From Phycisphaerae bacterium (GTDB taxonomy: Bacteria > Planctomycetota > Phycisphaerae > Phycisphaerales > UBA1924): DNA of 64,000 nucleotides. The stretch lies in the NCBI GenBank assembly GCA_016873295.1, contig VGXM01000009.1, positions 1 to 64,000 on the forward strand, given 5' to 3'. The notes below the pieces were generated by a model, which was given only the letters and a program-made list of their open reading frames with translations, did not search any database and was not told the origin of the DNA. This document shows positions 1-64,000 of this stretch, piece by piece (position 1 is the stretch's first letter; every line of letters starts with the position of its first letter). Both the position numbers and the translations under genes were made by a program.

Positions 1-378
1 GGGCAGGTCGACCAGGTGATGGTGGACGTGGGGCAGATCGTGCGCGAGACGGAGAAGATCCTGCGGATCGTGCAGGTCGACCCGGTGTGGATCGACGTCG
101 CCGCCCCCACCGACGTGACCGTCGCCCAGGCCCTCAAGCCGGGCGACCCGGCGTGGGCGCTGGTCGAGCTCGGGCCGCGCCTGGCCGTGATCGAGGTCAA
201 GGTGGTCGAGGTAAGCCCGGTCGCGGACGCGGCCAGCCGCACGCGCCGCATCCGCGTCGAGCTGCGCAACCCCGACGGGCCCGACCGCGTGGTGCCCGGC
301 GAGCCCGCCTGGGTTCGATTCACCCCTCCGACCGATGATTGGAGCAAGCGAGTCGGCCGCCCGGCCCGGGGCGGCTGA
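1..378 (+). CDS. HlyD/RND-type periplasmic adaptor, C-terminal part (5' end outside window)
   Basis: The reading frame is open from the first base, so only the last 125 codons are visible. The segment reads as the tail of a membrane-fusion protein: a beta-barrel-like stretch with VDPVWIDVAAP, then PGDPAWALVEL, then a closing VVPGEPAWVRF strand, the way adaptor proteins of the HlyD/AcrA group end. Such proteins bridge an inner-membrane pump and an outer-membrane channel. It lies 23 bases before the next gene, which also carries a HlyD-like module, and the M50 and SecA-like genes follow, so it is probably the first visible member of a four-gene operon. Its partner pump and outer-membrane channel, if any, would lie upstream of the window. 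The family call rests on a short fragment. Confidence 0.6.
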   Translation, partial: GQVDQVMVDVGQIVRETEKILRIVQVDPVWIDVAAPTDVTVAQALKPGDPAWALVELGPRLAVIEVKVVEVSPVADAASRTRRIRVELRNPDGPDRVVPGEPAWVRFTPPTDDWSKRVGRPARGG

Positions 379-401
379 AGGCACGGAGCGGAGCCGCCGG
401 C

Positions 402-2321
402 GTGATCGACCTCTCAGACCTCAGGACGCCCGGCTGGCAGCGCGTGGTCGCCGACCTGGTCGCCCCCGCCCCCGACGACGCCGGGTTCCTCGAACGCCTC
501 GCGGGCGTGCTCGGCGAGGTCTCGGGCGCCCGCCAGGCCGTCGCCTGGCGGTCCGACGCCAACCAGGAACCCGTCGCGGCATTCCTCTGGGCGCCGCGCG
601 GCGACCGGCCCCGCCCCGGCACGGGCGACCCGCCCCCGGTCGAGTCCGCCCCCGAGGCGCGCGAGGCCTGCCGCGCCGCCCTCGAGCGCGGGCACGCCGC
701 CGTCTTTGGCCTCGGCGACGACGAGCTCTACGACGGGTCGGCGGGGCGCGGGTGTCTCATCGCGGCCCCGGTGCCCGGGGCGTCGGCGATTGTCACGCTC
801 CTGGTCGAGCCCCGATCCCGCCCGGCCCTGCAGACCACCCTCGCCGTTGTCGAACTGGCGATCGGCTACGCCCACCACCACGGCGCCCTGCGGGCCCTGG
901 AGCGCGTCAGGGCCTCCGCCGCGTCGCTGGACCTGGCCTCGCGCCTCATCGCCGGCGTCAACTCGGCCCGCGGGTTCAGGGGCGCGGCGATGCAGGTCGC
1001 CAACGACCTCTGCCGCAGGCTCTCCATGGACCGCGTCGCGCTGGGCTGGGCCCGGGGCGGCTCCAAGGAGCGAGGCGGGGCCTTCACGCGCACCGTCGCG
1101 ATGTCGGACACCGAGCACGTCGACCGCCGCATGGCCATGGTCCGACGCCTCGAATCGGCCATGGACGAGTGCCTCGACCAGGAGCAGGCCGTGCTCTTCC
1201 CGCCCCCCGAGGGGTCGTCGCCCGATCCGCTGCTGGCGCGGGCCATCGTGCACGCGCACCGCGCCCTCGCCGCCCACGACGCCCGCCTCCGCCTCATCAC
1301 CGTGCCCCTGCGGATCGATGACCGCGTCGTGGGCGTGCTGCTGTGCGAGTCGGCGGGCCGGGCGAGGATGGACGCCGACGCCGCCGAACTGCTCCAGGCG
1401 ACCATGGACCTGGTCACGCCCGTGCTCGCGGTGAGGCGGAGCGACGACCGCACGCTCGCGGCCCGGGGGCTGGACTGGCTGGCCCGCGCGGGCGCGTGGG
1501 CGGTCGGGCCGCGGCACACGGCGTGGAAACTGGCGGGCGTCGCGGCGAGCGCGTTCCTGCTCTTCGCCACGCTGGCGCCGGTGCCCTACCGGGTCGGCGC
1601 GTCGATGGAGCTGGTGCCGCGAGCTCCCCGCATCGTGTCGATGCCCTTCGAGGGCGTCATCGCGTCGCTGGGCCGGGCCCGGCGTGCCGGCGACGCCGTC
1701 GCCCAGGGCGAGGTGCTGGCGCGCCTCGACACCGCCGAGCTGGAGCTGTCGCGCCTCGACGTGGCCCCGGACGTCCTTCGCTTCGAGAAGACCGCCGACG
1801 AGGCCCTGCGCCAGGGGGACGTGTCGCAGGCCCAGCGGGCCCTGGCCCAGGCCGACCAGGCCCGGGCGAGGCTCGCGCTCATCGACGAACGCCTGGCGCG
1901 GGCCACGCTGCACGCGCCCATCTCGGGGCGGATCATCGCCGGCGACCTGGCGGACCGCCTCGGGGCGGCGCTGGCGCAGGGCGAAGTGCTCGTGGAACTG
2001 GCGGACGTGGGCGACCTGGTCGTGATCGCCAGGCTCGACGACCGCGACGCGGCCCTGGTCCGCGAGGGCTCGGTGGGCACGATCGCCACCGCCTCCGACC
2101 CCGCCCGCCGCGTGCCCGTGACCGTCGAGCGGGTCGTGCCCCAGGCCCGCGCCGACGAGGGGCGCAACGTCTTCCTGGTGCGGTGCGTGCTCGATGACCC
2201 GGCCCCGTGGCTGCGCCCCGGGATGCAGGGGCGGGCCCGCTTCGACGCGGACCGGCGCTCGCTGGTGCGGATCGGCGCCCGCCGCTTCATCGACGCGGCC
2301 CGCCTGTGGGCCTGGTGGTAG
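402..2321 (+). CDS. GAF-domain/HlyD-type membrane-fusion protein
   Basis: A 639-residue protein. Residues about 1-360 look like two GAF-type sensory modules. A single membrane segment follows at about 375-395 (LAGVAASAFLLFATLAPVPY), and then a biotinyl-lipoyl/HlyD module with a short coiled hairpin (about 410-630), including APISGRIIAGDLADRLG and the closing LRPGMQGRARF strand. The arrangement suggests an inner-membrane adaptor whose cytoplasmic side senses a small molecule or a partner. The GTG start at 402 is chosen because GGAG-like sequence lies just before it and the previous gene stops at 378; an ATG at 339 would overlap that gene. The next gene begins 2 bases after the stop, so the two are surely cotranscribed. 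The domain calls are by eye; the specific substrate is unknown. Confidence 0.75.
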   Translation: MIDLSDLRTPGWQRVVADLVAPAPDDAGFLERLAGVLGEVSGARQAVAWRSDANQEPVAAFLWAPRGDRPRPGTGDPPPVESAPEAREACRAALERGHAAVFGLGDDELYDGSAGRGCLIAAPVPGASAIVTLLVEPRSRPALQTTLAVVELAIGYAHHHGALRALERVRASAASLDLASRLIAGVNSARGFRGAAMQVANDLCRRLSMDRVALGWARGGSKERGGAFTRTVAMSDTEHVDRRMAMVRRLESAMDECLDQEQAVLFPPPEGSSPDPLLARAIVHAHRALAAHDARLRLITVPLRIDDRVVGVLLCESAGRARMDADAAELLQATMDLVTPVLAVRRSDDRTLAARGLDWLARAGAWAVGPRHTAWKLAGVAASAFLLFATLAPVPYRVGASMELVPRAPRIVSMPFEGVIASLGRARRAGDAVAQGEVLARLDTAELELSRLDVAPDVLRFEKTADEALRQGDVSQAQRALAQADQARARLALIDERLARATLHAPISGRIIAGDLADRLGAALAQGEVLVELADVGDLVVIARLDDRDAALVREGSVGTIATASDPARRVPVTVERVVPQARADEGRNVFLVRCVLDDPAPWLRPGMQGRARFDADRRSLVRIGARRFIDAARLWAWW

Positions 2322-2323
2322 CG

Positions 2324-4483
2324 ATGACCGCCGAGCGCCCCACCTTCTCGCCCCTGTGGCACCGCGTGCGGGCCATGCGCCCCCGCCTCCGTCCCCACAC
2401 TCAGATCGTGCGCCAGTTCTACCGCGGGCGCCGCTGGCACGTCGTGCAGGACCCGGCCAGCAACCAGTTCTTCCGCCTCGACCCGATCTCCTACGAGCTG
2501 GTCGCGATGCTCGACGGCGCGCGCACCATCGAGGAGATCTGGCGGGCCCTGCTCACGCGCCACGCCGACGCCGCCCCCACCCAGCCCGACGTCGTCCAGC
2601 TCCTCGCGCAGCTCTATGGCTCCAACCTGCTCGCCGCCGAGGGCAGCCCCGAGGCCGAGCAGTTCCTGCGGCGCGGGCGCGAGCGCCTCAAGAAGAAGGC
2701 GGTCCAGAAGGCCCTGGGCGTCATGTATTTCAAGATCCGCCTGTTCAATCCGGACGCGATCCTGGAATGGGTGGAGCCCATCCTGCGCCCGATTCTGAAC
2801 CGGTGGGGGCTGCTGGCCTGGGCGGCCCTGGTCGCCGCCGCCCTGTGGCAGATCGCGCCCCACCTCTCGCGCCTGTGGCGCGGCGTGCCCGACGCCCTGC
2901 AGGCCGCCAACTGGGGCTGGCTCCTCCTCGGCTACGTCGTCCTCAAGGCCTTCCACGAGCTGGGTCACGGCGTGCTGTGCAGGCGTTTCGGCGGGCAGGT
3001 ACCCGAGTTCGGCGCCATGCTCCTGGTCCTCATGCCCTCCCCCTACGTCGACGCCTCCGCGTGCTGGGCCTTCCCCGAGAAGTGGCGCCGCATCGCCGTC
3101 GGCGCCGGCGGCATCGTCTTCGAGCTCGCCATCGCCGCCGCCGCCGTCTTCGTCTGGCTCCGCGCCGACGAGGGCACCCTGGTGAGCCAGCTCGCCTTCA
3201 ACGCGATCCTGACGGCGGGGGTCTCGACGGTGCTCTTCAACGCCAACCCGCTCATGCGCTTCGACGGCTACTACGTCCTCTCCGACCTCCTCGAGGTCCC
3301 CAACCTCATGCAGCGCTCCAGCCGCATGCTCCAGCACCTCTTCCAGCGCCACGTCTACCGCATCAAGGACGCGCGACCGCCGACCACCCAGCCCGGCGAG
3401 CGCGCCATCCTGCTCGTCTTCGGCGTGCTCGCCCTGGCCTACCGCGTCGCCCTCTTCGTCACCGTCACGCTCCTTGTCATGGGCAAGTTCTTCGCGCTGG
3501 GGCTGGTGCTGGCGGTCTGGACCGCCGCGGCGTGGTTCCTCGTGCCCGCCGGCGCCTTCGTCCACTGGCTGGCGAGCAGCCCGCAACTGGCCGAGCACCG
3601 GTTCCGCGCCGTCGCCGTCAGCCTGCTCCTGGTCGCGGCGGTGGGGGGGCTGGTCGGGCTGACCCCCATGCCCGACCGCCGACGCGCCGAAGGCGTCATC
3701 GAGAGCGAACGCGTCGCGGGCCTCTTCGTGGGGGCCCCCGGCGTCGTGGTCGAGGCCCACGCCCGCCCGGGCGACCGCCTCGTGGGCGGCGACCCCATCC
3801 TCACGCTCCGCAGCCCGGAGCTCGAGACCCAACTGGCGCTGGCCCAGGCCCAGTTGGCCGAGGAGCGTGTCCGCGAGCGCGAGTGGGCGGTCGAGAACCC
3901 CGCCGCCGCCCAGGTCGGCGCCGGGCGCGTCGACGCCGCCCAGCGGCAGGTCGAGCAGCTCCGCGCCAGGCTGGATCGCCTGGTCGTGCGGGCGCCCTTC
4001 GACGGCGTGCTCGTGGGGGACGACCCGGCACGCCTCGTCGGGTCCTTCGCCGCCGAGGGCCGCCCGATCGCCGACTTCGTGGACGAGCGCGCCCTCCGCG
4101 TCGCCGTCGGAATGACCCAGCCCCAGGCCGGCTGGCTCTTCCAGGTTCCCCGCGAGCGATTCGGCGTGCACATGCGCCGCGTCGCCGACCCCCACCGCAC
4201 GCTGGCGGGCGGCCGCGTCTTTGCCGTCGACGCCGGACAGCGCCGCCTGCCCCACGCCGCCCTCTCGCTCCAGGGCGGCGGCTCGGCCCTCACCGACCCT
4301 TCCGATCGCTCCGGGCTCCGCGTCCGTACGCCCGTCTTCACCGTGTACGTCGAGCCGGAAGCCGGCGGCCTCCCCGGCATGCCGGGCGAGCGCGTCGCCG
4401 TCCGCTTCACCCTCCCGCCCCGACCGCTCCTGGCCCAGTGGACCGACCGCCTGCTCAAGGCGATCCCCGACGTGGACCTCTAA
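2324..4483 (+). CDS. PqqD-like/M50 metalloprotease/HlyD fusion membrane protein
   Basis: A 719-residue polytopic protein. Residues about 25-105 look like a PqqD-type peptide-binding module (HVVQDPASNQFFRLDP). The M50 (site-2-protease-like) zinc motif HELGH follows at about 211-215, and the second metal-ligand motif NPLMRFDGYYVL is at about 307-318, surrounded by several membrane segments. From about 465 on there is a HlyD-like barrel-sandwich and coiled hairpin (PGVVVEAHARPGDRLVGGDP). Family relatives are the peptide zinc metalloproteases found in peptide-export and bacteriocin loci. The gene starts 2 bases after the preceding stop and is followed by the SecA-like gene after 3 bases. It is inferred to process or hand over an exported polypeptide; the substrate is not visible here. 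Confidence 0.85.
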   Translation: MTAERPTFSPLWHRVRAMRPRLRPHTQIVRQFYRGRRWHVVQDPASNQFFRLDPISYELVAMLDGARTIEEIWRALLTRHADAAPTQPDVVQLLAQLYGSNLLAAEGSPEAEQFLRRGRERLKKKAVQKALGVMYFKIRLFNPDAILEWVEPILRPILNRWGLLAWAALVAAALWQIAPHLSRLWRGVPDALQAANWGWLLLGYVVLKAFHELGHGVLCRRFGGQVPEFGAMLLVLMPSPYVDASACWAFPEKWRRIAVGAGGIVFELAIAAAAVFVWLRADEGTLVSQLAFNAILTAGVSTVLFNANPLMRFDGYYVLSDLLEVPNLMQRSSRMLQHLFQRHVYRIKDARPPTTQPGERAILLVFGVLALAYRVALFVTVTLLVMGKFFALGLVLAVWTAAAWFLVPAGAFVHWLASSPQLAEHRFRAVAVSLLLVAAVGGLVGLTPMPDRRRAEGVIESERVAGLFVGAPGVVVEAHARPGDRLVGGDPILTLRSPELETQLALAQAQLAEERVREREWAVENPAAAQVGAGRVDAAQRQVEQLRARLDRLVVRAPFDGVLVGDDPARLVGSFAAEGRPIADFVDERALRVAVGMTQPQAGWLFQVPRERFGVHMRRVADPHRTLAGGRVFAVDAGQRRLPHAALSLQGGGSALTDPSDRSGLRVRTPVFTVYVEPEAGGLPGMPGERVAVRFTLPPRPLLAQWTDRLLKAIPDVDL

Positions 4484-4486
4484 CCC

Positions 4487-6526
4487 GTGTCCCAGGCCCT
4501 CACCCGCTACCACGTCCTGCACGCCTCGCTGACCAGCCGTCGGCGACGCCCCGAGGCGCCCCGCGGCCTCGACCGCTTCGCGACCCGCCTGGTCACCAAG
4601 GCGACGCACGCCCGCGTCACCCTGCCCTGGCTTGCGGCCCAGGCCGCGAAGATCGACGCCCTGGCCCCCGCCCTTCGCGCAACGGGCGACGCCGCCCTCG
4701 ACGCCCGTCTGGGCGACGCGCGCGAGGCCTTCATCCGGCGCAGCGCCGGCCCCGCCGCGGTCCGCGAGGCCCTGGCGCTCGTGCGCGAGGCCGCCCGCCG
4801 CGCCACCGGCGAGGAGGCGTATCCCGTCCAGTTGATGGGCGCCCTGGCCCTGGTCCGCGGGCGCGTGGTCGAGATGCTGACGGGCGAGGGCAAGACGCTC
4901 ACGGGCTCGCTGGCGGCCCCGCTCATCGCCTGGCAGCGACGCCGCCTCCACGTCTTCACCGTGAACGACTACCTGGCCAAGCGCGACGCCCAGAGCCGTG
5001 CCGCGGTCTACGCCCGCTGCGGGCTCCGCTGCGCCGCGGTGGTCCACGACTCCGACCCCGCCCAGCGGGCCGAGGCCTACGCCCTGCCGATCGTCTACGC
5101 CACGCCCAAGCAGATCGTCGCCGACTGGCTCCGCGACCAGATCCGCCTGCCGGGGGTCTCGAGCCCGTGGGCGGCGCGCCTGGCGGTGCGGGCGGCGCCG
5201 GAGGCGATCGCGCCGCAGTTGGCGCCGCTGGTGCCCGGGCTGTCGGCGGCCCTGGTGGACGAGGCCGACGCCGTGCTCATCGACGAGTGCGCCACGCCCC
5301 TGATCATCGCCCGCTCGCGCCGCGAGGACGCCGCCGCCCCGGTCTACCGCCAGGCCGCCCTCCTCGCCGCCGACCTCGAGCAGCACGCCGACTACCGCAT
5401 CGACGCCCTCCGCCGCGCCGCCGAGCTGACCCGCCGCGGACGCCAGCGCCTGATCGCGGCCCGGTCCGCCCTCGCCGACCCGGTGTGGCGCGCCCCCCGC
5501 CGCGCCGAGGAACTCGTGCGCCAGGCCCTGGTCGCCGCCCACTGCTACCGCCCCGGGCGCCAGTACCAGGTCGTCGACGGGCGCGTCGTCATCGTCGACG
5601 AGTACACCGGGCGCTTCCTCCCCGACCGCACCTGGGAGCACGGGCTCCACCAGGCCGTCGAGGCCCACGAGGGGCTCGCCGTCACCGCCGACCGCGAGAC
5701 CCTCGCCCGCGTCAGCTTCCAGCGCTTCTTCCGCGGCTACCCGTTCCTGTGCGGCATGACAGGGACGGTGGCCAGCGACGGCGCCGAGATCGAGACCGTC
5801 TACGCCCGCCCCGTCACGCGCCTGCCCACGAATCGACCGGTCGTCCGGCACGACCTCCCGCCCCGCGTCTTCCGCTCGGGCGTCGGACGCTGGACCGCCG
5901 TCGCCCAGGAGATCGAGCGCCAGGCCGGCAGGGGCCGACCCGTGCTCGTCGGCACCCGCTCCATCGCGGCCTCGGAACTGCTCGGCGAACTGCTCTCGCG
6001 CCGCGGCGTGCCGCACCGCGTCCTCAACGCCCTGCACGACGCCGACGAGGCCCCCCTCGTCGCCGCCGCCGGATCGCCCGGCGCCGTCACCGTCGCCACC
6101 AACATGGCCGGTCGCGGCACCGACATCCGCCTGACCCCCGAATCCCGCGCCGCCGGCGGCCTGCACGTCATCCTCACCGAGATGCACGGGGCACAGCGCA
6201 TCGACCGCCAGTTCATCGGGCGCTCGGGGCGCCAGGGAGATCCCGGTTCCTCGGTGATGATGCTCAGCCTCGAGGACGACCTGCTCGTGCACCACGCCCC
6301 GCGCCTGGCCCAACTCCTCCGATCCCGGGCCCGCCTCAAGGCCGGCCCCTCCCGCTCGCTCGAAGGCCTCCTCGCCCACCGCCCCGGCTTCGACGAACTG
6401 GCCGACCCACGCGCCGCCCTCGCCGCGTTCCGCTTCGCCCAGGCCCGCGCCGAGGCCCGCTCACGCCTCGCCCGCGCCTCGGTCCTCCGCCAGGACGACT
6501 GGATGGAGAAGCACCTGCCGGGGTGA
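4487..6526 (+). CDS. Short SecA-like preprotein translocase ATPase
   Basis: A 679-residue SecA-family motor starting at GTG. Walker A is GEGKT (about residue 131), preceded by EML as in SecA. The DEAD-like motif LVDEADAVLIDE is near 257. The crosslinking-domain region follows, then the signature YTGRFLPDR..HGLHQAVEAHEG, CGMTGT, NMAGRGTDIRL and IGRSGRQGDPGSS. The protein is about 200 residues shorter than housekeeping SecA. It stops soon after the second RecA fold, so most of the helical scaffold/wing region and the C-terminal zinc finger are missing. This points to an accessory SecA dedicated to special substrates. The neighbouring HlyD-type adaptors and the M50 protease suggest the four genes act together in export; that is inference. 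Confidence 0.9.
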   Translation: MSQALTRYHVLHASLTSRRRRPEAPRGLDRFATRLVTKATHARVTLPWLAAQAAKIDALAPALRATGDAALDARLGDAREAFIRRSAGPAAVREALALVREAARRATGEEAYPVQLMGALALVRGRVVEMLTGEGKTLTGSLAAPLIAWQRRRLHVFTVNDYLAKRDAQSRAAVYARCGLRCAAVVHDSDPAQRAEAYALPIVYATPKQIVADWLRDQIRLPGVSSPWAARLAVRAAPEAIAPQLAPLVPGLSAALVDEADAVLIDECATPLIIARSRREDAAAPVYRQAALLAADLEQHADYRIDALRRAAELTRRGRQRLIAARSALADPVWRAPRRAEELVRQALVAAHCYRPGRQYQVVDGRVVIVDEYTGRFLPDRTWEHGLHQAVEAHEGLAVTADRETLARVSFQRFFRGYPFLCGMTGTVASDGAEIETVYARPVTRLPTNRPVVRHDLPPRVFRSGVGRWTAVAQEIERQAGRGRPVLVGTRSIAASELLGELLSRRGVPHRVLNALHDADEAPLVAAAGSPGAVTVATNMAGRGTDIRLTPESRAAGGLHVILTEMHGAQRIDRQFIGRSGRQGDPGSSVMMLSLEDDLLVHHAPRLAQLLRSRARLKAGPSRSLEGLLAHRPGFDELADPRAALAAFRFAQARAEARSRLARASVLRQDDWMEKHLPG

Positions 6527-6531
6527 CGGCG

Positions 6532-7609
6532 TCAGCAGCCCGCGTTGTACAGATTGAGGTACTCGAGGAAGTCGTTGAAGTCAACGATGCCGTCGCCGTT
6601 GAGGTCGGGGGCGCAAACCGGCACGACGGGCCCCGTCAGGCGGAAGGCGACGACGCGGTTGACGCTGATCGAGTCGCCGTCGTCGATGATCCCTACCAGC
6701 GCGAATCCGCCGCCCGCCAGGGCCGTGCCCAGGCACAGCCCCTCCAAGTTGGTGAGGTCTCCCCGCCACATGAGGCGCTTGATTGCGCGGGTGTAGCTCG
6801 GGCCAACCAGCGACGCGAGCCCGGAGACGTCCGTGGCGCCCGCCGTCGTCAGCTCATAGATGCGCGTGCGGAAGAACTCGGTGCCCAGCGCGAAGGAGCG
6901 TTCCAGCCCGATCAGGCGCCCCGAGGGCGTTTCCACCAGCTCGACCAGCCCGGAGCGGGCGTTGGTGATCACCGCGCCGTGCATGGCGTCGACGAGGTAC
7001 GCGTGCTGCTCGGCGTGCGCGAACCCGCCGCCGGCGCCCACATACCGCAGCAGGCGCACCACGGTCCCCGCCGTCGGCGTCGCAGCCGGGCCGTCCACCG
7101 TGAGCGCCTCCTCGTTGGCGGGCCAGAACCCGATCCTGTCCGACCGGCGCGTGAGCGATTCGAACTCGCGGTTGGACCTTCGGTCCGCGAAGACGGTCGG
7201 CACGGGCAGGCTGCGGAGCCTGGCTCACGTCGAGAGCGAGTCCGCGTGCGCGCCGGGCGAGCCCTCCTCCGACAGGAAGACCGCGCCCCCGCCGCGACGA
7301 TCCCCTCGAATTCGCGCGACCCGCTCAGCGTCACCCCGCCCGTGAGTGTCGCGCCGGCAATGGACCCGTCGGCGTCCAGCGTGATCCGCGGGCGCACGAC
7401 CTTGTTGGAGTTGTCCATGACCGCCAGGTCGTCGTCACCCCCCGCCCAGGCGATCCCGGAGAGCCCGGTCACCGTGAAGCTCTGCCCGTGCTGATCGATC
7501 GCCGTCGTGCCGAGTAGATGCCGTTGCGATGCGCGACCTCAAGGTCCGGCCCGCGCCCAAGCCCCACGCCCGCGGCGAGGACAACAGGGATGAGCGTCAG
7601 GAGCGGCAT
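6532..7609 (-). pseudogene. Disrupted esterase-like/phytase-family gene with dockerin tail
   Basis: The ancestral reading runs from an ATG at 7609 (MPLLTLIPVVLAAGVGLG, a signal peptide) to a stop at 6532 but is broken in three places. It needs a frameshift near 7520 to join the signal region to the segment with GQSFTVTGLSGIAWAGG. It needs a second frameshift near 7285, after EFEGIVAAG. There is also an in-frame TGA near 7228, just before the stretch LRSLPVPTVFADRR. The remaining 223-codon part keeps RRSNREFESLTRR and FWPANEEALTVDG, which are typical of the esterase-like-activity-of-phytase family, and ends with a dockerin/EF-hand-like repeat (DLNGDGIVDFNDF) and a final Gly-Cys. The intact relative would be a secreted protein anchored through the dockerin tail. 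Three lesions in about 300 bases suggest real decay, but sequencing error cannot be excluded. Confidence 0.75.
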
Positions 7610-7711
7610 CGGTGCTTCATGCTCGCGGCGCCGACACGCCACCCATCTACTACACTCCAAGACCAACGGGCCGACACAGGCCCGCGGCGCCGCCATACGG
7701 GAGACGACCCC

Positions 7712-8203
7712 ATGCCCAGCCAGGATCAGATCATCGGCCTCATGGCCTTCACGCGCACGATGACGCTCTCGCTGCTCAAGGGCTGGCCCGCCGACAAGCT
7801 CACCCACCAGTCCGCCCCGACCGATAACCACGTTCTGTGGGTCATCGGGCACCTGATCGGCACCGACGCGTGGATCTGCGATCTGGTCGGGGCTCCGCGG
7901 GTGCAGGCTCCCGAGACCCTGCTGAAGGCGTGCGGCATGGGCTCCAAGCCCACGAAGAACGCCGCCGACTACGCGCCGCTCCCCGAGATGCTCAAGCTGC
8001 TGGAGTCTGCGCGCGCGGGATTGGTCTCCTGGCTCAAGTCCGCGACGCCGGCGCAGCTCTCGGTTCCCCTGAACGACAAGACCCAGGGCTTCGCCGACGA
8101 TCCCGCGGACGCGCTCTACAAGCTGGTGTGGCACGAGGGCTGGCACGCCGGGCAGATCGCCTCGCTGCGCAAGAGCCTGGGGCTGGCGCCGATCATGGGG
8201 TGA
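7712..8203 (+). CDS. DinB-family protein
   Basis: A 163-residue four-helix-bundle protein of the DinB/YfiT type. The three expected metal-binding histidines are visible: one in HVLWVIGHLIGTDAW and two near the C-terminus in KLVWHEGWHAGQI. Family members are metal-dependent thiol transferases or stress-associated proteins; the substrate of this one cannot be told. The ATG at 7712 is chosen because a GGGAG-type ribosome site lies about 7 bases before it and the helix bundle starts right after it. The stop overlaps the next gene by 4 bases (GTGA), so the two are cotranscribed. Confidence 0.85.
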   Translation: MPSQDQIIGLMAFTRTMTLSLLKGWPADKLTHQSAPTDNHVLWVIGHLIGTDAWICDLVGAPRVQAPETLLKACGMGSKPTKNAADYAPLPEMLKLLESARAGLVSWLKSATPAQLSVPLNDKTQGFADDPADALYKLVWHEGWHAGQIASLRKSLGLAPIMG

Positions 8204-8682
8204 TCGAGCCGCGGGGCGTGGAGCGCGACTTGCCCATCACGATCCTCGTGGACGGGGCCTGCGGCGTGTGCCGGCGCGAGGCCTGTTTCCTGCTGCGCCT
8301 CGACCGCGGACGCGGGCGCATCATCGTCAAGAACCTCGTCGACCCCGCGACCGATCCGGCGAGCTTCGGATGCTCGCTGGAGCGGGCGATGCGCGAGATC
8401 CACGGCGTGCTGCCCGACGGCCGCGTCGTCACCGGCATGGAGGTCTTCCGCCGCGCCTACGCCGCCGTCGGCCTGGGCTGGTTGCTCGCGCCCACCGCCT
8501 GGCCCGGGCTTCGCGCCATCTTCGATCGTCTGTACTCGCTCTTTGCACGCAACCGCACGCCCCTGCTCGGCGGAGGCGGAGGGCGGTCGGTTCCCGGATT
8601 CCGCGCCGTTTCAATGAAATGTCGCGCGCCCGTGACACGACGCGCCCATGTCGGACCGGATCCCGCGAAGGTCCTGAAATGA
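8200..8682 (+). CDS. DCC-family (DUF393) thiol-disulfide oxidoreductase-like protein
   Basis: A 160-residue protein with the family hallmark near its N-terminus, DGACGVCRREACFLLRLD, a D-x-x-C-x-x-C motif, followed by the thioredoxin-like fold (IIVKNLVD, LPDGRVVTGMEVFRRAYAAVGLGW). Family members are predicted thiol/disulfide exchange enzymes of unknown partner. The GTG at 8200 overlaps the DinB stop; a GTG at 8218 is an alternative. The family domain seems to end near FARNR, and about 40 further residues rich in Gly, Arg and Pro form an unusual tail with no recognisable feature. Confidence 0.8.
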   Translation: MIEPRGVERDLPITILVDGACGVCRREACFLLRLDRGRGRIIVKNLVDPATDPASFGCSLERAMREIHGVLPDGRVVTGMEVFRRAYAAVGLGWLLAPTAWPGLRAIFDRLYSLFARNRTPLLGGGGGRSVPGFRAVSMKCRAPVTRRAHVGPDPAKVLK

Positions 8683-8941
8683 GGCCCGAATCCGCGTGCG
8701 GCGCAACACGCCGCCCGGCATTCCCAATGAGGAGCGAGAGGCCCGTTGAAGCGCACAAGCCGCGCGGCCGCGAGCGGGATCGAAACGCCCGTCGCGGCGC
8801 GGTCGGATTCCGACGCGACTCGTGGAACATCGGCGACGCACACGCCGAACCGTTGAGTGGCCGGCCCGTATCAATGTGCGTCAGGGCCGGCGGGCACGCC
8901 GAAGCGTGCGCACGGACGCCTGAGTTGTGGAGGAAACACCG
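8683..8941. other. Intergenic stretch with no recognised gene
   Basis: About 260 bases between the DCC-family gene and the 82-residue gene. I see no convincing coding frame on either strand. The only clear signal is the ribosome site of the next gene at its right end. Confidence 0.5.
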
Positions 8942-9190
8942 ATGGCCAGGCACAGCAAGAGCATCGACCCCCTGAGGTTGTGCGACGCGGCCGAGGCGGT
9001 GCTCCACGCGGTCATCGAGGTGGCCGAGCGCCGCGGCGCCGCCGGCCTTGAGCCCGAGTGGCCCAACCCCGTCGACCTGATCGGCGCGCCCGATCAGCCC
9101 GCCGTCCTCAACGACTACACGCGCTTCGAGATCGAAGAGGCCACCATGTTCCTCATCCGCCTGGGCGTCATCGAGGTCCGCAGCGCCTGA
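8942..9190 (+). CDS. Small conserved-looking protein of unknown function (82 aa)
   Basis: I do not recognise the family. The ATG at 8942 is preceded by an unusually strong ribosome site (GGAGGAAA, about 6-9 bases upstream). The protein is soluble and mostly helical by appearance: an N-terminal basic segment (ARHSKSID), a long amphipathic helix (LCDAAEAVLHAVIEVAERR), a linker with EPEWPNPVDLIG, then FEIEEATMFLIRLGVIEVR. There is no signal peptide, membrane segment or metal motif. The good ribosome site and balanced composition make it a credible gene rather than a chance frame. Confidence 0.65.
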   Translation: MARHSKSIDPLRLCDAAEAVLHAVIEVAERRGAAGLEPEWPNPVDLIGAPDQPAVLNDYTRFEIEEATMFLIRLGVIEVRSA

Positions 9191-9689
9191 GATCCATCCC
9201 TCGTCCTACCGGCGGCACGGGCCGTCGGGTCACGCCACCGGCGGAATCTCTCCGGCCCGCGGCGCTGAACCGACCCCCGTGCCGCCCGACGTTTCTGCGG
9301 GCGCAGAAAAAGACGCCGCCCGACGGTGAGCCGGGCGGCGTGGGGCGACGAAGGCTTGGGTGGTGGGTGGGTGGTGGGAGACGCCCCCGTCGCCGAGTGG
9401 TCGTCCTGGAAAGCGTCCGGACCTCGCGAGAGGGCCGGACGCAAAGTGCCGAGCCTGACCCCGTCCCTGGGGTCTGCCTTGGCCGTCTCATCTGCGCGGA
9501 GGGATCAACCCCCACGCCTTCGACGGGTCCTGCACCGGCATCGCGTCCCTGCGAGACCGGCCGGCGCTGGGCAGTCGCCTTGGGGTCTCACGAACCAGTG
9601 CGGTCCGCTCGGTTGTCAACGCCCGCCCGCGTGTCTCCACGCGAAACGGACTCCCTCTCACCTCGCCCGGCGAGCACCGGTGGAGGCCG
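9191..9689 (-). ncRNA. Candidate transcribed non-coding region or long 3' UTR downstream of mraZ
   Basis: No protein gene is credible here. On the minus strand the region ends in a good intrinsic terminator (9305-9340), about 350 bases after the mraZ stop, so it should be transcribed. It contains strong internal hairpins: GCGTCCGG at 9413-9420 pairing with CCGGACGC at 9435-9442 around an inner CCTC/GAGG stem, and GACCCC/GGGGTC at 9457-9474. It could be a long mraZ 3' UTR or a separate small RNA. I looked for signatures of RNase P RNA, tmRNA, SRP RNA and 6S RNA and could not match any. On the plus side, 9191-9291 holds nothing recognisable. Confidence 0.4.
9305..9340 (-). terminator. Rho-independent terminator for the mraZ-side transcript
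   Basis: Read on the minus strand, the 9-base arm CGCCGCCCG (9340-9332) pairs with CGGGCGGCG (9323-9315) and is followed at once by TCTTTTTC. A second small hairpin (TTTCTGC/GCAGAAA, 9292-9309) lies just beyond. There is no T-run on the plus-strand side, so it serves leftward transcription. Confidence 0.75.
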
Positions 9690-10151
9690 TCACGTCCCGG
9701 GCGGGCGACGCGCCTCGAAGCGCTCCGCCAACTGCCCGAGCCGCTGGAACCGTTCGAGCCGCTGGGCCTCCCACGACCCCCGGTCCCGAACCTCCAGCCG
9801 ATTCCTGGCCCCGACGACCACCACGTCCGTGCCCAACCGGGCCAGCGCGAGATGGTCGCGGGGAATGATCACGCGACCGTTCGTGTCCATCTCCAACTGC
9901 TCGAACAGGCTGAACATCGCCACGTCCAGCGAGGCCCGGTCCGCGTCCGGCGTCAGCGAGTCCGGGCCCGCGTCCGCCAGCCGCTCGAACCGCGACGCCG
10001 GGTACAGTCTCAAGTACCCCTCCGGCCAGGGCATGCAGAACCAGGTCGGCGGCTCCCCGGCCTGTTCGAGTAGAGTCCGGTACTTGGCAGGGATCGCCAG
10101 CCGGCTCTTGCCGTCGATCGTGGCATCGGCCTGGCCGGTGAACAGGAGCAT
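9690..10151 (-). CDS. mraZ: Transcriptional regulator MraZ
   Basis: A 153-residue MraZ with two SpoVT/AbrB-type half-domains. The first begins FTGQADATIDGKSRLAIPAK and the second includes LEMDTNGRVIIPRDHL, both with the conserved (D/N)xKGR-like and IP motifs. In most bacteria MraZ heads the division and cell-wall cluster and represses it. Here no rsmH, ftsL, ftsI, mur or ftsZ gene is next to it, as expected if the organism is a planctomycete lacking classical FtsZ division. The start has a GGGGAGAG ribosome site, and the promoter upstream contains a perfect spaced MraZ box pair, so the gene is probably autorepressed. Confidence 0.93.
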   Translation of the reverse strand: MLLFTGQADATIDGKSRLAIPAKYRTLLEQAGEPPTWFCMPWPEGYLRLYPASRFERLADAGPDSLTPDADRASLDVAMFSLFEQLEMDTNGRVIIPRDHLALARLGTDVVVVGARNRLEVRDRGSWEAQRLERFQRLGQLAERFEARRPPGT

Positions 10152-10180
10152 GGGCTGGCTCTCCCCGCGTCATCGGCGGG

Positions 10181-10209
10181 ATTATGCCCCACCTTGCCCC
10201 ACTTTGCAA
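10181..10209 (-). promoter_or_regulatory. mraZ promoter with MraZ operator in the spacer
   Basis: On the minus strand TTGCAA (10209-10204) and CATAAT (10186-10181) are separated by exactly 17 bases. The spacer contains two GTGGG boxes five bases apart (10202-10198 and 10192-10188), the known MraZ operator arrangement GTGGG-N5-GTGGG. Binding there would block RNA polymerase. The 5' leader would be only about 20-25 nt. Confidence 0.85.
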
Positions 10210-10408
10210 CACCCGAGGCCCTCGGGGGAACCGATAAGCCGCGAGCGGCGTAGGGCTTGATCGTCGGAACCCCTGCATTCGTCAGGGTTTGCAATCGCAT
10301 CAGCGTCGTGTGCGTTTTTCTTTTCGGCCCTCCGTCTTCCGCCCGTTCGAGGGTGGTCCGTTTGTGGAAAACCGGTGGACACTCTCGTGGGCTGAGTGAA
10401 TCAGACGC
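10210..10408. other. Divergent intergenic region between mraZ and the flavin-reductase-like gene
   Basis: About 200 bases, less GC-rich than the surroundings, with a T-rich patch (GTTTTTCTTTTC near 10314). It presumably holds the rightward promoter for the gene at 10409. I cannot pick a clear -35/-10 pair for that direction. Confidence 0.4.
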
Positions 10409-11017
10409 ATGCCTCGGTCGATGGACAGCGCGGTGTTTGCAGGGCTCGTTCCAGAACCCCGTCAGGTGGCGGCGGCTCGCGAAGCGCTCCTGCGCCTCCC
10501 GCAGCCCACGTACCTGATGAGCGCGCAGTTCGACGGCAAGCGCGCCGGCCTCTTCGTCCGCTCGCTCCAGGTCGTCGCCGACGAGCCCCTCCTCCTGGCC
10601 GTCGCCGTGCGCAAGGGGCACCCCATCGACCCGATCATCCGGGACGCCCACGCGTTCGGCGTGGGGGTTGTCGACCCGGGCGACCGGCTCCTGGCCTGCA
10701 AGTTCGGCGCCCAGGCGCCGGTGCCGGCCCTCGAAGAGTCGCCCGAAACCGCGGTCCACCCCGATCCCTTCGATTGCCTCCCGGTCGAGTCGCTGGTCAC
10801 CGGCGCGCCCATCGTCCGCCGCTGCCCCGTCGCCTTCGACTGCATCGTCGTGCGCCACCTCGACCTCGAGGCCGACCACGAGATCTTCGTGGGACAGGTC
10901 TACGCGGGGCGGATCTTCAGCGAGCCCAAGGCGTCGCTGTTCCTGCCCGAGGCGCTGCGGCGCGCGGCGTCGCCCGACGCCGGCGCACGCGCCGCGTCGA
11001 TCTCGCGCCTCTCCTGA
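10409..11017 (+). CDS. Flavin reductase-like (FMN-binding split-barrel) protein
   Basis: A 202-residue protein that fits the flavin-reductase/FMN-binding split-barrel family. The N-terminal part has the typical pattern TYLMSAQFDGKRAGLFVRSLQ in residues about 30-50 and VDPGDRLLACKFGA around 90, and the C-terminal part has the strand RRCPVAFDCIVVRHLDLEADHEIFVGQV. Family members bind FMN and reduce it or use it in small redox reactions. The start could be ATG 10409 or ATG 10421. Its stop (TGA, 11015-11017) abuts the stop of the convergent glycosyltransferase, so the two transcripts must read into each other or share a terminator. Confidence 0.75.
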   Translation: MPRSMDSAVFAGLVPEPRQVAAAREALLRLPQPTYLMSAQFDGKRAGLFVRSLQVVADEPLLLAVAVRKGHPIDPIIRDAHAFGVGVVDPGDRLLACKFGAQAPVPALEESPETAVHPDPFDCLPVESLVTGAPIVRRCPVAFDCIVVRHLDLEADHEIFVGQVYAGRIFSEPKASLFLPEALRRAASPDAGARAASISRLS

Positions 11018-12187
11018 TCAGCCGGCCCGCCCCAGCAGGCCCCCGATCGCCGCGAGCATGCGGCCCTCGAACGTCCCCTCGTCGAACTGCCCCGCATGCC
11101 CCCGGCAGGCCGACGCCACCGCGGGGTCGGAGGGATCGGGGCACGCCCGGGCCGCGGCGACCACGGACTGGGCGTCGGGCGACGCGAAGAAGGCCCCGGT
11201 GACGCCCGGGCACACCGTGTCGAGCGCGCCGCCCTCGCCGCGGGCCACCACCGGCAGCCCGCACGCCTGCGCCTCCACCGCGACGATGCCGAAGTCCTCG
11301 ACCTGCGGGAAGACGAGCAGCCGTGCCCGCCGGTAGAGGTCGCGCAGGCGCTCGTCGCTCACGCGCCCGAGCCATTCCACTCCGCTCCCCGCGCGCCGGG
11401 CCAGCGCCCGGCGCATGCTCCCGGCGCCCGCGATGACCAGGCGCGCCCCCGCGAGCCGGGCGGCGTCGATCGCCAGGTCCACCCGCTTGTAGGGCTCAAG
11501 GGCCGACACCACCAGCCAGAACCCCTCGCGCCTCGCGCCCGCGTCGGGCGTGAAGAACCCGGTCCGCACCGGCGGGTGCACCACCTCGGCGTGCCGCCCG
11601 TAGCAGCGTTCGACCTCGCCGGCGACGTGGCGCGAGTTGGCGACGAACGCCGTGACGTGCGCCGCCGTCGCCCGGTCCCACTCGCGGAACCGCCCGCCCA
11701 TCACGGCAAGCCCCAGCGCCCGCGGCGATCCGTCGCGCGTGTAGTCCTCGCGCCGCCCCCAGACGTACCGCGCCGGCGCGTGGCAGTAGCACAGGTGCGG
11801 CACGCCGGGGGGCGGTCGCAGGCCCTTGATCGCCGCCGAGCTGGTCGAGATCACCAGGTCGATCGGGGCCCGGGCGTGCGCCCGGGCCAGCCGGCGCGAC
11901 AGATCGGCGACGCCCCACGGGTACAGCGGCAGCAGCCAGCGCCGCAGCCGCGTCGCCCCCGGCAGCGACCCCAGCGTCGAGCGCACGTGCGCCACCCGGT
12001 CGATCGCGGGCGTCAGCCCCCGCCCGTCGTCGAACATCGTGTACAGCCCGTCAAGGTCGAACCGCTCCGCGCCGAGGGCGGCGATGCGATCGAGCACGGC
12101 CTCGCCGCCCCGCAGCCCGCACAGCCAGTCGTGCGCGAGCGCGACGCGGGGTCGGCGGGGCCTGTCGCTTCGGGCGGGATCTACCAT
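11018..12187 (-). CDS. Glycosyltransferase family 4-type protein
   Basis: A 389-residue GT-B glycosyltransferase. The N-terminal Rossmann-like half begins RVALAHDWLCGLRGGEAVLD, the usual opening of mannosyl-type GT4 enzymes. The C-terminal half has VVSALEPYKRVDLAI (about 226-240), GAGSMRRALARRA, the acceptor/nucleotide loop FPQVEDFGIVAVEAQACG (about 293-310) with the EX7E glutamates, and PVVARGEGGALDTV. It probably adds a sugar to a lipid-linked or surface glycan at the cytoplasmic face. The ATG at 12187 is the only possible start close to the conserved opening. The divergent amidohydrolase begins only 6 bases away. Confidence 0.88.
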   Translation of the reverse strand: MVDPARSDRPRRPRVALAHDWLCGLRGGEAVLDRIAALGAERFDLDGLYTMFDDGRGLTPAIDRVAHVRSTLGSLPGATRLRRWLLPLYPWGVADLSRRLARAHARAPIDLVISTSSAAIKGLRPPPGVPHLCYCHAPARYVWGRREDYTRDGSPRALGLAVMGGRFREWDRATAAHVTAFVANSRHVAGEVERCYGRHAEVVHPPVRTGFFTPDAGARREGFWLVVSALEPYKRVDLAIDAARLAGARLVIAGAGSMRRALARRAGSGVEWLGRVSDERLRDLYRRARLLVFPQVEDFGIVAVEAQACGLPVVARGEGGALDTVCPGVTGAFFASPDAQSVVAAARACPDPSDPAVASACRGHAGQFDEGTFEGRMLAAIGGLLGRAG

Positions 12188-12193
12188 CGACCG

Positions 12194-13357
12194 ATGTCTG
12201 TCGGAACAGGTGTGGGCAATCCGGCCCCCGGGTTCACCCGCGGCACGGGCCCGCGGGGCCCCTCCCAGGACAACCTCGCGGCCCTCGATTATCGCACCGA
12301 GGCCGCGGCCTTCCTCGCCCCGCCCGCCGGCGGCGTCATCGACGCCCACGCCCACCTCATGGGCGCCCAGGCCCCCCGCCTCTACGCACGGGCCGCGGCC
12401 CTCTTCGGCGTCACCCTCACCTACACCATGACCCAGTTGCACATGGTCGAGCCGGTGCACGAGGCCCTGGGCGACGCCGTCCGCTTCATCGCCTTCCCGA
12501 CCTGGGCCGACCCCAACCCCGGCGTGACCCACCGCGAGGGGTACCTGCGCGTGATCGAGGAGTTCCGCCGCCGGCACGCCAGTCGCGTGCTCAAGGTCTG
12601 GGCCGCCCCGCGCCTGCGCGAGCTGATCCCGGACGGGGCCGACTGCTGGGACGTGGAGTCGCCCTGGCGCGTGCGGGCCTGCGAGCTGGGGCGCGACCTG
12701 GGCATGATGTACCTCGTGCACGTGGCCGACCCCGACACCTGGTTCGCGACCAAGTACGCCGACCGGGCCCGCTTCGGCGCCAAGCCCGACGCCTACGCCG
12801 GGCTGGAGCGAATGCTCGACCGCTTCGAGGCCCCGTGGATCGCGGCCCACATGGGGGGCTGGCCCGAGGACCTGGAGAGGCTCGACGGGCTGCTCTCGCG
12901 CCACCCCAACCTGCACCTGGACGTCTCCGCCGCCCGTTGGATGGTGCGCGAACTGTCGCGCCACCCGGCGGCGCCGGGCAAGCCCGACTTCCGCTCCTTC
13001 TGCCTCCGGTGGAAGGACCGGCTCGTCTTCGGCACCGACATCGTGGCCATGGACGACCACCTGAGCCCGCGCAAGGCCAACCCGCGCTCGATCAAGGCCG
13101 ACCAGGCCAGCGACCCCGACGCCGCCTTCGAGCTCTACGCCAGCCGGTTCTGGGCCCTGCGGGCCCTCCTCGAAAGCGCGTTCGACGCCCCCTCCCCCAT
13201 CAGCGACCCGGACCTGGCGATGGTCGATCCCGCCCGCTTCGACGCGAACTCGTCGCCCCGCCTCCGTGGCGCGGCCCTGCCCCACGACGTCCTGCACGCG
13301 ATCTACCGCGGCAACGCCCAACGCGTCCTGCTCGGATGGGAACGCGACCATCCCTGA
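12194..13357 (+). CDS. Amidohydrolase-family (TIM-barrel) metal-dependent hydrolase
   Basis: A 387-residue protein of the amidohydrolase-2/TatD-like superfamily. The first metal motif IDAHAHLMG is at about residues 52-60. Later ligands are suggested by the histidine of YLVHVADP, the AAHMGGWPEDLERL motif near 217 and the terminal aspartate motif VFGTDIVAMDD near 280. Such enzymes hydrolyse or decarboxylate small substrates; the exact one cannot be read. The ATG at 12194 or a GTG at 12212 are the only reasonable starts. The gene is divergent from the glycosyltransferase with a 6-base gap, so its promoter must lie inside that gene. Confidence 0.78.
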   Translation: MSVGTGVGNPAPGFTRGTGPRGPSQDNLAALDYRTEAAAFLAPPAGGVIDAHAHLMGAQAPRLYARAAALFGVTLTYTMTQLHMVEPVHEALGDAVRFIAFPTWADPNPGVTHREGYLRVIEEFRRRHASRVLKVWAAPRLRELIPDGADCWDVESPWRVRACELGRDLGMMYLVHVADPDTWFATKYADRARFGAKPDAYAGLERMLDRFEAPWIAAHMGGWPEDLERLDGLLSRHPNLHLDVSAARWMVRELSRHPAAPGKPDFRSFCLRWKDRLVFGTDIVAMDDHLSPRKANPRSIKADQASDPDAAFELYASRFWALRALLESAFDAPSPISDPDLAMVDPARFDANSSPRLRGAALPHDVLHAIYRGNAQRVLLGWERDHP

Positions 13358-13360
13358 CGC

Positions 13361-13999
13361 TCAGGGCGTCGCGGCGCGCGCGGTCGCGACCAGGTCGCGG
13401 AAGCGCCGCGCGAGCAGGTCCGCCGAGGGCTTGTCCAGCCGCGCCAGGAACGATCCCGAGAACTCCGTCGGTCCCAGCAAGTCGACGAACCCACCGGTGC
13501 GCGCAAGCAGACGCATCGTCGCCCGGTCCACCGACCCGCCGAAGCTCGAGTCGCCCGGCGAGCCCCGCGTGAACATGAACCCGCCCCCGCCGTACACCCC
13601 CACCTGTCCGCGCGCGATGACCACGTGCCGGATGACGGCCGTGACCGCGGTCTTCTCGATCGGCGTCGAGCCGGCCCGCGGAACGAGGAACATGTTCAGG
13701 TGCACGAGCTGCCCCGAGACGCCCGACAGGTCGTTGCGGGGATCGAGCTCGTCCGGGTGCAGGTCCGTCAGGTAGATGTCGGCGGTCTGCGAATCGGGGG
13801 CGTGGTACACCAGCGTCGCCAGCGCGGGCTTGAGGATCCGCGCCGTCTCGCCCCGCTGAACCGTGCCGGGCGCCGACTCCATGCGCACGGACCCGCCCAC
13901 GCCCCCGCACCCCCCCACCGACAGCGCCGCCACGGTGGGGCCGAGGCAACAGGCGAGGACGGCGAGCCGGGCGAGCATGGGGGGACGGATTCGCGCCAT
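13361..13999 (-). CDS. Lipoprotein of unknown function
   Basis: A 212-residue protein with a lipoprotein signal: basic start (ARIRPPMLAR), hydrophobic stretch (LAVLACCLGPTVAALSV) and lipobox VGGC with the acceptor cysteine at about residue 31. The mature part has no family I know. It contains TADIYLTDLHPDELDPRNDLSG, a strand-rich centre with VIRHVVIARGQVGVYGGGGFMF and a helical end (LARLDKPSADLLARRFRDLV). It is likely tethered to a membrane in the periplasm. It converges on the amidohydrolase with a 3-base gap and has its own 5' region (14000-14158) opposite the next gene. Confidence 0.7.
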   Translation of the reverse strand: MARIRPPMLARLAVLACCLGPTVAALSVGGCGGVGGSVRMESAPGTVQRGETARILKPALATLVYHAPDSQTADIYLTDLHPDELDPRNDLSGVSGQLVHLNMFLVPRAGSTPIEKTAVTAVIRHVVIARGQVGVYGGGGFMFTRGSPGDSSFGGSVDRATMRLLARTGGFVDLLGPTEFSGSFLARLDKPSADLLARRFRDLVATARAATP

Positions 14000-14158
14000 G
14001 GAGGCGGACACGATACCCGGGGTCCGCCTTCGGCACCTCCCGCCGATATTCGGACTCTGTACGGTGAAACCGCGACCGGGGCCGCCGGTATCAATTGGGA
14101 GATGCCCCGAGTTCCCGGGGTCGGTCGATAGGATGCTCCGGGCACGAGCGAGGTGGCC

Positions 14159-15202
14159 ATGGCGATGCGAGCCAACTGGAGGGCGGTGGTTTCGGCGATG
14201 ACGCTGCTCGCCGGCGTCGGGGCGGCCCGCACGCCGGATCCGCCGCGGCACGCCCACCAGAGCGTGCGCACCTGCACCACCCTCGTGCGCATGCCGACGG
14301 CCACGCCCCAGCACCTGCCCATGTCCATCTCGCGCCTCGACCCGACCACCTTCGGCGTGCGCCTCGACCCGTCGCGCATGGGCGTGAGGCTGGACCCCAA
14401 CCGCATGGGCGTCCGCCTCAACCGCCAACTCCGCAGCGACGCGCCCATGCCGAGCGAGCGCCCTGGGCCCATCGCGGAGCCCCGGTCCCGCCCGGACGAC
14501 CCCGGGCGTGGCAAGGCGCGCCCGCCCCTGGGCCGAATCAAGGGCCCCGTCACGCGCGACACCTTCGGGCGCGTCGCGGGCGACCTGCGCCGATCGGGCG
14601 GATGCGCGGGCGGGGCGTGCGGTTCGGCGACGGGCTCGACGGGATCGGCGGCGCTGCACGAGGCGGCGGCGGGCATCGATCCGAGGCTCGAGGCGCCGGA
14701 GGCGATCCCCGTGAACGAGCGGGCGGGCCTCTCGCCGAGGGCCCTCAGCGCCCTGTGCGCCTCCGAGCGCGACTGGGCCGGGGCGGTGTCGGCCCTGGCG
14801 GCCCACCTCGAGGGCGAGCCCGAGGACTTCGAGTCGGCGCGGCACCTGGCGGTGCTGCTGGTGCTCGCGGGCGATGCGCCCGGCGCCGCGGGCGTCATGC
14901 ACATGGCCCACGCGGCCGACCCCGCGCTGGCCCAGCACCCGATCGACCTTGGCGACCTCGGGATCGACACCTCCGCGGCGCAGGACCTGACAAGGGCGGC
15001 GCTGAGGTCGGCGGAACGCGAACGCACGCCCGCGGCGTACCTGCTGGCCGCGGTCGTGTCGCAGGCCCGCGGCAACTGCATGGCCCTGCGGCGGTTCCTC
15101 GACCGGGGCGAACGGGCCGGGCTCAACGCCATCGTCGCCGCCTCGTTCGCGCCCGGGGGCGATCATCCCGTCGCCGCCGCGGACCGCGCCGACCGCCGAT
15201 AA
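14159..15202 (+). CDS. Exported protein with LDP-x-x-x-GVR repeats and a TPR-like C-terminal half
   Basis: About 347 residues; starts at ATG 14159 or 14165. An N-terminal hydrophobic segment (VVSAMTLLAGVGAA) looks like a signal peptide. Residues about 58-90 contain a 9-residue repeat, LDPTTFGVR, LDPSRMGVR, LDPNRMGVR, then LNRQ. A Pro/Arg-rich low-complexity stretch follows. The last about 150 residues are helical and TPR-like (WAGAVSALAAHLEGEPEDF, ARHLAVLLVLAGDAPGAAGV). This C-terminal half is clearly related to that of the next gene, so the two are tandem paralogues. Function is unknown; a periplasmic scaffold is possible. Confidence 0.65.
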   Translation: MAMRANWRAVVSAMTLLAGVGAARTPDPPRHAHQSVRTCTTLVRMPTATPQHLPMSISRLDPTTFGVRLDPSRMGVRLDPNRMGVRLNRQLRSDAPMPSERPGPIAEPRSRPDDPGRGKARPPLGRIKGPVTRDTFGRVAGDLRRSGGCAGGACGSATGSTGSAALHEAAAGIDPRLEAPEAIPVNERAGLSPRALSALCASERDWAGAVSALAAHLEGEPEDFESARHLAVLLVLAGDAPGAAGVMHMAHAADPALAQHPIDLGDLGIDTSAAQDLTRAALRSAERERTPAAYLLAAVVSQARGNCMALRRFLDRGERAGLNAIVAASFAPGGDHPVAAADRADRR

Positions 15203-15349
15203 CCGACCGATCGGATGCCGAATCCGCCCGCCGCGGCCTGGCGGGGCCGGATTGTCACGCGGCGTTCGTAACAGCCGCACCGGGCCCGGGTCCGTGCGTA
15301 GCTTCTAAGGGCCGGAGGGGGCGCGGGCCCGGGCAAGGAAGGACGAGCC

Positions 15350-16315
15350 ATGACGAGCGTGCGGACATTCATGGGCATGGCGGGGCTGGCGGTGGCGGCC
15401 GCGGCGGCGCCGGCGCAGCACGCGATCGACTTCGGCTCGCGGGCCGTGGACGGCACGCGCGCCTTCACGACGCACCGGATGGACTCGTGCGAGCCCGTGC
15501 GGCGTGATTCCGGGTTCCACGTGACCAGCCACGGGCTCCGCGGCAGCGCGTCGTTCTACGGCTCCAGGAGCCGCCTGAACATCGGCCTCAACACGGGGAT
15601 CTGCGACAGCCTGCTCTACCCGCGGTGCTCGACGCGGACGTCGTACGTGTGCCACCCGGTGGGGTGCGGGTGCGGCGTGTGCCGACCCGTGCATCGAAGG
15701 CCGGTCGTGGTCTGCGACGATCCGTGGCCCGTGTACTCGACGTCGTACGCGTCGATCGTGACGGCGCCCGTGGTGACGCAGCCCGTGATCTACTCGCCCC
15801 CGGCGGTGGTGGTGCAGCCGGTGCAGGTCGCCGCGCCCCAACCGCCCGCCCCCGTGCCCGTCGACCCCACCACGCCCCTCGAGGCCGGGAAGGACGCCCT
15901 CCGCCGCGGCAACGCCGACCGCGCCGTCCGCTCGCTCAAGGAGCACCTGCGCGACCCGGCCCACGACCGCGACGGCGACTCGCAGCGGCTGCTGGCGCTC
16001 GCGCTCCTCAGCGCCAACCGCGCCGACGAGGCGGCCCTGATGATCCGCAAGGCCTACCGCACCGACGTGGGCCTGGTCGAACTGCCCTTCGACCCCGACC
16101 TCCTCGGCGACGACGACCGCAGGATCCGGGCCCTGACGGTGCGGGCGGTGGAGTTCGCCAACCGCGAGCGATCGGCCGAGGCGTGGCTCATGGTCGCGGT
16201 GCTCTTGCACGCCCAGGACCGCATCCCCCTGGCCCGGACGGTGGTGGAGCGGGCCATCGAGGCGGGCCTGGAGCGCCAGATCGGCGACCCGATGCTGGAC
16301 GCGCTGGGGCGGTAG
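15350..16315 (+). CDS. Exported Cys/Pro-rich protein with TPR-like C-terminal half
   Basis: A 321-residue protein with a signal peptide (MTSVRTFMGMAGLAVAAAAA, probably cleaved after APA). Residues about 60-120 are rich in Ser, Tyr and Cys and include the cluster CHPVGCGCGVCRPVH. A Val/Pro-rich linker follows (residues 135-180). From about 183 there is a helical TPR-like domain (ALRRGNADRAVRSLKEHL, RLLALALLSANRADEAALM). This last part matches the preceding gene's C-terminal half in order and spacing. A ribosome site AAGGAAGGA precedes the ATG. Function unknown. A palindromic element begins about 20 bases after its stop. Confidence 0.7.
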   Translation: MTSVRTFMGMAGLAVAAAAAPAQHAIDFGSRAVDGTRAFTTHRMDSCEPVRRDSGFHVTSHGLRGSASFYGSRSRLNIGLNTGICDSLLYPRCSTRTSYVCHPVGCGCGVCRPVHRRPVVVCDDPWPVYSTSYASIVTAPVVTQPVIYSPPAVVVQPVQVAAPQPPAPVPVDPTTPLEAGKDALRRGNADRAVRSLKEHLRDPAHDRDGDSQRLLALALLSANRADEAALMIRKAYRTDVGLVELPFDPDLLGDDDRRIRALTVRAVEFANRERSAEAWLMVAVLLHAQDRIPLARTVVERAIEAGLERQIGDPMLDALGR

Positions 16316-16337
16316 GCCCGATCGGACCTGGTGGCGT

Positions 16338-17098
16338 GAGTCGGAAGAACGCGCCCAAAGGCGCCGGCGGGCGCTGCGGCCGCCACGGGCGATCCGCCCG
16401 GCGGTCGCCCGTGCCGCCTTGCTCCCGACACCCGACCCGCACGGGTCATCGGGCGAAGCGCCCGATGACCCGTGACAGGAGACCTGCTCATAGATGGCAC
16501 TCGACCACCGTGCCACGACTGTTCGGCTCGGCGAACAGTCGTGCTCTCCCCGCCGGCACGACTGTGCCCCGAGCGGCACGACTGTGCCCCGCCGGCACGA
16601 CTGTGCCCAGAGCGGCACAGTCGTGGCACGCGACCACCGTGCCACGACTGTTCGGCTCGGCGAACAGTCGTGCTCTCCCCGCCGGCACGACTGTGCCCAG
16701 AGCGGCACAGTCGTGGCACGCGACCACCGTGCCACGACTGTTCGGCTCGGCGAACAGTCGTGCTCTTCCCGCCGGCACGACTGTGCCCCGCCGGCACGAC
16801 TGTGCCCAGAGCGGCACAGTCGTGGCACGCGACCACCGTGCCACGACTGTTCGGCTCGGCGAACAGTCGTGCTCTCCCCGCCGGCACGACTGTGCCCCGA
16901 GCGGCACGACTGTGCCCCGCCGGCACGACTGTGCCCCGAGCGGCACAGTCGTGGCACGCGACCACCGTGCCACGACTGTTCGGCTCGGCGAACAGTCGTG
17001 CTCTTCCCGTCGGCACGACTGTGCCCCGCCGGCACGACTGTGCCCAGAGCGGCACAGTCGTGGCACCCGGGACGTATCCGTCCGCGGACTTCCGACAC
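16338..17098. repeat. Composite palindromic element 1 with five nested hairpin units
   Basis: The element is bounded by short inverted repeats: GAGTCGGAAG (16338-16347) and CTTCCGACAC (17089-17098). Inside are an imperfect hairpin (16383-16412), a perfect hairpin with two 16-base arms CACGGGTCATCGGGCG and a 3-base loop (16440-16474), then five tandem units at 16510-16629, 16639-16719, 16729-16828, 16838-16957 and 16967-17066. The units are separated by the same 9-base spacer (GCGACCACC). Each unit runs from GTGCCACGACTGT to its reverse complement. Each contains a hairpin with 12-base arms (CACGACTGTTCG, loop GCTCGG) and 3, 1, 2, 3 and 2 copies respectively of a roughly 20-base subunit with CACGACTGT. 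No gene is credible here although several frames stay open. Confidence 0.9.
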
Positions 17099-17266
17099 AC
17101 GCCGCGAGCTCGCCATGCCGGCCGACCGCCGGTGGGCGTGGCTCGGGGTGAGGCCGCGGCCTATCCTTGCCTCCCCCAGCCGGGCGTCCGGCCGGGCACA
17201 ACCGAGAACCGCAAGCACTACCGGGTCCGCCGCCCCGATTGGCCGGGGCGGACGATGGGGCCGGGT

Positions 17267-17275
17267 GGGAGGTGA
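17267..17275 (+). promoter_or_regulatory. Ribosome binding site of rplK deciding a GTG start
   Basis: GGGAGGTGA lies 6 bases before the GTG at 17282 and is the strongest Shine-Dalgarno in the cluster. The 168 bases between the palindromic element and this site presumably contain the rplK promoter, but I could not identify it with confidence. Confidence 0.75.
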
Positions 17276-17281
17276 CGACCG

Positions 17282-17710
17282 GTGGCCAAGAAGGAAATCA
17301 CGAACGTCTTCAAGGTCATGGCGCCCGGGGGGTCGGCGACGCCGGCCCCGCCGCTGGGACCCGTGCTGGGCTCCAAGGGCGTCAACCCGGGTCAGTTCAT
17401 CCAGAAGTTCAACGCCGCCACCGCCCAGTTCAAGGGCAAGATCGTGCAGGCGGTGGTCACGGTCTGGAGCGACAAGAGCTTCGAGATCGAGATCAAGAGC
17501 TCGCCCGCGTCGGTCCTGATCAAGGAGGCGGCGGGGATCGAGACCGGGTCGGGCGTGCCCAACAAGAACAAGGTGGGCAAGATCACCAAGGCCCAGGTGA
17601 AGAAGATCGCCGAGGCCAAGGTCAAGGACCTCAACGCCGGCTCGGTCGAGGCGGCGATGCGGGTCATCGAAGGCACCGCCCGGTCCATGGGCGTGACGGT
17701 GGAGGGCTGA
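17282..17710 (+). CDS. rplK: 50S ribosomal protein L11
   Basis: A 142-residue protein with the complete L11 pattern. The N-terminal domain has KVMAPGGSATPAPPLGPVLG and GVNPGQFIQKFN. The flexible linker is followed by the rRNA-binding C-terminal domain with KVGKITKAQVKKIAEAKVKD and a closing GTARSMGVTVEG. L11 binds 23S rRNA at the GTPase-associated centre next to L10 and L7/L12, which are encoded just downstream. It is the first gene of the L11-L1-L10-L7/L12-rpoBC cluster; secE and nusG, which usually precede it, are absent from the window. L1 starts 3 bases after its stop. Confidence 0.98.
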   Translation: MAKKEITNVFKVMAPGGSATPAPPLGPVLGSKGVNPGQFIQKFNAATAQFKGKIVQAVVTVWSDKSFEIEIKSSPASVLIKEAAGIETGSGVPNKNKVGKITKAQVKKIAEAKVKDLNAGSVEAAMRVIEGTARSMGVTVEG

Positions 17711-17713
17711 CCC

Positions 17714-18418
17714 ATGGCACGATTCATCGGCAAGCGCATGAGGGGCAACCTCAAGGAGGCCCCGAGGGAGTGGATGGAGGCCCCGGCGGCCATCTCCGCC
17801 CTCAAGAAGTTCAAGGCCCCCAAGTTCGACCAGACCGTCAACGTCTGCATCCTGCTGGGGCTCGACACCTCCAGCGAGCAGTCGATCCGCGGGTCGGTCG
17901 CCCTGCCCAAGGGGATCGGCAAGACCAAGCGCGTGATCGCCTTCTGCCAGAGCGACGTGGCCCCCAGGGCGACGGAGGCCGGGGCCGTCAAGGCCGGCGG
18001 GGAGGAGCTGGTCGCCGAGGTCGAGAAGGGCTGGCTGGACTTCGACGTCGCGGTCGCCAGCCCGGACATGATGCGCGTGGTGTCGCGCCTGGGCAAGGTG
18101 CTGGGCCCCAAGGGCCTGATGCCCAGCCCCAAGGCCGGCACGGTCACGACCAACGTGCCCGAGGCGGTGCGGGAGTACTCGGCGGGCAAGGTGGAGTACC
18201 GCTCGGACAAGGCGGGGAACGTGCACGCCGTCATCGGCAAGATGAGCTTCCCCGAGCAGAGCCTGGTCGAGAACCTCGAGCACTTCATCCACGCCATCGA
18301 GAAGGCCCGCCCCAGCAACGCCAAGGGGCAGTACGTCCGCAAGATCGTGGTGTCGGGGGCCATGACCCCGTCGGTGCAGGTGAAGTACTCGCCCGTGGTG
18401 GCGGCGGCGGCGGAGTGA
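17714..18418 (+). CDS. rplA: 50S ribosomal protein L1
   Basis: A 234-residue L1 of normal length. Recognisable parts are VNVCILLGLDTSSEQSIRGS, the domain-II signature KVLGPKGLMPSPKAGTVT (about residues 127-144) and FPEQSLVENLEHFIHAI. L1 forms the mobile stalk at the ribosomal E site and in many bacteria represses the L11-L1 mRNA by binding its leader. Whether the leader before rplK carries such a site cannot be told by eye. The gene follows rplK after 3 bases, so translation is probably coupled. Confidence 0.98.
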   Translation: MARFIGKRMRGNLKEAPREWMEAPAAISALKKFKAPKFDQTVNVCILLGLDTSSEQSIRGSVALPKGIGKTKRVIAFCQSDVAPRATEAGAVKAGGEELVAEVEKGWLDFDVAVASPDMMRVVSRLGKVLGPKGLMPSPKAGTVTTNVPEAVREYSAGKVEYRSDKAGNVHAVIGKMSFPEQSLVENLEHFIHAIEKARPSNAKGQYVRKIVVSGAMTPSVQVKYSPVVAAAAE

Positions 18419-18462
18419 GCGAACAAGCCGCGGGCCCCGCGCCCGCCGCGTTGAGGTGAACC

Positions 18463-19032
18463 GTGTCCAAGACCATCAAGACCATGATCATCCGGGACTA
18501 CAAGGCCCGGCTGGCCCCCACGGGCGCCGCGATCAACGCCGACGCCATGGTGATCGGCATGCGCGGGCTCACCGGCATCCAGACCACCAAGCTGCGGAGC
18601 GACCTTGCCGGGAAGAAGATCCGCGTGGTCGTCGTCCGCAACGCCCTGGCCCGCGGCGTGATCAAGGGCACCCGCCTCGAACCCCTCACCGACCTGCTCA
18701 GCGGGTCGTCGGCGCTGGCCTACAGCACCACCGAGGAGGTCACGGCGGTCGAGATCGCCCGCGAACTGGTGAGCGCCCTCAAGGCCGCCCCCAAGCTCGA
18801 ACTCAAGGGCGCCGTCCTCGATGGCACGCTCTTCTCCGGCAAGCAGGCCGTCGAGGAGCTCGCCAAGTTCCCCACGCGGGACGAGGCCCTGGCGAACCTG
18901 GTCGCGGCCCTGCTGGGGCCCGGCAAGAAGCTGTCGGCCCAGCTCAAGGGCCCGGGCGCCGCCTTGAGCGGCGTCCTCAAGACGATCGAAGACAAGCTGG
19001 AGAAGGGCGAGGCCGTCGGCAAGGCCTCCTGA
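18463..19032 (+). CDS. rplJ: 50S ribosomal protein L10
   Basis: A 189-residue L10 starting at GTG 18463. The N-terminal rRNA-binding part has GLTGIQTTKLRSDLAGKKIRV and RNALARGVIKGT. The C-terminal helix (GVLKTIEDKLEKGEAV) is the L7/L12 docking site, and its length suggests room for at least two dimers. L10 anchors the stalk to 23S rRNA and L11. The 44-base gap from rplA contains the ribosome site GAGGTGA. Confidence 0.97.
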   Translation: MSKTIKTMIIRDYKARLAPTGAAINADAMVIGMRGLTGIQTTKLRSDLAGKKIRVVVVRNALARGVIKGTRLEPLTDLLSGSSALAYSTTEEVTAVEIARELVSALKAAPKLELKGAVLDGTLFSGKQAVEELAKFPTRDEALANLVAALLGPGKKLSAQLKGPGAALSGVLKTIEDKLEKGEAVGKAS

Positions 19033-19140
19033 CGAATCAACCGAATCGCACGCCGGGACCCACCGGGTTTAATCGCCGATCGTGTCGGCGCCTCGCGGGC
19101 GAGCGTTGGGGGGGCCGAGAGCCTCCGGGAAAGGTGAATC

Positions 19141-19536
19141 ATGTCCGAAGCAACCGTGAACGCGACGATCAAGGACCTGGGCGACAAGCTCAGCGGGCTG
19201 AGCCTCAAGGACGCCGTGGAGCTCAGCAAGTACCTCAAGGACGCCTACGGCATCGAGGCCGCGGCGGGCGGGGGCGTGATGATGGCGGCGGCGGCGGCCC
19301 CGGCGGCCAAGGCCGAGGAGAAGTCCTCGTTCGACGTCATCCTCAAGTCCGTCGACCCGGCCAAGAAGATCGGCGTCATCAAGGTGGTGCGCGAGATCAC
19401 CCAGCTGGGCCTGGCCGAGGCCAAGGCGCTGGTCGAGGGCGCTCCCAAGCCCGTCAAGCAGGGCGTCGAGAAGGACGAGGCGGAGAAGCTCAAGAAGTCT
19501 CTCACCGACGCCGGGGCGACCATCGAGGTGCAGTAG
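19141..19536 (+). CDS. rplL: 50S ribosomal protein L7/L12
   Basis: A 131-residue stalk protein. An N-terminal dimerisation domain ([20 protein letters not shown]) is followed by the Ala-rich hinge (residues about 45-60) and a compact C-terminal domain with [20 protein letters not shown] and [17 protein letters not shown], which recruits translation GTPases. A 108-base gap from rplJ contains an AAGGTGA-type ribosome site. A strong hairpin lies 55 bases after the stop. Confidence 0.98.
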
Positions 19537-19590
19537 GCCTCGCCGGTGGCGGGCCGACTCACCCCGGACCCCGACCCCAAGCCGTTTGCC

Positions 19591-19616
19591 AGCCCGCCCC
19601 GCCTCCGGGGCGGGCT
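19591..19616 (+). terminator. GC-rich hairpin between rplL and rpoB, probable attenuator
   Basis: AGCCCGCCCCG (19591-19601) pairs perfectly with CGGGGCGGGCT (19606-19616) around a 4-base loop and is followed by CTTCTCGG, a poor T-tract. Its position matches the attenuator seen between rplL and rpoB in many bacteria. It would let only part of the ribosomal protein transcript enter rpoBC. Confidence 0.65.
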
Positions 19617-19702
19617 CTTCTCGGCCGCATCTGTTAGGGTTTTTGAAGGTATGAGAAGATGAGGGTTCGGAGTCGGCGGGCTGAATCTGGGGCGGTCGGC
19701 AT

Positions 19703-19732
19703 TTGCCTTGCAGGGCGCGGCCCCGGTATAGT
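19703..19732 (+). promoter_or_regulatory. Likely internal promoter for rpoBC
   Basis: TTGCCT (19703-19708) and TATAGT (19727-19732) are 18 bases apart in a region visibly less GC-rich than its surroundings, about 130 bases before the rpoB start. It would add polymerase-specific transcription beyond the attenuator. Confidence 0.55.
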
Positions 19733-19863
19733 TCCCGTTTGACGGTTGAAGCGGGCGCGACTGGGGAAGGTTCCTTCTTTGGACCAAACGGACATGCCGA
19801 CTGCAGTCCGTCGCGGGTGAGCCCCGCGCGGCCGGCGGCGTGATCCCATCGGCGAGGACGACG

Positions 19864-23673
<3,810 letters not shown>

Positions 23674-23745
23674 AACCCGCGCCCGCGCCGGGGACGGCGC
23701 GGGGGCGGGCACCGAACGACACCCTCCCCACGGGAGTGCGAGCAC

Positions 23746-28122
<4,377 letters not shown>

Positions 28123-28132
28123 CACGCCGGCG

Positions 28133-28345
28133 TCAGCGCTTCGGCCCCGCCGCGGGCTTGAACGCCAAGGGCTGGTCGGGCTGGCCCGTCCGCAGCGCCT
28201 CGCGGATGTACGGCACGCACAGACCGCATTGCTGCGCGCACCCCGTGCGGTCGCGGAGCTCGTCCAGGTCGAGCCGCTCGCGCCGCGCCAGCTCGATCAA
28301 CTCGGCGAAACCCACGTTCCGGCAATTGCAGCGATCGACCGCCAT
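28133..28345 (-). CDS. BFD-type [2Fe-2S] ferredoxin-like protein
   Basis: A 70-residue protein of the bacterioferritin-associated ferredoxin (BFD) type. Cluster cysteines are C6 and C8 (DRCNCRN) and C40 and C43 (QQCGLC), with an extra cysteine at 36. The spacing CxC-x31-CxxC matches the family, whose members carry one [2Fe-2S] cluster and pass electrons, for example to bacterioferritin or larger reductases. The ATG at 28345 is chosen because the recognisable domain begins there and it clears the preceding gene; an earlier in-frame start at 28408 would overlap it. It is the last gene of a four-gene leftward operon below a cobalamin riboswitch, so an electron-transfer role in that system is possible. 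Confidence 0.82.
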   Translation of the reverse strand: MAVDRCNCRNVGFAELIELARRERLDLDELRDRTGCAQQCGLCVPYIREALRTGQPDQPLAFKPAAGPKR

Positions 28346-28398
28346 CGGACCCCACACCGGACCGCGGCATTCCGGAGCGCAGGGCCCGTCCCTCGCCC

Positions 28399-29202
28399 CT
28401 ACCGCCACCGCGACCAGTCAGGAACGTACCAGGGCCCGGGCGTCGAGTCCACGGAGCCGATCCGGACCCCGAAGTGCGTTGATTCCGCACCCACCGGCGC
28501 CATCGGCGCCGCCGACCCGTCCCCCCGGGCCGTGCCCGCGCGCCCCACGTGCCGGAACGCGGTCGTCGGGAACGGGTTGCTCGACCACGCCCCGCCCGAG
28601 TACAGCATCGGCGGATCCAGCAGCGCCGTGTTGATCGGCATCCCGCCCCACGCGAGCAGGGCATCGGCGAACACCAGCAACGCGCTCGGACGCTCCAGGT
28701 CCGCCAGCCGACGCCACGGGCGGAACCCGATCGACTCGCCCCACCCCGGCGTCTTGGCGGGCGAGAGGTAGTACCCGTTGTAGCCGTAGGTGGTGGTTGG
28801 GGAGCGGTGCGGCCCCTGCGGGCGGTACGTGCCCCACGCCTGCGAGGGGCACTCGAAGACCGCCCCCCGCCCCAGCGACGGCGCGTCGAGAAACGGCGCC
28901 AGGAACCCGCGGGCCGGATCCGGCGCCTGGGCCCGCGTCCCGTGCGATCCGAACCAGAAGATCTGCTCCCCATCGCCAATGTCTTCGATCGACCAGTAGG
29001 CCAGCGGCACCGCCATGTCGCGGTGCCCGCCGGCGTAGAGCGTCCACGCCGTGACCAGTTGCCGCAGGTTCGAGGCGCACCGCGTCGCCCGCGCCGCCTC
29101 GCGGGCCGCCGAGAGCGCCGGCAGCAGCAGCCCGACCAGCACCGCGACCACCGCGATCACCACCAGCACCTCGACCAGCGTGATTCCGCGCGGGCGACTC
29201 AT
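28399..29202 (-). CDS. Pseudopilin-like protein (type II secretion/prepilin methylation motif)
   Basis: A 267-residue protein with a class III signal: basic leader RPRG, then [29 protein letters not shown], with the glutamate expected at position 5 of the mature protein. The body has a short helical neck with [20 protein letters not shown], then the cysteine/aromatic-rich domain seen in the abundant planctomycete pseudopilin-like proteins ([33 protein letters not shown]). It is probably cleaved by a prepilin peptidase and sits in a pseudopilus or the cell envelope. Its start overlaps the stop of the beta-propeller gene by 4 bases (ATGA). Confidence 0.85.
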
Positions 29203-30920
29203 GGGCGGTGCTCCGGCCTGCCCAGGCGCATGTCCGACCGCTCGTCGCGCCGCAGGCGCTCGCTGAGCGCGTCGGCGTCGCGGAGGTCCACCACGCCGTC
29301 GAGATTCACGTCGCGCGGGCCCGCCCCGGCGTGCCAGGCGTGCAGGTCGTCCACCGTAACCTCACCGTCGCCGTCCACGTCGCAACGCATGGGCGGCGGC
29401 CCGAAGACGTGCAGCCCCGTCGGCCCCACGCTGTACAGGTTCCGGTCCGCCAGCGACGCCGCGCCCCCAGCAAAGCCCGACGCCCCGCGCAGCCACGCGC
29501 CCCCCGCCAGCGCCCCCACGTCGATCGCGTGCAGGCGGGCCCCCGCCGCCGGCCCCGGCGAGCCCGCAGGCGACTCGCCCACGTACAGCGTGATCGCCCG
29601 CGTGCCCAGGTCGCCCGTCGCCAGGGCCGGCTGGTGGGCCCACCCGCCCATCGCCAGGAACTCGCCCGGGTCGCGCCGCCCGTTCTGGTTCAGGTCGTTC
29701 CACGTCGCGATCGACGAGTCCCAGGCCATCTGCCCTGTCGCCGAGAACACCTGCAGCGCGGGCACGGTGCCGTACCCCTGCACCCCCGTCGAGAGCGCGA
29801 CCCGCCCGTCGGGCAGCGGCACGGGCGCCGAGGCCGTGCGGTTGCACGGCGCCGACCACGCCACCGCCCCCGTCAGCGCGTCGATCTTCAGCAGGTTCGC
29901 CGACTCGGTCCCGCCGAAGAACGCATAACTGGCGGCGTAGACGAACGCCCCCCCGGGGCCGTCCCGCACCGCCACGCCGCCGAAGAACGCCTCCTCGACC
30001 GGGTTCTCGACGGCCCAGAGCGGCCCGGCGCCGCCGCCGCCGATCGGGAACGCCAGCACGCGCCCCGGCCCCACCCCGAACTCGCCCGCCGTCGCCACGA
30101 ACACCAGACCCAGCCTCCGCGAGTACGCCGGCGTGTTGCCGCTGGTCCCGCCCAGCGCCGCCCACCACACCACGTCGCCCGGCTGGTGCGGGTTGTCGCC
30201 CGCGTGGTACGGGTCGATGTTCACGCAGTAGAGCAGCCCCGACGCCCCCACGCCGTCGTAATCGGTGATCAGGCACCGGTCGCGCGGGCCCAGGTCGTCG
30301 GTCACCAGGGGCGAGGCGTTCACGATCGGTCGCGCCAGCGCCGTCTCCCACGCCGGCGCCCCAGTCCCCGCCTCCAGGCACACCAGCCGCGAGCCCGACG
30401 GCACGACCACGCGCCGGTTCCGCCGATCGAACGCGGGCGACGCCCACGACCCCAGCACAGGGGCGTCGATCGCGCCGGCCCAGCGCGGGGCGCCGGTCCG
30501 CCGATCGAACGCGAACAGCCGCCACGCCGGCTGCGCGTCGATCACGACCGAGCCGATCGCGAGCACGTCGTCGGGTGTCGCGATCGGCGTCGCCTGCCCG
30601 ATGAACGTGATCGCCCGGCCCGCCGAGTCCCGCGAGAGCACCAGCGCCGGCATCGCGAGGTCGGCGTGCGCAAACAACCCATCCACCCGCGACGTGCGCT
30701 CCGCCCCCGCCGCGAACTGGGGCCACGACTCCTGCCCAAGCGCCGCCCCGGCGAGCCACGCCACGCCCAGCGCCCAGGCGCCGACGGGGTGGCACGCTCC
30801 TCGCCCCGGAGAAGCACGCGCATCGCCGGCGCCCGGCGCGATCGACCCGGGGCCATGCCCCCTCAGAGCAGGAAGCACGCCCCGGGTGATCCGCGCCAGT
30901 TGGAGCGTCGGGCGAGTCAT
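29199..30920 (-). CDS. PQQ-type beta-propeller protein with dockerin repeats
   Basis: A 573-residue exported protein. The N-terminal region is long and basic before a hydrophobic stretch ([17 protein letters not shown]), which suggests a signal peptide with a start perhaps further downstream. Residues about 60-500 carry repeated propeller strands typical of PQQ-like quinoprotein repeats ([49 protein letters not shown]). Near the end are two dockerin/EF-hand-like calcium repeats ([13 protein letters not shown] and [16 protein letters not shown]). Propellers of this kind often bind ligands. Under a B12 riboswitch the obvious analogy is the Bacteroides surface protein BtuG, a propeller that binds B12; that role is inference. 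Confidence 0.85.
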
Positions 30921-31735
30921 CGCCGCCGCCTCGCCCCGACCGCCGCGAGCATGACCATCGCGAGCCCGCCCGCCGGCGCGGGCACGACCGCCACCGCGTC
31001 AATCTCGACCTTCAGGCTGGTGCCCGGGTCGCCGTCGTCCTCCACGCCGATGCGGACGTACCGCGCCGCCGAGAGCCCCGCGCGGGCCTGGTCGATGGGC
31101 GTGCCGCCGCCCGAGCCGTCGTAGAGCGCGAGGGCCTGCGCGTGCGTCAGCCCGGCGAACGCCCCGCGCGTCAGCCCCGGGTCCATCGGGCGCAGGAAGT
31201 CGCTCGCGACCAAGCCGGGCGACCCCTGGAACGGGTCGGCGTCGAGGTAGCCCACCGTGGGAAACAGCCCCTCGGTGAACACGCCCCACGCCACGAACGA
31301 CACGCCGTCGGCCGACAGTTCCAGCCGCGCCTGCCCCAGCCCGAACATGGGCGCCCCCGCCCCGATCTGCCCCGCCGGGAACCCCACGTCGATGAACCCC
31401 GCGTTGCCGAAGACGACCAGGTCCACGCCGAAGCGGTTGCCGGGGCTGTCGAGCGCGGGGCGGTCCAGGCGCAGCGTCAGGTGCCCGCCCTCGCCGATCG
31501 AGACGATCTGGTCGCTCTCGAACGCCGGGTTGAACATCGAAACGACGCCGGGGAACCCCGAGCGCTTCCCCGTGAAGCGCGACGGCTCCCCCAACGCCGC
31601 CGCTGGGTCGGTGTAGCCCGGGGCCGCGGTCGAGCCCGGGTCGTACGACCGCACCTCCACCGCCCAGGGCGTCGACGCCCACGCCACGCCGACGGCGAAC
31701 GGGACAGCCGGCACGCAGGCCAGGTTCGAGCGCAT
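30917..31735 (-). CDS. Secreted protein with PEP-CTERM-like C-terminal anchor
   Basis: A 272-residue protein that I do not assign to a named family. It has an N-terminal signal peptide (LACVPAVPFAVGVAWA), a mature domain with strand-rich motifs (FGVDLVVFGNAGFIDVGF, ARLELSADGVSFVAWGVF, ARYVRIGVEDDGDPGTSL) resembling cell-surface proteins that carry discoidin-like strands, and an end of the form VPAPAG, hydrophobic helix, RRRR, a PEP-CTERM/exosortase-like sorting tail. It is first in the operon, begins below a cobalamin riboswitch and has a GGGAGGG ribosome site. It should be processed and displayed at the surface. Confidence 0.8.
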   Translation of the reverse strand: MRSNLACVPAVPFAVGVAWASTPWAVEVRSYDPGSTAAPGYTDPAAALGEPSRFTGKRSGFPGVVSMFNPAFESDQIVSIGEGGHLTLRLDRPALDSPGNRFGVDLVVFGNAGFIDVGFPAGQIGAGAPMFGLGQARLELSADGVSFVAWGVFTEGLFPTVGYLDADPFQGSPGLVASDFLRPMDPGLTRGAFAGLTHAQALALYDGSGGGTPIDQARAGLSAARYVRIGVEDDGDPGTSLKVEIDAVAVVPAPAGGLAMVMLAAVGARRRR

Positions 31736-31929
31736 GAAGAACCCTCCCGGCCCCGTGTCGCGCGGGGCCGCTCGCGCCCGATGAGACACCGGGCGCCGGT
31801 CGCGGCGGCTCGCGGAAGGACGTCGGCGGGCGGGCCCATGGGCCACGGACCGGCCGACCCCTGGCCCATCCGGGCCCGCGAGGGTCGCCGAACTACGGCC
31901 CGTTCCCGCCACGCGGCGGGGAGCCGTAC

Positions 31930-32133
31930 GTCGTCGGCAGGTCTTCCGGCTCGGGGCTCCGCGACACCGGCCTTCCCGACCGCCTCGGTCAGTGGCCCCG
32001 CGGGCCGCGGCGAACTCGCCACGGCCCCGGCTGCGGGTGTCGCGGATTCGCCCCTCACGGCGGCGCGTCCGCGGTGGATTTGCACCACGCTTCCCGTCTT
32101 CGCCCAGGCTCGTCGCCCGGGACCGACAACGAC
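31930..32133 (-). promoter_or_regulatory. Cobalamin (B12) riboswitch aptamer
   Basis: Read on the minus strand, the conserved pieces of the cobalamin aptamer occur in the right order. GGGAAGCGTGGTGCAAATCC (32095-32076) is the GGGAA/GGTG/TCC block. GACGCGCCGCCGTGAGGGG follows. GCCACTGACC and GTCGGGAAGGCC come next (around 31995-31969), and the diagnostic 3' block is GAGCCGGAAGACCTGCC (31952-31936). The layout resembles actinobacterial examples. A short pairing between the ends (GTCGT... with CCGACGAC) can close the aptamer. About 195 nt between the aptamer and the start codon at 31735 contain further hairpins, for example CCCGCC/GGCGGG, that could act as the expression platform. Binding of B12 would be expected to switch the downstream operon off. 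Confidence 0.92.
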
Positions 32134-32136
32134 ACC

Positions 32137-32164
32137 AATGTAGCGACCGCTCGCCCCCAGTCAA
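32137..32164 (-). promoter_or_regulatory. Promoter of the riboswitch-controlled operon
   Basis: On the minus strand TTGACT (32164-32159) and TACATT (32142-32137) are 16 bases apart. The predicted start of transcription, near 32130, coincides with the beginning of the aptamer. Confidence 0.7.
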
Positions 32165-32377
32165 GCCGACCCCCGGGCCACGACCGTGCCGCCCCGGGCA
32201 CGGCCGTCTCCACGGGAAGCACGACTGTCGCCCAAGACCCAGGCCGTCGTGGCAAGGTCTCGTCAGCGCCCGCGTCCCCTTGCCCTGTCGAGCCGACCTT
32301 CCACCCCCCGCACCGGGGCCTACAACCCGTCCTTGCCCCACGACTTGCCCTCCATCGCCCAGCGCCTCCCCCTCACA

Positions 32378-35300
32378 ATGCTCCCGGACCGTCCCCGCCT
32401 CCGGCGGCTGCTCCGGGCCGTCGAACTGGCGGGCAAGGCCTCCAAGCCCGTCGACGAGCACGTGCGGCGCCTCGCCGACGCCGTCGAGCGCTCCGTCGCC
32501 GCCCGCGACCGCCGCGCCTCGCTCGTCCCGCGCCCCACCTATCCGCCCCTCCCCGTCGTCGAGGCCCGCGCCGAAGTCCTCCGCGCCATCGCCGACCACC
32601 AGGTCTGCGTGATCTGCGGCGAGACCGGCTCGGGCAAGACCACCCAGCTCCCCAAGCTCTGCCTCGAACTGGGGCGGGGCGTCGCGGGCCTGATCGGGCA
32701 CACCCAGCCCCGCCGCATCGCCGCCCGCACCGTCGCCGCGCGCATCGCCGAGGAGCTGGGCGTCGAGCTGGGCCGCGAGGTCGGCTTCAAGGTCCGCTTC
32801 GGCGACCGCACGGGCGACCGCACGCTCATCAAGGTCATGACCGACGGCATCCTGCTCGCCGAGACCCAGGGCGACCCCCTCCTCGAGCGGTACGACACCA
32901 TCATCATCGACGAGGCCCACGAGCGCAGCCTCAACATCGACTTCCTGCTGGGCTACCTGCGCACGCTCCTGCCACGCCGCCCGGACCTCAAGGTCATCGT
33001 CACCAGCGCCACCATCGACCCGCAGCGCTTCGCGGCCCATTTCGCCGCCGCCGGCGTGCCCGCCCCGATCGTCCTCGTCTCCGGGCGCACCTACCCCGTC
33101 GAGGTCCGCTACCGCCCCATCGCCGGCGACGACCCCGACGACCGCGAGCGCGACCAGCAGGCCGCCATCCTCGACGCCGTCGACGAGCTCTCCCGGGCCT
33201 CCATGCCGACCGGCGACATCCTCGTGTTCCTGGCCGGCGAGCGCGAGATCCGTCAGACCGCCGAGGCCCTCCGCAAGCACCACCCGCCCGCCACCGAGAT
33301 CCTCCCCCTCTACGCCCGCCTGAGCGCCGCCGAGCAGATGCGCGTCTTCCAGCCCCACGCCGGGCGACGCATCGTCCTGGCCACCAACGTCGCCGAGACC
33401 TCGCTCACCGTCCCGGGCATCCGCTACGTGGTCGACCCCGGCACCGCCCGCGTCAGCCGCTACGCCCCCCGCACCCGCGTTCAGCGACTCCCCGTCGAGG
33501 CGATCTCCAAGGCCAGCGCCGACCAGCGCAAGGGCCGCTGCGGGCGCCTGTCCGACGGCGTGTGCGTCCGCCTCTACGACGAGAACGACTTCAAGGCCCG
33601 CCCCCCATTCACCGACCCCGAGATCCTCCGAACCAACCTCGCCAGCGTCATCCTCCAGATGAAGTCCCTCAACCTCGGACGCGTCGAGGACTTCCCCTTC
33701 ATCGAGCCCCCAGACGAGCGCATGGTCCGCGACGGCTACGAGACGCTCCTCGAACTCGGCGCCCTCGACGACGCCAACGAGCTGACCCCCCTGGGGCGCG
33801 ACCTGGCCCGCCTGCCCGTCGACGTGCGCGTGGGGCGGATGATCCTGGCGGGGCACGCCGAGGCCGCCCTCGCCGAGGCCCTGGTCATCGCCGCCGCCCT
33901 GAGCGTGCAGGACCCGCGCGAGCGCCCCTCCAGCGCCCAGGACCGCGCCGACCAGGCCCACGCCCTCTTCAAGGACGAGTCCAGCGACTTCCTCGGGCTC
34001 CTGCGCCTCTGGCGCGCCTGGCTCGACCGCGGCGAGCACCTCTCCTGGAACAGGCTCCGCCACTGGTGCCACGAGCACTTCCTCAGTTTCATGCGCATGC
34101 GCGAGTGGGAGGACGTCCACCGCCAGCTCCACGCCCTCGTCGCCGAGATGGGCTTCCACCCCAACACCACCCAGGCCGCCCCCGATCCGGTCCACCGCGC
34201 CGTCCTCACCGGGCTCCTCTCCAACGTCGCGACCCGGGGCGGCGAGACCTTCGACTACAAGGGCGCCCAGGGCAACAAGATCGCCCTGCACCCCTCCTCC
34301 GCCCTCTTCAAGAAGGGCCCCAGGTGGATCGTCGCCGCCGAGCTGGTCCACACCACGCGCCTCTACGCGCGCACGGTCGCGAAGATCCAGCCCGAGTGGA
34401 TCGAGGAGCTCGCGGCCCACCTGGTCAAGCGCTCCTGGTCCGACCCGCACTGGGTCCGGGAATCGGGCACCGTCTGCGCCTTCGAGCGCGTCACGCTCTA
34501 CGGGCTGGAGCTGGTCGCCCGCCGACGGGTCCAGCTCGGGCCCATCGACCCGGCCAGGAGCCGGGAGATCTTCATCCACCGCGCCCTGATGGAGGGCGAG
34601 TGGGCCCAGCCGGGCGACCCGGCGCCGGAGTTCCTGGCCCGGAACGTGCGCACGCAGGGCGAGGTGCGCGATCTGGAGGCCAAGGCACGCCGACGCGACA
34701 TCATGGCCGACCAGGGCGCCCTCTACTCCTTCTACGACGCCCGCATCCCGCACGAGGTCTGCTCCTGCGCCGGGCTGGTCAGGTGGCTCAAGGGCGAAGG
34801 CCGGAAGCAGGCGCCCTCGCTCGTCCTCTCCGCCCGCGACCTCATGCGCCGCGAGGCGCCCGAGATCACGCCGGACGCCTACCCAGACGCCGTGGGCATC
34901 GGCGGCTCGCGCCTGGACCTGGCCTACGCCCTGGACCCGGGCGGCACGTCCGACGGCGTGACCATCCGCGTCCCCCTCGACGCCCTCCCCCAGCTCGACG
35001 CCGAGTTCTGCGAGTGGCTCGTGCCCGGGCTGGTCGGGGACAAGCTCGCCGCTCTCTTCCGCCTCATGCCCAAGGGCGTGCGCAAGGACCTGGAACCGAT
35101 CCCCGCCTCCGCCCAGAAGATCGCCGACGCCCTGCCCTTCGGGCGGGGCTCGCTCTTGGACGCCGCGGCGGTCAAGGCCCGGGAACTGCTGGGCGTCACC
35201 ATCCCCCGCGAGGCGTGGCAGCCCCGGGGCCTGCCCGACCACCTGCGCATGTCCGTCCTGCTCCTGGACGAGAAGGGGCAGGAACTGGCCCGCTCGCGCG

Positions 35301-36256
35301 ACGTCGCCGAGTTGAAGGAGCGTTATGCGGCGCGCGCCCGCGGCGTCGTCGCCAGGGCCGGCCGATCCGCCTTCGACCGCGACGGGCTCACCGACTGGGA
35401 CTTCGGCCCCCTCCCGGAGCGCGTCGAGATCGCCCGGGGCGACTACCGGCTCAACGCCTACCCCGCCATCGTCGACAAGGGCAGGACCGTCTCCCTGCGC
35501 CTCATGGACACGCCCGAGGAGGCGGCCCGGGAGACCCGGCGCGGCGTGCGCCGACTCTTCATCCTCAAGAGCGGGCCCGAGCTGGGCTACCAGGTCCGGG
35601 TCGTGCGCGACATGCCGGGCATGCGCCTGAAGTACTCGCCCCTGGGGAAACCCGAGGAGCTGGAGCGCCAGGTCGCCGAACTGGTCGCCGAGCGGGCCTA
35701 CACCACGGACGGCGCGGTCGTGCGCACGCCCGAGGAGTTCGAGGAGCGCCTCAACGCCGGGTGGGGTCGCCTGCACAACGTCGCCCGGGAGGTCTCGGGG
35801 GTGGTGTCGGCGATCGTGAACGCGCGCTTCCAGCTCGACCTGCTGCTCCAGAAGCGCCCGCCCGTGCCCTGGGAGGGGGCGGTGCTCGAACTGCGGAACT
35901 GGGCGGCGTACCTGATGGCACCGGGGTTCCTGCTCTCCACGCCCTGGGACGCCCTGCGGCACTTCCCGCGGTACCTCTCGGCGGCCAAGGTGCGCTACGA
36001 GCGGCTGCGCACGGGGATCGACCGCGACAAGAAGGCGATGGGCGAACTGGCCCCGCTGTGGGGGCGCTACGCCCATTACGTGAACCACCAGGGGGGCGAC
36101 CCCGAGCGCAACCCGCGGCTCAACGAGCACCGCTGGATGCTGGAGGAGTACCGGGTGCAGCTCTTCGCCCAGGAACTGGGCACCGCCCAGAAGGTGTCGC
36201 CCCAGCGCCTGGACGAGCACTGGGTGAAAGTGCTGTCCGGGGCAGGCTCCCCTTAG
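32378..36256 (+). CDS. hrpA: HrpA-type DEAH-box RNA helicase
   Basis: About 1292 residues, the usual size for the long bacterial HrpA. Motifs in order are GETGSGKTTQLPK (motif I, near 85), TQPRRIAART (Ia), DEAHERSLN (II, near 178), SATIDPQRF (III), FLAGEREIRQ (IV), TNVAETSLTVPG (V) and QRKGRCGRLSDG (VI). The helical and OB-fold regions follow, then the long C-terminal domain typical of HrpA (FHPNTTQAAPDP, QGNKIALHPSSALFKKGP). It unwinds or remodels RNA. The ATG at 32378 is given, but similarity to other HrpA proteins seems to begin about 10-15 residues upstream, so a TTG at 32333 or 32345 may be the true start. A palindromic element follows about 90 bases after the stop. Confidence 0.93.
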   Translation: MLPDRPRLRRLLRAVELAGKASKPVDEHVRRLADAVERSVAARDRRASLVPRPTYPPLPVVEARAEVLRAIADHQVCVICGETGSGKTTQLPKLCLELGRGVAGLIGHTQPRRIAARTVAARIAEELGVELGREVGFKVRFGDRTGDRTLIKVMTDGILLAETQGDPLLERYDTIIIDEAHERSLNIDFLLGYLRTLLPRRPDLKVIVTSATIDPQRFAAHFAAAGVPAPIVLVSGRTYPVEVRYRPIAGDDPDDRERDQQAAILDAVDELSRASMPTGDILVFLAGEREIRQTAEALRKHHPPATEILPLYARLSAAEQMRVFQPHAGRRIVLATNVAETSLTVPGIRYVVDPGTARVSRYAPRTRVQRLPVEAISKASADQRKGRCGRLSDGVCVRLYDENDFKARPPFTDPEILRTNLASVILQMKSLNLGRVEDFPFIEPPDERMVRDGYETLLELGALDDANELTPLGRDLARLPVDVRVGRMILAGHAEAALAEALVIAAALSVQDPRERPSSAQDRADQAHALFKDESSDFLGLLRLWRAWLDRGEHLSWNRLRHWCHEHFLSFMRMREWEDVHRQLHALVAEMGFHPNTTQAAPDPVHRAVLTGLLSNVATRGGETFDYKGAQGNKIALHPSSALFKKGPRWIVAAELVHTTRLYARTVAKIQPEWIEELAAHLVKRSWSDPHWVRESGTVCAFERVTLYGLELVARRRVQLGPIDPARSREIFIHRALMEGEWAQPGDPAPEFLARNVRTQGEVRDLEAKARRRDIMADQGALYSFYDARIPHEVCSCAGLVRWLKGEGRKQAPSLVLSARDLMRREAPEITPDAYPDAVGIGGSRLDLAYALDPGGTSDGVTIRVPLDALPQLDAEFCEWLVPGLVGDKLAALFRLMPKGVRKDLEPIPASAQKIADALPFGRGSLLDAAAVKARELLGVTIPREAWQPRGLPDHLRMSVLLLDEKGQELARSRDVAELKERYAARARGVVARAGRSAFDRDGLTDWDFGPLPERVEIARGDYRLNAYPAIVDKGRTVSLRLMDTPEEAARETRRGVRRLFILKSGPELGYQVRVVRDMPGMRLKYSPLGKPEELERQVAELVAERAYTTDGAVVRTPEEFEERLNAGWGRLHNVAREVSGVVSAIVNARFQLDLLLQKRPPVPWEGAVLELRNWAAYLMAPGFLLSTPWDALRHFPRYLSAAKVRYERLRTGIDRDKKAMGELAPLWGRYAHYVNHQGGDPERNPRLNEHRWMLEEYRVQLFAQELGTAQKVSPQRLDEHWVKVLSGAGSP

Positions 36257-36344
36257 CGTGTCGGCGAGCCCTCCCGTGAGCCCGCGTCTTCTGTGCCCTT
36301 CGTCGCGCAACGGTCGGCGCGCCGCAGAGAGACACTCGGGCGGC

Positions 36345-37012
36345 CCGTGCGGCCGCTCGAGGCCCGTCCTGGCGCCGGCACGGGCGATCCGCAAGGCGGC
36401 TCGCCCGTGGCACCCGGCGTGCCACGACTGTTCGGCTCGGCGAACAGTCGTGCGTCCGTCGCCCGACACCGCGTCCCTCGCCGGACACGACTGTGCCCCG
36501 AGCGGCACAGTCGTGGCACCCGGCCTGTCCTACCCGATCGCGTGCCACGACTGTTCGGCTCGGCGAACAGTCGTGCGTCCCTCGCCCGACACTGCTTCCC
36601 TCAGCGGACACTGCGTCCCTCGCCGGACACGACTGTGCCCCGAGCGGCACAGTCGTGGCACCCGGCCTGTCCTACCCGATCGCGTGCCACGACTGTTCGG
36701 CTCGGCGAACAGTCGTGCGTCCCTCGCCCGACACTGCTTCCCTCAGCGGACACTGCGTCCCTCGCCGGACACGACTGTGCCCCGAGCGGCACAGTCGTGG
36801 CACCCGGCCTGTCCTACCCGATCGCGTGCCACGACTGTTCGGCTCGGCGAACAGTCGTGCGTCCCTCGCCCGACACTGCTTCCCTCAGCGGACACCGCGT
36901 CCCTCGCAGGACACGACTGTGCCCCGAGCGGCACAGTCGTGGCACCCGGCGCTTCGCCCGATGACCCGTGCGGCTGTTCGAGGCCGGTCCGGACGCCGGC
37001 ACGGGCGATCCG
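36345..37012. repeat. Composite palindromic element 2 with four tandem hairpin units
   Basis: Four units at 36420-36520, 36543-36662, 36685-36804 and 36827-36946 are separated by an identical 22-base spacer (CCGGCCTGTCCTACCCGATC then GC), giving a 142-base period for the last copies. As in element 1, each unit runs from GTGCCACGACTGT to its reverse complement and contains the hairpin CACGACTGTTCG/CGAACAGTCGTG. On both sides of the array are copies of the flanking module (CACGGGCGATCCGC..., GGCTGTTCGAGGCCGGTC) in the inverted orientation relative to element 3. I found no clear terminal inverted repeats. No gene is credible here. Confidence 0.88.
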
Positions 37013-37339
37013 CCGACGACATCTCCTTGGCGAGCGCCGGCACTCGTGTGCATGCCGCGTACACCAAGCTCGCCGACGGGAGGATGCGCTGCTTCGTGCA
37101 TCGGGTCCAAACGGTCGATCCCTGAATCTGGGCAGGGTCCCGCCGGCGCCGGGGCGACACAGGCGAGGTGAGCTCCAGGGCCGGGCGATAGGCTTGCCGC
37201 GCTCCTGTCGTGGGGTGCAGGCGGGATGCCTGTTTCGCCCGTGGTCACTGGTCGCCAAAGGGGCCAACAGGCGCATGTGACCGGCGCGGCGGCAATTGGT
37301 ATGATGCGCGCACTGGAAGGACCACACAGGAGGCCGCCC
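37013..37339. other. Intergenic region before the prolyl-oligopeptidase-type gene
   Basis: About 330 bases with no convincing gene on either strand. Its right end has a possible -10 (TATGAT, 37300-37305) with a weak TGTGAC 18 bases upstream, about 35 bases before the next start. Confidence 0.45.
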
Positions 37340-39784
<2,445 letters not shown>

Positions 39785-39790
39785 TGGCGC

Positions 39791-39966
39791 GAGTCGGAAG
39801 AACGTGTACCAAGGCGCCGGCGGACGCCGCGGGTGCCACGGGCGAGCCGCCTTGCGGCTCGCCCGTGCCGGTGTCCGGACCGGCCTCGAACAGCCGCACG
39901 GGTCATCGGGCGAAGCGCCCGATGACCCGTGGCACCCGGAGCGCTCCGTCCACGGACTTCCGACTC
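39791..39966. repeat. Palindromic element 3 (minimal form with terminal inverted repeats)
   Basis: A 176-base element bounded by GAGTCGGAAG (39791-39800) and its exact reverse complement CTTCCGACTC (39957-39966). It contains two perfect hairpins: 14-base arms CACGGGCGAGCCGC with loop CTT (39837-39867), and 16-base arms CACGGGTCATCGGGCG with loop AAG (39897-39931). The second hairpin is identical to one in element 1. Unlike elements 1 and 2 it carries no CACGACTGT array, so it looks like the basic form into which the array is inserted or amplified. Confidence 0.88.
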
Positions 39967-40008
39967 TCTAGGCGCCCGCCGTCGCGGCGTGATGGACCAT
40001 CAGGGAAG

Positions 40009-40095
40009 CGGAGAGGGAGGGATTCGAACCCTCGATGCAGTTGCCCGCATACGCGATTTCCAGTCGCGTTCCTTCAGCCACTCGGACACCTCTCC
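40009..40095 (-). tRNA. tRNA-Ser (anticodon GGA)
   Basis: An 87-nt serine-type cloverleaf with a long variable arm. The acceptor stem GGAGAGG (40095-40089) pairs with CCTCTCC (40016-40010). The D-arm, the anticodon arm with CGCGACTGGAAATCGCG (anticodon GGA) and the T-arm GAGGGTTCGAATCCCTC are all intact. The discriminator base is G. CCA is not encoded, so it must be added after transcription. It reads UCC and UCU codons. Confidence 0.96.
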
Positions 40096-40133
40096 GACAG
40101 GGATGGCGAGTGTAGGGACGCGTGCTGGTGGGG

Positions 40134-40997
40134 TCACGCCCGGGCGTCGGAGCGGTCCTTGGCGGCGAGGGCGGGCCAGGCCGGGGTCGCGTGCCGGTCG
40201 ACCAGGCGGACCCACGCCCAGTCCAGGGCCCGCACGCCCCAGTAGCCCGGGATCGCCACGCGGGCCGCGACGATGCCGATGGTGAGCCCGAGGGCCACGT
40301 CGGCCGGGTAGTGAGCCCCGGTCAGCACGCGGGCCAGCGCCACCACCGCGATGAGGAGGGAGGCAAGCGGCTTGAGCCGCGGGTACAGGGCGGCGAGGAA
40401 GAGCCCGGCCAGGGCCGCGAACGCCGCGTGCCGCGAGGGCATGGACGCGAGGGCGTACCCGGCGTCCCACCCGCTCCGCATGGCGAACCCGCCGCCCTCG
40501 GGCACGGGGTAGCTGCCGAAGAGGAAGGTGAAGGTGTATGGGTCGTCAAGGTTGGGCCTGGGCCTGCCGAGGATGGACTTGAGGAGCACGGTCGCCGCGA
40601 GGGTGACGATCGCCGCCGCCGCCCAGTCGAGCAGCCGTCGGCGCCGGCCCGGGTCGAGGAGCCAGATGGCGGCGGCGATGGCGAGGCTGACGGCCCCCTG
40701 CCCGAACTGCTGGAGGGCCTCGGCCTCGCGCCGCGCGTCGCCACGCAGCTCGACGGCGCTGGCCCAGCGTGACACCGCCGGGTCGATCGGCAGCAGCAGC
40801 AGCGTGATCACCACGCCCGCCAGGAGCGGCACGCCCCACGACCGCCGGCGCGGGTGGCCCGCCCAAGTCAGTACCGGCCCGAGCGGGTACGAGACGACGG
40901 CCCACGCGACGTGGGCCCAGCGAACCGGGGCCCATAGCCCGCGGTTATAGTCGCCCGCCCGCCGGAGTCGCTGGTTGAAAGACGCGGTGTCCCTCAT
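40134..40997 (-). CDS. PAP2-superfamily membrane phosphatase
   Basis: A 287-residue membrane protein with the three PAP2 signature motifs: KSILGRPRPN, PSRHAA and RVLTGAHYPADV. These form the active site facing the non-cytoplasmic side, and six membrane segments surround them. Family members dephosphorylate lipid-linked phosphates such as undecaprenyl pyrophosphate or phosphatidic acid. It starts at ATG 40997 and overlaps the divergent GT39 gene by about 20 bases at the 5' ends. The pairing with a polyprenyl-phosphate-sugar-type transferase suggests carrier-lipid recycling; that is inference. Confidence 0.9.
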   Translation of the reverse strand: MRDTASFNQRLRRAGDYNRGLWAPVRWAHVAWAVVSYPLGPVLTWAGHPRRRSWGVPLLAGVVITLLLLPIDPAVSRWASAVELRGDARREAEALQQFGQGAVSLAIAAAIWLLDPGRRRRLLDWAAAAIVTLAATVLLKSILGRPRPNLDDPYTFTFLFGSYPVPEGGGFAMRSGWDAGYALASMPSRHAAFAALAGLFLAALYPRLKPLASLLIAVVALARVLTGAHYPADVALGLTIGIVAARVAIPGYWGVRALDWAWVRLVDRHATPAWPALAAKDRSDARA

Positions 40998-42789
40998 CTT
41001 CGGAGCGGTCGATCACGACGAACTCGGCCCTCGTGGAGCGGGCGCCCGGCGGCGCGTCCTGGGCTGGAGCCGCGGGTGGATCGGCGGCGTGGCCCTCGTC
41101 CTGCTGTGCCTGGCAGTGTATCTCCCCGGGCTGGCGACGCTCCCCACGGTCGACCGCGACGAGGCCCGGTTCGCCCAGGCCAGCCGACAGATGGCCCAGG
41201 CCGGCGACGTGCGTGGCTGGGTCGTGCCCCGCGTGCAGGACCGCCCGAGGCTGAACAAGCCCCCCGGGATCTACTGGCTCCAGGCCGCCGCCGCCCGCGC
41301 CTGGGGCGACGCCGACCCGATCTGGGTGTACCGCGTGCCGTCGCTGCTGGCGGCGATCGTCGCCGTGCTGGCGACATGGCGCGCCGGGATCCGCCTCTTC
41401 GACCCTCGTGCGGCGTGGCTTGGCGCGGCGTTGCTGTCGATCTGCCCCCTCGTCGTCTGGGAGAGCCGCCAGGCCCGGGCCGACATGGCCCTGCTGGCGG
41501 CGACCGCGCTCGCGATGTGGATGGCCGCGGCCGTGCTCCGCGCTCCCGCGGGAGCCCGGCCCACCCTGGCTCGCCTTGGGCTCTGGGCCGCCGTCGCCGC
41601 CGGCGTGCTTATCAAGGGCCCCATCACGCCCATGGTCCTCGCCCTCGCCGCGATGCTCCTGGCGCTCACCGGCGGCGGATGGCGGGCCGTCACGCGCCTG
41701 GCCCCCGTCCGGGGCCTGGCCCTCGTCCTCCTCGCGATCGGCGCCTGGGTCGCGCTCGTCGCCCGAGAGATCGGCTGGGATGCCTACCTCGCCATCGTCC
41801 GCGACGAGGTCCTGGAACGAAGCGTCGCGGCCAAGGAAGGGCACGGGGGACCGCCCGGCTACCACCTCGTGCTGCTCGCCGTGCTCTTCTGGCCCGGGTC
41901 GATGCTCGCGCTCCACGGCGTGGGGCGGGCCTCCGCCAAGGCCTGGCCCGCGCTCCGGATCGCCCGCCCGCACCGGTGGTGGCGCGCGCTCCGATCCGGC
42001 CCGCCCGCCCGGTTGGGCGAGCGCTTCTGCCTGGCGTGGATCGTCCCGGCCTGGATCGTGTTCGAGTTGGTCAGCACCAAGCTCCCGCACTACACCCTGC
42101 CGACCTACCCCGCGATCGCGCTGCTGACGGCACGCGGCGCGCTCGCGATCGCCGCCGGGCCCAGGGTGGCCCTGGGACCCGCGTTCCGTGTCGGCGTCCT
42201 CGTCTGGGCGTTCATCGGCGTCGCCCTCGCCGCGACCCCCTCCATGCTCCCCTGGCTGCTCGGGCTGCCCGCCGAGACCTCGCTGGTCTGGCTCGGCTTC
42301 GCGATGACGCTCGTGTGCTGGCTGCTCGTGATCGCCGCGGCCCGCTCGGCGTTCTGCGTCGGGCTGCTGGGCCTGCCCCACGCCGGGCGCCGCCTCATCC
42401 GCGCTCACGCTCTGGGCCTTTCCGCCGCGGCGGTGCTCGCGGCGGGGCTGGTGGGCGGCGTGCTCCCGCGACTCGAGGGGCTCTGGGTCACCCGCCAGAT
42501 CGCCCGCGTGATCGACCGGGCCGATCCACGGGGCCTTCGCCCCATCGCCGGCGTCGAGTACCACGAGGACAGCCTCATCTTCGAGACCGGCGGGCGCTTC
42601 CGCAGGCTCGGCCCCGCCGACCTCGACGCCTGGCTCGGCGCCAACCCCGACGGCATCGTGATCCTCACCGAATCGCTCGCCGATCGGCACCGGGAGTTGC
42701 AGCGACTCGAGCAGGTCGTGGGGCTCAACTACACCAAGGGAGCGCGCGTGCGCCTGTGGGTGTGCGCCCGCGTCGAGGCGGCGCCATGA
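40975..42789 (+). CDS. GT39/ArnT-like membrane glycosyltransferase
   Basis: A 604-residue polytopic protein with the GT39/ArnT opening: a membrane helix (GGVALVLLCLAVYLPGL), then the catalytic DRDEARFAQASRQM and RPRLNKPPGIYWLQ. About ten further hydrophobic helices and a soluble C-terminal domain follow. These enzymes move a sugar from a polyprenyl-phosphate carrier onto protein or lipid at the outer face of the inner membrane. The TTG at 40975 is chosen because GGAG lies exactly 7 bases before it; a GTG at 40987 has no ribosome site. A possible -10 TATAGT is at 40946-40951. Its stop overlaps truB (ATGA). Confidence 0.86.
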   Translation: MKDAVSLIFGAVDHDELGPRGAGARRRVLGWSRGWIGGVALVLLCLAVYLPGLATLPTVDRDEARFAQASRQMAQAGDVRGWVVPRVQDRPRLNKPPGIYWLQAAAARAWGDADPIWVYRVPSLLAAIVAVLATWRAGIRLFDPRAAWLGAALLSICPLVVWESRQARADMALLAATALAMWMAAAVLRAPAGARPTLARLGLWAAVAAGVLIKGPITPMVLALAAMLLALTGGGWRAVTRLAPVRGLALVLLAIGAWVALVAREIGWDAYLAIVRDEVLERSVAAKEGHGGPPGYHLVLLAVLFWPGSMLALHGVGRASAKAWPALRIARPHRWWRALRSGPPARLGERFCLAWIVPAWIVFELVSTKLPHYTLPTYPAIALLTARGALAIAAGPRVALGPAFRVGVLVWAFIGVALAATPSMLPWLLGLPAETSLVWLGFAMTLVCWLLVIAAARSAFCVGLLGLPHAGRRLIRAHALGLSAAAVLAAGLVGGVLPRLEGLWVTRQIARVIDRADPRGLRPIAGVEYHEDSLIFETGGRFRRLGPADLDAWLGANPDGIVILTESLADRHRELQRLEQVVGLNYTKGARVRLWVCARVEAAP

Positions 42790-43520
42790 CCCCGGTCTCA
42801 CCCACCGGGTTGCTGCTCATCGACAAGCCCGAGGGTCCCACGTCGATGGACGTCTGCCGCGCCGTCCGCCGCCGCCTCGTCGCCGCCGGCGCCCCCAGGC
42901 GCGTCAAGGTCGGGCACGCCGGCACGCTCGACCCGCTCGCCACCGGGCTGCTCGTCGTGCTCGTCGGCAAGGCGACGCGCCTGAGCGACCGCTACATGGC
43001 CGGCGAGAAGCGCTACCTCGCCGACGTCGACCTCTCGCGCACCTCCGCCACCGACGACCGCGAGGGGCCCGTGCGCGCTGTTGACGTCCCGTCGCCGCCC
43101 GCGCTCGATGCCGTCCGCGCCCTCCTGCCCCGGTTCGTGGGCACGATCCTCCAGGTCCCGCCCGCCTTCTCCGCCATCAAGGTTGAGGGCCGGCGCGCCT
43201 ACCGCCTGGCCCGCAAGGACCGGGCCCCCACGCTGGCGCCGCGGCCCGTCGTCATCCACGCCATCGACGTCGTCGCCTACGCCTGGCCGCTGCTCCGCCT
43301 CGGCGTCCGCTGCGGCAAGGGCGTCTACATCCGCAGCCTTGCCCGCGATCTCGGGGCCGCCCTGGGCGTGGGCGGCATGCTCCAGGCCCTCCGCCGCACG
43401 CGCGTGGGCCCGTTCGAGCTCGAGCGCGCCACGCCCCTGGACGCGCTGCCGCCCCTCCTCACGGGGCACGATCTCCTCACCATCGACCCCGACGGGCACG
43501 CCCGGGCCGCGGGCGGGTGA
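42786..43520 (+). CDS. truB: tRNA pseudouridine(55) synthase TruB
   Basis: A 244-residue TruB. The N-terminal motif LLIDKPEGPTSMDV is followed by the catalytic motif GHAGTLDPLATGLL with the nucleophile Asp49, then YLADVDLSRTSATDD, VPPAFSAIKVEGRRAYRLAR (split by a short loop) and CGKGVYIRSLARDLG. It converts uridine 55 of tRNA to pseudouridine in the T-loop. It begins within the last codons of the GT39 gene (ATGA overlap). Neighbours commonly found with truB (rbfA, ribF, rpsO) are absent. It lacks the C-terminal PUA extension seen in longer homologues. Confidence 0.95.
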   Translation: MTPVSPTGLLLIDKPEGPTSMDVCRAVRRRLVAAGAPRRVKVGHAGTLDPLATGLLVVLVGKATRLSDRYMAGEKRYLADVDLSRTSATDDREGPVRAVDVPSPPALDAVRALLPRFVGTILQVPPAFSAIKVEGRRAYRLARKDRAPTLAPRPVVIHAIDVVAYAWPLLRLGVRCGKGVYIRSLARDLGAALGVGGMLQALRRTRVGPFELERATPLDALPPLLTGHDLLTIDPDGHARAAGG

Positions 43521-43537
43521 CGCTCTTCGCCCTGGCG

Positions 43538-43822
43538 TCACGCGAGCCACGCGCGAAGCGGGGCCCCGGGCCTGGCGGCCCACCACTCGATCCGATCCGC
43601 GCGCACGTCGAAACGCATCGCGGGCTCGTCGACGACGAGCGTGCCCACGCCAACGCCCGCCAGCAGGCCCGGCAAGTCGCAGCGGCGAGCCGCCAACACC
43701 GCCTCGCCCCGCCCCGAGCGCAGGACCAACCGCGTGACGCCCAGCTCGGCCAACGCCCCGGCCAGCGCGGCGGCACGCGCCTCGGCGCTCTCGCCGGGGA
43801 CCAGCCCGCCCGACCCGCTCAC
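43538..43822 (-). CDS. Small protein of unknown function (94 aa)
   Basis: I do not recognise this family. The frame starts at GTG 43822, overlapping the upstream gene's stop by 4 bases (GTGA), and ends at 43538. It reads as a compact alpha/beta protein: a helix AEARAAALAGALAELGVTRL, then RLVLRSGRGEAVLAARRCDL, then a strand VGTLVVDEPAMRFDVRAD and a final IEWWAARPGAPLRAWLA. There is no signal peptide or membrane segment. Coupling to the membrane protein gene suggests a related role. Confidence 0.6.
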   Translation of the reverse strand: MSGSGGLVPGESAEARAAALAGALAELGVTRLVLRSGRGEAVLAARRCDLPGLLAGVGVGTLVVDEPAMRFDVRADRIEWWAARPGAPLRAWLA

Positions 43823-44985
43823 GCCTCGTCCGCCCTTCCCGCCGGCACCGATACGTCGGGCAGCCCGCTCGCCGAGGGCATCCAGATGTCCGTCACCGCC
43901 TGGCTGTCCACCAGGCGGCGCAGCAGCAGGTAGAGCACCGTCGCCCCGCAGTAGTGCAGGCTCACCGCCAGCCCGCCCCAGAGCAGCACGACCAGGCTCT
44001 CCCACGCGCCCACGATCCACGCGGCGGTCCGGTCCGACCACCCCAGCCCCGCGCCCTCGCCCGCGATGATCTGCTTGAGACCCGCGCCGCCGAAGTACCC
44101 CGCCGCGAGCCCCGTCACCGCCAAGGTCGCCGCGACCGCCGCGTACGCCAGCGCCAGCACCACCGCTGCCTGCACGAGCAGGATCAGCCAGTAGAGCACG
44201 GCCCTGAGGGGTCGGCCCAGGCAGTACGCCAGGGAGCGCTGCACGCTGTCGATGGCGTCCGCCTCGTCGCACGCCACCGCCGCCGGCATCAGCGGGTGCC
44301 CCAGCCCCAGCCCCAGCAGCATGAGCACCAGCACGACGCCCACGAGCAGGGCCAGCCCGAAGAGCACCGCCCCGACGATGTTGAGCACGGGCAGCGAGAG
44401 CAGCGCCCACGACCCCGCCGCCAGCCCCAGCCCGATCGCCAGGATCGTCAGCAGCAGCCCCACCGGCGCCATCACCAGGGCCCGCGCCGACGCCAGCGCG
44501 AAGGCCATCGACTCGACCCACGGGCGGAGCTGCCCCCGGCTGAACTCCACCGCGCAGGCCCGCGAGATGGCCCCGCCGAAGACCGGCAGCACCCCCAGCA
44601 GCAGCACCGCCGACACCACCGTCGAGACCGGGAAGAGCCCGAACAGCGCCGAGGGCGCCTCCGTGAACAGGCCCGCGAGGGCCCGCGACGCCTGCGACAG
44701 CGACCCGTCGCCGACGCCCTCGCCCACGCCCGACACGCCCCCCCCGATCAGCCGCCCCACCGCCGCGCTGAACCGCTCCGCCCCCGCGCCCCCCCCGGTC
44801 CACAGGTCCGGCAGGTGCACGATCAACCACCCCGCCAGGAACGCCGCGAACCCAAGCCCCCAGCGGTCGGGGCGCAGCGCCAGCTTCGGCACCCGCAGCA
44901 GCGAGGGCCACAGCAGGTCATCGGTCAGGTCCTCCAAGGTCGCGGGGCGGATCTGGACGCCGGCAGGTGATTGGCCCGAACCCAT
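43819..44985 (-). CDS. Multi-pass membrane protein of unknown function
   Basis: A 388-residue integral membrane protein with about six hydrophobic segments, including WGLGFAAFLAGWLIVHL, TVVSAVLLLGVLPVFGGAI, ALVMAPVGLLLTILAIGLGL and a long paired stretch LNIVGAVLFGLALLVGVVLV. Between these are short conserved-looking loops (SRACAVEFSRGQ, HPLMPAAVACDEADAIDSVQR). The ATG at 44985 is preferred to the TTG at 44997. The gene is divergent from the next one with a 90-base intergenic region containing the palindrome TACCATGGTA. Confidence 0.7.
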   Translation of the reverse strand: MGSGQSPAGVQIRPATLEDLTDDLLWPSLLRVPKLALRPDRWGLGFAAFLAGWLIVHLPDLWTGGGAGAERFSAAVGRLIGGGVSGVGEGVGDGSLSQASRALAGLFTEAPSALFGLFPVSTVVSAVLLLGVLPVFGGAISRACAVEFSRGQLRPWVESMAFALASARALVMAPVGLLLTILAIGLGLAAGSWALLSLPVLNIVGAVLFGLALLVGVVLVLMLLGLGLGHPLMPAAVACDEADAIDSVQRSLAYCLGRPLRAVLYWLILLVQAAVVLALAYAAVAATLAVTGLAAGYFGGAGLKQIIAGEGAGLGWSDRTAAWIVGAWESLVVLLWGGLAVSLHYCGATVLYLLLRRLVDSQAVTDIWMPSASGLPDVSVPAGRADEA

Positions 44986-45075
44986 CGCGACCCCCAATCT
45001 GCTCGGGCGCGGCCCGCGCCCGCGGCACTACCATGGTAGCGAATCGCCGACCCGGCCCGCGCCACGGAGCACGCC

Positions 45076-45969
45076 TTGAGCACACTCGTCTCAACCATCA
45101 AGTGGGGCATCGGACTCACCACCTTCTTCGTGGTCGGGCCGATCGCCGGTCGGGCCACCGGGGCGCTGCGGTCTGCCAGCGGGTCGGCCGAGGTCTCCCT
45201 CCTGCGCTCCGATTCGCCCGCCCTGGGGCTCGCCGCCGGGCTCCTCGCCATCGCCATCGCCGCCGCGGTCGCGATCCTGGGCGCCCGCCTCCTCTCGACC
45301 CGCTTCGGGTTCGGCGTGGCCAGCCTCACGCTCGCCTGGGCCGCCTGGCGCACCGGGACCGTGCCCGGCGTCGTCCGCGACGCCGCCACCCACGGCTCGT
45401 CCGCCCGCGCCGTCATGATCTCCTTCGCTCTCGAAGCCCTGGTCGTCGGCGCCGCCGGGCTCCTGCTCGCCTGGGCCCTCTACCGCGTCGGGCGACCCTC
45501 CGAAGGCTTCAAGGACGCCACCCCCGCCAAGCCCGCCGGCGCCGTCGGGGTTCTCTCGTTGGCGACCCTCGCTGTGTTCGTCGCGGCGGTGGTGGGGGGC
45601 GCGGCCGGCGCCTGGTTCGTCGGGGTCGAGCCGCTCAAGGGTCAGGCGATCGCCGCCGCCGTCGCCGCCGGTATCGCCGCCGGGTTCGCCGCCGAGGGCG
45701 CCGCGACCGCCTTCAAACGATCCGCGCACCCCGTGCTCGTGATGGGGGCGATGGCGCTGCTGGGGGTTCTGTCCCCGCTGGCCGCCGCATTCCTGTACGG
45801 CACCCGCCTCGACGCCATGATCTACAGCGGGCGCATCCCCCCCTTCGCCGTCGCCTTGCCCCTGGACCACCTCGCCGGCACCCTCCTGGGCGTGCCCCTG
45901 GGCCTCACCTGGGCCCGCTCGCTCATGGAGAAGTCGGCGAGCGAGCTTCCCATCCCCGCCCGCGCCTGA
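45076..45969 (+). CDS. Multi-pass membrane protein of unknown function
   Basis: A 297-residue membrane protein with about seven hydrophobic segments (LAAGLLAIAIAAAVAILGA, ALVVGAAGLLLAWALYRVG, LATLAVFVAAVVGGAAGAWF and others) and little charge. The TTG start at 45076 is supported by GGAG 6 bases upstream. I recognise no family motif. It is divergent from the gene on its left and followed by folE2 after about 100 bases. Confidence 0.65.
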   Translation: MSTLVSTIKWGIGLTTFFVVGPIAGRATGALRSASGSAEVSLLRSDSPALGLAAGLLAIAIAAAVAILGARLLSTRFGFGVASLTLAWAAWRTGTVPGVVRDAATHGSSARAVMISFALEALVVGAAGLLLAWALYRVGRPSEGFKDATPAKPAGAVGVLSLATLAVFVAAVVGGAAGAWFVGVEPLKGQAIAAAVAAGIAAGFAAEGAATAFKRSAHPVLVMGAMALLGVLSPLAAAFLYGTRLDAMIYSGRIPPFAVALPLDHLAGTLLGVPLGLTWARSLMEKSASELPIPARA

Positions 45970-46066
45970 CCGAGGGTTGCCCCGCTCGACCGCGCGCCGA
46001 CCGTCACGCGGCGCAAGTCCGGTCCACCGCCCGACCTACGATGGGGAGCTCACCCGGGAGACGCCA

Positions 46067-46864
46067 GTGCCCAAGGCTCGGTCCATGCCGGACGTCCAGG
46101 CGGCCCGCGACGCGCGCAACGTCGCCATCGATCGCGTCGGCGTCAAGGACGTGGTCTACCCGATCACCCTCCGCACGCCCGACGGGGGGGAGCAGTCCAC
46201 CGTCGCCACCATCAACATGTACGTCGCCCTGCCGCACTACCGCAAGGGCACGCACATGAGCCGCTTCCTCGAGGTCTTGAACGACCACGCCTGCAAGCCC
46301 CTCACGCCCGACCGCATCCCCGCCCTCACCCAGGCCATCCGCGACAAGCTCGACGCCGAGGAGGCCCACTTCGCCGCCACCTTCACCTACTTCATCAACA
46401 AGCGGGCCCCCGTTACCGGGCAGCCCGGGCTCATGGACTACCGGGTCACCTTCGAGTGCTCTTCGAACGGCGAGGCGGAGTTCGTGATCGGGGTGCGCGC
46501 GCCCGCGACCAGCCTCTGCCCCTGCTCCAAGGAGATCTCCAGGTACGGGGCCCACAACCAGCGCTGCCACATCGAGGCCAAGGTGCGCACCAGCGCGCTC
46601 ATGTGGATCGAGGACCTGGTCGCCCTGTGCGAGGGCGCCGCCAGCCACCCCGTCTACGCCGTCCTCAAGAGGCCCGACGAGAAGTTCGTCACCGAGCGCG
46701 CCTTCGAGAACCCCAAGTTCGTCGAGGACATCGTCCGCGACCTGGCCCTGGCCCTGGAGCGCGACGAGCGCGTGTCCTGGTACTCGGTCTCCAGCGAGAA
46801 CTTCGAGTCCATCCACAGCCACAACGCCTACGCCCAGATCACGCGCCTGAAGCGCCCCGACTGA
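46067..46864 (+). CDS. folE2: GTP cyclohydrolase FolE2 (type IB)
   Basis: A 265-residue GCYH-IB enzyme. It opens with MPDVQAARDARNVAIDRVGV, has GTHMSRFLEVL near residue 64, and shows the metal-ligand cysteine motif SLCPCSKEISRYGAHNQR with Cys151 and Cys153. The conserved helix VEDIVRDLALALERDERV and ESIHSHNAYAQI lie near the end. It opens the purine ring of GTP to give dihydroneopterin triphosphate, the first step of folate and queuosine-type pathways; the IB type can use manganese when zinc is scarce. The GTG at 46067 has GGGAG 7 bases upstream; ATG 46085 is a possible alternative. Confidence 0.93.
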   Translation: MPKARSMPDVQAARDARNVAIDRVGVKDVVYPITLRTPDGGEQSTVATINMYVALPHYRKGTHMSRFLEVLNDHACKPLTPDRIPALTQAIRDKLDAEEAHFAATFTYFINKRAPVTGQPGLMDYRVTFECSSNGEAEFVIGVRAPATSLCPCSKEISRYGAHNQRCHIEAKVRTSALMWIEDLVALCEGAASHPVYAVLKRPDEKFVTERAFENPKFVEDIVRDLALALERDERVSWYSVSSENFESIHSHNAYAQITRLKRPD

Positions 46865-46978
46865 GCCCGCGATTCTGGCCCGTAAGGTCCGGCCCGCCCG
46901 ATCCTTAGGATGGGCGGGGGCCCGAACGACGCCGGTGCGCGCACGGATCGGGATCACGCCGGAGGCGGAGCCGCGGGC

Positions 46979-49384
46979 ATGGCCAGGATCCAGACCGATC
47001 GCACCCCGGGCGTCGCCGTGCTCCACCGGCGCCTCGTCCTCCTGCTGGCCCTGCTGGTGGGCCCGCTCGCCCTCCTGCTGGGGCCGCTCTTGAGGCTGAC
47101 GACGGCGCGGGCGGCGTCGGCCCGTGCCGAGGCCGAGGCCAAGCTCGTCCGGCGCACCTGGCTCCCCACCGCCCGCGGTCGGATCCTCGACCGCAAGGGA
47201 CGGGTGCTGGCCCAGGACCGCCCCAGCTACGACATCGCGATCGACTACCGCGTGCTCACGGGCGAGTGGATCGACGACCGCGCGCGCCGATTCGCGCGCT
47301 CGCTGAACCGCGCTCAGTGGGCCGAGTGGTCGCCCGACCAGCGCCAGGCCCTGGTCGCCCTTGTGCGCCCGGCGTACGAGGCCCACTGGCGCTCCGCGTG
47401 GCACGAGCTGGCCCGCCTCTGCGGGCAGAGCGTGGACGAGCTGGACGGGCGTCGAAGGGCGATCGTCGACTCGGTGCGCGCCCGGCGCGAGGCGGTGCTC
47501 GGCGCGCGACGCGAGGTCGAGCTGGCCGCGCTGCGCGAGCGGGGCGCCCAGCCCACGCCCGAGCAGTTGGCGTTGGTCGAGAAGCGGATCGGCGGGCCCA
47601 TCAGCGAGGAGCAGTCCTCCCACGCGGTCGTGGAGCGCGCCCCGGATTCCGTCGCGCTGGCGTGCCTGGCCCTCGAGGGGGGCGAGACGATGCTGGAGCC
47701 CCTGGGCGGCACGTCCCAGGACGCGGTGCGGCTGGGCGGGGGCGAGGCCAGCCGCAGCAACCGCGCCGACCCGGCCGACACGATCCCGGGGCTGGCGGTG
47801 CGCGACGCGGGCGACCGGGACTACCCGCTCGACACGGTCCGCGTGCGCCTCGAACGCTCGACGCTCCCCTCGCCCGCGCGCCAGCCCGGGGCGGTTGACC
47901 TGTCGGTCGACGGCGTGGGGGCGCACGTCCTGGGCTGGATGCGCTCGCGGGTGTTCGCCGAGGACGTGGGGGCGCGGGCCGCGGCCCTGGAGCGCCTTCC
48001 GGGGCTGGCGGCGGAGGCCCGCGTGCGCACGGGCGACGGCGTGATCGACCGGGGCGAATACCGCGAGGGCGACCGCGTCGGGCACGTGGGGGTGGAGGGG
48101 GCGATGGAGGCGACGCTGCGCGGGCTCCGCGGCGTGCGCTCGACGTCGGTGGACACGGGCGAGGTGCGCACGATCGAGGCCCGCGTCGGCGCCGACGTGC
48201 GTCTCACGCTCGACGCGGCCCTGCAGGGTCGCGTGCAGGCGATCATGTCGCCCGACCTGGGGCTGGCGGTGACGCAGGTCTGGCACGGCGCGCCCAACGA
48301 CCTGATGCCGGTGGGCACGGCCTTGAACGGTGCGGCGGTGGTGCTCGACATCGACTCGGGGGAACTGCTGGCGCTGGTCTCGACGCCGGCGCTCTCGCGC
48401 CGGGCCCTGCGCGACCAGCCCGAGATGGTGTTCGACGACACGCTGAACCTGCCGCTGATGAACCGCCCGACCGAGCGGGTGTACCCGCCGGGCTCGATTG
48501 TCAAGCCCCTGATCCTGTCGTGGGCGGCCCAGCGGGGGGCCTACCGCCCGGGTCAGACGATCGACTGCACGGGGCACCTGCTGCCCGAGCACGCCGACCG
48601 CCTGCGGTGCTGGATCTACAAGCGGGGCGGCGGGACCCACACGGCCCAACTGGGGCACGAGCTCACGGGCCCCGAGGGGATCATGGCGAGCTGCAACATC
48701 TTCTTCTTCACGATGGGGCGGCGGCTGGGGCCCGCGGGGATCGTGGAGGGGTACCGGGTCTTCGGCGTGGGCGAGTCGTGGGACCTCGGCGCCGGCGTCG
48801 AATCGCGCGGGCTGCTGGGCCTGGCCAGCGACGAAAGGGCCGCGGGCGTCTCGATGGGCGACGCCATCCAGATGGGGATCGGGCAGGGCCCGGTGGCGTG
48901 GACGCCCCTGCACGCGGCGGACGCGTACGCGACGCTGGCGAGGCACGGCACGCGAGTGCGCCCGTCGCTGATCGCGGGGCGGCGCGGGGCGGACCCCGCC
49001 CCGGTGCCGCTCCCGGCGTGGGCGGTGGACGAGGCGATGCGCGGTCTGGCGCTGGCGGTGAACGACTCGCGCGGCACGGGGCACCACCTGGTCATCGACG
49101 GGAAGCGCGAGCCCGTCTTCAACGCGCCGGGCGTGTCGATCTGGGGCAAGACGGGCACGGCGGCGGCGCGGCGCGCGGTCGCCACGCCCGACGGCGAGGG
49201 GCCCGAGGGCCCGGTCGTGGTGGACATGGACCACTCGTGGTTCGTGGTGCTGGTGGGGCGCGAGGGGGACCGCCCGCGCTACGCGGTGTCGGTGGTGATG
49301 GAGTACGCCGGGTCGGGGGGCAAGGTGTCGGGCCCGATCATCAACCAGATCGTGCACGCGTTGATCGCCGAGGGGTACCTGTAG
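46979..49384 (+). CDS. mrdA: Penicillin-binding protein 2-type transpeptidase (MrdA-like)
   Basis: An 801-residue class B PBP with one N-terminal membrane helix (RRLVLLLALLVGPLALLLGP) and then the PBP-dimer domain, longer than in E. coli PBP2 (633 residues) because of an extra charged and helical region (about 80-280). The catalytic domain has Ser506-x-x-Lys509 in YPPGSIVKP, Ser571-x-Asn573 in MASCNIFF and Lys724-Thr-Gly in WGKTGTAA. It crosslinks peptidoglycan during elongation with RodA, whose gene follows. The ATG at 46979 has a GGAG 8 bases upstream. Its stop overlaps the rodA GTG by one base (TAGTG). Confidence 0.92.
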   Translation: MARIQTDRTPGVAVLHRRLVLLLALLVGPLALLLGPLLRLTTARAASARAEAEAKLVRRTWLPTARGRILDRKGRVLAQDRPSYDIAIDYRVLTGEWIDDRARRFARSLNRAQWAEWSPDQRQALVALVRPAYEAHWRSAWHELARLCGQSVDELDGRRRAIVDSVRARREAVLGARREVELAALRERGAQPTPEQLALVEKRIGGPISEEQSSHAVVERAPDSVALACLALEGGETMLEPLGGTSQDAVRLGGGEASRSNRADPADTIPGLAVRDAGDRDYPLDTVRVRLERSTLPSPARQPGAVDLSVDGVGAHVLGWMRSRVFAEDVGARAAALERLPGLAAEARVRTGDGVIDRGEYREGDRVGHVGVEGAMEATLRGLRGVRSTSVDTGEVRTIEARVGADVRLTLDAALQGRVQAIMSPDLGLAVTQVWHGAPNDLMPVGTALNGAAVVLDIDSGELLALVSTPALSRRALRDQPEMVFDDTLNLPLMNRPTERVYPPGSIVKPLILSWAAQRGAYRPGQTIDCTGHLLPEHADRLRCWIYKRGGGTHTAQLGHELTGPEGIMASCNIFFFTMGRRLGPAGIVEGYRVFGVGESWDLGAGVESRGLLGLASDERAAGVSMGDAIQMGIGQGPVAWTPLHAADAYATLARHGTRVRPSLIAGRRGADPAPVPLPAWAVDEAMRGLALAVNDSRGTGHHLVIDGKREPVFNAPGVSIWGKTGTAAARRAVATPDGEGPEGPVVVDMDHSWFVVLVGREGDRPRYAVSVVMEYAGSGGKVSGPIINQIVHALIAEGYL

Positions 49385-50625
49385 TGCCGACGGAGATGGT
49401 GGGGAGCGTGATGGTGGAGAGGCACGCGGTGGCCCGCCCGGGGGGCAAGCCGCGCGCTCCGGGCAAGCGCCTGCGCCCGCTGAACGTCGCGTGGCTGTCG
49501 GTGCTGGCGGGGGTGGGGCTGTCGGTGGTGGGGGTGTACGGGATCGACGTGGCGGAGAGCGTGCAGGGCACGGGCGACCTGAGCGCGACGTCGCTCAAGC
49601 AACTCCTGTTCCTGGCGATCGGGCTCGGGGCCGGGGCGGTGGTGGCGGTGCCGCACTACCGGGTGTTCGGGCGGTTGAGCTGGCCGGCGTACGCGGGCCT
49701 GGTGGGGCTGCTGGTGTTCCTGCTGATCCCCTTCGTGCCGCTCTGGCTGGTGGAGCCGCAGAACGGGGCCCGGGCCTGGATCAACTTCGGGAGCTTCAAC
49801 TTCCAACCCTCGGAGCTGGGGAAGGTGGTGTACGTGGCGGCTCTGGCGTGGTACCTGCGCTTCCGCAAGCACCACAGGCGCTTCACGGGGCTGCTGCCGC
49901 CGGCGATCATCACGGCGATCCCGGTCGGGCTCATCACGCTCCAGCCGGATCTGGGCACGGCGATGCTGTTCGTGCCCGCGCTCTTCGCCGTGCTGCTGGG
50001 GGCGGGGGCGCGGCTGCGGCACCTGGTGGTGGTGGTGCTGCTGTCGGCGGCGGCGGCGCCGGCGGCGTACCCGCTCCTCAAGCCCCACCAGCAGGCCCGC
50101 ATCGACGGGCTGGTCAAGCAGTTCCAGGGCGACCGCTCCGCCGACCAGGACATCAACATGCAGAGCCGCGTGGCCCAGCGGCTGATCGCCGCCGGCGGCG
50201 CCCAGGGCGTGGGCGACGCCAAGAGCCGGGCCCTGGTCCGCTACAACGCCCTCCCCGAGCGCCACAACGACATGGTCTTCGCCGTGCTGGTCAACCGCTC
50301 CGGAGCGCTGGGGGGCGCGGCGATCGTGGGGGGGCTGCTCCTGTGGGTCGCCGGGGCCCTCCTCACCGCGGCGTTCACGCGCGACCCCTTCGGCCGCCTC
50401 CTCGTGATCGGGCTGGCGGGGATCGTCGCGGCCCAGGCCTTCGTCAACATCGGCATGAACCTGGGCGTCCTGCCCATCATCGGCGTCACGCTGCCGTTCG
50501 TCTCCTACGGCGGGTCGAGCCTCATCACCACGTGGATCATGACGGGGCTGGTCTTCGGCGTGGCCCTCCGCCCGCCCAAGCCGCCCGTGCGGGCGGCGTT
50601 CGATCACTTCGAGGAGGATGAGTGA
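49384..50625 (+). CDS. rodA: RodA/FtsW/SpoVE-type glycan polymerase
   Basis: A SEDS protein of about 413 residues with some ten membrane helices. Family motifs are ARAWINFGSFNFQPSELGK, TLQPDLGTAMLFVP and the C-terminal NIGMNLGVLPIIGVTLPFVS followed by YGGSSL. SEDS proteins polymerise lipid II glycan strands with their class B PBP partner, encoded just upstream. The GTG at 49384 has AGGGG 8 bases upstream inside the PBP gene, suggesting coupled translation; ATG 49411 with its own GGGGAG is an alternative start. Confidence 0.93.
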   Translation: MPTEMVGSVMVERHAVARPGGKPRAPGKRLRPLNVAWLSVLAGVGLSVVGVYGIDVAESVQGTGDLSATSLKQLLFLAIGLGAGAVVAVPHYRVFGRLSWPAYAGLVGLLVFLLIPFVPLWLVEPQNGARAWINFGSFNFQPSELGKVVYVAALAWYLRFRKHHRRFTGLLPPAIITAIPVGLITLQPDLGTAMLFVPALFAVLLGAGARLRHLVVVVLLSAAAAPAAYPLLKPHQQARIDGLVKQFQGDRSADQDINMQSRVAQRLIAAGGAQGVGDAKSRALVRYNALPERHNDMVFAVLVNRSGALGGAAIVGGLLLWVAGALLTAAFTRDPFGRLLVIGLAGIVAAQAFVNIGMNLGVLPIIGVTLPFVSYGGSSLITTWIMTGLVFGVALRPPKPPVRAAFDHFEEDE

Positions 50626-50639
50626 CGATCCGAACGTCG

Positions 50640-51250
50640 CGACGGACTCCGGCCGGTGACTGACACCGATCACCGCACAATCCCGCGCTCAGGCAGGGGC
50701 AGGCGCAGACGGTGCGGAGGTGGTCCGGCGTGAGGGTCTGCCACGCCTGCGCCCCGGCGTCGAGCAGGGGCCGGTAGTCGTCGTACACGCGGTTGCTCAG
50801 GAAGTGGCTCCGCGGGCACGCCCACGGCCGCTCCGCGGAGTTCAGCTCCGGCGCGCACGCCGGCAGCGGCAGGATCGTGATGTTCCCCGGCACGCGCAGG
50901 GCGCGGCTCGCGTGCCAACCCGCCCGGTCCATGATCAGCACCGCGTGCCCGCGTGGCCCCAGGCTCCGAGCCGGCGGGCCTTGTCGCCGTCGATGGCGGG
51001 CGTGCCCCAGCCCCGCGGCTTGGCGCGGAAGGCGTCGAGGCCGCCGACGCGGCAGGCGCAGGCCCCGCGTTGCACGAACGCGCGGCTCCGGCACAGGGCC
51101 GCGGCGACGTCCAGCGTCTTGCCGTTGAGCGCGTGGGGCACGCCGACCTCCACGTCGGCGCCCATCATCCCACGAACCCCCGCCGGGCGCCACCCCCAAC
51201 ACGCGCCGCTCGCGCGCATTCCGACGCGAATCCGCATGACTCGCCAGGCC
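50640..51250 (-). pseudogene. IS630-type transposase remnant
   Basis: The C-terminal half of an IS630-family transposase is readable in one minus-strand frame. It includes VLIMDRAGWHASRALRVPGN, ITILPLPACAPELNSAERPW, SHFLSNRVYDDYRPLLDAG and TLTPDHLRTVC, the DDE-domain end with its metal aspartate and the glutamate of ELNSAE. The N-terminal half lies in another frame and is fragmentary (GWRPAGVRGMMGADVEVG). Several frameshifts and substitutions in the usual WLRSHFLSN context show decay. I found no terminal inverted repeats, so it is an old fossil lying between rodA and rsmG. Confidence 0.7.
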
Positions 51251-51305
51251 TGCGTCATGCACACCGGCCGGAGGGCGGTCCCGCGCTCCCCTACTCTGGG
51301 GCGCG

Positions 51306-52151
51306 ATGCAGGAGACGCCCAGACATGCCGGACCGCGGCGAGCGCCCCGGCCCGAGCTTCCGCCCCCGGGCCAACTGGCGCCGCTGACGCCCCCGCCCGG
51401 GTTCCTCGGCGCGGCCCGGGCCTACGGCATCGAGTTCGAGGCGGGCGAGGTCGAGGCGCTGGGGCTGTACCTGGCCCTGCTCTACAAGGGCAACGAGACC
51501 ATGAACCTGACGGCGGTGCGCGAGCCGGAGCAGGCCTGGACGCGGCACGTACTCGATGCCCTCACGCTCGTGCCGCTGCTGGCGGAGTTGCCGGAGGGCT
51601 CGCGCGTGATCGACGTGGGGTCGGGGGGCGGCATCCCCGGCGTGCCCCTGGCGATCGTGCTGCCGAGCCTGGAGTTCACGCTGCTGGAGGCGACGGGCAA
51701 GAAGGCGGACTTTCTTTCGCAGGCCGTCGCCGCCCTTGGGCTGCGGAATGCGCGCGTGATCAACGACCGATCCGAGCGCCTGGCGCATGACCGCGGCGAG
51801 AAGTCGAGCGGGGCGAGCGGTCGCAGCGAACGCATCGGCGGGCACCGCGAGGCCTACGACGCCGCGGTCATCCGGGCCGTGGGCCGCCTGGCGGTGGCGG
51901 CGGAGCTCACGGTGCCCTTTGTCAAGCCGGGCGGGCGCGTGCTCATGATCAAGGGCGAGAGGGCCGACGAGGAACTGGCGGAGGCGGCGGGGGCCCTGGC
52001 GCTGCTCAAGGCGGTGCACGAGGGGACCGCGCAGACCCCGACGGGGCGGATCGTCGTGCTCGGGAAGCGCGCGGCGACGCCCAAGGTCTACCCGCGGGCC
52101 GACGGCGAGCCCTCGCGCGTGCCCCTGGGCGTGGCGCGGGGCAGGAAGTAG
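51306..52151 (+). CDS. rsmG: 16S rRNA (guanine(527)-N7)-methyltransferase RsmG
   Basis: A 281-residue Rossmann-fold methyltransferase. The N-terminal part includes YKGNETMNLTAVREPEQAW, then the SAM-binding motif VIDVGSGGGIPGVPLA (about residues 100-115), EATGKKADFL and RAVGRLAVAAEL. It methylates G527 of 16S rRNA at N7. The protein is longer than usual (about 210-240): a Pro-rich N-terminal extension of about 30 residues and an insertion rich in Ser, Gly and Arg near 160-180 (EKSSGASGRSERIGGHRE) account for the excess. TACTCT, a possible -10, lies only about 10 bases before the start, so the mRNA may be almost leaderless. Confidence 0.93.
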   Translation: MQETPRHAGPRRAPRPELPPPGQLAPLTPPPGFLGAARAYGIEFEAGEVEALGLYLALLYKGNETMNLTAVREPEQAWTRHVLDALTLVPLLAELPEGSRVIDVGSGGGIPGVPLAIVLPSLEFTLLEATGKKADFLSQAVAALGLRNARVINDRSERLAHDRGEKSSGASGRSERIGGHREAYDAAVIRAVGRLAVAAELTVPFVKPGGRVLMIKGERADEELAEAAGALALLKAVHEGTAQTPTGRIVVLGKRAATPKVYPRADGEPSRVPLGVARGRK

Positions 52152-52325
52152 ACGGGACCGCCCTCCGGGCGGTGTCGGTCTCCCCCGGCGCGGGGCGCCA
52201 CGCTTGCGACAGGTCGATCCCGGGATTCGTCGCGGACTCGTCATCCCGGGGGGTTGGGGCGCGGGTCGCGCGGATCGAAAGGGGGATCCTGACCCGGGGG
52301 ACACCGCCCGCTCCAACAATGGGGG
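52152..52325. other. Intergenic region between rsmG and the DinG-type helicase
   Basis: About 170 bases with no gene. I could not identify a promoter with confidence. Confidence 0.4.
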
Positions 52326-54479
52326 GTGCTCGACCTGGTGCGCGACATCCTGTCCCCGGGCGGGGCGGTGGCGCGCCTGCTGGGCCCGGGGTTCGAGAGC
52401 CGATCGGAACAGGTCGACATGGCTCGGGGCGTGGGGCAGGCGATGGAGGCGCGCAGCCACCTGCTCGCCGAGGCGGGCACGGGCGTGGGCAAGAGCTTCG
52501 CGTACCTCGTGCCCGCGATGCTCCGCTGCCTGCTCCACGGCGAGACGGTCGTGGTCGCCACGCACACCATCGGCCTGCAGGAGCAGCTCATCGCCAAGGA
52601 CATCCCGCTCCTGCGCGAGGCGGTCGAGGGGCACCTGGGCGAGCGGGGCCTGCTCGTCGAGGGGCGCGGGCTCAGGCCGGTGCTGGTCAAGGGGCGGGGG
52701 AACTACCTGAGCATCCGTCGCTTGAAGCTGGCCTCGTCGCGCCAGGACCGGCTGTTTGCCGACCCCGCCGCCAGGCGGAGCCTGCACGCCATCGAGGACT
52801 GGGCCTACCGGACGCGCGACGGCACGCTCTCGACGCTGCCGCAGTTGGAGCGTCCCGGCGTGTGGGACCGCGTGCAGTCCGACTCGGGCAACTGCATGGG
52901 CCGACGCTGCCCGACGCACGAGTCGTGCTTCTACCAGTCGGCGCGGCGAGCGATGGAGTCGGCCAACCTGCTCGTGTGCAACCACGCCCTCTTCTTCAGC
53001 GACATGGAGTTGCGGGCGGGCGAGGCCGGGTTCCTGCCCAGGTACGACCACGTCGTGCTCGACGAGGGTCACAACGCGGAGGACGTGGCGGCCCAGCAGT
53101 TCGGGCTGTCGCTCTCGGAGGGGCGCGTCTTCCACCTGCTCTCGACGCTGTACCAGCCGAGGCAGAACAAGGGGTACCTCGCCCAGCTCGGGCTGCTGGT
53201 GCGCGATGCGTCGGCGGTGGACCGGGCGGTCCATCTGGTGCTCCAGGCCGAGAGCGAGGCCCGGGCCTTCTTCGACGCCGTCGAGGAGGCCATGCGCGAG
53301 CGGGCCACGGGGCGCGTGCGTTCGGCGGGGCTGGTCGAGGACACGCTCTCGCCCATCATGAAGCGGTTGAGCCTGCAACTGGCGAGCCTCAAGGAATCGG
53401 TGGTGGGCGAGCCCGACGTCTTCGAGCTGAACGCCTATTCCATCCGGGCCGCGGAGGTCGCCGGCGAGTGCGAGGCGTGGCTGCTCCAGACCCAGGCGGG
53501 GAGCGCGTACTGGGTGGAGGGTGCGGCGGACGACGAGGACGCCCCCACGCGCTCGCGCCGACGCCTCACGCTCGCCAGCGCCCCGGTGGACGTCGCCCCC
53601 CTGCTCCGCGATCGGCTCTTCGGCGCGGGGTGCAGCGTCACGGTGACCAGCGCGACCATGGCGACGGCCAGCGCGGGCGAGCCCAAGGGGTTCGCGCACG
53701 CCGCCCGGCGGCTGGGGTGCGAGGGGGCCGGGACGTTGCTGCTGGGCAGCCCGTTCGACTTCGCCTCGCAGGTGGAGTTCTACGTCGACCTGTGTGCGCC
53801 CGACCCGCGCGACTCCAAGGCGGCCCGCCCCGGCGGCAACGGGTCGTTCCTCGACGCGCTCGCCCGGCGCGTGCTGCACCACGTGCGCGCGACCGACGGC
53901 GGGGCGTTCGTGCTCTTCACCAGCCTCCAGACGCTCGCGGGCGTGGCCGACCGGATCGCCGAGCCGCTGGAGGAGTGGGGCATGCCGCTGCTGGTGCAGG
54001 GCCGGAGCGGCTCGCGCGGGCAGATCCTGGAGCGCTTCCGGGCGCACGAACGCGGCGTCCTGCTGGGGGCCGTGTCGTTCTGGGAGGGCGTGGACGTGCG
54101 CGGGCGCACGCTGCGGAACGTCATCATCACCAAGCTGCCCTTCGAGCCCCCGGACCGGCCCTTGACGGAGGCCCGGGCCGAGCTGATCCGCGAGCGGGGC
54201 GGGAGCCCGTTCGCGGAGGACGCCCTGCCCCGGGCGGTGCTGCGGTTCAAACAGGGGTTCGGGCGGCTGGTGCGGTCGCACACGGACCACGGACGGGTGG
54301 TGGTGCTCGACGGGAGGCTGGTGCGGACGCACTACGGACGCGCGTTCCTGCGGGCCCTGCCGACGGGGGTGGAGCCGCGGGTGATCGAGCCGGACCCCCC
54401 GGACCCCCCGGACCCCCCGGACCCCCCGGACCCCCCGGACCCCGATCAGTCCCCGGAGTTGGGGCCGGTGGCGGCTTGA
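52326..54479 (+). CDS. DinG/XPD-type DNA helicase
   Basis: A 717-residue superfamily-2 helicase starting at GTG. Motif I is EAGTGVGKSFAYLVPA (near 49-64). The iron-sulfur region keeps three cysteines with DinG spacing (NCMGRRCPTHESC, C-x4-C-x5-C), and motif II is LDEGHNAED. The later motifs are VTSATMATA, FTSLQTLAGVADRI, SFWEGVDVRGRTLRN and a final FGRLVRSHTDHGRVVVLDGR. The usual first cluster cysteine, expected in NYLC after KGRG, is Ser here (GRGNYLSIRRL). Such helicases unwind DNA 5' to 3' and process R-loops or repair intermediates. The C-terminus carries a Pro-Asp-Pro repeat. It has its own stop inside the promoter of the next gene. Confidence 0.9.
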   Translation: MLDLVRDILSPGGAVARLLGPGFESRSEQVDMARGVGQAMEARSHLLAEAGTGVGKSFAYLVPAMLRCLLHGETVVVATHTIGLQEQLIAKDIPLLREAVEGHLGERGLLVEGRGLRPVLVKGRGNYLSIRRLKLASSRQDRLFADPAARRSLHAIEDWAYRTRDGTLSTLPQLERPGVWDRVQSDSGNCMGRRCPTHESCFYQSARRAMESANLLVCNHALFFSDMELRAGEAGFLPRYDHVVLDEGHNAEDVAAQQFGLSLSEGRVFHLLSTLYQPRQNKGYLAQLGLLVRDASAVDRAVHLVLQAESEARAFFDAVEEAMRERATGRVRSAGLVEDTLSPIMKRLSLQLASLKESVVGEPDVFELNAYSIRAAEVAGECEAWLLQTQAGSAYWVEGAADDEDAPTRSRRRLTLASAPVDVAPLLRDRLFGAGCSVTVTSATMATASAGEPKGFAHAARRLGCEGAGTLLLGSPFDFASQVEFYVDLCAPDPRDSKAARPGGNGSFLDALARRVLHHVRATDGGAFVLFTSLQTLAGVADRIAEPLEEWGMPLLVQGRSGSRGQILERFRAHERGVLLGAVSFWEGVDVRGRTLRNVIITKLPFEPPDRPLTEARAELIRERGGSPFAEDALPRAVLRFKQGFGRLVRSHTDHGRVVVLDGRLVRTHYGRAFLRALPTGVEPRVIEPDPPDPPDPPDPPDPPDPDQSPELGPVAA
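54392..54443 (+). repeat. 9-base tandem repeat coding a Pro-Asp-Pro tail
   Basis: The unit GGACCCCCC is repeated about five to six times, coding PDPPDPPDPPDP near the end of the DinG-type helicase. The runs of six C are prone to slippage, but a whole unit of 9 bases keeps the frame, so length should vary without breaking the protein. Confidence 0.8.
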
Positions 54480-54504
54480 CAACCGTACGGATTGCGAACA
54501 TATT
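54476..54504 (+). promoter_or_regulatory. Promoter of the phosphomannomutase gene
   Basis: TTGACA (54476-54481) and CATATT (54499-54504) are exactly 17 bases apart in an AT-rich patch that stands out in this genome. The -35 overlaps the stop codon of the helicase gene. Transcription would start near 54511, about 60 bases before the ATG. Confidence 0.75.
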
Positions 54505-54574
54505 ACATGTTTGGTTTTGGGTCGGATAGGCTTGTGCGTCGCCGGGATTTGCCCGGCGCAAAGGGAGCCTGGGC

Positions 54575-55999
54575 ATGCTGGGACGGATCTTCAAGGCCTA
54601 CGACATCCGCGGGACGTACCCGGATCTGCTCAACGACCAGATGGCGTGGCAGATCGGGTACGGGTGCTCGAAGTTCCTGCTGGCGGACGCGGCATCGGCG
54701 GGTGAAACCACGCCCATGATGAAGAACGTGGTGGTCGGGCGCGACATGCGGACCAGCAGCCCCACGCTCAGCAAGCAGGTGGTGCAGGGCATCGCGGACC
54801 ACGGCGGGAACGTGATCGACATCGGGCTGGTCGACACGCCCATGGTCTACTTCGCGATCAACCACCTGGACTGCGCGGGCGGGGTGATGGTGACGGCGAG
54901 CCACAACCCGCCCCAGTACAACGGGTTCAAGGTGTCCAAGCGCCGGGCCAAGCCCGTGGGGGAGGCGACGGGGCTGGCGGACGTGCGCAAGTTCGCGGCC
55001 ATGGTGGACAAGGCGACGCTGGTGCCGGCGTCTGGGCGGAGCGAGACGCGCGACCTGTGGGCGGCGTACACGAGGCACGTGCGCCACTTCCTGACCCTCA
55101 AGCGTCCGGTGAAGGTGGTGATCGACGCCAGCAACGGCATGGCGGGGACGATGGTGCCCAGGGTCTTCGGGCCGATCGGGACCCGGGGGGCCTCGGGCGT
55201 GCCGGGGCTGACCATCGTGCCGCTGAACTTCGACAACACCAAGGGCACGTTCGTGCACGAGCCCAACCCGCTGGTGGCCGCGAATCTCAGGCAACTGCAG
55301 GCGGCGGTGGTGGCGGAGGGGGCGGACCTGGGGATCTGCTTCGACGGGGACGCGGACCGCTGCGTGGTGGTGGACGAGAAGGGGCACGTGGTGGGGTGCG
55401 ACCACCTGACGGCGCTGCTGGCGAAGTCCTTCCTGGGGCCGAGCCCGGGTTCGGCGGTGGTGTACGACCTGCGATCGACCAAGGCGGTGCCGGAGGAGGT
55501 CACGAAGGCGGGGGGCCGCCCCGTGCGGGGGCGGGTGGGGCACGTGTTCATGAAGGCGCTGATGGCCGAGCACGGGGCGGTGTTCGGGGGCGAGCTCTCC
55601 GGGCACTTCTACTTCCGCGACAACTACAACGCCGACTCGGGGGCGATCGCGATGGCGACGGTGCTGACGCTGCTCTCGTCGACCGCCAGGACGTTGGGCG
55701 AGCTGATCAGGCCCCTGGCGCGGTACGCGCAGTCGGGCGAGATCAACTTCCAGATCGAGGACAAGGACGCGGCCCTGAACGAGCTGCGGGGGATGTTCCC
55801 GGCGGGCCCGCAGCGGCAGGTGGACGACCTGGACGGGCTGACGATCGACGGGTTCGGGCGCGAGGGGTGGTGGTTCAACGTCCGCAAGAGCAACACCGAG
55901 CCCCTGCTGCGCCTGAACGCCGAGGCCAGGGACCGCAAGACATTGGACAGGCTGCTCGAGAAGATCAAGCCGAAGATGGGCAAGCAGGTCGACCACTGA
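54575..55999 (+). CDS. Phosphomannomutase/phosphoglucomutase
   Basis: A 474-residue enzyme of the alpha-D-phosphohexomutase family. Key sites are the phosphoserine loop TASHNPPQYNG (Ser109), the magnesium loop DGDADR (Asp257, 259, 261), the sugar-binding loop GELSGHFYF and the phosphate-binding loop RKSNTEPLLR. It interconverts mannose (or glucose) 6- and 1-phosphates, feeding GDP-mannose or UDP-glucose synthesis for surface glycans. It has a good promoter and a GGGAG ribosome site. The next gene starts 3 bases after the stop, so the two are cotranscribed, an unusual partnership. Confidence 0.93.
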   Translation: MLGRIFKAYDIRGTYPDLLNDQMAWQIGYGCSKFLLADAASAGETTPMMKNVVVGRDMRTSSPTLSKQVVQGIADHGGNVIDIGLVDTPMVYFAINHLDCAGGVMVTASHNPPQYNGFKVSKRRAKPVGEATGLADVRKFAAMVDKATLVPASGRSETRDLWAAYTRHVRHFLTLKRPVKVVIDASNGMAGTMVPRVFGPIGTRGASGVPGLTIVPLNFDNTKGTFVHEPNPLVAANLRQLQAAVVAEGADLGICFDGDADRCVVVDEKGHVVGCDHLTALLAKSFLGPSPGSAVVYDLRSTKAVPEEVTKAGGRPVRGRVGHVFMKALMAEHGAVFGGELSGHFYFRDNYNADSGAIAMATVLTLLSSTARTLGELIRPLARYAQSGEINFQIEDKDAALNELRGMFPAGPQRQVDDLDGLTIDGFGREGWWFNVRKSNTEPLLRLNAEARDRKTLDRLLEKIKPKMGKQVDH

Positions 56000-56002
56000 C
56001 GC

Positions 56003-57571
56003 ATGACGCTCGACGAGTTCCTCCAGCACTGGTCGATTCTCGAGAACCCGTTCCGGGCGGAGGAGGCCCGGCGCGACGGCGTGCTGCTGCGGATGTCGGG
56101 GATGCCGGGCGGGGCGCCCGGGGGCGAGCCCGAGCGGCACCCGGAGGCGTTCCACTCGGACTTTGAGAAGATCCTGGGCGACCTGGCCAGCCCGTCGTCC
56201 TCGATCGTGTTCGGGGAGAAGGGGAGCGGGAAGACGGCGATCCGCCTGCAGATCGAGGAGCGGATCCGTCGGCACAACGCGGCCCACCCCGACGCCCGCG
56301 TTCTGCTCGTGGCGTATGACGACCTCAACGCGATCCTGGACCGGCTGCACCAGCGCTTGGCGGGGCGGACGCCCGCCGAGTCGCTGGCCCAGACGCGCAC
56401 GGTGGACCACGTCGACGGGATCCTGCACGGGGTGGTGCCGCGGGTCGTGGACGCGATCCTCGAACGCCCCAACGACGCCCCGCTGGACCTGTCGGGTCGG
56501 GGCGGCTCGGCGCGGCGTCGGGCCCGGCGTGTGCCCCGCGCCCTGCGCGACGACCTGCTCCTGCTCCAGGCGGTCTACGACCGCCCCGACCGGGCGTCGC
56601 TGCGCACGGGGACGCTCCGGCGGCGGCTGGGCGTGTCGCTGCCCTGGCGGATCGCCGCGGGGCGCGTGCTGATGTGGCTGTACCCGTCGCTGCTGGCGGC
56701 GTTCGTGGCGTGGGCCCGCTTCTTCGGGCCGGAGAGCATGCGCGGGGCCCAGTGGATGAACTGGCTGGTCCTGGGGCTGTGCGGGCTGTACGTCCTGTTC
56801 GTCCTGCGGTTCATCGCGGTGGACTGGGCGTACCTGTTCCAGGTGGGGCGGCGGATCCGCAAGCAGGTGCGGGTGATCCCGCGGTCGCACCGCTCGTACG
56901 CCTTCAGCCTGAGGCAGCTCCGGTCGGCCCTGCGCGACCCCAGTTCCCTGCCGCTGACCGACTCGGACGAGCAGCGGTACGCGGCCCTGCGGCGGCTGCG
57001 CTGTGTGCTGGGCGGGTTCGGGTACACGGGCGTGACGGTCGTGGTCGACCGCGTGGACGAGCCGACGCTGATCGGGGGCGACCCGGACCGGATGCGGGCG
57101 GTGATCTGGCCCCTGCTCTCCAACAAGTTTTTGCAGCAGGACGGGCTGGGGATCAAGATGCTGCTGCCGACGGAGCTGCGGCACGCGATCCTGAAGGAGT
57201 CGAGCGCGTTCTTCCAGAGCGCGCGCCTGGACAAGCAGTGCCTGGTCGAGCGGCTGAGCTGGAGCGGGCCCACGCTCTATGACCTGTGCAACGCGCGGCT
57301 GGAGGCCTGCCGGGCCCCGGGCGTGCAGCCCGTCACGGTGCTGGACCTGTTCGGCGAGGAGGTCACGCGCCGCGAGCTGCTCGACGCCCTGGAGCAGTTG
57401 CACCAGCCGCGGGACGCCTTCAAGTTCCTGTACCGCTGCATGGCCGAGCACTGCGCCGCGGTGACGCGCGACAACCCGGACTTCCGGATCCCCCGCGCGG
57501 TGTTCGACCAGGTGCGCAAGCAGGAGATCGAGCGGGTGCAGCAGTTCTACCGCGGCATCCGCCCGGCGTGA
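56003..57571 (+). CDS. Membrane-inserted P-loop NTPase, KAP/ORC-like
   Basis: A 522-residue protein with Walker A GEKGSGKTA (near residue 70) and a Walker B-like VVVDRVDEP (near 346), a layout close to STAND/KAP-type P-loop NTPases. Between them are two adjacent membrane segments (VLMWLYPSLLAAFVAWARFF, about 219-240, and WLVLGLCGLYVLFVLRFIAV, about 252-275), so the NTPase is anchored in the membrane. The rest is helical and charged. KAP NTPases carry membrane inserts in this place and often act in signalling or defence, but this protein is not obviously one of those. It starts 3 bases after the phosphomannomutase stop. Function unknown. Confidence 0.72.
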   Translation: MTLDEFLQHWSILENPFRAEEARRDGVLLRMSGMPGGAPGGEPERHPEAFHSDFEKILGDLASPSSSIVFGEKGSGKTAIRLQIEERIRRHNAAHPDARVLLVAYDDLNAILDRLHQRLAGRTPAESLAQTRTVDHVDGILHGVVPRVVDAILERPNDAPLDLSGRGGSARRRARRVPRALRDDLLLLQAVYDRPDRASLRTGTLRRRLGVSLPWRIAAGRVLMWLYPSLLAAFVAWARFFGPESMRGAQWMNWLVLGLCGLYVLFVLRFIAVDWAYLFQVGRRIRKQVRVIPRSHRSYAFSLRQLRSALRDPSSLPLTDSDEQRYAALRRLRCVLGGFGYTGVTVVVDRVDEPTLIGGDPDRMRAVIWPLLSNKFLQQDGLGIKMLLPTELRHAILKESSAFFQSARLDKQCLVERLSWSGPTLYDLCNARLEACRAPGVQPVTVLDLFGEEVTRRELLDALEQLHQPRDAFKFLYRCMAEHCAAVTRDNPDFRIPRAVFDQVRKQEIERVQQFYRGIRPA

Positions 57572-57876
57572 GGGGTCGCGCGGGTTCCAGATGCCGTGCG
57601 AGCGTCGCGGGCCCTTCCTCGCCCCGCGGGGGCCTTCACGCTCGACCCGATCTTCGGCTCCGCCGCGCGCGTGTCATCGGGAGTCCGCATCAACTCCAGG
57701 GGCTCGAAGAACTCCAAGGTCGTGCTCGCGCGGCGTCTTCTCCCCGGCGGCGTGCCCCTTCGAGCTCTTCGAGCGCTTGGAGCAGACCCTCCGCTCTTCA
57801 CGGCGAACTCCGCGGCCTTTGCGTTCGTCGGGATCAGAGAACGCGGAGGAACGCACGGGAGAGAGGCAGGGCAGGG
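57572..57876. other. Intergenic region at a convergent junction
   Basis: About 300 bases between the stop of the membrane NTPase and the stop of uvrD. No gene is seen. A small GCCCC/GGGGC hairpin (57621-57633) is the only possible terminator, and no T-run follows it on either side. Confidence 0.45.
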
Positions 57877-60165
57877 TCAGGTGACGCGCGTGAGGCGGGC
57901 GTATTCGAGCACGAGGGTCTTGCGGCCGACGGTCTTGAACGCGATCACCGCTCGCCCCGTGGCCAGGTTGCCGGAGATCGACTCGACGATGCCGACGCCG
58001 AACTGGGGGTGCTTGACGCGGCTGCCGACGGGGTACTGGGCGCTGGCCTGGGGCTGGGTCGGGCCGCCGCGCCCGGGGCCGGCTTCGATCCAGGCCTGCT
58101 CGGCCTCGTGCGCGCGGTCGGAGGTGGCGAGGGCCTCGTGGGCCATCTCGTCGAGGAAGCGGCTGGGGATGGTGCGTTCGGGGATGCCGCGGAGCGTGCG
58201 GTAGCGGGCGCTGGTGATGAGCAGGCGGCGCATGGCCCGGGTGATGCCGACGAAGCACAGGCGGCGCTCTTCCTCCAGCATGGCGTCCGAGGCCTGGGAG
58301 CGGGCGTGGGGGAGCAAGCCCTCCTCCAGCCCGATCAGGGCGGCGGCGTGGAACTCCAGCCCCTTGGCCGCGTGCAGGGTCATGAGCGTGACGGCGCCCT
58401 GCGAGGGATCGATCGCGTCGGCGTCGGCGACGAGCGAGACGGATTCGAGGTAGGCCCGCAGGAGCGAGAGCAGCGGGGGGGCGGAGCCGTCGCCCGTCGC
58501 GGGATCGGCGGAGGCGTCGAACTCCTGCTCGAACTGGAGGGCGGAACTGACCAGCTCGGCGAGGTTGTCGAGGCGCTCCAGGTCGGTCTCGCTGTGGCTG
58601 GCCTTGGCCTGGCTGGCGTACATCGCTTCGAGCCCGGATTCCTTGATGACCCGCTCGACCAGGTCGGCCAGGGCCGTGGGCACCTGCCCGCCCAGGAACG
58701 TGCCCGCGCCGGTCCAGGCGTCGACCAGCGCGACGAACCTGGCGATCGAAGCCAGGGCCCTGGCGGAGAGCCCGTCGATCTGCGGGGCGCGGGAGAGCAC
58801 GCCGAAGGTGGAAAGGCCCTGTCGCTCGGCGAACGCCTGCACGCGGGCGACGGAGGCGTCGCCGATGCCGCGGGTGGGGGTGTTGATGATGCGTTCGAGG
58901 GAGACCTCGTCGGCGGGGTTGGCGAGCAGTCGGAGGTAGGCCAGGGCGTTTCGGACCTCCTCGCGCTCGTAGAAGGCGGTGCCGCGGGCGATGACGTAGG
59001 GGATTCCGGCCTGGCGCATGGCCTCCTCCATGACGCGGCTGAGGGCATTGGAGCGGTAGAAGACGGCCATGTCGCGCCACGCCACGCCGTCCCGGGCCTT
59101 GCGGGCCTCGAACCATTCGGCGACCAGGGCGGCCTCGTGGCGTTCGTCGTGGCAGTGGACCAGCTCGATCTTCTCGCCGCCCTCGCGCCGGGTGAAGAGG
59201 TCCTTGTGCTTGCGTCGCTTGTTGTTCCGGATGAGCGAGTCGGCGGCGGCGAGGATGGGGGCGGTGGACCTGAAGTTCTCGCCCAGCGTGATGGTGGTGC
59301 ACCCGGGGTAGTGCTCCTCGAACTCGAGGATGTTGGCGATGTCGGCGCCGCGCCAGCCGTAGATCGACTGGTCGGGATCGCCCACGACGCAGATGTTGGG
59401 GCCCTTTCCCGGCTCGCCCGCCAGGAGCGAGGCGATGACGAACTGGGCGTGGTTGGTGTCCTGGTACTCGTCGACGAGCAGGTAGTGCCATCGGCTCCGG
59501 CACTGCTCCCGCAGGGCCTCGGACGCCTTGAGCGACCGGGCGGTGAGCATGAGCAGGTCGTCGAAATCGACGGCGTTGGCGGCCCGCAGCCCCCGCTGGT
59601 AGCCCGTGTAGACCTTGGCGACCGTGCGCGAGTAGAAGTCGGCGGCGCGGGCGGCGTAGCCCTCGGCGTCGAGGAGCTCGTTCTTGGCCCCCGAGATCGC
59701 CGCCAGCACGCTGCGGGGCGGGAAGTTGCTGGTCGAGAGCTCGAGCCCCTCGATGACCTTCTTGCAGAGCTTGGACTGATCGTCGGCGTCGTAGATGGTG
59801 AACTCGGGCCTGACGCCGACGAGGTCCGGCTGGGCCGCCGCGAAGCGCCGCAGCAGGCGGGCGCAGAGCGAGTGGAAGGTGGTGACGGTGAGCCCGCGGA
59901 GGGCGCGGTCGTCGCCCGGGGTCTCGCCGCCCAGGAGGCGGTGGACGCGCTCGCGCATCTCGCCCGCGGCCTTGTTGGTGAAGGTGAGGGCGAGGATGGA
60001 CCAGCCCGGCACGCCGCAGGAGACCAGGTAGGCGATTCGGCGGGTGATGACGCGGGTCTTGCCGCTGCCGGCGGCGGCCAGGACGAGGAGCGGGCCCTCC
60101 GTGTGACGCACGGCCTGGCGCTGGGGGTCGGTGAGGTCGTCGAGGAGGGTCTGCTGGTCGAGCAT
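57877..60165 (-). CDS. uvrD: UvrD/PcrA-type 3'-5' DNA helicase
   Basis: A 762-residue superfamily-1 helicase. Motifs in order are AAAGSGKTRVITRRIAYLV (motif I), TFTNKAAGEMRERV (Ia), LVDEYQDTN (II), VGDPDQSIYGWRGAD (III), TLGENFRS (IV), TLHAAKGLEF (V) and VGITRAMRRL (VI). The C-terminal tail with VGSRVKHPQFGVGIVESISG is the Tudor-like domain typical of PcrA/UvrD. It unwinds DNA in excision and mismatch repair and strips proteins from DNA. It lies 51 bases after the APC-permease gene and is probably cotranscribed. Confidence 0.96.
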   Translation of the reverse strand: MLDQQTLLDDLTDPQRQAVRHTEGPLLVLAAAGSGKTRVITRRIAYLVSCGVPGWSILALTFTNKAAGEMRERVHRLLGGETPGDDRALRGLTVTTFHSLCARLLRRFAAAQPDLVGVRPEFTIYDADDQSKLCKKVIEGLELSTSNFPPRSVLAAISGAKNELLDAEGYAARAADFYSRTVAKVYTGYQRGLRAANAVDFDDLLMLTARSLKASEALREQCRSRWHYLLVDEYQDTNHAQFVIASLLAGEPGKGPNICVVGDPDQSIYGWRGADIANILEFEEHYPGCTTITLGENFRSTAPILAAADSLIRNNKRRKHKDLFTRREGGEKIELVHCHDERHEAALVAEWFEARKARDGVAWRDMAVFYRSNALSRVMEEAMRQAGIPYVIARGTAFYEREEVRNALAYLRLLANPADEVSLERIINTPTRGIGDASVARVQAFAERQGLSTFGVLSRAPQIDGLSARALASIARFVALVDAWTGAGTFLGGQVPTALADLVERVIKESGLEAMYASQAKASHSETDLERLDNLAELVSSALQFEQEFDASADPATGDGSAPPLLSLLRAYLESVSLVADADAIDPSQGAVTLMTLHAAKGLEFHAAALIGLEEGLLPHARSQASDAMLEEERRLCFVGITRAMRRLLITSARYRTLRGIPERTIPSRFLDEMAHEALATSDRAHEAEQAWIEAGPGRGGPTQPQASAQYPVGSRVKHPQFGVGIVESISGNLATGRAVIAFKTVGRKTLVLEYARLTRVT

Positions 60166-60216
60166 CCGTGCGTCGGCTCCGCCGAGGTGCGGCGTGGAGC
60201 GTAGGCCCCGGGGGGC

Positions 60217-62115
60217 TCAGGTGGGCCCCGGGCCGCGCTCCTCCTCGCCGGCGCCGTTGGGCCCGGTGGGGACGAACTCGGCCGGACCCCCGGCGGCGCG
60301 GGTCAGGAGCGTGACGCCCGCCGGGAGCAGTTGGGCGACGCGGGCCACCACGTCGCCCGCGACCGCCCGCGAGAGCACGGATCGGCGGGTCTTACCCATG
60401 ATGAGCGTGTCGCACCCGAAGGTCACGGTGTAGTCGAGGATCTCGCCGGCGATGTCGGTGCTGATCACGTAGATGGGGACGAAGGGGATGCCGGCCTGCC
60501 CGGCCAGGAGCGACGCCGTGCCCAGCGATTCCTGGGCCTCCTTGTCCTCCTCGATCCGCGGCACGAGGGTGGCGTTGTAGTCCATGACGCGGAGGGTGCG
60601 CACGTAGAGGGCGAAGAGCGTGGCGCCCTGTCGGCGGGCCAGCTCGACCGCGAACTGGGCCTGGTCGCGCCCGCGGGCGGCGAGCATGATGCGGGGCCTG
60701 CGGGCGTCGAACTTGACGGGCCCGCGCTTGACCTCGGCCAGCCACCCCGTCGTGGGCTCGGGCAGCATCTCGGGCTCGCCCCGCCGGGCCAGGCGCAGCC
60801 CGGAGCGCGTGACCAGCACGGACGCGACCAACACGCCCGCGAACGCCGTCGCCCGGGGCTTGGTCAGGGCGATGGTGAGCGTGACGGCCAGGAGGAAGAG
60901 GCCCAGGGCCGCCATGACGGCCCGGTGCCGACGCGGGATCTCGAGCCCGCGGTTGGCCCCGGCGCACAGCACGGTCGTGGTCACGGCCCCGCACACGCCG
61001 ATGACGTAGAGCTCGGCGAGGATCTGCACGTCGTGTTCGATGAGCAGGACGCCGGCGCACGCGACGAGGGAGACGACGAGCCCGATCCAGGGGACGCCCG
61101 AGTAGTTCAGGCGCGTCAGCCCCTTGGGCAGCTCGCGCTCGTGGGCCATGGCGTAGAGGACGGAGACCATGGCCATGACCGCGGTGTTGGCCGCCGAGAG
61201 CAGCAGGAGCCCGAAGACGACGGCGGAGACCTTGCCGAAGAGGTACCCCGCGCCCGCGCCGAGCCAGTGACGCCCGCTCTCGATCGCCAGGGCCTTCATG
61301 GCGGTGTCGCGGTAGGCGAGGACGTCGGCGGGGGCGGTGCCGGGCCTGAAGGCCGCGGCGTCGGGCGTGACCTTGTCGACCAGCCCCGGGATCCCCGCCA
61401 GGGCGACGCCGAAGAGCAGGTTCAGGGCCACGACCTCGATGAGGACGGGGGCGATGGTGCGCTTGCTCGTGCGCGCGACGGGCTGCTTCATCAGCCCGGT
61501 CATGTTGGCCACCGCCTCGATCCCCGCCATCGCCAGGCAGATCTTGGTGAAGATGACCCACGAGGCCCCGGGCGGCGGGAGGGCGTCCAGCGAGATCGTG
61601 CCCAGGCCCGCGGGGACGAAGGGCAGGCACGCCAGGGCCACCAGACCCGACACGACGAGGGCGGCGATGGCGATGACCAGCGCGAACCGCCCCGCGCTCC
61701 GCGCCCCCAGCCAGTTCACCACGCCGATGAGCGCCAGCGACGCCATCGAGAGCCCGAGCACCGTGCCGCGGGGGGCGCCGAAGTAGTGGAAAGCCTCGAC
61801 CACCGAGATGGCGGCGGTCATGATGTACCCGCCCAGCAGGAGCGTGGAGCCCACCACCGCGAGCGTGGGGTTGATCTGGCGGGCCGCGGTGTACACGCCC
61901 CCACCGTCGGGGAAGCTGCGGCAGATGATCGTGTAGGCCCACGCGACCGCGATCATGACGAGCCCGATGCCGGCGAGGAAGAGCACCGAGCCGTGGGCGG
62001 CGAAGAAGAAGGCGAGCCCGAGGACGTAGAGTCGGCTGGTCCCCCAGTCGCCGTAGAGCAGCGGGCCCGCGTGCAGCCAGCTCAGATTGCGGGGCCGGTT
62101 CTCAGCGACCAGCAT
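60217..62115 (-). CDS. APC-family permease with C-terminal UspA-like domain
   Basis: A 632-residue protein. Residues about 15-440 form twelve membrane helices of the amino acid-polyamine-organocation family, with the usual conserved patch near helix 1 (GPLLYGDWGTSRLYVLGLAF) and helix 6 (AMAGIEAVANMTG). The last about 150 residues look like a universal-stress-type nucleotide-binding fold (MLAARGRDQAQFAVELARR, DTLIMGKTRRSVLSRAVAGD), as in other transporters with a C-terminal USP domain. It probably carries an amino acid or related solute under control of an adenine nucleotide or similar ligand; the substrate is unknown. It precedes uvrD. Confidence 0.85.
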   Translation of the reverse strand: MLVAENRPRNLSWLHAGPLLYGDWGTSRLYVLGLAFFFAAHGSVLFLAGIGLVMIAVAWAYTIICRSFPDGGGVYTAARQINPTLAVVGSTLLLGGYIMTAAISVVEAFHYFGAPRGTVLGLSMASLALIGVVNWLGARSAGRFALVIAIAALVVSGLVALACLPFVPAGLGTISLDALPPPGASWVIFTKICLAMAGIEAVANMTGLMKQPVARTSKRTIAPVLIEVVALNLLFGVALAGIPGLVDKVTPDAAAFRPGTAPADVLAYRDTAMKALAIESGRHWLGAGAGYLFGKVSAVVFGLLLLSAANTAVMAMVSVLYAMAHERELPKGLTRLNYSGVPWIGLVVSLVACAGVLLIEHDVQILAELYVIGVCGAVTTTVLCAGANRGLEIPRRHRAVMAALGLFLLAVTLTIALTKPRATAFAGVLVASVLVTRSGLRLARRGEPEMLPEPTTGWLAEVKRGPVKFDARRPRIMLAARGRDQAQFAVELARRQGATLFALYVRTLRVMDYNATLVPRIEEDKEAQESLGTASLLAGQAGIPFVPIYVISTDIAGEILDYTVTFGCDTLIMGKTRRSVLSRAVAGDVVARVAQLLPAGVTLLTRAAGGPAEFVPTGPNGAGEEERGPGPT

Positions 62116-62223
62116 GGACGGGCGACCCGAGGATCGACAATCGGCGATCGCAATCCGGTCGGGTCATGGCGGACGGGAGCCCGCCTGGTGCCCGGACAGG
62201 CGGCGAGTATAGCGGTGGCCCCG

Positions 62224-62928
62224 TCAGGCGTGGGCGGGCAGGCGGGCCGGGGCCTGCCCGACCATCGCCACCAGCTCGTCGATCATCTTGCCGATGCCGG
62301 TGAAGACGTCGTAGGGCCCGGCGTCGCACATGTAGGCGGGCGTGCTGACGAGGCGGTTGTCGCGGTCGACGTAGGCCTCGGTCACGTGCTTGGGCACGTT
62401 GGTGGAGCCCATGCGCCTGATGGACTGGGCCGTGCCCTCGTCGCTCCCGATCGTGACCGTGCACCCCTCGCCCCCCATGGCGGTGCCCAGGAGTCGGGCC
62501 GCGATCACGGGCGCGATGCAGCACAGAGCGATCGGCTTGCGGTGGGCGTGGAAGGCGCTCACGACGCGGCGCACGTCCGGGTTGACGGTGCAGTCGGCGC
62601 CGTCCCTGGCGAACGTGCACAGGTTCTTGGCCGCCCCGAACCCGCCCGGGAAGACCAGGGCGTCGAACGCGTCGGCGTTGAGGGACGACACGGGCGCGAT
62701 CTCGCCCCGGCTGATCCGCGCCGACTCCACCATCTGGTTCCGCGTCTCGTCGGTGGGCTTGCCTGTGGCGTGGTTGATGACGTCGGCCTGGGGCGCGTCG
62801 GGCGCGAAGCAGCGATACTCCACGCCGTGACGGTGCAGGTGGATGAGCACGCTCACCGACTCGTGCACCTCGCTTCCGTCGCCACGCCCGCAGCCGCTCA
62901 GAATCACGGCGATCTTCTTCCGGTTCAT
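62224..62928 (-). CDS. elbB: Isoprenoid biosynthesis glyoxalase ElbB
   Basis: A 234-residue protein of the DJ-1/PfpI superfamily, ElbB group. It opens KKIAVILSGCGRGDGSEVHE, then has LVFPGGFGAAKNLCTFA and the elbow cysteine in ALCCIAPVIAARLLG (Cys137 or the adjacent Cys136), and closes with TPAYMCDAGPYDVFTGIGK. Family members are glyoxalase-like enzymes of uncertain in vivo substrate. The ATG has a perfect GGAGG site 7 bases upstream. It lies leftward of the small membrane protein gene and may share a transcript with the permease. Confidence 0.92.
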   Translation of the reverse strand: MNRKKIAVILSGCGRGDGSEVHESVSVLIHLHRHGVEYRCFAPDAPQADVINHATGKPTDETRNQMVESARISRGEIAPVSSLNADAFDALVFPGGFGAAKNLCTFARDGADCTVNPDVRRVVSAFHAHRKPIALCCIAPVIAARLLGTAMGGEGCTVTIGSDEGTAQSIRRMGSTNVPKHVTEAYVDRDNRLVSTPAYMCDAGPYDVFTGIGKMIDELVAMVGQAPARLPAHA

Positions 62929-63004
62929 GGCTCGGCCTCCGTTCCGGTGTTCACGGGGGATCGTATGCGGGGGATCCCGATTCCGGCCGCGGCGGAGCGC
63001 GGCT

Positions 63005-63262
63005 TCAGGGGGCGGTGGGCAGAGGTCTTCGCCCCGATCCCTCCGGCTTCTCCCTGGCCGCGGGCGGGGGCGGCGCGTCGTTGAACCCGGCGTCCCGCGA
63101 CTGGGCCGCGAGTTCTTCCGCGCGCTTCTGGGCCTCCGCGACCCGGGGATCGACGGGGGGCGGGCTCAGTGCGCCGGAGTTGATGGCGAAGATCGCGCCC
63201 GCGGCGAGGGCCAGCGCGATCGCGGCGCCGAGTTTCACCGCCCGCTTCCGCCGATCGTCCAT
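63005..63262 (-). CDS. Small single-pass membrane protein (85 aa)
   Basis: I do not recognise the family. After a short basic cytoplasmic start (MDDRRKRAVK) comes one hydrophobic helix (LGAAIALALAAGAIFAI). The outside part has a helix (DPRVAEAQKRAEELAAQSRD) and a Pro-rich end (APPPPAAREKPEGSGRRPLP). An AAGGAA ribosome site precedes the ATG. It may be an envelope protein made with the pseudopilin-like gene just upstream on the same strand. Confidence 0.6.
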   Translation of the reverse strand: MDDRRKRAVKLGAAIALALAAGAIFAINSGALSPPPVDPRVAEAQKRAEELAAQSRDAGFNDAPPPPAAREKPEGSGRRPLPTAP

Positions 63263-63329
63263 GGAGCGCCGTTCCTTTCGATGTGAGGCGCCGGGGAGGC
63301 CGACGGGGCGTGAAAGGCCCCGCCTCGGG

Positions 63330-64000
63330 TCAGAAGTCGATGCCGCGGATGCCGTTCTGGGTCGCCCAGAAGTAGCCTGGAAGCTGCATGGTCCAGATGA
63401 AGCCCTGGGGCCGACCGTATTCGAGGTATCCGTTCATCTCGGCGTCGCCCGGGTTCCAGAGCCCGGCGGGGTGCCAGAGCTGTCCCTCGGCGGGCGTCCC
63501 GCCGCGCGGGCCCGTGTTGGCGATCACCTCCGACATGCGGATGGAGCGGGCGCTGCCGTCGCACAGGGCGATGAGGGGGACGGCCTGGGGGGTGTTCCAC
63601 TGGGGCTGGAGGGGGTGGGTGTATTGCTTGGCCTCGAAGAGCAGCACCTTGCGCTGGGGGAAGAGCACGTCGGCCGAGGCGTGGGCCGCGATGAAGTACT
63701 GGTTGGCGGTGGTGCCGGGCGTGCGCATGCCGCCCACGAACCGCGACGCCTGCTGCCAGAAGACCGGCGGGTACCAGTACGACCCGGGGAAGATCCACTC
63801 GAAGTTGGTCTGGGCCGCCACGTTGTTCTGGAACCACAGTTGCAGGGCCCGGTCCGCGGGCGAGATCATCGACCTCGCCCGGCTGATGCGCTCGTCGTCG
63901 AACCAGAGCGTGTGGGCCAGCCAGTGGTAGCCGTAGCTCTCCGACCCGCTGGTGCTGTAGGGCGGGCCGTAGCACCACCCGTACTGGTTGATCCGCCCCG
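63330..64000 (-). CDS. Pseudopilin-like/H-X9-DG type protein (5' end outside window)
   Basis: The reading frame is open to the right edge, so the start and the N-terminal methylation helix, if present, lie outside. The visible 223 residues contain INQYGWCYGPPYSTSG, the aromatic-rich FEWIFPGSYWYPPVFWQQAS, FEAKQYTHPLQPQW and VPLIALCDGSARSIRMSEV, the position where planctomycete pseudopilin-like proteins carry their DG signature. The protein ends with YFWATQNGIRGIDF. It resembles the family of the gene at 28399-29202 in general style. Function unknown; envelope location is likely. Confidence 0.7.
   Translation of the reverse strand, partial: GRINQYGWCYGPPYSTSGSESYGYHWLAHTLWFDDERISRARSMISPADRALQLWFQNNVAAQTNFEWIFPGSYWYPPVFWQQASRFVGGMRTPGTTANQYFIAAHASADVLFPQRKVLLFEAKQYTHPLQPQWNTPQAVPLIALCDGSARSIRMSEVIANTGPRGGTPAEGQLWHPAGLWNPGDAEMNGYLEYGRPQGFIWTMQLPGYFWATQNGIRGIDF

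Follow-up and report, generated by a model that had tools for sequence, protein, structure and literature searches.

REPs are among the commonest bacterial repeats, and their paired forms (BIME or REPIN) and ordered tandem clusters have been described (PMC3116915, PMC3733652). In Pseudomonas fluorescens SBW25 the dispersed unit is an intergenic inverted pair of REPs that occurs both as single copies and as ordered tandem clusters with flanking sequence, and the RAYTs of that strain are flanked by REPINs of their own (PMC3116915). The GTAG and CGTC superfamilies (Di Nocera 2013, PMC3733652) comprise short tagged palindromes, often organised as dimers and mosaics and mostly found between co-directional and convergent genes, and Planctomycetes are among the hosts named there. 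Tags on record are GTAG, GT[AG]G and CGTC, with CnGA in class 3 (PMC3733652, PMC6006769). In TnpA_REP/RAYT systems (Quentin 2018, PMC6006769; for recognition determinants, PMC8266576) an HUH-Y1 RAYT with a YIHxNP motif is encoded by a gene flanked by inverted REPs, with the tag immediately 5' of the hairpin (PMC6006769). In E. coli TnpA_REP, the residues W94, Q95, E100, H101 and R104 lie in the region that contacts GTAG (PMC6006769), and for one RAYT a change of tag alters the dinucleotide that is cleaved (PMC8266576). Co-evolution of tag, hairpin and transposase has been put to biochemical test in GTAG systems only.

The locus described here lies in the window (the whole 64,000-nt stretch of DNA that was analysed), which belongs to a 3.14-Mb draft genome in 104 contigs whose gene content suggests a place in the Planctomycetota. 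A tandem array of five GTGC...GCAC units occupies 16510..17066 on the + strand; according to the gene call, it is placed upstream of rplK (17282-17710) and has a TPR-like gene (15350-16315) on its other side. The units, all on the + strand, measure 120 nt (16510..16629), 81 nt (16639..16719), 100 nt (16729..16828), 120 nt (16838..16957) and 100 nt (16967..17066) and contain 3, 1, 2, 3 and 2 copies, respectively, of the sub-repeat CACGACTGTGCC. All five start with GTGCCACGACTGT and end with ACAGTCGTGGCAC, and all four linkers read GCGACCACC. This unit parse bears out the first-pass annotation, which had described five closed units of these lengths and sub-repeat numbers, differing by one sub-repeat: because sub-repeats come in two lengths, 19 nt (...CCCGCCGG) and 20 nt (...CCCGAGCGG), unit lengths change in steps of 19 and 20. 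A repeat search also finds larger duplicated blocks within the array, with 16480-16698 matching 16808-17026 at 95%. Folding gives z = -6.5 for unit 2, the minimal form in the array, as DNA and z = -6.9 for unit 1 as RNA. The array matches no Rfam covariance model at the gathering threshold, and a scan of 16310-17300 found neither an intrinsic terminator nor a promoter. An integron attC or CRISPR array was rejected on reading the sequence, which has no cassettes and no even-length variable spacers between units. A second CACGACTGT array, with four REPIN units and longer spacers, is present at 36423..36941 (+ strand; hairpin search and unit parse). Elsewhere in the window, a lone CACGACTGT opens a diverged hairpin (CACGACTGTCGCC...GGCCGTCGTGGCA) at 32220-32260, just after a cobalamin riboswitch at 31919-32142 (- strand).

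Each unit is built as GTGC-A-spacer-B-GCAC, that is, a tagged hairpin that is present twice with the second copy inverted. The two 30-nt hairpins have a common outer arm, CACGACTGT/ACAGTCGTG. Hairpin A (CACGACTGTTCG-GCTCGG-CGAACAGTCGTG, with 12-base arms and GTGC before it) is found in every unit, as had been noted in the first-pass annotation, which missed the second such hairpin at the other end of the unit. This hairpin, B, also has 12-base arms and reads CACGACTGTGCC-cagagc/ccgagc-GGCACAGTCGTG; across units its opposite strand reads CACGACTGTGCC-GCTC[GT]G-GGCACAGTCGTG, again preceded by GTGC. In unit 2, A lies at 16643..16672 (+ strand, 5' tag GTGC) and B at 16686..16715 (- strand, GTGC CACGACTGTGCC GCTCTG GGCACAGTCGTG); in the remaining units A starts at 16514, 16733, 16842 and 16971 and B at 16596, 16795, 16924 and 17033. 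Loops read GCTCGG on one strand and CCGAGC on the other, and since the reverse complement of the B loop is of the A loop type, the unit is an inverted pair. The extra sub-repeats are partial copies of the left arm of hairpin B.

The same design recurs throughout the genome, where 229 perfect CACGACTGT-N12-ACAGTCGTG hairpins are spread over many contigs. The reversed pattern, used as a control, has no match in the genome, and this difference, together with the fold of the 81-nt unit, shows that the family is not a product of chance. GTGC precedes nearly every forward hairpin and GCAC follows the inverted one. The inner three stem positions, which the search pattern leaves free, are fully paired in 195 of 201 fetched hairpins and occur in several alternative pairings, such as TCG/CGA and GCC/GGC. 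Every one of the 43 sites examined is intergenic by a heuristic codon-model gene call, with neighbouring genes co-directional at 17 sites, convergent at 10 and divergent at only 3. Minimal units (GTGC-A-13 nt-B-GCAC, about 81 nt) are found singly at many places, and at many loci arrays vary in the number of both units and 19/20-nt sub-repeats, so that the two levels of copy-number variation reported in the first-pass annotation are real. Linkers are identical inside one array and mostly unlike between arrays, a pattern that fits local tandem duplication; units and their linkers probably grew in number by slippage or recombination. Exact copy numbers are uncertain because the assembly is a draft and 11 of about 41 arrays reach a contig end. 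Contigs C8, C14, C17, C18, C20, C26, C31, C46, C53 and C61 have arrays at their ends, so the repeats themselves probably break up the assembly.

Outside this genome the exact sequence all but disappears. The first-pass annotation had regarded absence from the rest of the genome and from relatives as grounds for rejecting its reading; the genome-wide search gives the opposite result on the former, and on the latter the exact sequence is nearly absent, as expected for species-specific REPs, while the design is widespread. None of 60 relatives contains an exact CACGACTGT-N12-ACAGTCGTG hairpin. When two mismatches are allowed, 163 family genomes yield six related hairpins in one genome (G063) and one in another (G086), each version with two compensating stem changes, and G063 keeps the GTGC-pair-GCAC layout. 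Among 84,980 species genomes there are two matches, both in unrelated organisms and lacking the GTGC foot, which is about chance level since 18 fixed bases should be met about 4 times in 257 billion bases. Viral contigs contain no match that would point to a phage origin.

High copy number, dispersal, extragenic placement, a 5' tetranucleotide and inverted pairing are the general marks of REPs and REPINs, and all are present here. We therefore consider it very probable that the array is a tandem REPIN cluster, made of GTGC-tagged inverted REP pairs that are non-autonomous, were probably moved by a RAYT and may then have multiplied locally. The REPIN reading is supported by the inverted arrangement of the hairpin pairs, by 229 copies against none for the control, by compensated stems and intergenic sites, and by a gene-neighbour pattern like that published for REPs (PMC3733652). 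The view that no described repeat family has this design, put forward in the first-pass annotation, cannot be upheld: inverted pairs of the BIME/REPIN kind, tandem clusters included, have been published (PMC3116915, PMC3733652). As in SBW25, an inverted pair is dispersed between genes, singly and in ordered clusters with flanking sequence, but the tag is GTGC rather than GTAG, arrays reach dozens of half-sites, partial 19/20-nt copies occur internally and no RAYT adjoins the CACGACTGT family (PMC3116915). It resembles the superfamilies of PMC3733652 in being a short tagged palindrome that is often paired or mosaic, yet its perfect stems are longer, at 11-13 bp or more, and its loop is, in this class, a 6-nt GC[TC][TC][GT]G. 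E. coli BIMEs likewise alternate inverted REPs with spacers in a mosaic structure and have a RAYT in the genome, whereas tag, stem and loop differ and the stem here has no bulge. On its tag the family belongs neither to the canonical GTAG/GT[AG]G superfamily nor to the CGTC superfamily, and class 3 TnpA_Y1 elements, with their CnGA foot, are set aside on the tag and on the YIHxNP motif of the RAYTs. GTGC does not appear in the searchable text (figures and supplements lying outside the search) of PMC3733652, PMC2817692, PMC8266576 or PMC6006769, the first of which describes no GTGC superfamily in its text, and a literature search never returned REPIN, RAYT and GTGC together in one paper. The kind of element is known, and the GTGC tag and its RAYT branch provisionally look like an undescribed variant.

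Which enzyme might move these pairs? The genome has seven Y1_Tnp matches, of which five are IS200-like or truncated and two are RAYTs with the YIHxNP motif rather than the class 3 Y....Q. Against NCBIfam NF047646 the RAYT on contig C54 scores 107.6 bits and that on C50 79.7 bits (cut-off 80); the former resembles E. coli TnpA_REP (PDB 4er8, E 4.9e-11). On both sides of the C50 RAYT we find GTGCCACGGGCGA-GCTCGG-TCGCCCGTG ... CACGGGTCATCGGGCG-AAG-CRCCCGATGACCCGTGGCAC or a near variant, while GTGC-CACCGATGTCG-GCTCTG-CGACATCGGTG and variants border the C54 RAYT. Both sets of flanking hairpins belong to families that are siblings of the one in the window: the tag is identical, and the loop identical or nearly so, which argues for RAYT-dependent mobility of the window hairpin. 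Pointing the other way, neither RAYT has a CACGACTGT hairpin beside it in this incomplete assembly, and the RAYT of G063 does not have the CACGACTAT hairpins of that genome at its flanks. A further point against is that the C54 RAYT has its own family of only 12 copies, on contigs C54 and C71. No CACGACTGT hairpin adjoins the IS200-like Y1 genes on C1, C16 and C49. In the gene on C1 (L009:2159-2519) a Y...Q..HH motif recalls subclass 1.2, a subclass reported to lack REPs; some 80 nt away is a tandem array of about ten CTTCGCCCC AAC GGGGCGATG hairpins with a period of about 32 nt. At L013:482-957, where a contig ends, a truncated Y1 gene adjoins an array of ACCAGGGGTG CGGAGC CACCCCTGGT hairpins, a further repeat family.

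Relatives provide a broader view of the association between tag and transposase. RAYTs of this clade occur in 82 of 163 family genomes, and we sampled 69 RAYT loci, treating hairpins with a stem of at least 10 within 450 nt of the gene as adjacent. GTGC stands at the 5' foot of 140 of 165 RAYT-adjacent hairpins, at 46 of the 53 loci with any hairpin, compared with 13 of 47 hairpins more than 600 nt from a RAYT and a background of 7 of 44 in the window outside its two arrays; GTAG tags only 4 of the 165. Tags tend to face outward, forward hairpins predominating upstream (48 versus 24) and inverted ones downstream (48 versus 20). RAYTs and hairpins diverge together: the distances between proteins and between hairpins are correlated (Mantel r = 0.495, n = 46), a value reached in none of 5000 permutations, the largest permuted r being 0.212. 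Both the enrichment and the correlation support mobilisation by RAYTs. Loops of the form GC[TC][TC][GT]G accompany GGGFDRN RAYTs at 18 of 23 loci and GGGYDRN or GGGHDRN RAYTs at 3 of 18 (Fisher p = 1.3e-4, kinship not corrected for), and the GCTCGG loop of the window fits the class associated with GGGFDRN.

The array does not stand alone at its locus. Directly upstream, at 16384-16474, is a degenerate pair of the C50 type, BIME-1, made up of a degenerate hairpin of the C50 RAYT-flank family (CACGGGCGA...TCGCCCGTG, 16384..16413, + strand) and a second hairpin (CACGGGTCATCGGGCG AAG CGCCCGATGACCCGTG, 16440..16474, + strand) with 112 copies genome-wide. Pair and array are enclosed by an imperfect inverted repeat, GTGGCGTGAGTCGGAAG at 16331..16347 (+ strand) and, at 17089..17105 (- strand), an inverted copy with 2 mismatches. 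The range originally annotated, 16338-17098, accordingly holds the array and is wider than it, taking in the two other hairpins and most of this inverted end pair. Some arrays lie inside such a composite, with ends GTGGCGYGAGTCGGAAG and its inverse plus the C50-type pair, and others have neither. An unoccupied counterpart, with ends and BIME-1 pair and no CACGACTGT REPIN, is found at 39784..39968 (+ strand), with a gene for an S9 peptidase on one side and a tRNA gene on the other. Here GTGGCACCCG runs straight into GAGCGCTCCG (window 39932), and at an occupied site (L062) the two are parted by CC-GTGCCACGACTGT...GTGGCAC-CCG. Occupied and empty versions of one composite site support movement of the pair. 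Of the 14 composite sites occupied by a CACGACTGT pair, however, 13 have a common left junction and may be descendants of a single insertion, which weakens the argument. Also to be set against the REPIN reading is a tag other than the canonical GTAG. Tandem BIME-1 composites with a spacing of about 191 nt and up to five or six copies occur on contigs C13, C18, C23, C43 and C45.

The composite raises the question of whether the hairpins are themselves what moves. If the larger element with its 17-nt inverted repeats were a MITE mobilised by another transposase, the hairpins would be mere passengers. It is in keeping with such an element that the ends at 16331 and 17089 are imperfect inverted copies that recur around BIME-1 elsewhere, and that composites occur in tandem. 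However, many CACGACTGT arrays (for example L030-L033, L036, L039, L040, L051, L054, L066 and L067) have neither the ends nor a complete BIME-1 within 350 nt, no target-site duplication is evident by eye, and the tie of RAYTs to GTGC hairpins would be left unexplained, all of which makes a MITE improbable. Somewhat less improbable, if still unlikely, is a structure that the host has selected at gene ends, be it a terminator, an mRNA-stabilising hairpin or a binding site for a protein or gyrase. Intergenic sites with few in divergent gaps, the very stable fold and the position upstream of rplK would all suit such a role, and yet a tolerated mobile element would show the same placement, 16310-17300 has no intrinsic-terminator match, a copy may be a single pair or anything up to a long array, and the sequence is limited to one species. 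Host selection and a mobile REPIN are, moreover, compatible rather than exclusive.

Might the repeats have arisen without any mobile component? A simple satellite produced by slippage would account for the shared linkers, partial sub-repeats and repeated unit blocks within an array. But slippage cannot disperse single minimal REPINs over many contigs and varied contexts, which rules it out as the whole explanation, and the A and B stems differ at compensated positions; we give this scenario very little credence. Least credible of all is an artefact of assembly. The assembly is admittedly fragmented and 11 of about 41 arrays end where a contig does, but unique genes flank the window array on both sides, dozens of independent copies have different spacers and linkers, and many other genomes contain the same design.

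Assuming instead that the array is a REPIN cluster moved by a RAYT, the following course of events can be envisaged. A RAYT, as an HUH/Y1 single-strand transposase, would recognise the GTGC tag and hairpin in single-stranded DNA such as the lagging-strand template, cut beside the tagged hairpin and carry the GTGC...GCAC pair to other gaps between genes, by which the pair would have spread over one genome. After insertion, slippage or unequal recombination across hairpins might have multiplied units and their 19/20-nt parts on the spot.

How might a RAYT come to read GTGC? Guides on record are GT[AG]G for class 2 and CnGA for class 3. RAYTs of the present clade have PEHVH and a near-universal WQxGGG[FY]DRN motif. 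In alignment, E. coli WEH-AIRN falls opposite WQ-SGGGFDRN-VRD, the insertion replacing the GTAG-reading segment at the position of E100/H101. Judged from the alignment, this insertion is consistent with an altered tag, without being proof of one. We would give about even weight to the proposition that GTGC is a distinct guide, and that one planctomycete RAYT branch re-coded its REP tag (GTAG/GTGG to GTGC) along with the cleavage dinucleotide while its guide-reading loop was rebuilt (WEH to WQxGGG[FY]DRN). If the guide-pairing rule of PMC8266576 holds, the re-coded dinucleotide would be GC or GA instead of CT; the composition of 3' flanks beside hairpins reveals no conserved dinucleotide. With RAYTs in half of the family genomes, GTGC and two loop classes that track two protein motifs, there is a natural series in which re-coding of the guide can be tested, and a rule for spotting such repeats in genomes of uncultured planctomycete-like bacteria, where assemblies break on them. 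In a phylum-wide sample (L142-L170), RAYT-adjacent hairpins have GTGG or GTGC depending on lineage (29 and 19 of 61 hairpins, respectively), and several RAYTs have GPGYDRN instead of GGGYDRN.
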